A stretch of 31,794 bases of DNA from a virus, in IMG/VR virus record IMGVR_UViG_3300027749_000344, positions 1-31,794 of that record; one strand, given 5' to 3'. Below, one piece after another: positions 1-31,794 of this stretch. The notes beneath the pieces were generated by a model, which worked only from the letters and a program-made list of their open reading frames with translations, searched no databases and was not told where the DNA came from. The position numbers were made by a program, and so were the translations under genes. How positions within the stretch are numbered: position 1 is the stretch's first letter; every line of letters starts with the position of its first letter.

Positions 1-35
1 GTTTAGGTAAGTGTCAAGACAATTATCATCCTAGA

Positions 36-79
36 TTGGTTCTAAATTAATTCTAAATTGGTTCTAAATTGATTCTAAA
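36..79. repeat. Four tandem 11-bp iterons, left array
   Basis: Four head-to-tail 11-bp units begin at 36, 47, 58 and 69, and a partial fifth follows. Units one and three are TTGGTTCTAAA; the others differ by one or two bases (TTAATTCTAAA, TTGATTCTAAA). The unit matches the iteron TTGGTTCCAAC near 28.7 kb at 9 of 11 positions. A period of one helical turn places every unit on the same DNA face, as in arrays bound by ribbon-helix-helix or iteron-binding initiator proteins. The array lies just beyond the stop of the small gene at 114. Whether it is an operator, partition site or origin part is inference. Confidence 0.85.
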
Positions 80-113
80 TTGGTAGACTTTTTTTTAATG
101 TGTCAGAGGTTTG

Positions 114-326
114 TTAAAGTTTTGCCTCATCAATCAGCCTCCGAATCTGTTCGGCTTCAGAGATACCGTTTTTCTCAGCCATGTTCGCCAGCTTGATCCG
201 TTGCTCTTCGCTGATCGAGATTGTGAACCTGGACGCACGCCCCGGCGCATGCGATAGCTTGGCCGTCTTCGTCGGCGGTTTGACCGTACGGGTCTTTGGT
301 CGTCCGGCTCGTTTGGGTCCGTCCAT
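114..326 (-). CDS. Small ribbon-helix-helix-like DNA-binding protein
   Basis: This reads as a 70-residue protein. Residues 1-40 are basic and rich in Lys, Arg, Pro and Thr. The C-terminal part contains RFTISISEEQRIKLANMAEK and then NGISEAEQIRRLIDEAKL, a beta strand followed by two helices as in CopG/Arc-type ribbon-helix-helix proteins. Such proteins dimerise and bind short repeated operators, and an 11-bp array lies directly beyond this gene. The frame stays open to an ATG at 422, but the extra 32 residues look like chance reading, so I prefer the ATG at 326. Neither start has a convincing ribosome binding site. The class rests on fold pattern only; an antitoxin or partition role is possible. 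Confidence 0.55.
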   Translation of the reverse strand: MDGPKRAGRPKTRTVKPPTKTAKLSHAPGRASRFTISISEEQRIKLANMAEKNGISEAEQIRRLIDEAKL

Positions 327-472
327 GAGTCTGATTCGCCAGGTTGCTGGGCCAATGTGATGCTGGCCCCGAAAAACGATAGTGTGACTGTCCAAGATGC
401 CATGTGATCGGCCTCCATGCAAGTGACAAGTGATTCCGCCTAACCTAATTATCGACTTGTGACATCACATAC

Positions 473-500
473 ATCATATTTTATGTTAACTATGGAACAA
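473..500 (-). promoter_or_regulatory. Possible leftward promoter for the small RHH-like gene
   Basis: On the minus strand TTGTTC (495-500) and TATGAT (473-478) are separated by 16 bp in an AT-rich stretch, which fits a sigma70 promoter firing toward the gene at 114-326. Nearby at 455-463 is ACTTGTGAC, a sequence also present in the palindrome at 31246-31257 in the other regulatory region. This is a consensus match only. Confidence 0.4.
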
Positions 501-511
501 ATTTTCGGGTC

Positions 512-520
512 TGATATAAT
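512..520 (+). promoter_or_regulatory. Possible rightward extended -10 promoter
   Basis: TGATATAAT at 512-520 matches the extended -10 form TGnTATAAT exactly. No good -35 box is present, which extended -10 promoters tolerate. Transcription would start near 527 and run into a segment with several complementary stretches and no credible coding frame, opposite to the surrounding operon. Confidence 0.4.
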
Positions 521-534
521 CCAATCTCACACAA

Positions 535-681
535 CACTGGCGAAGGCCAGAGCGGGATTGTTGGCGGGTATGTTCGCCCACCAGTGATCAGCAAACAAGG
601 GGGGCGCCCGGATCGCTCTGGACACGTTCTTCAGTTAAGTCTTACGATTGGCCCGCGGTTTACGAGGTGTGGGTTGCGGGC
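535..681 (+). other. Structured non-coding segment, possible small RNA
   Basis: The segment lies between the left small gene and the end of the late operon and has no credible open frame. CCAGAGCG (547-554) can pair with CGCTCTGG (614-621), enclosing a hairpin with arms at 562-568 and 577-583. CACTGG (535-540) can also pair with CCAGTG (581-586), which would cross the first stem as a pseudoknot or an alternative fold. GCCCGC (651-656) pairs with GCGGGC (676-681), followed on the plus strand by TATTTAATTTTG, a weak terminator-like end. With the extended -10 box upstream it could be a short rightward RNA. No known RNA family is recognised. Confidence 0.35.
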
Positions 682-684
682 TAT

Positions 685-1023
685 TTAATTTTGTTCTGTG
701 TAGTTCTCGCAACTTCCGGCTACGCTTTCCCGCACCGATGATCCGCGTTGGTTGCAGGTCCACCAGAGCACACCGCTGGCGACTGATTGGGCGGTGCATC
801 CGCAGCCCTCAGATCCAACTTGCCGACCGTTGGCCGCCATCACCGGCTCGCCACGATTGACGCATGATCTGCAGGTCTTGCCGATCACTTGGGACTGAGT
901 GACCGGAGCTGGCGTCAGTTCCCACGGTAACGGCTGATATGGCACGCATACCGAAACCATCGCTTCGGTGGTTGCGATGCCACGAATCGGGCAGTGTCCA
1001 GGTGATTGGCATTGGCAAGTCAT
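685..1023 (-). CDS. Cysteine-rich protein, end of late operon
   Basis: This gene of 112 residues starts at an ATG overlapping the stop of the preceding gene (ATGA, 1020-1023), which indicates translational coupling. The protein begins MTCQCQSPGHCP and continues with spaced pairs such as CRSC near residue 52 and CGC near residue 76, about ten cysteines in all. The pattern suggests disulfides or zinc sites. No signal peptide or membrane segment is seen. I do not recognise a family. As the last late gene, after another cysteine-rich protein, it may be a distal tail or host-contact protein. The frame is open further upstream, but that part overlaps the preceding gene. Confidence 0.65.
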   Translation of the reverse strand: MTCQCQSPGHCPIRGIATTEAMVSVCVPYQPLPWELTPAPVTQSQVIGKTCRSCVNRGEPVMAANGRQVGSEGCGCTAQSVASGVLWWTCNQRGSSVRESVAGSCENYTEQN

Positions 1024-2354
1024 GGGCAAGTGCCAATATTTTTCGGTGTGCAACAGGACAATTCGATGGTGTTTGGCAAGATGAAATTGATCGGAACGCC
1101 GGCATTCTGGCAGTTGTTGCACATGACTATATTTGTTGGCTTTTTCGCCACGCAGTTCGTGACCAGGTCTTTCATCTCGATGTCCGTGATTGTCGATGTG
1201 ATGATTCCCGCCCCGCCGCAATCCGAGGCTTGAATACCTGAAAGAATTCCCAGAGTAAACTTGCCGAACCCATCGCACGGGTTGCAAGGGTCGATGATGG
1301 CAGGCCCCCAGAAACACTGATCAGCGGAATAAGCGGGCAAAAATTGCAAATCAACCGTCCAGGGTGTGCTGCCGACAGTTCCACTGAAAAAGCAGCTCAC
1401 CGTAGAGCACAGTTGCACGTTGTATTCTGTGTCCCACATGTTATTTGCGTCCATAGCCGCGAAGTTGGAAGCGCAAGAATAACCGCAAGTGGAAGGTGCT
1501 ACACATGGCCTCGGAATCGTCTTGAATTTGAGCATCAAACATTTAACCGGTGTCATCCAAGACGGGCAAGTGCAGACCAAAGAGGCTTGCGATGAAAACC
1601 CCAAGAACCGAACGCCCTTGCAGTTTGTGGTTGTGTTGGCTGTCAGGTTTGAACTCTCAGTAGAGTTGCCATAATAGGCGTTGTACAGCCGCCGAAACGC
1701 GGTTGCAGATCCTCCATTAAGCTCGGTTGCCCAATGGCCGAAATCTCTCATGTCGAATTTTTTGACATATTTGTAATTGCAAACATCGTAGGCCGCCCAA
1801 GCGTAAGGCGGGGCGCAAAAGTCTGTCCCGTTGGCTGTAAATGTCGGCGGCTTGGCAGGCACACCGGGGCAGTCTTTGTAGTCGGCCCACGGTCCTAAAA
1901 GCATGATGATTGGATTGCTTTGGGTTTTCGTGTTTGTGCCACCGCCGCCGCCGCTCGTGATCACCCATTCCCCCGTAGTCAAGGACCGTTCTGCCCTATG
2001 GATCGCGTTGTCTGTGGTGCTGAGAGTCCCGTTGTTTGGCTCAATCGCAAAATCGTCCGTGGCGTTTGCAGTTCGTGTGGTGATATTTCCCCACGTCGCA
2101 CTGATTGTTGCATTTGGATTACCCAGCCGATCGACTTCAACCCAGCCGTAACGCACCGGTGTTTTCGTGGCATCCTTTTCGGTCAACCGCATGTAAATCA
2201 CTTCGGGCGTGCTGAGTTCCAGTTCGTCATGCCCGGCAGATCGGTTGATCACACCCCGGCCCGAAACGCTCAGCGGTTTTCCGGCAGTCATTTCATTCAA
2301 TTTTACGGCGGTTAGTCGTTCGCCCTTTTGGAACGGTCCATCATTTTGAGCCAT
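1020..2354 (-). CDS. Large cysteine-rich putative distal tail protein
   Basis: The protein has 444 residues. Residues 1-130 are an ordinary soluble domain ending in a GGGGG linker near residues 135-140. The remaining 300 residues carry about 22 cysteines, including CTC, CNPC, CNNC and CC groups. This is unusual for a protein assembled in the cytoplasm and suggests a disulfide- or metal-stabilised surface domain. AAAGGG stands eight bases before the ATG. The late position after tape measure and tail genes suggests a baseplate or receptor-contact protein; this is inference, as no family is recognised. Confidence 0.7.
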   Translation of the reverse strand: MAQNDGPFQKGERLTAVKLNEMTAGKPLSVSGRGVINRSAGHDELELSTPEVIYMRLTEKDATKTPVRYGWVEVDRLGNPNATISATWGNITTRTANATDDFAIEPNNGTLSTTDNAIHRAERSLTTGEWVITSGGGGGTNTKTQSNPIIMLLGPWADYKDCPGVPAKPPTFTANGTDFCAPPYAWAAYDVCNYKYVKKFDMRDFGHWATELNGGSATAFRRLYNAYYGNSTESSNLTANTTTNCKGVRFLGFSSQASLVCTCPSWMTPVKCLMLKFKTIPRPCVAPSTCGYSCASNFAAMDANNMWDTEYNVQLCSTVSCFFSGTVGSTPWTVDLQFLPAYSADQCFWGPAIIDPCNPCDGFGKFTLGILSGIQASDCGGAGIITSTITDIEMKDLVTNCVAKKPTNIVMCNNCQNAGVPINFILPNTIELSCCTPKNIGTCP

Positions 2355-2372
2355 TTTATCGCCCTTTTGTGA

Positions 2373-2822
2373 TCAAGAGACCAGCATAGTCAGCACAGCA
2401 ATGTTGCCGTTGGTTCCCGCGGCTGTGATTGTGTTGCCGCTTGCGATCGTCAACCCGGCAGCCGAGCGAGTCGTCCACACCAGGCTTGTATCTGGTGCCA
2501 GCTGACAAACGGGAAAGCCGGTGATATTGCTGGTGATTGTGATATTGCCGTTCGCGGAAGAATTGTACATCCGGACAGCTTTGAGCGACGTGTGAGCAAA
2601 CGCAGCTCCGGAGGTGCTCGTGAGCGAACCAAGCGTGATTGTGGTTGAGTTGCTGGCGATCGTGATCGCTTGATCGAATGCGGCTGTGACGTATCCAGCT
2701 CCGGTGCCGTTCTCAAAAGTGTAATTGTCGCGTTGGCTTGTGACAGCCGATGTGACAGTCAAGCCGACAGTAGATACCGAGGTTGCACTAAATGAAGTGT
2801 TGACGCTTCCCGTGATAGGCAT
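2373..2822 (-). CDS. Putative minor tail protein, beta-rich
   Basis: The product has 149 residues rich in Ser, Thr, Ala, Gly and Asn, with repeated short beta-strand segments such as NITITSNITGF and few charged residues. This composition is typical of extracellular beta-sandwich or tail-tip proteins of phages. AGAGGA precedes the ATG at good spacing. It sits between two other distal tail proteins. No specific family is recognised. Confidence 0.65.
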   Translation of the reverse strand: MPITGSVNTSFSATSVSTVGLTVTSAVTSQRDNYTFENGTGAGYVTAAFDQAITIASNSTTITLGSLTSTSGAAFAHTSLKAVRMYNSSANGNITITSNITGFPVCQLAPDTSLVWTTRSAAGLTIASGNTITAAGTNGNIAVLTMLVS

Positions 2823-2834
2823 TTGATTCCTCTT

Positions 2835-3704
2835 TTAGAATGATGGCGACCATCGCGATGACGGTGGAATGATGGTAAGCGGGTTAATATCTGCACGAAA
2901 ATAGATCGGCGTGTTGCTGAGGTCGGTGTATCGGTAGAGCTGCCCGTTGCGAGCCATAGCGACATTCCAGCCTGATTTTTTCCACTTGTAAACGAGCGTC
3001 ACGTCGAGGATGGCCGTACCATCCGACATTTCGCGGCGTGATGTGCTGACGCCATCAAACAAGACCGTTTCAGCCCCGCATCCCCACATCGTGGCGATAT
3101 TGACCTTGCCAATCCGGTCGGAAAACATGCCTGAATTGACATACCGGCAGTTATGCAATGTGAGTGACAGATTGAACGTTGGGGCGCGAATGAAATCGCT
3201 GCCACTGGAGGGCTGTGGCAAGTCCGCAGGAACTGACTGAGCAGCACCACTCGCGGTGGTTGTTGCCCATTTGACAGCCCCAGATGGAATCTTAATCATC
3301 TCCGCAGCATACTGAACCTGAAATGAACTCATCTCAATCGGGTTGGCTGGATCAAACTGAGTTGCAACCGGTTGTTCGTAGGCGACACCGGGCGGAGTCG
3401 AAACGATCGATGAGAACGTCATATCCACAAACGCCGATTCGTAATATTCTCCCGGTGCCGATCCGATGCCGCCTCGGCTGATGTGCCCTATCGGCTCAAT
3501 GTTGGCTGATGTGGCCCGCATGTTGGGTGACGCTGGCCACGCCCACGGGCTTCCATCAAGCAAACCAAGTGCGGAATTGACGAACGTGAACGCATCGGCC
3601 CAATCGACTTTGTACCTCACGTTAGCTGACAACCCCTGGAGGTTGGCCGTGATGCGTGGCGATGGGCTTGCGGACTGTTTGTAAGGTACGGTTGGTGCTG
3701 CCAT
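2835..3704 (-). CDS. Putative distal tail protein, unknown family
   Basis: The gene encodes 289 residues and follows the tape-measure gene with a TAATG overlap; GGGG lies just upstream of the ATG. The protein is soluble and beta-rich without membrane segments. Its place directly after the tape measure is where siphoviruses encode the distal tail protein and hub components, so a tail-tip role is likely. The sequence shows no motif that separates these options. Confidence 0.6.
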   Translation of the reverse strand: MAAPTVPYKQSASPSPRITANLQGLSANVRYKVDWADAFTFVNSALGLLDGSPWAWPASPNMRATSANIEPIGHISRGGIGSAPGEYYESAFVDMTFSSIVSTPPGVAYEQPVATQFDPANPIEMSSFQVQYAAEMIKIPSGAVKWATTTASGAAQSVPADLPQPSSGSDFIRAPTFNLSLTLHNCRYVNSGMFSDRIGKVNIATMWGCGAETVLFDGVSTSRREMSDGTAILDVTLVYKWKKSGWNVAMARNGQLYRYTDLSNTPIYFRADINPLTIIPPSSRWSPSF

Positions 3705-5005
3705 TATCCTAACCCCTTAATTTCGTCAGTCATTCGGCGAATCTCTTCGGTTTGCTTTTCTATCGCTTTCACGGTCGGATCGTCACCAGTTCCGGCGTTC
3801 AAGTTGCGGTTGAATACGTCCGATGATCCAACGACTTCGGTTCTGGCTCGCTGGGCTGTGAGTTGATCAAGCCTTTCCTGAGCTTTGCCTTTATCCTTTT
3901 CCAACGATTGCCGCTCTAGCTCCGTGGCAACCATTGCGTCGTACTCTTCGACCATTTTTTTGTTTTCTGTGCTGGCCCGATCCTTTTCGATTCTTAGCAG
4001 TTCCTGAGCCGATCCCGTGGCTCGCTCGTAATCATCGGCCATCGCCTTGGTGCGTTCATCCTTCAGATTCAGCATCCCTTCAACCTTCTTTGTGGCTGCC
4101 GCGTCGCCTTCGCTAAAACCTCCGTAAAGTTCACGCGACTGGGTCTTGGTCATGCCCGCCTTGCGACCTTCGGTTTCGATTTTGGTTCGCAGATTGTCGC
4201 CACCACCATATTTATCTACGGCGGCTTGATAGACTTTTTTGTTGACTGACTCCGCTTCCATGCGTCCGGTTGTTTTATCGTTTTCAGCCGTGGAGCCTCT
4301 TTGGAGCCAACGCATCTCTTTCGCGGCCTTGGCACCCATTTCAAATGATTCCGACATGGCTGCAGTTGCGGCCGTAGCTTTTTTCATGTTAATCGAAGCC
4401 GCTTCGGACTCGGTTGCCGCCATTCCAAAATAGCGTGAAAGAGCGTTTAAACTCGATTCAGAGGTGATATTGCTCGACTGGGTGCGAGTAGTCAGGAATT
4501 CCGCGTCGGCTTTTCGACCTTCAGCCATTGCCGCCGAACGACCACCACCACCCATCATCCCTTTGACGGAATTTGCGGCTTTTTCAGCGTTTGTGCTGAC
4601 CAGTCCGAGGCTGGCGGAAACGGAGTCTGCCAAGCTCTTAACCAGTGGCAGCCCCACTTGGACAGCCACGGCAATCAAAGTCATCTTGCCGGCCAGGGCA
4701 GCGGCAGCATCTGTTGATTTGCCCATTGCACGGGCAATGGACATACTAACACCTTCCACGTTATTCACTACGCCCATCAAACCACCGGCCTGAAAGTCCT
4801 GAACACCGCGTGAGGCTTGCAGAAGTGCCATGTTACGGTGCTTTTGCGCCTCGTCCATCGCCGGGCCAGCCGTTGATTTATTCAGTGCTGCCTGCATCTT
4901 CTGGCCAGCCTGCTGAGCCTGCACCACAGCTTGTGCAAGCCCGGCCCTGAGCTGGTCATCCGATATCCCAAGTTCAACCGAGAGATTTCCAACGCTCGTA
5001 CTCAT
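3704..5005 (-). CDS. Tail tape-measure protein (short)
   Basis: The protein has 433 residues and is mostly helical, Ala/Gln/Lys-rich and coiled-coil-like (for example AQAVVQAQQAGQKMQAALNK near the N-terminus). A hydrophobic segment near residues 105-130 may be membrane-active. Position fixes the role: it follows the frameshifting tail-chaperone gene, as in lambda-like siphoviruses. GAGGGG precedes the ATG at 5005; the frame is open to 5047 but that start lacks a ribosome site. At about 1.5 angstrom per helical residue it would give a tail near 65 nm, short for a siphovirus. The C-terminus has a second charged coiled coil. Confidence 0.75.
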   Translation of the reverse strand: MSTSVGNLSVELGISDDQLRAGLAQAVVQAQQAGQKMQAALNKSTAGPAMDEAQKHRNMALLQASRGVQDFQAGGLMGVVNNVEGVSMSIARAMGKSTDAAAALAGKMTLIAVAVQVGLPLVKSLADSVSASLGLVSTNAEKAANSVKGMMGGGGRSAAMAEGRKADAEFLTTRTQSSNITSESSLNALSRYFGMAATESEAASINMKKATAATAAMSESFEMGAKAAKEMRWLQRGSTAENDKTTGRMEAESVNKKVYQAAVDKYGGGDNLRTKIETEGRKAGMTKTQSRELYGGFSEGDAAATKKVEGMLNLKDERTKAMADDYERATGSAQELLRIEKDRASTENKKMVEEYDAMVATELERQSLEKDKGKAQERLDQLTAQRARTEVVGSSDVFNRNLNAGTGDDPTVKAIEKQTEEIRRMTDEIKGLG

Positions 5006-5006
5006 A

Positions 5007-5614
5007 TCAATCCCCTCGATTGCGTGATGCACCGTCCATGATCTCAAACAGTGCCGTCACAGGCATATCCATCAAGTCTTTGTAACCAACGTGCATCTCG
5101 CTCATCATGTAGGCGACGATGCGACTCCAATCGGTTCGCTCGCGAGGTCCGCCATCGTCGGCTGACCTGCGGCGTTCCCGTCTTTTGGGTCGGTTTCATT
5201 CGCCCCAAATGCAATCAATTGCATCTCGACTACATCGGTCGTGGTGGCGTTCTTGGCAATCACCAAGATTTCATCCGGTTGCAAGTGCGGGTTATAGTGC
5301 CGCAATACCGCCGACAGAAATGCAATCCCGAAATCGGCTTTCACCAAGAACTTCTGGGTACACAGTGCGGTGATTGCGTCCGGTGGCCAGAAGTGAGTCT
5401 CTTGAAGTGCCTTGGAAACAAGCTGATCAGCCAGTTCCTTGCCGATCTGTTCCAACGCCTTGGAATCTTGCAAGATTTCGTACGGCGTTTTCAGTTCGGA
5501 TAAATACGACTCGATTTCAAGGGCGGCACCCAGGGTGAGTTTCCCCACCCTGTAAGGTGTGCCATTAAAATCGCGAGTGAGGACAGGATTCGCGATCTTT
5601 GCAGGATTAGCCAC
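5007..5614 (-). CDS. Tail assembly chaperone, -1 frameshift fusion form (GT-like)
   Basis: This product is read in two frames. Codons 1-144 are shared with the shorter chaperone; at CCCAAAA (5183-5189) the ribosome can slip back one base and read 58 more codons to the TGA at 5007-5009, giving about 202 residues. The new part includes TDWSRIVAYMMSEMHVGYKD and LMDMPVTALFEIMDG, an amphipathic domain of the sort fused to the chaperone in lambda gpGT and equivalents. It ends one base before the tape-measure ATG, removing an otherwise unexplained 100-base gap. In lambda, gpG and gpGT load tube protein on the tape measure before assembly. Confidence 0.75.
5105..5614 (-). CDS. Tail assembly chaperone, unshifted form (G-like)
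   Basis: The unshifted frame gives 169 residues. The body (1-140) is a compact mixed helix/strand domain (YRVGKLTLGAALEIESYLSE near the N-terminus), consistent with phage tail assembly chaperones. It is located between tail tube and tape measure, the classical place. The last 25 residues, after the slippery heptamer, are a low-complexity tail and would be replaced in the fusion form. The protein acts transiently in tail assembly and is usually absent from the virion. Confidence 0.72.
   Translation of the reverse strand: MANPAKIANPVLTRDFNGTPYRVGKLTLGAALEIESYLSELKTPYEILQDSKALEQIGKELADQLVSKALQETHFWPPDAITALCTQKFLVKADFGIAFLSAVLRHYNPHLQPDEILVIAKNATTTDVVEMQLIAFGANETDPKDGNAAGQPTMADLASEPIGVASSPT
5183..5189 (-). 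promoter_or_regulatory. Slippery heptamer CCCAAAA for -1 frameshifting
   Basis: In the reading frame of the chaperone gene the bases are split C CCA AAA, an exact X XXY YYZ slippery site. A -1 slip joins codon 144 to an open frame that ends one base before the next gene. The -1 frame is closed by TGA a few codons upstream of the site (AATGAAACC), so the extension can only be entered near this heptamer. I see no obvious strong downstream pseudoknot. Confidence 0.8.
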
Positions 5615-5617
5615 GGA

Positions 5618-5971
5618 TTAATTCCCGTTACCTTGAAAAGTAATCGTTACAGGAATGGCCCCGTTGACCTGTGCCTGGCCAAATGAAACGTCTGCCACAT
5701 AAGCGGGGAAAGCCGCACCACCACCCGTCCACGAAAGCGAGCCGTTGGCCCCGATGGTTGGTAGTGTGCTGTTTGCCGATCCAACATAAGTTGTAACGGT
5801 GGCCTTCCTATCTTTTAGCGTTGGCGTGACCGACTTGTATCCACCATCAGCAGTGGTCGTAGTGTCAGCCAATTCAATCGAGTCTGTGTAGCTTGCCGAG
5901 GCGGCTGCAATTGACGACCCACCGAATGTGACGGTGGTGGAATAGAACGTGGTTTTGGGAGTGGATGGCAT
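5618..5971 (-). CDS. Major tail tube protein (putative)
   Basis: The 117-residue protein is rich in Ser, Thr, Ala and Gly with alternating strand patterns (FYSTTVTFGGSSIAAASASY; VPVTITF-like C-terminal strand). It is encoded directly upstream of the tail chaperone, the position of the tube protein in siphoviruses. AAAGGG lies before the ATG. It is smaller than most tube proteins (about 150-250 residues) but matches the minimal tube fold. The assignment is mainly by position. Confidence 0.65.
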   Translation of the reverse strand: MPSTPKTTFYSTTVTFGGSSIAAASASYTDSIELADTTTTADGGYKSVTPTLKDRKATVTTYVGSANSTLPTIGANGSLSWTGGGAAFPAYVADVSFGQAQVNGAIPVTITFQGNGN

Positions 5972-5999
5972 GGTTTAAGCCCTTTCAATCGTAAGGAAG

Positions 6000-6374
6000 T
6001 CAGGTAGTCCAACGGAACTCTACAGGCACGGTGGCGGACCACAATGCGCCTTGATCGGTGTAATTGACATCAATTTCGACCGATTGCACCAGCGATGAAT
6101 CTACGCCTGTGATCACGCCACGATCAAAGGCATCTGAAAGCGTTTGAGCCTTGGCAATGATTGCAGTGTCGGAAACATCGAACAGGTAAAACGTGCCGGT
6201 TGTTTCCCAGTCACGATATGTTGTGGTGGGTTCGTTTGGCGTGATTCGGGAAAACCTCAGTACAGCATAAGGCGGCTTGGCAGTCGCCTGAGCCAGTTGA
6301 AACGACAGGGGAAAGTCAGGGAATGTTGCCGACCATTTAACACGGATGGCCTGAATTGTGTTTAAGATATTCAT
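6000..6374 (-). CDS. Tail terminator / completion protein (putative)
   Basis: The product has 124 residues and begins MNILNTIQAIRVKWSATFPD. It has the layout of small tail-terminator proteins (N-terminal helix, then a sheet with a second helix around IIAKAQTLSDAFDRG). It follows the head-tail adaptor gene with an ATGA overlap and precedes the tube gene, matching the usual order of connector, gp10-like, terminator, tube. In that role it would cap the tail tube and join it to the head. Confidence 0.6.
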   Translation of the reverse strand: MNILNTIQAIRVKWSATFPDFPLSFQLAQATAKPPYAVLRFSRITPNEPTTTYRDWETTGTFYLFDVSDTAIIAKAQTLSDAFDRGVITGVDSSLVQSVEIDVNYTDQGALWSATVPVEFRWTT

Positions 6375-6697
6375 ATCTGCTTATTTTCTCCCACACTTAA
6401 GCGAGTGTACTGAGTACCACGCGGCCCATTGCCGAGCACCACAGCCATAACTTCGTACCAGACTCCGTTGTAGTTGATCCGGTCATAAGCCTTGGCAGCG
6501 AATAAACCGTTGACGTAAATTGAAACCACCACGTTGTTGCCTTCCGTCTGATTTACGATCGCAATGGAATCGGTCCGAAATTGCACAAACGCGGACATCG
6601 CAACACCGGTAGCAGGATAGGTCCGGTTGATCCCTCCAAGCGTTCCAGAAACGGTTTCGGTGGCTGTGTAGTAGTTGATGACATGAGGCGTTAACAT
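6371..6697 (-). CDS. Head-tail stopper / adaptor protein (putative)
   Basis: The 108-residue protein is a small beta-barrel-like protein, with DRINYNGVWYEVMAVV followed by GTQYTRLSVGE. The pattern of a residue that must be set by a YNGVWYEV strand is typical of SPP1 gp16/HK97-type head-closure proteins. It is coupled by TAATG to the preceding gp10-like gene and by ATGA to the next. It would seal the connector after DNA packaging. The family call is from pattern and gene order. Confidence 0.6.
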   Translation of the reverse strand: MLTPHVINYYTATETVSGTLGGINRTYPATGVAMSAFVQFRTDSIAIVNQTEGNNVVVSIYVNGLFAAKAYDRINYNGVWYEVMAVVLGNGPRGTQYTRLSVGENKQI

Positions 6698-7308
6698 TAT
6701 TTCGCAGCCCTCTGAAGTGCCAGGGCAAATTGGAACATGATTGCCTGTTGCTGAGACTCAAACGCCGGTCGCATGTACGGACGTGGTGGAAGTCGGATTA
6801 ATCCCTTGCCGCCAAGTTCTTGGATTCTGGCGTACTTCAAACCTTGTTGTGGACCAATCCTAGCCTTGTAATCACCTTGACTGTATTCGACGTTAATCTT
6901 CTGAAGATTTCCACTCTGCTTGTGCGGTGGTGATCCAGCAGGAGAAGAACTCACCCACCGATTGAGCGGTGAACCGTACCAGTAAATCCCTTTGACTCCA
7001 TTGTGAGAACCGCCCATTGTGAGTGACGCACCGGTTTTTACGCTTTTGATCGTTTTCAGACCCTTGATTTTGGCCATTCCGTTTGAGAATATCAGAGCGT
7101 TCTTTTGGGTCTTGTTTAAACCCTTGAAAGCCTTGCTTGACGAGCGATTCAAATCGCGTGTCGCTGCCTTGCCAGTCACGTTCAATAGATCGACAGCCGC
7201 TCTCCGCACAAGCCTGGCTGACTTCTGAACAGCCTGCTTCAGTTCGCCCTGTAATCGGGATGCAAATGCACCACCCTGCCAATCAAGTTTAAATGTCGCG
7301 TTAATCAT
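6697..7308 (-). CDS. HK97 gp10-like neck / virion morphogenesis protein
   Basis: The protein has 203 residues. A basic N-terminal helical part (LKQAVQKSARLVRRAAVDLL) is followed by a segment with SPPHKQSGNLQ, IQELGGKG and LPPRPYMRPAF. These elements, an SG.L turn, an E.GGkG turn and a terminal PRP(F/Y)MRPA motif, are typical of gp10-type and related virion morphogenesis proteins that act at the head-tail joint. ATGA and TAATG overlaps connect it to both neighbours. Confidence 0.8.
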   Translation of the reverse strand: MINATFKLDWQGGAFASRLQGELKQAVQKSARLVRRAAVDLLNVTGKAATRDLNRSSSKAFKGLNKTQKNALIFSNGMAKIKGLKTIKSVKTGASLTMGGSHNGVKGIYWYGSPLNRWVSSSPAGSPPHKQSGNLQKINVEYSQGDYKARIGPQQGLKYARIQELGGKGLIRLPPRPYMRPAFESQQQAIMFQFALALQRAAK

Positions 7309-7643
7309 CCAATCACCATGACCCGGTAGGGTTGTAAAATCTGGATGGCCATCGCAGGTAAACCGCCACCAGTAGTCGCCATCTGATAAGTCGCAGAATA
7401 ATCGCCAATGCGTTCGCTGGTAATGACACCGGGATTCTGACCATTGTTTTTTAAGTGCACAGCCGTCAATGCGATTGCCAATTTCACATCGGCAGTCAGG
7501 TCAGCAGGCAGGAAAGTGCGAGCACAATACTGGTCTATCAATGACGATGCTGCCGACAGGTAGGCCACGGCAGAGGCAGCGGACCAAGTGCCGATGACAT
7601 CCGTATAAGTGGTTGCTTCAGATTGCGATATGTAAGCGGCCAT
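7305..7643 (-). CDS. Head-tail connector protein (gp6-like)
   Basis: The 112-residue protein is helical: short helices around ASAVAYLSAASSLIDQYCAR and VKLAIALTAVHLKNNGQ, then a stretch near GVITSERIGDYSATYQM. It fits the HK97 gp6 / SPP1 gp15 family whose ring attaches below the portal; these also begin with residues that set up an 'S..ID.YC.R.F' helix. GAGGT precedes the ATG. It starts a new block after the hairpin that follows the capsid gene. Confidence 0.7.
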   Translation of the reverse strand: MAAYISQSEATTYTDVIGTWSAASAVAYLSAASSLIDQYCARTFLPADLTADVKLAIALTAVHLKNNGQNPGVITSERIGDYSATYQMATTGGGLPAMAIQILQPYRVMVIG

Positions 7644-7668
7644 TGTTTTACCTCAAGTTAAAATGAGA

Positions 7669-7696
7669 CCCGGCGGGCAGGGAGAGACCCGCCGGG
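7669..7696 (-). terminator. GC-rich hairpin after the capsid gene, attenuator-like
   Basis: CCCGGCGGG (7669-7677) and CCCGCCGGG (7688-7696) form a perfect 9-bp stem with a 10-base loop. On the minus strand the stem is followed by TCTCATTTT. The hairpin is 20 bases beyond the capsid stop, where a partial terminator would lower expression of the connector and tail genes relative to capsid. The short T run suggests incomplete termination, or a role as an mRNA-end stabiliser. Confidence 0.65.
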
Positions 7697-7715
7697 CTGA
7701 CCAACAAAACCAAAC

Positions 7716-9143
7716 TCAGGAAACAGCTTCTTTGATGCTGGCAAATGCGTTGGCATCGCGAACAGCGCCGCCGATGCGGTACTTGTAATTTAGCCGGATG
7801 AGGTTATCACCTTGCTTCGACATATCATCAATGATGACCGTGAAGCCTTGGCGAACGAGCAGGTAGTATTCCTGAAAGTCACCAATCAGAATCGAGCGGG
7901 CAGCAGCTGCGCCAGAGGCTGGCATGTACTCGACATAATTCACCGGAACTCCAAACATTTGATAGCTTGGAGAATTTGCGAACGTGCCTTGTTGGAAGCC
8001 TGAAAGCAGTGGAATTCCTTGGGAATCCTTGACTTTGTAGAGCTTGCCATGCGTCGAACGATTCATGATCCAAGACAGATTGGAGCTGTAGGATTCCTTG
8101 AAGGAGAAAAACAGGTCAGACAGGTTGTCGTAAATCTTGGCGTTATCCACACCAAGGCTTGCCGATGTGCCTGAAAGCTGTGTGCCGATCCCGGTGTTGG
8201 CCAGAATGGCTTCCAGTGAGTCAGAAAGAGTGGTCGCCGAAAAGACTTCTTTGTCGATTCGGTTTGCAAACAATTTGCTCGACTCTTGTTGCAGGTAGCT
8301 GGACATTCCCGGCGCATCTTGGAAGAAGTCAGCCGAAATGTCTTGGACCATCGTACCGGTCTTAGCCGTAACGGTGAGCTGAGAGAACGGACCGGTGTCG
8401 ATCGCTGTGGCTGTTGGCGATTCACCTTTAACTGGTCGGTTGTTGGTACCAATGATACCGACACGACCACTGTCTGTGTTGGTGTCGGTATTCTTCGGAA
8501 ATGTCACCTGAGAGACATTTGTTGTGATAACGCGACAGAGTTGCAATGCCTTCGGCGTGACCGAGCGTTGCGTGATCAAGTCAAATCTGAAGTCAGGAGC
8601 AACAGCATTGGATCCGTTGGTGGATGAAGCCAGCGTCATGGCTTTCGAGAACGGAATGAAGAATTCATTCCAGCCAAGGTTTCTGTCACCACCTTTACCG
8701 TATCTTTCGAGCATGTCGCGATGATTGCGGCTCGTCACGCGATCGACGTTACCACGGGCTTCCAGAAGCCCTTCAAACGCCTTGCTATAGTCGCGAGACG
8801 AAACGGCTTCAGCGTCTGTCAGGCTGGCAAGGTCGCCACCGTCAATCACCTGGCCACTGCGACGGTCGATTGTGGCAGCTTTGTAGGTTTGCTGTGGGCG
8901 CTGTGGCTTGGCCGACAGGCTTTCGATCATCGCGTTGGCGTTTTCAACAGCCTTGACCAGATAGTATTCCTTGTCACAGGCTTCAAGCCGATCGTTGGCG
9001 GCTTGCAGGTCGGCAGACTTTTCGGCGCGAACATCGTCCGGAGCCGCAAGAATTTCATCACGCAGGGCAATCACGCTGGAAGCGAGTGCGATGCGGTCTT
9101 CGGCAATGGATGCCGCAGAGCGGATTTCGTTTGCAATACTCAT
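7716..9143 (-). CDS. HK97-family major capsid protein
   Basis: The protein has 475 residues. Residues 1-80 are charged and coiled-coil-like, followed by a variable linker to about 150: this matches the scaffold-like delta domain removed by the prohead protease. The HK97-fold part follows, with the typical segments SVTPKALQLCRVITTNVSQ (N-arm/E-loop side), GTMVQDISADFFQDA (spine helix region), FANRIDKEVFS and a C-terminal part ending with RQGFTVIIDD and LNYKYRIGGAVRDANAFA. It follows the protease gene. AAAGG precedes the ATG. The exact cleavage point cannot be read from sequence. Confidence 0.9.
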   Translation of the reverse strand: MSIANEIRSAASIAEDRIALASSVIALRDEILAAPDDVRAEKSADLQAANDRLEACDKEYYLVKAVENANAMIESLSAKPQRPQQTYKAATIDRRSGQVIDGGDLASLTDAEAVSSRDYSKAFEGLLEARGNVDRVTSRNHRDMLERYGKGGDRNLGWNEFFIPFSKAMTLASSTNGSNAVAPDFRFDLITQRSVTPKALQLCRVITTNVSQVTFPKNTDTNTDSGRVGIIGTNNRPVKGESPTATAIDTGPFSQLTVTAKTGTMVQDISADFFQDAPGMSSYLQQESSKLFANRIDKEVFSATTLSDSLEAILANTGIGTQLSGTSASLGVDNAKIYDNLSDLFFSFKESYSSNLSWIMNRSTHGKLYKVKDSQGIPLLSGFQQGTFANSPSYQMFGVPVNYVEYMPASGAAAARSILIGDFQEYYLLVRQGFTVIIDDMSKQGDNLIRLNYKYRIGGAVRDANAFASIKEAVS

Positions 9144-9159
9144 CTTAAGAACCTTTCGT

Positions 9160-9795
9160 TTACCGCTTGGCGGCGGTCAATATCGAATCAGCCAATTCCG
9201 CCTGGCGAAACAATTTCGCCAGGTGCTTGGCATCCACCACCGGGGTCGGTGTTTCATCGTCGGAGTGTGCTTTGACACTGATAATCGAGGCGTCTGAGTT
9301 GGCCGGGATCGGCACCACTGAGACTTCAATAATCTCCGATACTTCTTTGATCAGGTTTGCACCCTTTTCAGAGAGCCTGATTTGACTTGCGTTTGGTTTG
9401 TATCCATACCGGTCCCAAAGTTCTGAGACTTGCTTTTTGCTCAATCGTTCCGGTTGTCTTGCCAGAAATGAAATCGACATCTTGCGAACCGCTTTTTCGC
9501 GGAGCAAAGTGCGGATATCCTGACCGGCTTTTGTGGCGGAAAATGTGACATCCACTTTTAAACCAGATCGGTCTTCGGTCGCATCATTCAGCGTGCCGAT
9601 CACGGCGGATGTTTTGTTTTCGTGGTCAGACAGGACCAAGCCACCTGAGTCCATAAAGTCTTGAATTGACTTCTGGAATGCGCCCGGCAAAATGATATCG
9701 CCTTGGCGGTCGATGTTCAGGAAGCGGGCAGCATAGCCCACAAATCCGCCTGTATCGCTTTTTGTGATGCCGGAATCAGTCGATTTAGTGATCAT
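9160..9795 (-). CDS. HK97-type prohead protease (U35)
   Basis: The gene encodes 211 residues. After GGFVGYAARFLNIDRQGDIILPGAF come the conserved LSDHE (His about 58), VIGTL, KMSISF (Ser about 107) and VSVVPIPAN; His and Ser match the catalytic positions of the family. The enzyme processes scaffold and capsid delta domains in the prohead and then itself. GGAGG lies six bases before the ATG at 9795; an adjacent ATG at 9798 is too close. The start overlaps the end of the preceding head gene. The frame is open further upstream inside that gene. Confidence 0.9.
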   Translation of the reverse strand: MITKSTDSGITKSDTGGFVGYAARFLNIDRQGDIILPGAFQKSIQDFMDSGGLVLSDHENKTSAVIGTLNDATEDRSGLKVDVTFSATKAGQDIRTLLREKAVRKMSISFLARQPERLSKKQVSELWDRYGYKPNASQIRLSEKGANLIKEVSEIIEVSVVPIPANSDASIISVKAHSDDETPTPVVDAKHLAKLFRQAELADSILTAAKR

Positions 9796-10696
9796 CATCA
9801 GCCTCCAATATCCGGCCTGTTTTTGTAAATGATTTGGCGTTCCCAACTGCAACCGATTGATATCCAGCCTCTTCAGCCGCAGCAAAGTCGATGTCTGAAG
9901 GCTGTAGGTATCCGTTCTCACCCGGTCTGACAGGTGGTTTTAATCCCTTGGGCATCTCGTCTTCAAAGACTTCCAAGAGAGAACACCGGCAACCAGGGTG
10001 AAATGGTGGAAATTTAAGGTCTTTGTATGTCTTATTCTTACCGTTCGTGCCAAAGGTTCCGCCCTTGGGAATGACCGGACATAACCTGAATATCATTTGA
10101 CACATCGGGCAGGCATCACCGGACAGCAGCAGTTCCCAACCGGTGATAAAGTCCAGCCCCTCAGCAGCACTTGTCAGGCCTGTGTTATACGCCCTGGCTG
10201 ATTCGGTGATTGCAATGCGCCGTGCTCGCCATCGAGCGTTGTCCTTGATCCATGTGCTGATTCGGTTGGTTAATTCTCCAGCCGTTTCGCCCGCCTCAAT
10301 AGATGCTGCGATATCAGCCCGCATACCTTCCAAAGTCCTGAGCGTATCCTGAGTGAACTGCTCGATTGTCTCTTGGCAGAGATCCAGCGTGGCATTGCGT
10401 GCGGCCTCAATCACTTCTGGTGCACGAACCAACCATTGATCCGCATCCTGTTGGCCAAGAGACACCAGAAACGACCGGCCAGATTCGTCAATCCATGCCT
10501 CAATCACTGGGATAAATTGGGCGGCCATATCAATAGGAGCCGTAAAAGGATCGGCTTCCTTTTTCCTGTCGTAAATCGCGAGCCACGGTTTTGCCACGTT
10601 GTTGCCCAGCTCCGTGAGGATCCGGCGGGCAATACGCTCCAACTCCGTGCCGGTTGGCATGGCATTGAGCCTGCTCTTAGGTGTTTTGCGTTTCAA
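9785..10696 (-). CDS. Phage Mu gpF-like minor head protein
   Basis: The 303-residue protein has the family's core: a helical N-terminal half, then RWRARRIAITESARAYNTG, GWELLLSGDACPMCQ and FPPFHPGCRCSLLEV. The paired cysteines and HPGCRC motif are diagnostic of the Mu F / SPP1 gp7 head morphogenesis group, which sits inside the capsid near the portal. The longest reading begins with a TTG at 10696; an ATG at 10660 is an equally likely start. Neither has a strong ribosome site. Unusually, it is separated from the portal gene by 7 kb. Confidence 0.88.
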   Translation of the reverse strand: MKRKTPKSRLNAMPTGTELERIARRILTELGNNVAKPWLAIYDRKKEADPFTAPIDMAAQFIPVIEAWIDESGRSFLVSLGQQDADQWLVRAPEVIEAARNATLDLCQETIEQFTQDTLRTLEGMRADIAASIEAGETAGELTNRISTWIKDNARWRARRIAITESARAYNTGLTSAAEGLDFITGWELLLSGDACPMCQMIFRLCPVIPKGGTFGTNGKNKTYKDLKFPPFHPGCRCSLLEVFEDEMPKGLKPPVRPGENGYLQPSDIDFAAAEEAGYQSVAVGNAKSFTKTGRILEADDDH

Positions 10697-10704
10697 TGTG
10701 CGAT

Positions 10705-11496
10705 TTATGCAAGCACTGGAGGTAAATTGTTTGGGTCATTCACGGTAGCCGCGACACAATAAGCATCCCAGCCATTGCCCTGAACGTTCCGTTCGCCAAT
10801 AGAGCAATAACCCTGACGGCCCCAGCTCACTCCCCATGAGTTCGGCATTCCAATCACCCACTCACCGTTTGGCAACCGTTTCATAAACACACCGCCCGTG
10901 ACAGCGTGGTTGTGCGTTCCTGAGCGGTTCTGTGGTCGGTCGTATTTATCGAGCGTGTTAAAACCGGAATTCACTGGGACTGAGAAGTTAAATGGCATTC
11001 GCAATTGTGATGCAATGCACAGGTCACGAAACGTGTTCAGCCGATATCCGATTTCGATCTTAAATCGTTTGGCATCGTTTCTGGCGGTTGCAGAGATCTT
11101 TGAAGGATTAATAACGCCATATTGCACGAGAGATTCAGTGCATGTACCCTTGTTTTCAAGGTAGACGAGAGCCGCTGCAATATTAGATCCAACATCCCAA
11201 CCATTGCAGAGGTCAGCATACACAAGCCAAGGGCTGAGAGCGACATAAGGAGCACCAGCAATGTAACGACCGATTTCCAAGCTGGATGCCGCTGCATGGC
11301 CATTGCACGCCCCTTTGCCGTTCTGGTCTTTAATCTTGACCGGATACTTTTCGTCTGTTCTCAGGTCAAATTCTCGCCACTCACTTTCGGGAATGTCGGG
11401 AAGTTGCTTGCCCGTGGCGAGCTTGAGAGTGGATTCATGGTTGCCCAAGTATCTCGTTTCGCCGTCTGGAGTGACCCACGACTGAAGTTCAATCAC
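10705..11496 (-). CDS. Papain-family (C1) cysteine peptidase
   Basis: The 263-residue protein carries all four landmarks of the papain fold in order: Gln58 and Cys64 in IKDQNGKGACNGHA (compare QGxCGSCWAF), His197 in THNHAVTGG, and Asn219 in MPNSWGVSWGRQGYC (compare NSWGxxWGxxGY). It thus should be an active thiol peptidase without an obvious propeptide; residues 1-50 may be a short pro-region. GGAGG precedes a GTG start that overlaps (GTGA) the stop of the preceding gene. No signal peptide is seen. Papain-type enzymes are rare among phage structural genes; roles in virion maturation, entry or host proteolysis are all open. Confidence 0.88.
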   Translation of the reverse strand: MIELQSWVTPDGETRYLGNHESTLKLATGKQLPDIPESEWREFDLRTDEKYPVKIKDQNGKGACNGHAAASSLEIGRYIAGAPYVALSPWLVYADLCNGWDVGSNIAAALVYLENKGTCTESLVQYGVINPSKISATARNDAKRFKIEIGYRLNTFRDLCIASQLRMPFNFSVPVNSGFNTLDKYDRPQNRSGTHNHAVTGGVFMKRLPNGEWVIGMPNSWGVSWGRQGYCSIGERNVQGNGWDAYCVAATVNDPNNLPPVLA

Positions 11497-12002
11497 TTGA
11501 TCACCTCCACGAGCTTCAAGATGTCATCCTTGGTCTTGGGACTCGTAGACTTGACGATTTTTCCGTTTTGATCCTGTAAGATTACGGCCGGTAAACCGAT
11601 CTGCCCAACGGTGGTTTGAAACCCTAGTCGATCTATGTCCACTTCCCCTGCGATGTACGATCTGTACTGAATCCCACGACTTTCCAGTAACTTGCGGATC
11701 TCTGGATCGGTACGCCATGCTTGCTGCTCCGGTTTGGATTCATCCACAACAACCGAAAACCACTTGATGCCAGCCACCGGCTGAGGCTTTTCGTCCTCGT
11801 CTGGAACTGGTGGCGGAACTGGTCGAACACCACCCTGTTCTATGGCGATAACGCTTCCACTGGACTTGCCCACAAAGTAGGTAAATCCACCATGACTAAA
11901 CACCACCCGTTCCTCGACTGCTGGGGGAACCAGAGTCGAGGGAACAGGTTGTTGAGCAAGCAGAACTGCGATCAGAAGTCCGATCACAGGCCAACCTCCC
12001 AT
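11493..12002 (-). CDS. Exported protein with thioredoxin-like fold (putative)
   Basis: The 169-residue product begins with a hydrophobic stretch (WPVIGLLIAVLLA) that fits a signal peptide or anchor, then a Pro-rich linker near 60-75. The C-terminal 95 residues (WFSVVVDESKPEQQAWRTDP, then DIDRLGFQTTVGQIGLPAVI) have the alternating strand/helix arrangement and a GLPAV loop where thioredoxins have the cis-proline. No CxxC is seen, so redox activity is unlikely. It overlaps both neighbours. It may be a periplasmic partner of the following peptidase; that is inference. Confidence 0.6.
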   Translation of the reverse strand: MGGWPVIGLLIAVLLAQQPVPSTLVPPAVEERVVFSHGGFTYFVGKSSGSVIAIEQGGVRPVPPPVPDEDEKPQPVAGIKWFSVVVDESKPEQQAWRTDPEIRKLLESRGIQYRSYIAGEVDIDRLGFQTTVGQIGLPAVILQDQNGKIVKSTSPKTKDDILKLVEVIK

Positions 12003-12172
12003 TGAACAGATTTGAGCTGTGCCTGAATCGAGTCTTCACGCTGATTCATGGCCAACTTGACGCTGGATTCGTCGATGCTCACCAGCTCACCGTTGGCCAG
12101 CCTGGAGAGCATCTCGCGGATGACCTCAACGATGATCGGTGTCAGCAATCGGATAATGATCTTGCTGATCAT
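11984..12172 (-). CDS. Small protein with hydrophobic N-terminus
   Basis: The product has 62 residues and starts at an ATG overlapping the previous stop (ATGA); a GTG two codons upstream is also possible. Residues 1-20 (MISKIIIRLLTPIIVEVIRE) form an amphipathic or membrane-associated helix; the rest is charged and helical. Its end overlaps the start of the exported thioredoxin-like gene. Such small proteins are common in lysis regions, but no family is recognised. Confidence 0.6.
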   Translation of the reverse strand: MISKIIIRLLTPIIVEVIREMLSRLANGELVSIDESSVKLAMNQREDSIQAQLKSVQWEVGL

Positions 12173-12393
12173 TTGCACGCACCATTCACACAGATGAACA
12201 CTTTTGGCTCTTGGAAGAGCCGTGGTAGTGCCAGTCGTCTCTTTGGCCGTTCAGGGGCGAAGAAGATCACAGGGGCCGTTTTTGGCGATTCTGTGACGGC
12301 CACGGTTTTGGTGGTCGTTGTGGTCACTGTCTGCTTTGGACACTGGCCGGACTGACAGGATTGAGCTGCGTAGATCATGAACTCTGCGAACAA
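12169..12393 (-). CDS. Small cysteine-containing protein, possibly exported
   Basis: The reading has 74 residues with a TTG start at 12393 preceded by AAGG six or seven bases away; an ATG at 12378 is the alternative. It has a short hydrophobic N-terminus, a CxxxxC pair (CQSGQC), a Thr run and a final CVNGAC. No known domain. It is the first gene after the triple-hairpin segment. Coding status is supported by the ATGA overlap with the next gene. Confidence 0.5.
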   Translation of the reverse strand: MFAEFMIYAAQSCQSGQCPKQTVTTTTTKTVAVTESPKTAPVIFFAPERPKRRLALPRLFQEPKVFICVNGACK

Positions 12394-12424
12394 AGATCAC
12401 CTTACCTCTCTTGGGTTTAGGGTA

Positions 12425-12520
12425 TGTTCCCGAAACAGATTTCGGGAACATTTGTCAACCATTTTGCTGACACCAGCAAAATGGTAACCGTCTCGCCTGT
12501 CCTCACGACGGTGAGACGGT
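12425..12520. other. Three consecutive inverted repeats in an intergenic gap
   Basis: Hairpin 1 has a perfect 11-bp stem (TGTTCCCGAAA, 12425-12435, with 12440-12450) and a 4-base loop. Hairpin 2 has a perfect 12-bp stem (12458-12469 with 12474-12485) and loop ACAC. Hairpin 3 has an 8-bp stem (ACCGTCTC 12487-12494 with 12513-12520) and a larger loop. None is followed by a T run on the minus strand, so simple termination is doubtful. TTGACA on the minus strand (12453-12458) lies between hairpins 1 and 2, but no -10 box follows at the right distance. They may be RNA processing or stability elements, or DNA operators. Confidence 0.75.
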
Positions 12521-12535
12521 AGGCGGGGAGACTGC

Positions 12536-12721
12536 TCACTTTTTTGGGTCTCTTAAAGACCTACGATAAGCTGCGATTGCGTAGATGATTGCGGCCAATG
12601 CGTACATGGTTTGCGGAATTGACGGATCGACAGAACTGCCTTGAACCGCTTTATCTGTGACGATTTGAGCCACAGGAACGATCCATCCATAATCTGGATT
12701 CACAATTTCCTCGATTCGCAT
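12536..12721 (-). CDS. Small membrane protein, holin candidate
   Basis: The 61-residue protein has one membrane segment near residues 38-53 (TMYALAAIIYAIAAYRRS) and a basic C-terminus (RRSLRDPKK), with a soluble N-terminal part. AAGGG lies upstream of the ATG. Size and topology fit class III holins or small lysis-accessory proteins. Three such membrane proteins are encoded within 1.2 kb, so which one is a holin cannot be said. Confidence 0.6.
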   Translation of the reverse strand: MRIEEIVNPDYGWIVPVAQIVTDKAVQGSSVDPSIPQTMYALAAIIYAIAAYRRSLRDPKK

Positions 12722-12726
12722 TTAGA

Positions 12727-12948
12727 TCAACCCTTTGGAGCTGGTGGCGTTTGGCCAGAATTCAGGTAGTAGATCGCCTGGGCAATCCCAAACGCCAAAG
12801 CCATGCCTAAGGGGCTGGTCGTTGCAACGATGGAGTCAAGGTTTTGACTAAGCACTCCCAGTGCGGAAACCGCACCTACCAGAGCCATGCGGATGATGAT
12901 CGCTCTGGCTTGCATCGAGTTGATTTGGCCAATCCAGTTCGGTTGCAT
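12727..12948 (-). CDS. Small membrane protein, holin candidate
   Basis: The 73-residue protein has two likely membrane segments: about residues 17-34 (IIIRMALVGAVSALGVL) and 44-62 (SPLGMALAFGIAQAIYYL). The N-terminus is polar and the C-terminus is Pro/Lys-containing. AAGGG precedes the ATG. Two segments with a short loop match class II holins. It follows the nuclease gene. Confidence 0.6.
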   Translation of the reverse strand: MQPNWIGQINSMQARAIIIRMALVGAVSALGVLSQNLDSIVATTSPLGMALAFGIAQAIYYLNSGQTPPAPKG

Positions 12949-12949
12949 A

Positions 12950-13306
12950 TCAGTTCCCTTGTGGTACGTTGAAACCAGCCTGAATCATATGTTCTGATAC
13001 CGACTCAATCCCTGTCTGGTGGATCACATAAACATCAGCCAAGTATCTGGCAAAGGTCTGCTGGAAGTCTTGAGTCGTTGTGATCACCAGTTGTTTGCCA
13101 GCCAGAAGCGATTCCAGTTCAGCTTTTGCTCGTATGCCGTCTGCTACGTGAGCTTTGTGCATTTCAGGAGCGTTATAGCCCTTAAATCTCACATGCTGAG
13201 TAGTCGCAACGTCAAAGCCGAGGTCGATTAGCAGGACAGCCGTATCACCGTCGATGATTCGTTCTAATCGTGCTGCGTAAGTGTAGTTGACGACTGGCTC
13301 TGGCAT
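12950..13306 (-). CDS. Staphylococcal nuclease-like (SNase) protein
   Basis: The product has 118 residues, all one SNase domain: RIIDGDTAVLLIDLG (the calcium-binding Asp), HVRFKGYNAPEMHK (Arg and Glu of the active site), then TFARYLADVYV (second arginine). All catalytic positions of staphylococcal nuclease are kept. No signal peptide is seen. The start at 13306 overlaps the preceding stop as TAATG, with GAGG upstream; the frame is open to 13354. Phage SNases may degrade host DNA or trim DNA; inside a fibre/lysis block its role is unknown. Confidence 0.85.
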   Translation of the reverse strand: MPEPVVNYTYAARLERIIDGDTAVLLIDLGFDVATTQHVRFKGYNAPEMHKAHVADGIRAKAELESLLAGKQLVITTTQDFQQTFARYLADVYVIHQTGIESVSEHMIQAGFNVPQGN

Positions 13307-13551
13307 TAGATTGGCCTCGGTTTGGGTGGCACTGGGATGACCGATGGGTTCCACTTGTAATTTGGGTCGTCAAGATAGTTTTGAAACACTGGAGCAGGGG
13401 CATTGACGAGCTGAGTGATTAATTGGGCGTGCCGCTTGGAGTCCAAGTTATATCGCTCGATTGCATTTTGCCGTGCAGCTCGTTTTGCCATTTCTTCAGG
13501 CGATGGCTTCTGTCTGCCTATCATCCAGTCAAGAAATTCTCTACCAGTCAT
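13306..13551 (-). CDS. Small hypothetical protein
   Basis: The 81-residue protein starts at an ATG overlapping the previous stop (ATGA, 13548-13551). The N-terminal 45 residues are helical and basic (FLDWMIGRQKPSPEEMAKRA, then RQNAIERYNL), and the C-terminus is Pro-rich (SVIPVPPKPRPI). The longer frame to 13833 is a shadow. Possibly a cytoplasmic partner of the membrane protein before it. No family recognised. Confidence 0.6.
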   Translation of the reverse strand: MTGREFLDWMIGRQKPSPEEMAKRAARQNAIERYNLDSKRHAQLITQLVNAPAPVFQNYLDDPNYKWNPSVIPVPPKPRPI

Positions 13552-13757
13552 TTGCTGAGTCCTCTTGGAACGGTGAAACAGTGGCCTAAAACGACTCCAA
13601 TGCCGAGTGCAAAGCCTAGAGAGTGCTGGTTGACTTCCCAGATACTTTCCGACCATGTCACTCCGCCGCTTTGCCACTTGACCAGATCGACAATCAGCAG
13701 CACGATTGCAACTGTGATCAACACGACAAAGTTCTTGGCGGCAGTGCTGAACGTCAT
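13548..13757 (-). CDS. Small membrane protein, holin candidate
   Basis: The 69-residue protein has a strong membrane segment near residues 9-27 (FVVLITVAIVLLIVDLV) and a weaker one near 46-64 (SLGFALGIGVVLGHCFTV), joined by a polar loop. It is coupled by TAATG to the preceding gene and by ATGA to the next. Its topology fits a class II holin, but two other candidates are near. Confidence 0.65.
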   Translation of the reverse strand: MTFSTAAKNFVVLITVAIVLLIVDLVKWQSGGVTWSESIWEVNQHSLGFALGIGVVLGHCFTVPRGLSK

Positions 13758-14335
13758 TAGATTGGCCCGTTAGCTGTTCCGTTAGCTGTTTCGTTGCCGT
13801 TGTTGATAGGCCAGAGCGGTGGCAGGGATGCAAAGAACTCGCCCACTGTTGGTACAGCTTGAGTACCCGCTTGGACAGCCTGAACCATGTTGTAAAACAA
13901 GCTCCAGATGGAGTCGCGATAGGCTAACGCTGCTTCACCCTCGGCCTTATAGGTCGTGATGTTGCTCAGCGTCCAGCTTGTGGCTGACAAGATACTGTCA
14001 TATTGCTTTACGCTTACTGCTTGATCGAGAAATGAGCCGATTCCGTTGCCGATCTCGGTGAGTCGTTGGATGACGTATGCTTGCTGTTCCTCTGCTGTCA
14101 AATCCACGACAATATAGATGTCGGTCACGGTAAAGCCGTTGACTGCAAAATGCTGCTCAAGTCGCTGTGTGGCAGGGTTGTACGCTGGGATTGGCGATGG
14201 AATGTATGGGTAATAGCCGTATGTGGCTAAGGATGCATCGTCGAGAGCGTTGAAATTGCTGACAGTCGTGAAGGACTGTGGTAGCCACTGTGGGCCTGAT
14301 ATCTGACCGTTTGGACTGACATGGCAATACTGCAT
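13757..14335 (-). CDS. Putative tail-fibre assembly / chaperone protein
   Basis: The protein has 192 residues. It begins MQYCHVSPNGQISGPQWLP and has a Pro/Tyr-rich middle (YGYYPYIPSPIPAY). Residues about 110-150 read DSILSATSWTLSN then KAEGEAALAYRDSIWSLF, which resembles the 'D..L..TDWt...d....W..YR..lr' arrangement of phage fibre-assembly proteins. It follows the fibre and lectin genes with a TAATG overlap, as such chaperones do. The assignment is tentative. Confidence 0.55.
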   Translation of the reverse strand: MQYCHVSPNGQISGPQWLPQSFTTVSNFNALDDASLATYGYYPYIPSPIPAYNPATQRLEQHFAVNGFTVTDIYIVVDLTAEEQQAYVIQRLTEIGNGIGSFLDQAVSVKQYDSILSATSWTLSNITTYKAEGEAALAYRDSIWSLFYNMVQAVQAGTQAVPTVGEFFASLPPLWPINNGNETANGTANGPI

Positions 14336-15093
14336 TATGGGGTCCCCCATTTGGATTGAAGGTAGTTTACGACCGACGTTTTGTCGCCGGAAGACTGGGT
14401 CGATGGATACAAAACGAGTTCAGCCCATTTCATTTGAGCGTATCCTGCTGTTTCAGCCTTAATTGATGCAAGCTGATAAATTGTCGATGTTATGTTTGCG
14501 TTTCCGACTGTACCGGTTACAGACGTGCCATTTATTTCAAGCGTAACGCTTGTAAGAGAGTTTTTAGTCAACGAGAATCTGTACCATGTATTTGAAGTCA
14601 TGGCCGCACCTAAGATCCCAGATCCGTACTGGTCGAATCTCCCGTTGCCGGTGTAATACCAGAGAATCCGATCTTTTGATGTTGTTCTGTCGCCAGAGTA
14701 GAAGAAAACAGGAGCCGTATTTGTGTTGCTTGTCCACTGAAACACGCCGTGCAAAGTAAAAGTGCTGTTCATGATAGACGTAGTTCCGAAATCGCCAGAA
14801 AGCGAGTCGTTCACGCCATCAAACGAAATCGCTCCCAACCCATTCTGCCCGCTAGCAGGAGGAACCCACGTTGGCCTGTTGCCTGATGTTGCCTGAATTG
14901 CGTGCCTGTTGTTGCCGGACAGATCGTTCCATTGATAGACGCTCTGCCCTGAAGTTGTGACTGGTGTTGTTCCAGCGTCCGTAAACAGCGTGTTTTGCTG
15001 CGATGCATCCAGCCAGAGGGCAGCACCTGTAACGATACCTCCACCACCACCAGCGACAGTCTTTTTGCTATTGCGGATTATATTTGCAAGCAT
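14335..15093 (-). CDS. Concanavalin A-like lectin (LamG-type) surface protein
   Basis: The product has 252 residues. A short N-terminus and GGGGG linker (about 15-19) are followed by one lectin domain: ALWLDASQQNTLF, WNDLSGNNRHAIQA, GLGAISFDGVNDSL, FTLHGVFQW, WYRFSLTKN and KWAELVLY. These are the typical strands of LamG/concanavalin A-like folds that bind glycans. TAATG overlap with the fibre gene and GGAGG upstream indicate that it is a partner of the fibre, probably for receptor binding. The frame is open to 15231 but those residues look like shadow. Confidence 0.85.
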   Translation of the reverse strand: MLANIIRNSKKTVAGGGGGIVTGAALWLDASQQNTLFTDAGTTPVTTSGQSVYQWNDLSGNNRHAIQATSGNRPTWVPPASGQNGLGAISFDGVNDSLSGDFGTTSIMNSTFTLHGVFQWTSNTNTAPVFFYSGDRTTSKDRILWYYTGNGRFDQYGSGILGAAMTSNTWYRFSLTKNSLTSVTLEINGTSVTGTVGNANITSTIYQLASIKAETAGYAQMKWAELVLYPSTQSSGDKTSVVNYLQSKWGTP

Positions 15094-17261
15094 TAGAAGT
15101 TTTGACCTCCAACGTAGCCTTGCCAATTGGTTCCACCATCGCTGGTAAAAAATGCGAAAGAATCCACCTTGCCTGAAGTCGATGTGATCGTTGGAGCAGT
15201 TCCACCAGCCCATTTGATGGATGCTGGCCAAGTGACTGCCCGTGCTGTTCCGTCAGCGGTAAAGATCAGCGTAAATGACCCACCAGAACCGCTTGCAGGA
15301 GGGTTGCTGATCGTTATGCTTGTGATGGCTGCGTTGAGGCTGACCGTGAAGATGTTTGACGTTTCAAGGTTTAATGTCAGCGTGCCGGATGAGATCGTTG
15401 GGCTGGAGACTGTTTCGGAATAGTCCCTGATCTTGGCTCGGATCAGCTCGTTGTCTTGAAGGTTCTGCGTGCCAGTAAAGCTGTTTGCGCCAGCAGTGAT
15501 GAAGCCTGACGGGTTGCTTGTGCTGTAGCCGTCCGTGATGCCATAGCCTGACAGCGTTGTTGGCTTTCCAGTAATATTGCTGAACGTCAGGCAGGATGTC
15601 GTTGCATAGTTGCCTAATAGCTGATAAGTCGTGGATGCGTTTGCTGTGGTCAGATAAACCGTTAAGTTTGGCGTGCCTGTGAGATTCGCGTAGGTAAAGT
15701 TAGCCGATGGAAGATAGGTTGCCGTGGCGTTAGCTGTTGTCAAATAAACCGTCAGGTTTGGCGTGCCTGTCAGGTCGGTATAATTTCCAGATGTCGCCAC
15801 GTTGGCAAGAGTTGGTTTGCCAGTGATATTCGCATAGGTCAAGTTTGCAGAGGTTAAATATCGCCCATCGGCATAACCCAGCGTCAAAATGCTGTTTGCA
15901 GACCAGCTTCCACCACCCGCCAGAACCAAAGTTGCCGTTGTCGGACTTACGGTAAGGGTGCTTGTTCCTGCAAGGGTATTGACCGTCATGACATAGGAGG
16001 ACGAATTTAAGGTCAACGTGCTGCTGTCAGCACCCACAGAGGCTGTTGAGGCAATCGTCTGCGTTGTGTTCTGCGTCTTTTTGACATATGCTGCTAGGTC
16101 TGGCGAGCCTGTGATATTGGCGTATGTAAAATTGGCCGATGGCAAATATGTCAACGCTGCTGCTGAAGATGTCAAATATGCCGTAAGGTTAGACGCTGTC
16201 AAACCATCTGTTATTCCATATCCAGCCAGCGTTGTGGGCTTTTCTGTGATATTGGCATAGGTCAGGTTTGCGGATGTGAGGTAACGAGTGTCTGCGTAGC
16301 CTTGCGTCAAAATCGAGTTGGATGTGTAAACAGGGGTCGTATTTAAGAAAAATAGTTCGGCTTTATTGCGCGATGCCCTGATCTCTGTGCCAGTTCTCAC
16401 TCCTGAAATAACGGCATCAACCGTGTGCCTAAAGGAAGTCGAAGTCCCAGTACTTGAAAAGAAACCTCCCAGACTTGGCGTGTTATCAAAGCTCAATCCG
16501 TTGGTCATTACGTAACCCACACCAGAAACCGTGTCATAATAGTTAAATCCGATTGTGGATTTCCACGAAACTTGTTGAAAGATGATCCCACGATAGTAAC
16601 TAGAATCAGGCCCAAAAGCCAATCGGTAATTTTGACCATTATCGCCTGTGCCGCCTTGGTTTCCACGTAACTCAAAAAAACCAGTTCCAGCCTGACCAGA
16701 GATAACTCCGTCACCCAAACTAATAATGCTTTGGGATGTTGCGTTACTTGCTACTATGGCGGCAATCCCAGGTTGCGACACTACTGTAGAAAACCCTTGG
16801 GTGTTTGACGACACCAAAGAAAGGCTTTGCCCATCAGTTTCAACGCTCGTAGCCGATTGAAGACTTCCGTTTGCGTTATAAAGGTAACCACCCATTGCAT
16901 AATTGTCAGGATCAAAATACGCACCAGTGTTTAATTCTTTTTGACCACGCAAACCTATGTAGTACTTGCTTAGACCGCTAGTGACATACTCGCCCTTGAC
17001 GTAGTAATTCGTGTATCCGGGGCTGTAAGGTATGCCTGTGTCAGTCAAGCCATATGTCGTGTTCGCAAGTTTTGGCTGAAACTTGTCGGCTACCGACAGC
17101 ACCCCATTCCCCGTGATCGACAGGTTTGCCCCAACGATGATCCCACCAAGCGTGGTGTTTGTAGCTGGAACCAGATTTGCCGATACTCCGGCTGGACCCT
17201 GAACGCCCACTGTAACAACAGTGACAGTTTTCTCGCCTGTGATTACAACTGTATCAGCCAC
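15093..17261 (-). CDS. Large repetitive tail-fibre protein
   Basis: The protein has 722 residues. The N-terminus has a short collagen-like GPAG stretch near residue 20, followed by about 280 residues of soluble domain and, from about residue 320 to 600, repeats built on LTSANLTYANIT, GYGITDG and LTVYLTTANAS. This is the pattern of elongated trimeric beta-helical phage fibres. The C-terminal 100 residues form a beta-sandwich-like domain ending with GWQGYVGGQNF-like residues. It starts with GTG, with GGAGG six bases upstream. It likely forms the host-recognition fibre with the lectin protein. Confidence 0.85.
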   Translation of the reverse strand: MADTVVITGEKTVTVVTVGVQGPAGVSANLVPATNTTLGGIIVGANLSITGNGVLSVADKFQPKLANTTYGLTDTGIPYSPGYTNYYVKGEYVTSGLSKYYIGLRGQKELNTGAYFDPDNYAMGGYLYNANGSLQSATSVETDGQSLSLVSSNTQGFSTVVSQPGIAAIVASNATSQSIISLGDGVISGQAGTGFFELRGNQGGTGDNGQNYRLAFGPDSSYYRGIIFQQVSWKSTIGFNYYDTVSGVGYVMTNGLSFDNTPSLGGFFSSTGTSTSFRHTVDAVISGVRTGTEIRASRNKAELFFLNTTPVYTSNSILTQGYADTRYLTSANLTYANITEKPTTLAGYGITDGLTASNLTAYLTSSAAALTYLPSANFTYANITGSPDLAAYVKKTQNTTQTIASTASVGADSSTLTLNSSSYVMTVNTLAGTSTLTVSPTTATLVLAGGGSWSANSILTLGYADGRYLTSANLTYANITGKPTLANVATSGNYTDLTGTPNLTVYLTTANATATYLPSANFTYANLTGTPNLTVYLTTANASTTYQLLGNYATTSCLTFSNITGKPTTLSGYGITDGYSTSNPSGFITAGANSFTGTQNLQDNELIRAKIRDYSETVSSPTISSGTLTLNLETSNIFTVSLNAAITSITISNPPASGSGGSFTLIFTADGTARAVTWPASIKWAGGTAPTITSTSGKVDSFAFFTSDGGTNWQGYVGGQNF
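15480..16320 (-). repeat. Degenerate internal repeats in the fibre gene
   Basis: This section of the fibre gene encodes several imperfect copies of LTSANLTYANIT.KPT and of LPSANFTYANLTGTPNLTVY, plus two or three copies of GYGITDG. DNA identity between copies is high in places but varied at third positions, so the copies have diverged under selection at protein level. Confidence 0.7.
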
Positions 17262-17595
17262 GTGTCACCTCCGGTGATACAGTCAAAGTCCCTGAGACGA
17301 GTCTTTGCACGACACTTCCGGTCACGATTTCGAGGTCATAAACACCATCAACCAGGTTGGCAGTCGTGGCAGCATCCAAAGCGATGGAGATCACTCCGCC
17401 AGTCGCATTGCTGATCGACAAACAGGCCGATGGTGTGGTCAGGCTCAATGTGGTGTTGGAGTTGCTGTAAGATGTGCGAGCCATCATTCTGGCACTGCTT
17501 CCGGTCAGGTTCACAGGAGTACCATTGGATGTCCAAGTGAGCGTTCGGTTGAATGAAGCGCCCGCTTCGATTTCTAGGTTGTATGATCCAGCCAT
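17254..17595 (-). CDS. Small beta-sandwich baseplate/fibre-base protein (putative)
   Basis: The 113-residue protein has a compact beta layout: SYNLEIEAGASFNRTLTW, then VNLTGSSARMMAR, ISIALDAATTANLV, GVYDLEI and SGTLTVSPEV. This resembles the N-terminal domain of BppU-like and other phage fibre-adaptor proteins, which begin with an 'F.....t...dGtp.dltG..a...' pattern. It lies between portal and the fibre gene, overlapping the fibre GTG start by 8 bases. It may link the fibre to the virion. Confidence 0.6.
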   Translation of the reverse strand: MAGSYNLEIEAGASFNRTLTWTSNGTPVNLTGSSARMMARTSYSNSNTTLSLTTPSACLSISNATGGVISIALDAATTANLVDGVYDLEIVTGSVVQRLVSGTLTVSPEVTRG

Positions 17596-18903
17596 TTATT
17601 CAGCCTCCATCTCAGGATCAACAACAGGATCCGTTGTAGGTTCTTCAGGCTCCTGTGCCTCAACCTCTAAACCCTCGTCCATCGCACCCAAGCCCAGAGT
17701 TGCACGAGCTTCGTCTACGGTGAATATTCCTGAAGTAACACCTGCCGTGGCGATGTCCATCAGCGCCTTGCGGTCCACAGACAGCTCTTCAATCTGCGAT
17801 GTGTCAAACCGCACACACAGCGATGGATCAGGCTGCGAAGTCATGCCTTTACAGGCGATCGGCAAAGTTTGAACCAGCCTGGTCAGCTCACCGGCTACCA
17901 AGTCGAGGAACGGAATCACAGCATCGCGCCACGATGCCTTGTTGGCCTCAACCAGGTTGCTGTATGTCTTCCCAGTGTCAGGCTGTTTGAGCGACATGGG
18001 CGCCCATCCAAGGACACCGCAGATTCGAGCGGTTGCAAGGTCGGCCATCTCGCTGACAGATAAATCTTTAGGCGAAAAGCCCGGTGACTTGATGTCCATT
18101 TCGCTGGTCCCGACAAATGGTCGGCCCACAGCTTTACCACTCACCGCTCGTGCCAGGTCGGCTTGGACTTGCGACAATTGAGCGTCACTGAGATTGCCCA
18201 GTGTTTTAAGGCTGACGATCAGTGATGGCACACCTGACCGGCTGAGAACGGTTGTCTCGTACTGGCCAATGATCTTGACCAGCGCCATTTCGGCCACAAC
18301 AGAATCAAGCGTTGAAACGCCTCGACTGGCAGCGTAAATGGATCGCCCGTTACGAAATGCGATCATCAATTCAGCAGGAACAGAATAGTTGTACGATCGA
18401 CCCCAATCACTGCCCATCACTGGATATTCGATGACCTCATTAACGCTTTCGCCCATGATCGGCCTGAGTATCCAAAACACTGGGATCGGCATCAGCTCGG
18501 TCACTGCATTGCCTGCCGTGTTCATAATCACCTGAACATACGCGTTCCCAGATTCGCACAAACTTGCGTATAGGTGCTCCAGAACGGTCGCATCTGATTC
18601 GCCTGGGCTTGGACGTTGCCAGAGTGATTGCAAAGGGTGATAGACCGGCGTAAACCCGCCATCCTCATCCCATCGGCCCACCTGCATGATGGCCTTGGTT
18701 GCGTTGCGTTTCATAGACTGAATCGCAGCTTGAACCACAGACACTTGGTTGTAAGGGCGAGCCAATGTCATGTAGTCGTTCGACAGGCCGGTCATCATGT
18801 CCACAGTCCATGAAGTCGCGGCAATGTCAGCCGTGTTGGCTGTGACGCCTTCACGCACTGACTTTGTGAACCGGCTGCGGAAGTTTTCAAATAGTGTTGG
18901 CAT
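17596..18903 (-). CDS. HK97-family portal protein
   Basis: The 435-residue protein fits the portal family in length and landmarks: VVQAAIQSMKRNATKAIMQV in the N-terminal part, an 'HPLQSLWQRPSP' stretch (family: h.l..ll..Pn), LYASLCESGNAYVQV, PIPVFWILRP, and the crown/stem region near KTYSNLVEANKASWRDAVIPFL. The C-terminus is acidic (EPEEPTTDPVVDPEMEAE). It would form the dodecameric DNA entry ring. It follows the large terminase with a short gap. In most relatives the next gene is the gpF-like or protease gene; here the fibre module comes first. Confidence 0.9.
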   Translation of the reverse strand: MPTLFENFRSRFTKSVREGVTANTADIAATSWTVDMMTGLSNDYMTLARPYNQVSVVQAAIQSMKRNATKAIMQVGRWDEDGGFTPVYHPLQSLWQRPSPGESDATVLEHLYASLCESGNAYVQVIMNTAGNAVTELMPIPVFWILRPIMGESVNEVIEYPVMGSDWGRSYNYSVPAELMIAFRNGRSIYAASRGVSTLDSVVAEMALVKIIGQYETTVLSRSGVPSLIVSLKTLGNLSDAQLSQVQADLARAVSGKAVGRPFVGTSEMDIKSPGFSPKDLSVSEMADLATARICGVLGWAPMSLKQPDTGKTYSNLVEANKASWRDAVIPFLDLVAGELTRLVQTLPIACKGMTSQPDPSLCVRFDTSQIEELSVDRKALMDIATAGVTSGIFTVDEARATLGLGAMDEGLEVEAQEPEEPTTDPVVDPEMEAE

Positions 18904-18908
18904 AGTTT

Positions 18909-20261
18909 CTAGGAGACGTATCTGAAGGGCTGGATTGAGCTTAGATAGTTGAACGCATCAGCAGCAGCATCAACTTGGTCATCATGTTTGCCGGTCGGGA
19001 ATGAGCACAGCTCGTCAATGAAGTCACGGTTCCAGTCGCCCTTTTCCAGCTCGATCGAACCAGATTCAAAAGCAGCGGCCATCGGCATCGCCCGCACTTC
19101 CTTGGAGCCTGTTGGTCGTTTGCTGATCACGCCATAACCGATCAGGTTACGAGTGTCATGCTGGACCTGATCCACACCAGCGGACCCGGGATCTTGTGCC
19201 AGGTGAACAATAGTTTCGCGCCCGTCAGTCTCGGCAATCTGGCGTTGGATTGTTCGACGTGTAGCCGGTGACCATTGGCCACGCGAAACGTGCTTAACCC
19301 TGTAAGTATCGCCGGTCCTGCACATCCACACACCGGCAGTGTAATCACCACCACCGACCGTGGCGGCTGTGTCCCATGCTCGGCATGAGTTGGAGTTGGG
19401 TGGGATCGGACCAGGCTCGACGATCTTGAACCATTCAGGCTTGAAAAAGCCTCCATCACGGGGCGTTGGTGTCTGTTGATACAGTGCCGAAAAGGCATAA
19501 GAGCCGACGGTCTTTTTGATCCGGTCGAAGTCTTCCACACTGTATCGTTCTGGCCAAAGCGCCTCACCAGGCTGACGGCCAATCAGGTCATCTTCCTCAG
19601 CGATGGCAGGCAGGCTCACCACATCCCACTGTTCGCCACCTTCATTGGCCTGTTCTAATAGCTGACCAGCCAAGTCAAGGCTGTGCCATCTGGTCATAAT
19701 CAGGACGATGGCAGCACCAGGATGCAGTCTTGTGTAGAGGTCGTTTTGATACCAGTCCATCACCCTGGCACGGTATGTTGGTGATTCAGCCTCAGCTCGT
19801 GACTTCACCGGGTCATCAATGATGACCAGGTCGGCACCATATCCAGTGACACCAGAGCCGACACCGACCGCATAAAGCCCGCCACCGTATTCAGACGACC
19901 ACTGATTTTGTTTATTCTGGTCGTCGGAAAAGTTAAAGCCAAACTCTTTGGCGATGCGTCGCGTTTGCCGGCTAAAGGTGCAGGCCAGCGAGTGGTTATA
20001 AGCCCCAATAATTATCCGTAAACCTTGATCCACCAATAATCTATAAGCCGCATAGTGAATCGTTGCCAGCTCGCTCTTGCCGTGCCTGGGTGGTAGGAAC
20101 AGCATCAACCGTTTGACATCACCGGTCGTCACCTTGTCCAGCGCCCGGCGGCATTCCGCCAAGTGTTCTGGCGACCACTGGTGATTCGGCTTTGCGGCTT
20201 GCAGGAACCGGTTTAGCCCCTTTGGGATCAACTGCCTGTCGTGGTGGGGTGTCGCACTCAT
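18909..20261 (-). CDS. Terminase large subunit
   Basis: The 450-residue protein has the full two-domain motor. ATPase: Walker A PPRHGKSE at 57-64, Walker B LVIIDD at 145-150, and coupling residues near MTRWHS at about 190. Nuclease (RNase H fold): RAWDTAA with Asp297, QDPGSAG with Asp357 and KHDDQVDAAAD near 427. All catalytic acids are present. It drives DNA packaging and cuts the concatemer. The N-terminus overlaps the small-subunit gene by 143 bases in another frame. Confidence 0.95.
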   Translation of the reverse strand: MSATPHHDRQLIPKGLNRFLQAAKPNHQWSPEHLAECRRALDKVTTGDVKRLMLFLPPRHGKSELATIHYAAYRLLVDQGLRIIIGAYNHSLACTFSRQTRRIAKEFGFNFSDDQNKQNQWSSEYGGGLYAVGVGSGVTGYGADLVIIDDPVKSRAEAESPTYRARVMDWYQNDLYTRLHPGAAIVLIMTRWHSLDLAGQLLEQANEGGEQWDVVSLPAIAEEDDLIGRQPGEALWPERYSVEDFDRIKKTVGSYAFSALYQQTPTPRDGGFFKPEWFKIVEPGPIPPNSNSCRAWDTAATVGGGDYTAGVWMCRTGDTYRVKHVSRGQWSPATRRTIQRQIAETDGRETIVHLAQDPGSAGVDQVQHDTRNLIGYGVISKRPTGSKEVRAMPMAAAFESGSIELEKGDWNRDFIDELCSFPTGKHDDQVDAAADAFNYLSSIQPFRYVS

Positions 20262-20535
20262 TGTCTATGGCCGCCCAGTCCACTTGGGGCTTGTCAGAGA
20301 TTTCGATGCTGCTGGCAACCTTGCCATCAAGCCGATCGTAAATCTCTTTCCAGTAACGGAAATCGCCATTGATCGCTTCTTGAATTCCTTTGTCGATCAG
20401 CGATCGCAAGATTTCAGGATTCGCGTCCAGCAATTGCCCAAGCGCAGCCTGCATAGAGTGTTTCTTAGGCCGACCACCACGGTTGCCAGAGGTGCCCGGC
20501 TTAAACTGAGTAGATGGGTTTGGGAATTTGCTCAT
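20119..20535 (-). CDS. Terminase small subunit-like (DUF5681) protein
   Basis: The product has 138 residues. TQFKPGTSGNRGGRPKKHS near residues 10-28 is the hallmark of DUF5681 proteins, found next to phage large terminases, and is followed by a helical region. The last 50 residues, Pro/Ala-rich, are read through the first 143 bases of the large-subunit gene in another frame and may be dispensable. The start at 20535 is preferred over 20553. DNA recognition for packaging is the likely role. Confidence 0.75.
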   Translation of the reverse strand: MSKFPNPSTQFKPGTSGNRGGRPKKHSMQAALGQLLDANPEILRSLIDKGIQEAINGDFRYWKEIYDRLDGKVASSIEISDKPQVDWAAIDNECDTPPRQAVDPKGAKPVPASRKAESPVVARTLGGMPPGAGQGDDR

Positions 20536-20568
20536 GTAGCACCTGTTATCCACCTGTTCTCAGGTTAC

Positions 20569-21039
20569 TCATTCGACTGCTTCATATCCCGGTGGCCTAG
20601 CGCCATGATTCCCCCGTCCAGGCTTGTCAATCAGACCCTTCCGCCGCAGCCGCTGCATCAAAGCGCGTTGCTTGATCGCAATGTTCCGGAACTTGGCCCA
20701 AAAAGCCATGAGTTCCGTTTGTTCTGTCATGGCTCGTTTGATCGCCTGATCCAGTTGTTTACTGGCTCTGGTGCAGGATAAGCAAATCGCGTAACGGTGC
20801 TGCTCAACCTTCCGCCCATCAACACAATGAGGACAGGGTTGATTCGGCGTACCTTCCGTCCAACCAGATGCGTCCACACCTATCAAAACAGGTTGTACGC
20901 CGTGGATAGAACGGATAAGTCGCCTTGTGATATTCTGGTCGATTTCCCCATCCGTGGGAGCGATCGAGTCTGAACCTAATGGTTCATTCATATCTTGACG
21001 ATAATCACAAGAGGTACCGACCGTCAATAGGGTGCTCAA
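20569..21039 (-). CDS. Zinc-ribbon protein of unknown function
   Basis: The 156-residue reading starts with a TTG that overlaps the preceding stop (TTGA), with AGAGG upstream; an ATG at 20991 is an alternative. C69-x2-C72 (CPHC) and C86-x2-C89 (CLSC) form a four-cysteine zinc ribbon. The C-terminal part is helical and basic. Located just before the terminase genes, it could be an HNH-like remnant or a late regulator, but no HNH residues are seen. Function unknown. Confidence 0.65.
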   Translation of the reverse strand: MSTLLTVGTSCDYRQDMNEPLGSDSIAPTDGEIDQNITRRLIRSIHGVQPVLIGVDASGWTEGTPNQPCPHCVDGRKVEQHRYAICLSCTRASKQLDQAIKRAMTEQTELMAFWAKFRNIAIKQRALMQRLRRKGLIDKPGRGNHGARPPGYEAVE

Positions 21040-21281
21040 GATTTTGTACCTCTTGCCTCTAATCTGGTAACAATCTCATCATGCGTCTCAGTGCGTGGCT
21101 GACCTTCCGCAAACTCGATGTAGGCTCGATACATCCGGTCGCCCTTCAGGCCAGAGTAATCAAACTCAGCCGCCATCATCCGAAACGCCTTGTCCACGAT
21201 CTGCAAACGATTCCAAAGGCTCAGAGCAACTGCCTTGCCTTCGCTGTCTGTGAGAGCTGCAATATCATCAAGATTGATCAT
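21036..21281 (-). CDS. Small helical hypothetical protein
   Basis: The product has 81 residues with an ATG at 21281 or one codon upstream, preceded by AGGG. It is helical and mixed in charge (INLDDIAALTDSEGKAVALS, then RLQIVDKAFRMMAAEF). It overlaps the end of the preceding gene. No family recognised. Confidence 0.6.
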   Translation of the reverse strand: MINLDDIAALTDSEGKAVALSLWNRLQIVDKAFRMMAAEFDYSGLKGDRMYRAYIEFAEGQPRTETHDEIVTRLEARGTKS

Positions 21282-21585
21282 CATAGTTTTCCCTATCAAA
21301 AATGCCTTCGTATGGTGATACCAGTAAGCTGTTGGTAACCTCGTCAATCGCTTCGGTGATATGCTGAATACAGGCTGCTTTGGCTTTCTTTAGACAGTCA
21401 AATTGATCACTCCAGTAGTCTTGAGTCAACTCCTCTAAAGACATTTCTTCCGGCATGTATTTCCGACTTCCAATGCTTGCAAAATATCTGATGTTGTCAA
21501 AAGACAAGTCAATATGCGCCCAATACTTCCCGTAAGATAGCGTCCAGCTTGTGCCATCTGTCGTGCACCATCTTTGTTCGATCAT
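21268..21585 (-). CDS. Hypothetical protein
   Basis: The 105-residue protein begins MIEQRWCTTDGTSWTLSYGK, then a mixed sheet and a helix (CLKKAKAACIQHITEAIDEV). It starts with an ATGA overlap. No domain is recognised. The overlaps with both neighbours support that it is coding. Confidence 0.6.
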   Translation of the reverse strand: MIEQRWCTTDGTSWTLSYGKYWAHIDLSFDNIRYFASIGSRKYMPEEMSLEELTQDYWSDQFDCLKKAKAACIQHITEAIDEVTNSLLVSPYEGIFDRENYDDQS

Positions 21586-21914
21586 TTTGATTTGCCTTTC
21601 TTGTCTTTCAATTCTCGTTCGACATCCACCATCCGAAGCACTACAGGCATAACATCATGCATAACATAAGGTAGATTGCCTTCAGTGCCTTCGTGGGTCC
21701 GAAATGCCAGTGTAATCCAGAACCATTCCGCTGCCTTATCTGTCTCGGATTCACCCTCTTTATTCCCGCATCTAAACCGATGTTCCATCGCAGAAATGAT
21801 GCAATGATAAACTTCATGGCTCACTCGCGGTTTCAACCAGGCTGAAAGCTCGTTGTTGGCAAAGTCGATAAACTCGCGGCCTGAAGCCAGCAAGTAGTAA
21901 TCAGGACAGCTCAT
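21582..21914 (-). CDS. Hypothetical protein
   Basis: The 110-residue protein is helical with several histidines and ends with a charged Lys-rich tail (ELKDKKGKSK). It overlaps both neighbours by ATGA. No family recognised. Confidence 0.6.
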   Translation of the reverse strand: MSCPDYYLLASGREFIDFANNELSAWLKPRVSHEVYHCIISAMEHRFRCGNKEGESETDKAAEWFWITLAFRTHEGTEGNLPYVMHDVMPVVLRMVDVERELKDKKGKSK

Positions 21915-22231
21915 GCATCATTCTCCATGTCAATTTGCGAAACTCTGTAAGCATGTTTCACTTTCTTGTTCTGGTGGTATCCTTGTAAATAACGATTCTG
22001 CTTCACTGGAATGCCGATCACAGACCGCTGGCCTTTGGTACTGGCCATCAGTTCGGTGATTGCTGGGTATCCGTGATTGCTGGTGTTGCCATTTGAACGA
22101 TCATCCAAGATGGCGTTCGCGTGCATACGCTCATATTCCGTGCCGATTCGCTTCAGCTCCAATAACTGATGCTGTGGCATGACTTCCATTTCAGTTCGCG
22201 AGTATCTGATCTCAGCTCGCTTGGATTTCAT
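21911..22231 (-). CDS. Basic hypothetical protein
   Basis: The 106-residue protein starts at an ATG at 22231 with GGAG seven bases upstream, inside the end of the RusA-like gene; the longer frame to 22348 is a shadow. It is basic, with an N-terminal helical segment (PQHQLLELKRIGTEYERMHA). No family recognised; the position suggests DNA metabolism. Confidence 0.6.
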   Translation of the reverse strand: MKSKRAEIRYSRTEMEVMPQHQLLELKRIGTEYERMHANAILDDRSNGNTSNHGYPAITELMASTKGQRSVIGIPVKQNRYLQGYHQNKKVKHAYRVSQIDMENDA

Positions 22232-22682
22232 TTGCTTGCTCCACAGTTTCAACGATGACAAAAGCGGAATCCTCATCGCCCCAACATTTGCGAGCCTCTC
22301 CCGAAATGACCTGACTGTCATCCTTCCAGAGCACACCCTTAAAAGCATCTTCCAAGCACCGTAACAGCTTTGTTCTATCCGGCTTCTGAGTGTGCCAGAA
22401 TGGTGCTGTCGGCTTCATGATGGCCGAATTCTTGCCACTCCGGAAATGTGCTTTAGGTCTCGCAAACGTGAACAGGACTTGCAGATTGATTGGCCCTGAT
22501 GCACACCCCCAGCCCGATTCCTTCACGGCTGTGGTCGCAGCTCGTTTACACAGGGTTTGCCATTTGGCTTTCCCTTTTGCCGTATCAACCACAACAATCC
22601 TTCCGGTCTTGCTGTGCTGAAATGCTTTCTTTGAGCCTGATGGCGATGGCTTGCCTAGGATGGTAAAGGAAATGCTATTCAT
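22212..22682 (-). CDS. rusA: RusA-like Holliday junction resolvase
   Basis: The 156-residue protein begins with the beta strand SISFTILGKPSPSGSKKAF and contains QKPDRTKLLRCLEDAFKGVLWKDDSQVISGEARK, in which Asp102, Asp112 and Asp121/122 match the acidic cluster of RusA (family: KPD.DN..K..lDal.g.vwkDDsqv). One usual Asp (the residue after Asp102 by two) is Thr here, so the metal site may be altered. RusA resolves four-way junctions in phage DNA. GGAG precedes the ATG. Confidence 0.82.
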   Translation of the reverse strand: MNSISFTILGKPSPSGSKKAFQHSKTGRIVVVDTAKGKAKWQTLCKRAATTAVKESGWGCASGPINLQVLFTFARPKAHFRSGKNSAIMKPTAPFWHTQKPDRTKLLRCLEDAFKGVLWKDDSQVISGEARKCWGDEDSAFVIVETVEQANEIQAS

Positions 22683-22887
22683 TATCTGACTCCAGAGGGA
22701 TGTAGATTATCTCGCATTCCTCTCCCACATCAAGAATCCTTTCCTCAACCGCCATAGCAGGCACGCACTCGCCTATCCACTCGCCACATGGTGCAAGGTC
22801 TGCCAATCCACATCCGCAATCCTGAATACACAGTCCATCAGCGCCCATCTGCTCAAGCTGGTTCTTCAATATCTCAAGAGCTGTCAC
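22675..22887 (-). CDS. Small cysteine-rich phage protein
   Basis: The 70-residue product starts at a GTG with GGAGG five bases before it; this start overlaps the ThyX stop (GTGA). The middle has CIQDCGCGLADLAPCGE then WIGECVPA: a five- to six-cysteine motif seen in many small phage proteins of unknown role ('ADGL....CGC...DL.PC......C.PA'). It likely binds zinc. Confidence 0.75.
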   Translation of the reverse strand: MTALEILKNQLEQMGADGLCIQDCGCGLADLAPCGEWIGECVPAMAVEERILDVGEECEIIYIPLESDNE

Positions 22888-23648
22888 ACTTTCCTCCAAT
22901 TCGTTTCGATTCCATTTTCAGTCACCGTGTAATCACCAAAAAGATTTGGCGATTCAGCCTGCAACACGTTCAAAACTGCAATTGCCAGCCGTTGAATTTC
23001 AGCGTCCGCATGTATCGAGCCACGCAATTCCAAGAAGTGCCGCCATGCTCTGGCATTACCTGTCACGAAGATCTTGGTTTCAGTGCAATTGGGGAGGACA
23101 GCACGAGCGGCCTCGCGAGATTTCTTGCGTCGAAGTGTCGGGCTGTCGATGTCGGCAAAGTCGTTGTATTCCAGCGTTTCGCACAGCGCCTCGTAATGTC
23201 CCTGCGCTCGGCCAATGGCCTGAGCCCAGATCGCTTCTGGCGTGCTTCCCGGCTTAATGCCTGGTGGTCGCACAAACGCACAGTCCGACTCGTCCACATA
23301 TCGTTGACTTAGCTGGCTGTAACTCATCCCAGCACGATGTCTGACCAGCTCGTGAGTCAATGACCGTGAGACGCCAGTGAAGATCATCGAGTAAACAGCA
23401 TGCTCAAGAACTGAGCCGTGGCCCACTTCCAAGATGTGGTCGATATAAGCTTTGTTCCCACCTGGTCGAGGTTTGGCAAAACTCATGTAGCACAATCGGC
23501 CAGCGATCTCCACAAGATGTTCGCTAGCATTGTCAGTGTCGCTGTTCCAATGTTCGACTCCGTGAGCTTCAAGGAACTCGGCACAATCAAGGCTGTTGAG
23601 TTCTTGTTTGCCGACCAGGTAGACGGATGGTTTTGTGATGATGTTCAT
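22884..23648 (-). CDS. thyX: FAD-dependent thymidylate synthase ThyX
   Basis: The 254-residue enzyme carries the ThyX motif RHRAGMSYSQLSQRYVD (Arg103-His104-Arg105, then eight residues to Ser114 and Arg116), matching RHRX7-8S. VLEHAVYSMIFTGVSRS just before and ARAWRHFLELRGSIHADAEI near the C-terminus are further conserved parts. It makes dTMP from dUMP using methylene-tetrahydrofolate and FAD, supplying thymidine for phage DNA. The ATG overlaps the preceding stop (ATGA). Confidence 0.95.
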   Translation of the reverse strand: MNIITKPSVYLVGKQELNSLDCAEFLEAHGVEHWNSDTDNASEHLVEIAGRLCYMSFAKPRPGGNKAYIDHILEVGHGSVLEHAVYSMIFTGVSRSLTHELVRHRAGMSYSQLSQRYVDESDCAFVRPPGIKPGSTPEAIWAQAIGRAQGHYEALCETLEYNDFADIDSPTLRRKKSREAARAVLPNCTETKIFVTGNARAWRHFLELRGSIHADAEIQRLAIAVLNVLQAESPNLFGDYTVTENGIETNWRKV

Positions 23649-24415
23649 GATGTAACCTTTGCATAACTCATGGGCGAGGTCTCGCTAGAAAAGTGTTCAA
23701 TTCCTGAAAACAGGGTTTCTTGAATGGCTATTGGTTGTGTTTTAAACCATCCAACAACCAGCCAGTTATTGCGGAAGTTCAGCATATTTCCGACGATCAA
23801 AAAATGGTGTGGATTCTGCTGCAATCTCATTGCATTGAAAACGCTTAATGCATCCTGCTGATTTTTTCGCAGGTATTCCCAAACGCCCCATTCACGAACC
23901 TGAATTTCATGTGATCCACCTGTGTCCGAGAACTTAAGGTATGGTACAAAATCAGCTTTGTATCCAAGGCTTTGGTAGACATCGTCAAATAATTCCTGCT
24001 GATGTTGCGAGATAACACCATTGTTGACGTGTATTTTCCCAACAAGGTCGGCCCTGATCACCCCGATTGACTTCTTTTGTTGGTTGAGCAATTTGATTGA
24101 ATCGCCTTCATGCTTTTTAAGGATCTGAAATATTTCCTTGTCAGCCTGAAGCGACTTAGGCGATTCGCGGACATTTGTTATCGAAGTTTCTGGATCTCGA
24201 AGTTTCCATGACTCCTTTCGACTGTCTAAAGTATTTCGGATCAGATCTAGATTGCATCTGTAACGCATCCTCACAGGATTGTTTGTCATCAGCGGGTAAA
24301 CACGGATGAATTCACGCAACTCTGGCGAATAAAAGATGCTGCAAACCTTGCGACCATACTTTTTTGAGTCTTCTGGTACAGTCCGTCCAAAACAAATGCA
24401 GTCTTCCAATATCAT
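23645..24415 (-). CDS. Conserved unknown protein
   Basis: The 256-residue protein begins ILEDCICFGRTVPEDSKKYG, then VCSIFYSPELREFIRVYPL and NPVRMRYRCNLDLIRNTLDS. The start (a short Cys.C motif, TVPE.SKKYG, R.YPL) has the look of a family of uncharacterised proteins found on mobile elements; I cannot name a function. A charged helical middle is followed by a HHFLIVGNMLNFRNNWLVVG strand pair. It is coupled (ATGA) to both the DUF4326 fusion and ThyX, suggesting shared use in nucleotide or DNA metabolism. Confidence 0.7.
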   Translation of the reverse strand: MILEDCICFGRTVPEDSKKYGRKVCSIFYSPELREFIRVYPLMTNNPVRMRYRCNLDLIRNTLDSRKESWKLRDPETSITNVRESPKSLQADKEIFQILKKHEGDSIKLLNQQKKSIGVIRADLVGKIHVNNGVISQHQQELFDDVYQSLGYKADFVPYLKFSDTGGSHEIQVREWGVWEYLRKNQQDALSVFNAMRLQQNPHHFLIVGNMLNFRNNWLVVGWFKTQPIAIQETLFSGIEHFSSETSPMSYAKVTS

Positions 24416-25233
24416 ATGTCAAACTCCTTAATCAAGATGTGGCCGTGGCATGGTTCTGGATAGCACCAACAGCCCATAATCCGACCACGAAGCGATTGGT
24501 GAGTGAGTTTTCGCAGACTAGGCTTTTTCGTAAGATAATCAGCGTAGTTAGCGATAACGGTTTCACGGTCGCCGTCTTCGTCCAGAACAAAGGGATTTCC
24601 CCATATAGAGTTGCGGTCAATGCGGCAGTAAATACCCTCCGCCTGTGCTACCTTAATCAAGGCTGAATCTGTGTGCTGATTCGCTAGTTGACCGTAGCCC
24701 ATTTTCGCCAGTCTTAATCGGCGTTGCTGATCTTCAGTCAGACCGCTCAAGTCTAATTCCGTTGGGGTAGTCTTAGCCTGGTTGAAACTGGCTTTCGCTT
24801 CCTTAACATCGCGACTGTTGATCGTGTCGCGGCCATGCTCAGCAGCAATCGCCTTGGCTTGCTCGGCTATTGCTGGACGATCTTCGGCAGAAACCGAGAT
24901 GAACTCTCGTGCTGTCGTCTCGTTAGGAATGTTAACGGTCGTTAACAGTTCTCCAGCAATCGCAGCGGATTGGATCTGCATGTGCGCGAAATTTCGACTA
25001 AATCCCCACTTGCTCTGGCAATATTCCTCGAAAGTGTCAAACTCGCCTCGATAAAGCCGTTTGACCCTGATTTCCATCAAGGCTGTTCCGACTTCAACAA
25101 ACGCTTGCTTGCCGCGATTGATGACGGTTTCAAGTTGTTGCAGCTTTGTTTGTTCAAGCTCGCTTAATGATCCAGCGATAATCGTAGGATCAACGATATT
25201 AATTTCAGATTCATTCACTGGTGACAACTCCAT
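24412..25233 (-). CDS. ParB-like/DUF3102-type domain fused to DUF4326
   Basis: The product has 273 residues. Residues 30-150 contain LMEIRVKRLYRGEFDTFEEYCQSKWGFSRNFAHM-like helical sequence typical of plasmid and phage proteins related to ParB/DUF3102 N-terminal regions. Residues 200-273 hold a DUF4326 domain: IDRNSIWGNPFVL (211-215) and CWCYPEPCHGHIL (Cys255, Cys257, Cys262, His263). Between them is a short linker. The fusion joins a likely DNA-binding module to a domain of unknown, possibly base- or nucleotide-related, activity. The ATG at 25233 lies inside the csrA gene. Confidence 0.75.
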   Translation of the reverse strand: MELSPVNESEINIVDPTIIAGSLSELEQTKLQQLETVINRGKQAFVEVGTALMEIRVKRLYRGEFDTFEEYCQSKWGFSRNFAHMQIQSAAIAGELLTTVNIPNETTAREFISVSAEDRPAIAEQAKAIAAEHGRDTINSRDVKEAKASFNQAKTTPTELDLSGLTEDQQRRLRLAKMGYGQLANQHTDSALIKVAQAEGIYCRIDRNSIWGNPFVLDEDGDRETVIANYADYLTKKPSLRKLTHQSLRGRIMGCWCYPEPCHGHILIKEFDI

Positions 25234-25405
25234 TATTCCGTTGTTTCGCTTCCCACACTTCCAGCCGATCCACTCTGACTTCAAGTGGAGCTTCGACACC
25301 AATCTTGACCTTGTCGCCCCTGATCTCAGTGACGCAAACCCTAAATTGAATGGAACCGTAGTTAATGACAAGGACTTCATTGACCTTCCGTGATAGCACA
25401 AGCAT
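25211..25405 (-). CDS. csrA: CsrA-family translational regulator
   Basis: The protein has 64 residues and matches CsrA throughout: MLVLSRKVNEVLVI, then VTEIRGDKVKIGVEAP and VRVDRLEVWE. Leu4 and Arg6 of the RNA-binding N-terminal strand and the region of Arg44 are kept. CsrA dimers bind GGA motifs in mRNA leaders and control translation or stability. GGAGG lies six bases before the ATG. Here it heads a gene cluster after a tRNA-like element. It may redirect host mRNAs or act on phage transcripts. Confidence 0.93.
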   Translation of the reverse strand: MLVLSRKVNEVLVINYGSIQFRVCVTEIRGDKVKIGVEAPLEVRVDRLEVWEAKQRNNGVVTSE

Positions 25406-25774
25406 GTGTAACCTCCGTGATGCGTTTGATTTGATGCCGGGAGTGGTCAAACTCCCGGCGCGAGTATGATCAGTCAACTCCCCCTGGTATCCTTGTGAGT
25501 TCGGCAGGCTGATTGCCCACGAACAAACTCGAATCAACCAACTAGGAGTCTGTCAGCAGGCTCGATATCGGTCGGCCTCTGACAAGTCGCGTGTAGGAAT
25601 CGAACCTACCGAAAGCCCTATTGGTAAGGGCTATTGCCCAGCCGCGACAAATGCCATCCTTGGCGACCATCACCATCCATGAATCCCGTTTGACATCTGC
25701 TCATTACTGATCGCGCTCACGAACCTTCGCCACAGATGTCACCGCCACAGTCACCGGAGTTCCAAGCCTCTCTT
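25406..25774. other. Longest intergenic stretch, with a tRNA-like element and small frames
   Basis: These 369 bases hold the tRNA-like element at 25585-25648. Two small minus-strand frames cannot be excluded: a 27-codon frame that begins inside the end of the gene at 25775 (MNQSRQAAKREAWNSGDC...) and a 28-codon frame that runs into the tRNA-like element. Neither has a good ribosome site. Otherwise I see nothing. Confidence 0.5.
25585..25648 (-). tRNA. tRNA-like element lacking a normal D arm
   Basis: On the minus strand GTCGCGG pairs with ACGCGAC at six of seven positions. The T arm is perfect: GTAGG, TTCGATT, CCTAC, matching the internal B box. A 6-bp anticodon-like stem AGCCCT/AGGGCT closes the loop TACCAAT, but residue 33 is not U in that register. 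Only nine bases (CTGGGCAAT) stand where a D arm of about 17 is expected, although GGGCAATAGCCC could form an alternative small D hairpin. Total about 64 bases, with no encoded CCA. It may be a degraded phage tRNA, a mimic, or a scar of an attachment site. Confidence 0.5.
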
Positions 25775-26020
25775 TTAGCGGCCTGACGGGATTGATTCAT
25801 CACAGCACTCGTCCACTGCTGTAACCTTGGGCAACACCACTCGACTGGATGAGACTCGAAAGCCTCTGATGGCTCTGATCACATCCAGTGCAAACCGTTC
25901 CACAACGGCTGATTCCTGGTCGTCCAAATGTTCACCTGGCGAAACGGTCAGGATCGGATTTGTTTGCTTTTTGAAGCGGTCCATTTCGTCGTGAATGAAC
26001 TCTAAATCTGTCTTGGTCAT
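25775..26020 (-). CDS. Small acidic hypothetical protein
   Basis: The 81-residue protein starts MTKTDLEFIHDEMDRFKKQT with AAGGA before the ATG. It is helical, then has a segment VVERFALDVIRAIRGFRVSS. It is the last gene before the tRNA-like element. The frame upstream to 26119 is a shadow. No family recognised. Confidence 0.6.
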   Translation of the reverse strand: MTKTDLEFIHDEMDRFKKQTNPILTVSPGEHLDDQESAVVERFALDVIRAIRGFRVSSSRVVLPKVTAVDECCDESIPSGR

Positions 26021-26028
26021 GATGTTCC

Positions 26029-26346
26029 TTAAAATCTTGAACTTGAAGGAGTGCCAGCCCAGGCAAACCGATTTTCCCAGTATTCGTCGCCTTCCCACCA
26101 TTCTGGTGGCATAAAGCAATCGACCTCGTCAATCACTTGCCACTCAAGCCAATCAGGGTTGTCGAGCCGAATGACTGCTTTCTTTGCATCTCGAATGGCT
26201 CGCTCGTTTTTCAGATCGCAAAGGTGTTCGGCATAGGTCTTGGCTGGAAAGGATTTCGCCAGAATCTCAGCCCCGACTTCGTCCGAACACTTGCGTTCCT
26301 TTGAGTAGAGCCTTGCAAGCAAGGCCCCAATCTCTGGTGATGTCAT
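26029..26346 (-). CDS. Hypothetical protein
   Basis: The 105-residue protein starts with a TGATG overlap after the SSB gene. It is helical in the N-terminal half and rich in Trp and acidic residues in the C-terminal half (PPEWWEGDEYWENRFAWAG). No family recognised. Position suggests a partner of the SSB. Confidence 0.6.
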   Translation of the reverse strand: MTSPEIGALLARLYSKERKCSDEVGAEILAKSFPAKTYAEHLCDLKNERAIRDAKKAVIRLDNPDWLEWQVIDEVDCFMPPEWWEGDEYWENRFAWAGTPSSSRF

Positions 26347-27074
26347 CAGAATGGCACCCCATCAACTTCATCGTGTGGATCGAAGGCGTGCCCACTTGTG
26401 CGAGTCTGGTCAAGATGTTGTTTCATGCCCCGATCCGCATCCGTTTCAGTCGCTCCACCACCTGGCCGAACTTGCATCCGGCCTCTCAAATGTGGTGCGA
26501 CCTCCACAGACTTAGGAAGGTCCGACACAGGATTGAAACCTGTGGAGCCGCCGAACGATTCGCCGTCAGCAAGTTTCATGAAGGCGACCAGGTAGAGAGA
26601 GACACCAATATTTTTTGTCACTTTATAGGTGGCCGGTGTCACCAACATTTGACCGATACAACCACCGTAAATTTCATTGCGATTGCTGATCGGTCTACCG
26701 TGCCTGTCAATCACCATAGGTGGCTTTGATTCGCCTGTGCTGGCAGAGATCACCCAACAGCCTGATTCGGCATGGCCAGTCTTAAGATTGCCATCCTTAT
26801 CAAGCAACTTGTCGCCATCTTTGATGCAACAATTTGTGTGGGTCGTCAGCTTTCGGTATTGTTGGCCAAAAGCAATCTCTGAGATTCTTTGCATCTCAGC
26901 AATTAATTCCTCCGGCATCTCAGACTTCAACAGCAAAATATTGGCCGAATAAAACAGCCTGTTTTGCTTGTACTCGTTGGCCTTTGGCTCAAAGAGATTT
27001 GGGTAGCTCAGGACACCCTGTGGGGTCCAAGTTTTGTGTCCATAAACCGAATCAATCTTGGTTGCTGTGCTCAT
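26346..27074 (-). CDS. Phage single-strand DNA-binding protein (DUF2815-like)
   Basis: The 242-residue protein matches the DUF2815 phage SSB group: LSYPNLFEPKANEYKQNRLF near the start, then EIYGGCIGQMLVTPATYK and NIGVSLYLVAFMKLADGESFGG. The C-terminus DPHDEVDGVPF is acidic and ends in a hydrophobic dipeptide, as do SSB tails that bind partner proteins (DDDIPF in bacterial SSB). It would coat DNA during replication by the primase-helicase system. Confidence 0.82.
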   Translation of the reverse strand: MSTATKIDSVYGHKTWTPQGVLSYPNLFEPKANEYKQNRLFYSANILLLKSEMPEELIAEMQRISEIAFGQQYRKLTTHTNCCIKDGDKLLDKDGNLKTGHAESGCWVISASTGESKPPMVIDRHGRPISNRNEIYGGCIGQMLVTPATYKVTKNIGVSLYLVAFMKLADGESFGGSTGFNPVSDLPKSVEVAPHLRGRMQVRPGGGATETDADRGMKQHLDQTRTSGHAFDPHDEVDGVPF

Positions 27075-27127
27075 CTATCTGGTCCTTTTGAAAACTGTTG
27101 AGAACTGTTGAAGACTTTTAAAACTCA

Positions 27128-27155
27128 CCTGGGCCGAAGGGAGATTCGGCCCAGG
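27128..27155 (-). terminator. Strong hairpin before the SSB gene
   Basis: CCTGGGCCGAA (27128-27138) and TTCGGCCCAGG (27145-27155) form a perfect 11-bp stem with a 6-base loop; on the minus strand it is followed by TGAGTTTTAAAAG. It is 12 bases beyond the stop at 27167, in the gap before the SSB gene. The T-rich tail suggests termination or attenuation between the promoter-proximal small genes and the rest of the operon. Confidence 0.7.
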
Positions 27156-27166
27156 GTGCTGGAGAG

Positions 27167-27475
27167 TCACACCCATGAAGGTGCTCTGTTGGCTATCGCA
27201 GCTTTAGCTGTGCGGATAGCGTGATCGACAAGGTGCTTGCGAACGGTAGGTAAACCATCCTCTTCGAGCCAGCTCAATTCAGACTGAATCCAGTCGAGCT
27301 TCTGGCCAGCTTCGGCAAGCGTGATAAATTTGAGGATCCATCGCGAATCGTCGATGGTTTCCTGCGATCGCTCCAACCGTCTTGCCATAACACGGTTGAT
27401 CAGCTTTTGTTGCTCCCAAGTGCGTGCAACAATGTCCCGCAGCTCGGCTTTAACGCAGTCGGTATCGGTGCTCAT
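27167..27475 (-). CDS. Helical hypothetical protein
   Basis: The 102-residue protein is helical (ELRDIVARTWEQQKLINRVM) and then has WILKFITLAEAGQKLDWIQS. No family recognised. It closes the first transcriptional block before the hairpin at 27128-27155. Confidence 0.55.
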   Translation of the reverse strand: MSTDTDCVKAELRDIVARTWEQQKLINRVMARRLERSQETIDDSRWILKFITLAEAGQKLDWIQSELSWLEEDGLPTVRKHLVDHAIRTAKAAIANRAPSWV

Positions 27476-27690
27476 CAGATTGACTCCAGTAAGGCTTCAG
27501 AGGCTTGGATTGCGTTTTTAAGGATTCCGATTCGCTTCACGGAATGTTTGTGAATCTCGGATTGATTTAGCGGGAAAGAAGCTGCATAAACGAGCAGTTG
27601 CAATTGGTGACGCAGCTCGGCATTCTCGCGTGTCAGCCTGACAAGGTGGCTAACTTGCTGGACGTTGGTGTCGATGTTGCAATAGCTCAT
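27475..27690 (-). CDS. Small coiled-coil protein, paralogue 1
   Basis: The 71-residue protein has the heptad-like segment LVRLTRENAELRHQLQLLVY followed by AASFPLN and ends with ILKNAIQASEALLESI. Its neighbour upstream, at 27687-27914, has the same architecture and matching residues, indicating tandem duplication. Function unknown. Confidence 0.6.
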   Translation of the reverse strand: MSYCNIDTNVQQVSHLVRLTRENAELRHQLQLLVYAASFPLNQSEIHKHSVKRIGILKNAIQASEALLESI

Positions 27691-27914
27691 GACTTGTCTC
27701 CCAGTAAAGCTTCCGCTGATTTAAGCTCGTTCCCTAAAACACGATGATCTGTTGGGTAATCCAGAAAAAACGTTGTCATGTTGAACGGGATGTAGGCCGC
27801 CCAAATGAGCGATTGAAGTTGAAGCTCCAGCAACTGCACACGGCAGGCGAGACGAGTAATGCTTTCGCCTCTGGTGTAAGAGTTGTGGTGCAACATGAAT
27901 TCGGCCTTAGTCAT
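27687..27914 (-). CDS. Small coiled-coil protein, paralogue 2
   Basis: The 75-residue protein has ITRLACRVQLLELQLQSLIW, AAYIPFN and a C-terminal NELKSAEALLGDK. These align in order with RL..., QLQLLVYAASFPLN and QASEALLES of the next gene. The two overlap by ATGA. No known family. Confidence 0.6.
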   Translation of the reverse strand: MTKAEFMLHHNSYTRGESITRLACRVQLLELQLQSLIWAAYIPFNMTTFFLDYPTDHRVLGNELKSAEALLGDKS

Positions 27915-28225
27915 CGGTCGTCTCCCATGGCCAGGCTACGAACCTTTGAACAACTGATCATGGCTTGAGAAAGAAGAACTCTGGCTTCCTCGATGGTCGT
28001 CTGAGGACGGTCGAGCAGGTTGTTGATGGCTTGCAGATCCTGATAGTTCAGATCCAACCATCGTGCTCGGTTCTCTTCACGTGACTGACGATCCAAGCGG
28101 AACCGTTCGGAAAGTTCGTTGGCCATGCGTTCTTCCTCCACCTGGTGGTTGTCAAAATTCCTCAGCCCGTCACGAAGACGGGTCTGATGGTCAGCAGATA
28201 GATCTTGATCGAGTAAGGTGTTCAT
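27911..28225 (-). CDS. Acidic helical hypothetical protein
   Basis: The 104-residue protein is charged and helical, with two likely coiled coils, around RLRDGLRNFDNHQVEEERMA and NYQDLQAINNLLDRPQTTIE. GGAG in the duplicated 28-bp leader stands eight bases before its ATG. No family recognised. Confidence 0.6.
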   Translation of the reverse strand: MNTLLDQDLSADHQTRLRDGLRNFDNHQVEEERMANELSERFRLDRQSREENRARWLDLNYQDLQAINNLLDRPQTTIEEARVLLSQAMISCSKVRSLAMGDDR

Positions 28226-28249
28226 TTCGGTGACTCCAGCAAAGAGTTG
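28222..28249. repeat. Duplicated 28-bp translation leader, copy 1
   Basis: A 28-bp sequence occurs identically at 28222-28249 and 28455-28482. Each copy contains, on the minus strand, GGAGTCACCGAA just before and including the ATG of the following gene, so ribosome site and start codon are duplicated together. Confidence 0.9.
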
Positions 28250-28260
28250 TTTGAGTAAAT

Positions 28261-28458
28261 TCAGAACCAGCCACGGACAAGACGGACAACGATTCTGGCG
28301 TTGTCTTTGGTAAGTGCCTTCAACCGGCGAGCCGTATCGACTCCCATGTAATCCCGGTCATTCAGGCTGAACCGGTTATGGGTCAGGTGCGACATCAAAG
28401 CAGCACGCTGATCAGAGTTGAGAAGTTGACGACCTTTAGGGGCTTGTGTTGCGATCAT
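28261..28458 (-). CDS. Small basic protein, first gene of the early operon
   Basis: The 65-residue protein starts at the ATG at 28458 after GGAG at eight bases (in the duplicated leader), some 50 bases below the predicted promoter. It is basic: LLNSDQRAALMSHLTHNRFS and TARRLKALTKDNARIVVRLV. No family recognised; small basic first-gene products of phage operons are often DNA-binding. Confidence 0.65.
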   Translation of the reverse strand: MIATQAPKGRQLLNSDQRAALMSHLTHNRFSLNDRDYMGVDTARRLKALTKDNARIVVRLVRGWF

Positions 28459-28482
28459 TTCGGTGACTCCAGCAAAGAGTTG
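28455..28482. repeat. Duplicated 28-bp translation leader, copy 2
   Basis: This is the identical partner of the sequence at 28222-28249. The copies flank the gene at 28261-28458, so recombination between them would delete that gene and fuse the next one to this leader. Confidence 0.9.
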
Positions 28483-28514
28483 GTTAGTTTGCCACCATCT
28501 GGGTGACACGTATA

Positions 28515-28543
28515 TTTATACCTTGCCACCTTTCCACCTTCAA
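28515..28543 (-). promoter_or_regulatory. Leftward sigma70-like promoter for the early operon
   Basis: TTGAAG (28538-28543) and TATAAA (28515-28520) on the minus strand are separated by exactly 17 bp. The start would be near 28508, giving a 50-base leader before the first gene at 28458. CCACCTT occurs twice inside the spacer/-35 region and also at 31261-31267, near the right-end promoters. The iteron array lies just upstream. Confidence 0.6.
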
Positions 28544-28607
28544 TACCAAATACATAAAAATAGTAAAAAAGTTTAGAATGTATAAATATAAAGGTGTCTT
28601 TACAAAG

Positions 28608-28815
28608 TTAGTTCCAAAGTTAGTTTCACACCCCTTGGTTCCAAAACATGGTGAAACTACTTCCAAAGTGGTTCCACATTTCACGAAACATCTATTTTTA
28701 ATTGGTTCCAACTTAGTTCCAACTTGGTTCCAGCCTAGTTAGTTCCAACACAGGGGGGTATATATACCCCTGTTTGGAACTTGGAACTAACTCTCTGTTT
28801 GGAACTGGAACTTTG
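28608..28815. repeat. Iteron array: eight direct and several inverted 11-bp units
   Basis: Units of consensus TTRGTTCCAAM begin at 28608, 28635, 28657, 28668, 28702, 28713, 28724 and 28739; five of the gaps are exactly 11 or 22 bp or a multiple of it. Beyond the palindrome at 28755, inverted units (GGAAC at 28776, 28783, 28801 and 28807) follow, reaching into the end of the primase gene. An AT-rich stretch lies at 28548-28600. Iterons plus an AT-rich region and palindrome beside a primase gene are typical of a replication origin; an operator array for the promoter at 28515 is the alternative. Confidence 0.8.
28755..28770. repeat. Perfect 16-bp palindrome inside a larger inverted repeat
   Basis: GGGGTATATATACCCC is perfectly self-complementary. 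It is the centre of an imperfect inverted repeat from 28742 to 28780 whose arms contain opposed GTTCCAA/TTGGAAC iteron cores with one inserted base. The array changes orientation at this point, so the palindrome is its axis of symmetry. Confidence 0.9.
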
Positions 28816-30766
28816 GATCAAGCTGATAAAAACTACATGATTTTCCGGAAGGATATTTTTCATCCCAAGTCACAAGCTCCATCGTCGATACCATCGTTTT
28901 CAAGGCTCGATTGACGGTGCTCTTGGTGTGACCGTTCTCTTGTAGTTCAGCTTGTATCTCTCCCCAAGCGGCTTTCCCAAATGTCGTAAGATACTTCCTG
29001 ATTGCTTCTTCCGCCGCCGCCCGTGGCTTTACCTGCTTGTCATCACTGCTGTCTGATCCGGTCGTTGAATACTCCCACCCACATTCACCCTGACGGCCTT
29101 GGATCACTGGCAAGGCAAATCTATTCCACCTAGCCTTTACGGATTTGATAGTAATGCTCTGTTCGTCGTGGTCTTCTGCTTCCATGCGAATAACATGGTC
29201 ACAAGTCCGCCCCATGGCTCGTCCCCATGTTTCGCCCTGGCTGTTCAAGTGGCCGACCAGAACAACAGCCACGTTCATTTCGCGAGCCAGTTCACGAAGT
29301 GGCGATGCGATTTTGGCGACCTCCTGCGGATCTACCAGAGGTCGTGAGGAAGCGGCCATCAGCGTGTCAATCACCACCAGGCCAATCTTGTATCGCTCAC
29401 ACCAGAGGCGAATGATTGCGATGGTTTTGGGATCATCCAGATTTGTGAAGCCATACGGATCATTCTTTGGTCCAGTGAAGATCACGTTCTCTGGGTCGAT
29501 CCCAAAGGATTCGCTACACATCGCGACCTGATCCCAGTGACTGTCAGCAGCGACAAAGAGAATCTTTGAATCAATGTCCATAAAAATGCTGGTGCCGTCA
29601 GGCCACTTGAGATCATTGGACCACCTGCGACAAAGATCCATAAGCCATCTAGTTTTGCCAGTCCCTTCTTTACCTTCGACCAGGTGTAAGCCGCGTTTGA
29701 CAAACCAGCCTACGTTAGTTTCTGGATTGCCCCAAAGCCAAGTGCGTTCCTTCATCAGATCAAGAATGTCTCGTGCGTTGGAAGCGTCTGGCATGCCTTC
29801 AAAGAATTCCATTGGCACAGGCTCGACTGATAGTTGTGGTGCAGCTGCGCCGTTGGCCTTGGCAATCTGAATCAAAGTCCCAAACCGAATCTGCTTATCG
29901 CCGTCAGTTCGCTTAAAAGACCTCACTTTAATGGAACACTCTCCATCAATATGCTTTTCATGACGAGCTGACCACTCTTCCCAGAGTTCAGCCCCGTCTT
30001 CGCCAAACTTGTGGGTAAGTGCCATGCCTACCGCAAGCCATTTGTCGTAGTCTCCAAGTTGAGTGTCCAGATATCCTTTAGCGAGGACCATCTTGGCCCA
30101 CTCAAAATCACTGGAAACATTTCCGACCACAGGAGGAAAATCGACCTTCGGTTTCTCTGGTCGAGTGATCGCCTGAAGAATCGCCTGCTCTGCGGATTCT
30201 GGCAACGGTATCGGTGGCATAGGAATCGAAACACGCTTGCCATCGCTCGGAGCACAGGCCACCTGACTCCCAGCGTCAGCCAGGCCAACAAATATTTCGA
30301 TCTTTCCTTTTGATGGAAGCTCGATTGATTTCTTGCCTAATCGCCCCCATGCCTGAATGATAGAATCGGTCACCTGAAACCAGACATGGCAACCACCCTC
30401 CGTTTTGACAATCAGAGTTTCTGGCCAGTCGTCAGAACCGAACAGCAGTTGGGCGGACTCTTTCCAAGCATCGGGAAGAAACTTGGTATCTTTGTTGTAC
30501 GGGTCGATGTCAAACACGACATGACCAACAGGCTTGCACCCAATCCCAACAGGCACTCCATTCTGAAGATATCCGATCAATCGCTCACGCCATTGATCGG
30601 TTGTAACACGTTGCCATGGCTCATTTTTGCTGGCCATCGGTCGTTTAATCTTGCCATGCTTGTCTTCACCGTTGACAACTGGAAGCACCCCGATAGACAC
30701 AAGCGCCTCAAACGCTGCAAACAGATCGTTGCGAGCGCAGGCGTCAAAGTAATCTGGCCACGACAT
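28787..30766 (-). CDS. Primase-polymerase / RepA-type helicase fusion
   Basis: The protein has 659 residues. Residues 1-190: archaeo-eukaryotic-type Prim-Pol domain with VVFDIDPY (Asp86, Asp88) and GGCHVWFQV (His127). Residues 220-305: helical primase C-terminal (PriCT-like) region. Residues 340-560: RecA-like helicase with Walker A GKEGTGKT (365-372), Walker B GLVVIDT (Asp466) and VLVGHLNSQGETWGRAMGR. Residues 585-650: winged-helix-like end (AAWGEIQAELQENGHTKSTV). One protein could therefore prime and unwind. AGAAAGG precedes the ATG. The iteron array is directly beyond its stop, as expected for an initiator next to its origin. Confidence 0.9.
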   Translation of the reverse strand: MSWPDYFDACARNDLFAAFEALVSIGVLPVVNGEDKHGKIKRPMASKNEPWQRVTTDQWRERLIGYLQNGVPVGIGCKPVGHVVFDIDPYNKDTKFLPDAWKESAQLLFGSDDWPETLIVKTEGGCHVWFQVTDSIIQAWGRLGKKSIELPSKGKIEIFVGLADAGSQVACAPSDGKRVSIPMPPIPLPESAEQAILQAITRPEKPKVDFPPVVGNVSSDFEWAKMVLAKGYLDTQLGDYDKWLAVGMALTHKFGEDGAELWEEWSARHEKHIDGECSIKVRSFKRTDGDKQIRFGTLIQIAKANGAAAPQLSVEPVPMEFFEGMPDASNARDILDLMKERTWLWGNPETNVGWFVKRGLHLVEGKEGTGKTRWLMDLCRRWSNDLKWPDGTSIFMDIDSKILFVAADSHWDQVAMCSESFGIDPENVIFTGPKNDPYGFTNLDDPKTIAIIRLWCERYKIGLVVIDTLMAASSRPLVDPQEVAKIASPLRELAREMNVAVVLVGHLNSQGETWGRAMGRTCDHVIRMEAEDHDEQSITIKSVKARWNRFALPVIQGRQGECGWEYSTTGSDSSDDKQVKPRAAAEEAIRKYLTTFGKAAWGEIQAELQENGHTKSTVNRALKTMVSTMELVTWDEKYPSGKSCSFYQLDPKFQFQTES

Positions 30767-30770
30767 GGAT

Positions 30771-30947
30771 TCAGCCTTTCTCTAATTTTGAGAAAGCCTG
30801 AATCGCTTCTCGCTCTTCTTTTTCGTAAGGATCAACAAACCGTGGCCCAGGCTCATCGAGCTGGCCACGGACGGTGCCAAGTGGTAATTCCCAAGTAAGC
30901 CCAGTTTTAACAGACTGGCTATATAGAAGTGATGTTGTTTGAGTCAC
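30771..30947 (-). CDS. Small hypothetical protein (58 aa)
   Basis: This short frame starts with a GTG at 30945-30947, four bases after the stop of the RHH-like gene, with AAAGG eight bases upstream. It ends with TGA four bases before the primase ATG. The protein (MTQTTSLLYSQSVKTGLTWE..., ...PGPRFVDPYEKEEREAIQAF) has natural composition and a helical C-terminus. It fills exactly the gap between its neighbours. No family recognised. Confidence 0.6.
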   Translation of the reverse strand: MTQTTSLLYSQSVKTGLTWELPLGTVRGQLDEPGPRFVDPYEKEEREAIQAFSKLEKG

Positions 30948-30950
30948 AGG

Positions 30951-31127
30951 TTAAACCTTTAGTTCTTCCTGTTTAGCTTTAGGCTTATCGCTTAGCGTAA
31001 CCCCTAAAGCGTTTGCCAGTATTGACTCAATGATATGACTACGAAACTGTTCTGTGTCATATGCCTGTTTGCGAATCGCAGAATAAACAGTTGCATCGAC
31101 ATAGAGGATGAGCTTTTTCTTTGGCAC
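30951..31127 (-). CDS. Small DNA-binding protein, RHH-like, possible early regulator
   Basis: The preferred start is a GTG at 31127 with GGAG eight bases upstream, giving 58 residues: VPKKKLILYVDATVYSAIRK, then QAYDTEQFRSHIIESILANA. A basic N-terminal strand (KKKLILYVDATVYSAIRK) followed by two helices fits a ribbon-helix-helix or related small repressor. The frame is open from a TTG at 31178, but that start lies within the promoter. The promoter spacer contains a perfect inverted repeat, suggesting autorepression or control by the opposite gene. Confidence 0.6.
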   Translation of the reverse strand: MPKKKLILYVDATVYSAIRKQAYDTEQFRSHIIESILANALGVTLSDKPKAKQEELKV

Positions 31128-31168
31128 AGTTCTTCTCCGTGTTTGAGCTTTAGTTAACCGACTAAACA

Positions 31169-31197
31169 AATATACCAAGGTATCTTGGTACTTTCAA
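31169..31197 (-). promoter_or_regulatory. Leftward promoter with an operator-like palindrome in its spacer
   Basis: On the minus strand TTGAAA (31192-31197) and TATATT (31169-31174) are 17 bp apart. Nearly all of the spacer is the inverted repeat TACCAAG-GTAT-CTTGGTA (31173-31190; perfect 7-bp arms). A protein bound there would block RNA polymerase. The predicted start is near 31162, 35 bases before the GTG. Confidence 0.7.
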
Positions 31198-31201
31198 CCT
31201 A

Positions 31202-31268
31202 AAAGGTGGCTTTTTTGCTACGAGACAAAAGATTGTTGCGGACTCGTCACTTGTGACAAACCACCTTT
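31202..31268. promoter_or_regulatory. Nested inverted repeats between divergent promoters
   Basis: AAAGGTGG (31202-31209) is mirrored by CCACCTTT (31261-31268). Between them lies the 12-bp sequence GTCACTTGTGAC (31246-31257), with 5-bp arms and a TT centre. ACTTGTGAC recurs at 455-463 and CCACCTT near the promoter at 28515. These are candidate operators shared among three phage promoters. Confidence 0.55.
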
Positions 31269-31277
31269 ACTGTACAA

Positions 31278-31306
31278 TTGACTTTGGGGAAAAGACACAA
31301 TAGTAT
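31278..31306 (+). promoter_or_regulatory. Rightward sigma70-like promoter
   Basis: TTGACT (31278-31283) and TAGTAT (31301-31306) are separated by 17 bp. Transcription would start near 31313 and read the single rightward gene. A start there leaves the SD-like AAGGAG at 31308-31313 mostly outside the mRNA, which favours the ATG at 31357 over that at 31324. Confidence 0.65.
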
Positions 31307-31356
31307 AAAGGAGCGTAGTAACCATGATACCTATCAACTCAAACAAGGAGAGCCAC

Positions 31357-31641
31357 ATGGCCGTAACGAAGCGGCTCACATCTCTCCCAGACCGAAAAAT
31401 CTCGTTTGCCGCCCCTGATGCTGTGCATGGGGCGATCAAACAGATTGTCGGTTGGGCCGAGATGAATCGCTTGGAACTCAACGGTAAGTCATTCACGGAG
31501 AAGGACTTTATAAATTCCCTAGTCGCGGGTTTTTATGCGTCTGGTCAGGACACGTGGATAGACAAACTGGAAAATAATGCTTTGGCTTTTGAGAAGATGG
31601 TGAAACCATCACCAAAACCAAAAGCTGCATCCGTCAACTAA
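31357..31641 (+). CDS. Only rightward gene, small protein of unknown function
   Basis: The 94-residue protein starts at an ATG with AAGGAG six bases upstream; a longer form from an ATG at 31324 is possible. MAVTKRLTSLPDRKISFAAP is followed by helices (GAIKQIVGWAEMNRLELNG, then FTEKDFINSLVAGFYASGQ) and a Lys/Pro-rich tail (KPSPKPKAASVN). The size, basic ends and position opposite the lytic-direction promoter would fit a repressor or maintenance protein, but no helix-turn-helix is obvious. It lies between the promoter region and the tRNA fragment. Confidence 0.65.
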   Translation: MAVTKRLTSLPDRKISFAAPDAVHGAIKQIVGWAEMNRLELNGKSFTEKDFINSLVAGFYASGQDTWIDKLENNALAFEKMVKPSPKPKAASVN

Positions 31642-31710
31642 GCCTCGACTGACTTCGATAACTCCGTAAAGCCATCAGTCTAAAACCCTTGCAGAACCCC
31701 TTCCGGCGTC

Positions 31711-31752
31711 TTTCTAATCCGTTGGTCGCAGGTTCGAATCCTGCCGGGCGTA
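31711..31752 (+). other. 3' half of tRNA-Arg(UCU): candidate attachment site
   Basis: TTTCTAATCCG (anticodon loop with TCT and the 3' side of the anticodon stem) is followed by a perfect T arm (GCAGG, TTCGAAT, CCTGC), acceptor strand CGGGCGT and discriminator A, in canonical order and spacing. The bases upstream (31670-31710) do not supply the 5' acceptor strand, D arm or anticodon-stem partner, so the tRNA is incomplete. Many prophages recombine in this part of tRNA genes, and duplicate it. No second copy occurs elsewhere in the window. Confidence 0.8.
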
Positions 31753-31794
31753 CTACTTTAGTTTACGCAGCGGATAAATTTTATTGTCAATTTG

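Follow-up and report, generated by a model that had tools for sequence, protein, structure and literature searches.

A C1 papain coupled to a cysteine-less thioredoxin-fold protein as a candidate lysis enzyme of small environmental phages

Background

What purpose a papain-like peptidase might serve among the late genes of a phage was the question raised by a 31,794-nt viral sequence (IMG/VR record IMGVR_UViG_3300027749_000344), the whole of which is referred to here as the window. A reading of the sequence alone had noted papain-like catalytic residues in one open reading frame (ORF), located between the gene for an exported thioredoxin-like (Trx) protein and a head morphogenesis gene, and had offered entry, lysis or counter-defence as possible roles. 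Phage C1A peptidases are already known in Caudoviricetes (PMC10380794). No assigned role for the phage papains on record was found in the literature searched.

Results

Identity of the peptidase

The gene in question, and the protease that would ordinarily serve the capsid, were as follows:

10705..11496, minus strand: 263-aa cysteine peptidase with a C1 papain fold, starting at GTG; catalytic residues Q58, C64, H197 and N219
9160..9921, minus strand: prohead (S78) maturation protease (PF04586, 4e-19), an ordinary maturation enzyme separate from the papain

The first ORF matched PF00112 (Peptidase_C1) with E = 2.8e-8 and 34.5 bits, against a gathering cut-off of 20.7. This was its sole Pfam match; there was no lysin domain, no wall-binding domain, no match to I29 and none to PF04586. 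Its PHROGs match was phrog_16701, 'peptidase', while sequence matches in the PDB were to cathepsin K, dionain and bromelain. An AlphaFold2 model built on a 32-sequence alignment (pLDDT 87, pTM 0.86) was compared with the PDB using Foldseek, which placed xylellain first, followed by cathepsins and plant papains (E ~1e-10). The assignment to the papain family was thus confirmed by sequence and by predicted structure.

Relatives of the papain recovered from IMG/VR scans spanned 100% down to 27% identity. Among 33 diverse sequences, all of which matched PF00112 (E <= 0.01), Q58, C64 and H197 were invariant when aligned and N219 was nearly so; the four residues noted in the first reading make up the Gln-Cys-His-Asn active site of the family. 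Regular expressions for the Q-C, H and NSW motifs were all present in 86 of 88 relatives. One of the two exceptions was truncated by the end of its contig, while the other, L093, had GSW and had lost Asn219. Values of dN/dS between the window papain and close relatives were 0.07–0.16, indicating purifying selection. Neither a signal peptide nor a transmembrane (TM) segment was seen in the window papain by hydropathy. Judged by family, fold and active-site residues, the ORF is a genuine C1 papain, with predicted proteolytic activity.

The thioredoxin-fold partner

Two features immediately upstream define the coupling of the papain to its neighbour:

11493..12002, minus strand: exported or membrane-anchored Trx-fold protein, with an N-terminal hydrophobic segment, Pro-rich linker and C-terminal thioredoxin fold
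11499..11508, minus strand: Shine-Dalgarno-like GGAGGTGATC, within the 3' end of the Trx gene and ahead of the GTGA overlap, in the window and in relatives

The C-terminal half of the partner was modelled at pLDDT ~90, and Foldseek related the model to ResA, DsbD-gamma and thioredoxin with a probability of 1.00, but with E values of only 2e-3 and weaker. A CxxC motif was found in none of 28 relatives examined, and the window copy lacked cysteine altogether. Since there is no CxxC, the partner is a thioredoxin fold and not an oxidoreductase, and a redox role was rejected. The stop codon of the Trx gene and the start codon of the papain overlapped by 4 nt (GTGA), which was also usual among other such couplets. 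Therefore, translational coupling to an exported protein of thioredoxin fold held good, while any reading of that protein as a redox enzyme did not.

The two genes differed in their divergence. In the window (10705-12002) dS for the papain was ~1.3 against close kin, far above ~0.3 for the Trx gene, and the C-terminal half of the papain resembled that of L049. Together, these observations indicate a likely recombination breakpoint near the junction of the two genes.

Distribution of the couplet

A Trx-like gene lay directly upstream of the papain in 75 of 88 loci, and some of the remainder were explained by contig ends or inserted genes. The partner was undetected in 89-kb phages (L083/L084), while the couplet was present in a 595-kb phage (LR756511), where papain identity was 29%. 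Exported Cys-rich and low-complexity proteins that look host-derived were seen near the couplet of the 595-kb phage (L043, 14996-16414). Where extra genes had entered, they could sit exactly between Trx and papain (L099, 7298-7786; just after Trx in L182 and L184); these included a 162-aa acetyltransferase-like and, by eye, a 279-aa PAPS-reductase-like gene, and the tight gene overlaps were kept.

Twenty relatives were compared gene by gene; each had been picked for having the papain, and so they give no measure of its prevalence among phages. At least two virion types were represented. Many of the 20 shared a block comprising fibre genes, the w13757 gene, small ORFs, Trx and papain, without having head or tail genes in common; for instance, the portal and capsid matches of G010 belonged to families other than those of the window. 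As the couplet occurs with unrelated head and tail modules, it evidently travels independently of head genes. The gene downstream of the papain was MuF (PF04233) in the window, as first described, but a capsid gene or non-homologous genes in relatives; this adjacency is therefore incidental.

Two conserved-pattern scans of 84,980 species genomes found no bacterial relative of the papain, which, within the limits of the patterns, fits a phage-specific family. The host may be a member of the Planctomycetota, as sequence style hints. A tblastn search of plasmids and phages with the integrase gave only partial Acinetobacter matches at ~25%, and a search for PSCyt1 produced no match in phages and none in controls either. 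A phage-encoded CsrA (PF02599; window 25211-25537) and, by eye, a ThyX-like ORF (22884-23648) were shared by the window with roughly half of its relatives.

Replacement by a second papain

The 69-aa membrane ORF of the cassette (listed below) was used as an independent anchor, yielding 70 cassettes with more than 3.5 kb downstream. Trx was followed by the papain described above (type 1) in 52 of these, 17 had Trx without a type-1 papain, and one had neither. In those 17 cassettes Trx was followed, in a few of them with one inserted gene in between, by an ORF for a different protein of ~302 aa, which carried NQGSCGSC, HQ and NSWG motifs and also matched PF00112 (E = 1.9e-6). BLAST detected no significant similarity between this type-2 papain and type 1; the two aligned by profile only (95% probability, E = 3e-8). 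A direct search identified 29 type-2 loci, including non-independent phages, and Trx was upstream in all 27 that were testable (21 adjacent, 6 within 0.84 kb). Because a remote second C1 papain replaces the first behind the same Trx gene, the slot selects for a papain; it is a papain that is conserved here, and not one particular gene.

Absence of a recognisable lysin

Eight lysin families were searched for (Amidase_2, NlpC/P60, SLT, Phage_lysozyme, M15_4, CHAP, M23 and Amidase_3), and control genomes gave matches in every search. None of the eight was found in 24 related records of 28–47 kb, three of which had terminal repeats. Across 26 records in all, seven families were absent and M23 occurred only in the 89-kb and 595-kb phages, as an enzyme separate from the papain. 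Amidase_2 was also absent from 12 type-2 records. No lysin was matched in the window by Pfam, by the lysin-family searches or among the best 25 of 28 PHROGs families, nor by Pfam scans of G010, nor by Pfam among proteins of G001, G002 and G008 beyond those shared with the window. Terminal repeats, of 127 bp and exact in both G002 and G008, and of 144 bp at 99.3% in G001, make these three genomes look complete. The window had neither a terminal repeat nor an integrase match, and may therefore be incomplete. The earlier remark that the window has no recognised endolysin was thus sustained and extended to the 24 related records; the searches indicate that a recognisable peptidoglycan hydrolase is absent from the 28–47-kb phages, although a lysin of unknown family would escape detection.

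Membrane-protein ORFs of the cassette

The couplet terminates a run of small membrane-protein ORFs. In the window, the cassette upstream of Trx comprised:

11984..12172, minus strand: 62-aa ORF with N-terminal hydrophobic/amphipathic helix and charged tail, kept in relatives just upstream of Trx
12169..12393, minus strand: ~74-aa ORF, start uncertain, with SCQSGQCP near the start and ICVNGACK at the end; conserved in relatives, no family match
12536..12721, minus strand: 61-aa ORF with one hydrophobic stretch
12727..12948, minus strand: holin-like ORF of 73 aa, in which the hydropathy threshold gives one TM and a second looks likely by eye
12950..13354, minus strand: SNase-like endonuclease (phrog_452 endonuclease, 5e-23), accessory and not constant in the cassette
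13306..13551, minus strand: 81-aa soluble ORF, function unassigned
13548..13757, minus strand: 69-aa two-TM ORF with a GHCFTVP motif, a cassette marker and probably part of the fibre module

Holin and spanin candidates were assigned by hydropathy and by eye. Some kin copies of the 73-aa ORF scored two TM, and searches of Pfam, PHROGs and other family libraries gave it no convincing match; indeed, these libraries convincingly named none of the short TM ORFs upstream of Trx. Two alternative kinds of ORF occupied the holin-like place. At the place of the 61-aa ORF, kin had ORFs of 90-103 aa that contained TM segments and ended in a charged C-terminus. In the distant kin L079, L117 and L081, the ORF directly upstream of Trx was Rz-like, combining a TM segment with what may be a coiled coil. 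Other relatives had a two-TM ORF at about the place of the SNase-like endonuclease. The 69-aa ORF was doubted as a holin, since it is found with w13757 in the 194-kb phage L225, which has no Trx or papain there; at that locus (6001-6228) these two ORFs of the fibre side are followed by glycosyltransferase-like genes.

Discussion

The best reading of these observations is that the papain is a lysis enzyme with a Trx-like partner, to which we would assign a little under an even chance. It derives from gene context, which among the three roles first offered favours lysis without proving it. The gene order resembles that of holin, accessory gene and endolysin, with the papain at the place of the enzyme, and the lack of a signal peptide on the papain is as expected for release by a holin. 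Mycobacteriophage LysA, with its papain-family N5 domains (PMC3314691), offers a precedent, and the structural neighbours of the papain among viral proteins include some named 'Peptidoglycan binding-like' and 'N acetylmuramidase'.

Under the lysis model, the locus would be a two-gene module, in which a membrane-anchored or periplasmic, Cys-less Trx-fold protein is coupled to a cytoplasmic, xylellain-like C1 papain. The papain would build up in the cytoplasm as the lysis effector until one of the small membrane proteins, acting as a holin, released it, whereupon it would cut peptide bonds of the envelope, either in peptidoglycan stem peptides and cross-links or in envelope-tethering proteins. 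On the membrane side, the Trx-like protein would act as the papain's partner, serving in docking, folding or restraint. More tentatively, the module may represent a widespread lysis system in phages encoding no classical endolysin, where the role of the peptidoglycan hydrolase would be taken by a true C1 papain, recruited on at least two occasions and acting together with a dedicated Cys-less Trx-fold membrane partner. Several facts count against lysis: the couplet of the 595-kb jumbo phage lies among other exported proteins that are not obvious holins, the papain has no wall-binding domain, two large phages possess M23, and one relative (L093) is without Asn219. We know of no C1A peptidase that cleaves peptidoglycan.

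It is unlikely, by comparison, that the papain is a virion-borne enzyme of entry or adsorption, packaged or attached to the fibre or tail, which digests host surface or periplasmic proteins. The couplet does lie near a fibre/lectin module in many 28–47-kb phages, and the C1 papain of the 89-kb phage G024, which has no Trx, comes after a repeat-rich fibre-like gene. However, an export signal is present on the partner but absent from the papain, and this points to action within the cell that produces them; furthermore, the C1 peptidase of phage XacN1 is not named among the enzymes detected in its virions (PMC5852040).

Two further roles seem improbable to us. If the papain processed tail fibres or other phage proteins from its own operon, and the Trx-like protein were an assembly or export factor, the papain's position in one apparent operon with the fibres and the w13757 protein would be explained, as would its soluble, cytoplasmic character by hydropathy. 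Yet two very remote papains fill the one slot, which would require matching cleavage sites, capsids are already served by the prohead protease, and L225 manages w13757 and the 69-aa ORF without a papain. An anti-host module, degrading envelope or defence proteins of the host or excluding superinfection from a lysogen, is given equally little weight. An integrase-like ORF in 19 of 20 kin means that they are probably temperate, in some kin the junction of Trx and papain has taken up other genes, as in moron-rich spots, and the exported proteins around the jumbo-phage couplet would suit this role as well as one in modifying the envelope. Against this, the papain is kept in nearly every cassette, being swapped and not lost, unlike an optional accessory gene, and the couplet is within the late structural region. 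Head maturation was rejected, for an S78 protease is present, as the sequence-only reading had recognised, and the couplet shifts from one head module to another that is unrelated to it.

The combination of the couplet, its second-papain replacement and the lack of a recognisable lysin in complete-looking genomes gives the phage papain a specific, testable role. Were lysis correct, small environmental phages would breach the envelope by means of a papain and not a classical wall hydrolase; this would be informative about the host envelope and would add a new class of lysis enzyme.

Comparison with known systems

A papain in a phage is known in kind, while neither the couplet with a Cys-less Trx-fold partner nor the way in which it persists when a second papain takes the place of the first was found described in the open-access literature searched. 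The nearest viral counterpart, BFVD entry A0A6J7XQB9 ('Peptidase C1A', uncultured Caudovirales phage), has 58% identity over 263 aa and a TM score of 0.94; it evidently belongs to the same family, and its name is automatic as far as the table shows. The partner has the fold of thioredoxin, ResA and DsbD-gamma in its C-terminal domain, and differs from them in the missing CxxC. Short C1A enzymes of xylellain type (Xylella fastidiosa xylellain, PDB 3OIS) share with the window papain the same fold, the Q/C/H/N residues and a short N-terminal region. The window family differs in having no relative in the bacterial genome scans, in its coupling to a Cys-less, exported Trx-fold protein, and in its place in a cassette after membrane-protein ORFs. 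The N5 domains of mycobacteriophage LysA belong to the papain family (PMC3314691), and so are likewise papain-family peptidases within a phage lysis protein; LysA is modular, usually with more catalytic and wall-binding domains, whereas the window papain has a single domain and its likeness to LysA is one of fold.

Follow-up and report, generated by a model that had tools for sequence, protein, structure and literature searches.

A probable phage replication origin of facing iteron sets behind a primase-helicase gene, exchanged among relatives with a winged-helix domain

The repeat array at the end of the initiator gene

The window analysed here is a 31,794-bp IMG/VR virus record (a phage contig). 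A gene on its minus strand (28787–30766), which we refer to as the initiator gene, encodes a protein of 659 aa made up of Prim-Pol, PriCT_2, a RepA/DnaB-like (AAA_25) helicase and a C-terminal winged helix (Pfam). In the translation, both the Prim-Pol motif FDID (aa 85–88) and the Walker A motif GKEGTGKT (aa 365–372) are intact. Pfam assigned the helicase part to AAA_25/DnaB_C and the A1 profile matched DnaB structures; by its AAA_25 match, the helicase belongs with the RepA-like hexameric helicases of RecA fold.

The end of the initiator gene is overlapped by an array of short repeats. Seven exact GTTCCA units were present on the plus strand, starting at 28611, 28638, 28671, 28705, 28716, 28727 and 28742. 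Read on the strand of the gene (minus, 28611–28747), these are TGGAAC units at +15, +30, +41, +52, +86, +119 and +146 from the centre of a palindrome, GGGGTATATATACCCC (28755–28770). The palindrome is perfect over its 16 bp and marks an axis of inversion; no other perfect palindrome in the 31.8-kb contig is as long. On its other side are four exact TGGAAC units on the plus strand (28775–28811, with starts at 28775, 28782, 28800 and 28806), such that the direct and inverted sets (7 + 4 exact units) face each other across GGGGTATATATACCCC.

An earlier note on this DNA, made from the letters alone, had described direct units, a perfect 16-bp palindrome and inverted units, and this description proved correct, with a unit count far above that in shuffled sequence. 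The array holds 11 exact hexamers within 210 bp. In 100 dinucleotide shuffles of the whole contig, the biggest cluster of any 6-mer was 6 (in one shuffle), compared to 11 in the array, and in local shuffles of the array 0.27 copies were expected, with a maximum of 3 in 1000 shuffles. We found no second cluster of units anywhere in the window, and scans with Rfam and for tRNAs gave no match.

Some details of that description had to be adjusted. Eight direct units had been counted; seven are exact, and two further ones are degenerate (GTTTCA at 28622 and CTTCCA at 28660). The spacings between the exact direct units are 27, 33, 34, 11, 11 and 15, and of the many spacings of 11 or 22 bp that had been claimed, 11 occurs twice and 33 is three times 11, but 22 appears only if the degenerate units are included. 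Short direct repeats with helical-phase-like spacing, as expected of iterons, are thus present, with the spacing just partly regular. The AT-rich tract within the array is short (28690–28701); the main tract, a possible melting region, lies outside the array (28545–28600), towards the early promoter. The array had been said to touch the primase gene, and it does more than that. The inverted units at 28800 and 28806 are the initiator codons for FQFQ, the tail of the protein, and the unit at 28782 overlaps the stop codon. The contact is with the 3' end of the gene and not with a 5' promoter. An iteron origin has its cognate initiator encoded beside the units, and here the primase-helicase gene overlaps them. 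The palindrome and its flanking units are predicted to form a hairpin of −13.8 kcal/mol (z −4.4 to −5.5), making a role in priming or as a cruciform possible.

The array adjoins an early promoter, as the earlier note had proposed: about 70 bp past the array is a promoter-like site on the minus strand (TTGAAG-17-TATAAA, 28515–28543, read from the sequence). A promoter scan made no call on the minus strand at this site. At the equivalent position, the class B and class C relatives described below have strong promoters of the TTGAC type. An operator-like sequence, CCACCTTTCCACCTT (28526–28540), composed of AAGGTGG units, lies in the early promoter and is common to the region upstream of a gene for a small RHH-like regulator, where the operator-like GCCACCTTT is found (31202–31210, minus strand). 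The RHH-like gene (30951–31178, minus strand) opens the primase operon; its product is a putative reader of the promoter operators. Pfam gave RHH-family matches for two of its counterparts, and no significant match for the copy in the window.

Other early-region genes on the minus strand encode a ThyX-type thymidylate synthase (22884–23648), a DUF4326 domain protein (24412–25401) and an Enc34-type ssDNA-binding protein (26346–27074), which is likely a replication partner. The phage also encodes a CsrA-like global regulator (25211–25537, minus strand; Pfam CsrA), whose conservation among relatives varies (21–91%).

Unit classes and the winged helix among relatives

The layout of the array was the same in the relatives of the window, with different units. 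We found 21 relatives, 20 of which reach the 3' end of the initiator gene, and all 20 have the same layout in the same place. There are three versions of the unit among them: TTGGAAC(C/T)AA in class A, which includes the window, TTGGGACTAA (with a TTGGGAC core) in class B, and TTGAGAA(A/T) in class C. Each array is of a single class, indicating that the units change all together. Across classes, the units occupy offsets of +15–19, +30–33, +41–44, +52–54, +86–89, +119–120, +133–135 and +143–147 from the palindrome centre, with some classes having no unit at some of these offsets. Offsets agreed between classes to within 2 bp in 6 or 7 of 7 cases, compared to 1.8–2.5 for random placement (P = 0.0001–0.007). 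That this grammar is kept while the letters are exchanged requires a common reader. One class A relative (L004) and one class B relative (L011) share IMG sample 3300034107, that is, one metagenome, which would fit incompatibility groups in a shared habitat.

The C-terminal 80 residues of the initiator were modelled as a winged helix by AlphaFold2 (mean pLDDT 80, and about 86–92 in the core blocks). The domain spans aa 582–649 (28820–29023, minus strand). Comparison with the PDB gave wHTH regulators (PadR, HxlR, MecI and BlaI; Z about 10), and TubR and the pNOB8 centromere-binding protein were also among the fold matches. Fold likeness alone is no proof of function.

The winged helix was the sole domain of the initiator that tracked the unit class, in a protein whose identity to relatives is a mosaic along its length. 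Comparing the window with L018 (class C), the AAA domains are 100% identical and the C-terminal domains 27%; comparing it with L012 (also class C), the Prim-Pol domains are 96% identical and the C-terminal domains 21%. A single base separates the class A unit from the class B unit, and the corresponding winged helices are 53–56% identical. The class C unit is very different, and its winged helices are 21–27% identical to that of the window. On trees of each domain, the class label changed five times for Prim-Pol, five times for AAA, and twice, the minimum, for the C-terminal domain. When 48 pieces of window genes were compared with eight near-complete relatives, the winged helix and the RHH-like gene alone tracked class A. 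Because the winged helix changes with the units and the neighbouring domains do not, we infer that the winged helix reads the units and that the array is its origin. The winged helix adjoins the array, and linkage could explain part of the co-inheritance; it leaves the concerted change of all units unexplained.

The boundaries of the exchanged segment were visible in the DNA. The window and L018 are 90–96% identical to about bp 1700 of the initiator gene, 4–50% identical across the C-terminal domain, the array and the promoter, and 84–91% identical past the promoter. Judging from these alignments, the C-terminal domain and the array are a cassette that is swapped between phages and would reset which initiator fires which origin. 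Natural exchange of this putative reader and its origin is evidenced among the relatives.

The predicted recognition helix spans aa 615–627 (28886–28924, minus strand). At residue 619, class A has Asn, class B Asp and class C Tyr; the next residue, Arg620, is invariant. L029, with a winged helix 49% identical to that of the window, has class A units and Asn619 as in the window. Residue 619 could bear on unit specificity, which we take as a lead and not as proof. The relatives supply matched and mismatched pairs of reader and units, including those with Asn, Asp or Tyr in the recognition helix, and so make initiator-origin specificity and its exchange testable.

The array as an origin, and alternative explanations

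We consider it highly probable that the array is the replication origin of the phage, placed directly behind its own initiator gene and with two facing sets of sites around a GC-clamped TATATATA palindrome. The earlier note had recognised the organisation of an iteron origin, and this reading is supported by the unit grammar, the concerted switching and co-inheritance of units and winged helix in the relatives, the predicted winged-helix fold, and the recurrence of similar arrays behind AAA_25 genes in unrelated phages (see below).

For binding, ring loading, palindrome opening, priming and directionality, we infer the following course. The winged helices of several initiators would dock on the units, and the two facing sets would gather two helicase rings, one on each side of the axis. 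Either the TA palindrome or the adjacent AT tract would then open, perhaps as a cruciform, and the rings would load and run outwards in opposite directions, with the Prim-Pol domain priming on the exposed strand or on a hairpin.

The units might instead be operators, with a repressor or activator controlling the neighbouring early promoter and the primase merely adjacent. The short distance to the promoter-like site is consistent with this, as is the finding that the RHH-like gene also tracks class A among the near-complete genomes. However, the winged helices of L012 and L016 are identical and their arrays nearly so, yet the two differ in their RHH-like proteins and promoters, and on this ground we rejected the RHH-like gene as the iteron reader. 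In several lineages, moreover, the promoter has operators of its own, and the same sequences are found again ahead of the RHH-like gene: AACTAGT (L012 and L019), TTCGAA (L018), ATACGTATATTACG (L008 and L014) and AAGGTGG (the window). The type of RHH-like gene varies among relatives independently of the iteron class, and the first downstream genes do not correlate with the unit class. We regard control of the promoter through the units as improbable. The earlier suggestion that small regulators read the array was not borne out, in that the RHH-like gene varies with the promoter operators and not with the array. Since the RHH-like gene follows the promoter and the winged helix follows the units, the module seems, from these sequence patterns, to consist of two independent lock-and-key pairs, the winged helix with the iterons and the RHH-like protein with the promoter operators.

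Iterons of plasmids often also restrain initiation, and in phage P4 there are iterons at a second site, crr. By analogy, the array could be a site of replication control or silencing for the same winged helix (by handcuffing, or as a crr-like second locus), with initiation elsewhere. The GC skew, proposed earlier as a check, had its minimum about 2–5 kb from the array, on the side of the primase start and not at the array, as such a site would allow; the skew is confounded by gene direction, and for both reasons we dropped it as proof of an origin. A control site is nevertheless quite unlikely, given a window with a single unit cluster, a palindrome axis and facing unit sets that suit an origin, and SaPI origins that sit at this same place, directly behind the helicase gene. 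We think it very unlikely that the array serves partition or packaging (as a centromere, pac or cos site) and lies behind the primase by chance. Winged-helix and RHH proteins act as readers of centromere arrays too, and TubR and the pNOB8 protein are among the fold matches, but the window genes that we scanned include no recognisable partition protein, the terminase gene (18909–20261) is 8.5 kb away, and the array varies with a domain of the primase-helicase. There is next to no chance that the palindrome acts as an intrinsic terminator for the primase operon, with repeats that have no function. It can fold into a hairpin and lies 16 bp past the stop codon, but we rejected this reading because no T-tract comes after it; a terminator scan made no call there, and the unit grammar is conserved across classes. 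The replication origin remains our preferred reading of the array.

Known systems and similar arrays in other phages

The alpha protein of phage P4 combines a primase, an SF3-type helicase and an iteron-binding C-terminal domain in one protein, with crr as a separate site. The window initiator has the same fusion of primase, helicase and C-terminal domain, but no second site. The primase of P4 alpha is of the Toprim type, in contrast to that of pRN1 (PMC4234260). In pRN1, Prim-Pol, an SF3 helicase and a winged helix are parts of a single protein, ORF904, and a stem-loop origin follows its gene directly (PMC4234260). Fusion of Prim-Pol, helicase and C-terminal winged helix and the position of an origin with a stem-loop directly downstream are common to both systems, but pRN1 has an SF3 helicase and an essential long stem-loop without iterons, whereas the window has a RecA-fold helicase and clear iterons. 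At RSF1010 oriV, a RepA-type hexameric helicase acts with a primase and an iteron reader, and there are hairpins near the iterons (PMC4234260). These functions reside in three proteins (RepA, RepB' and RepC) in RSF1010; in the window, a single fused protein takes the place of RepB' and RepC, the separate primase and iteron reader, and the primase is Prim-Pol.

The closest functional precedent is provided by SaPI Rep/ori and SCCmec Cch2. The C-terminal domain of SaPI Rep and of SCCmec Cch2 binds iterons that lie immediately past the helicase gene (PMC7581432). An initiator helicase, short iterons right after its gene, and an associated or fused primase are common to these systems and the window (PMC7581432), and the C-terminal domain of the window helicase would likewise bind DNA. 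In the window, too, the putative origin is directly downstream of the helicase gene. The SaPI and SCC helicases, however, are of the DUF927 or Primase_Cterm/D5 families and the window helicase is of RecA fold (AAA_25/DnaB-like), so the window system would work like SaPI without being a member. It also differs in having a GC-clamped TATATATA palindrome at the axis and in occurring in tailed phages. By analogy, we view it as a RecA-fold variant of SaPI-like logic, which would mean that a RecA-fold helicase, too, can initiate by SaPI-like self-loading. We found no description of an origin behind AAA_25 phage helicases in the open-access literature, subscription papers being outside the search.

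For most phages, the origin is difficult to spot from sequence. We scanned IMG/VR for the bare palindrome, in two variants, and obtained 78 loci. Most of these have arrays of other units (TTCGGTACA, GGTCAAAA, TTTACCGTT, AGTTGGCA, TGCACGAA and GGACAAAA). In the independent lineages tested, Pfam identified AAA_25 in the gene ending just upstream of the palindrome, either alone (L027 and L100) or with PriCT_2 (L035), Toprim (L052 and L097) or DnaB_N (L054). L089 has AAA_25 with HTH_11 upstream of the palindrome and no array by the count used, and the upstream gene of L077 had no Pfam match. An AAA_25-like gene was within 500 bp in 47 of 65 loci with arrays and in 1 of 13 without (Fisher P = 2e-5), with the 47/65 and its P value inflated by many near-copies of one family. 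The C-terminal structure from L052 (Toprim+AAA_25 family) was left out on account of a poor model (pLDDT 39). Some loci (L028, L055, L062 and L068) have arrays without an adjacent AAA_25 gene. In L055, L062 and L068, the palindrome is accompanied by GGACAAAA units, and the neighbour in L068 is a terminase-like gene; these three arrays may have a different use or represent a displaced origin.

We also selected 12 named phages by helicase similarity, blind to repeats. Arrays of units were present behind the helicase gene in eight of them, several with a palindrome: Alteromonas XX1924, Salicola CGphi29, Idiomarinaceae 1N2-2, Roseobacter CRP-406 and CRP-831, Burkholderia BcepGomr, Rhizobium 16-3 (13 copies of GCGTGACA) and Salmonella FSL SP-031. 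The other four (phiHSIC, RW, ct76p945 and ctyzp037) have the helicase without an array. The segment behind the helicase gene was the strongest 8-mer cluster of the genome in 6 of the 12 and among the top three in 2 more. Origins of similar layout are apparently widespread in phages. A scan of genome contigs for a host or prophage gave nothing beyond one weak match, to AAA, from an Anaerolinea MAG.

Based on these comparisons, we propose with moderate confidence a widespread and undescribed class of phage origin, in which a RepA-type (AAA_25) helicase with a C-terminal winged helix is followed by iterons particular to the lineage, in many cases grouped about a GC-clamped TA palindrome. Reader and origin would form one recombination cassette, swapped independently of the primase, the helicase and the early-promoter repressor, and new replication specificities, and with them incompatibility groups, would result. 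Units around a palindrome behind an AAA_25-winged-helix helicase gene would then serve as a rule for recognising such origins.

The palindrome itself varied in its core (TATATATA, CTAAAG and CCCTTTAGGG), indicating that the recurring element is a pair of GC arms around a TA centre and not one fixed sequence. A scan with GGGGATATATATCCCC gave five loci and nothing more. Another palindrome, CCCCTATATATAGGGG, was intended as a compositional control, but the loci that it retrieved had this architecture themselves (L170, L181, L187, L192, L197, L205, L208 and L210), and it is therefore not neutral as a control. In L170, L181 and L208, this variant palindrome lies inside dense arrays of ACCCTCA, ACCCTTA or ACTGTGG.
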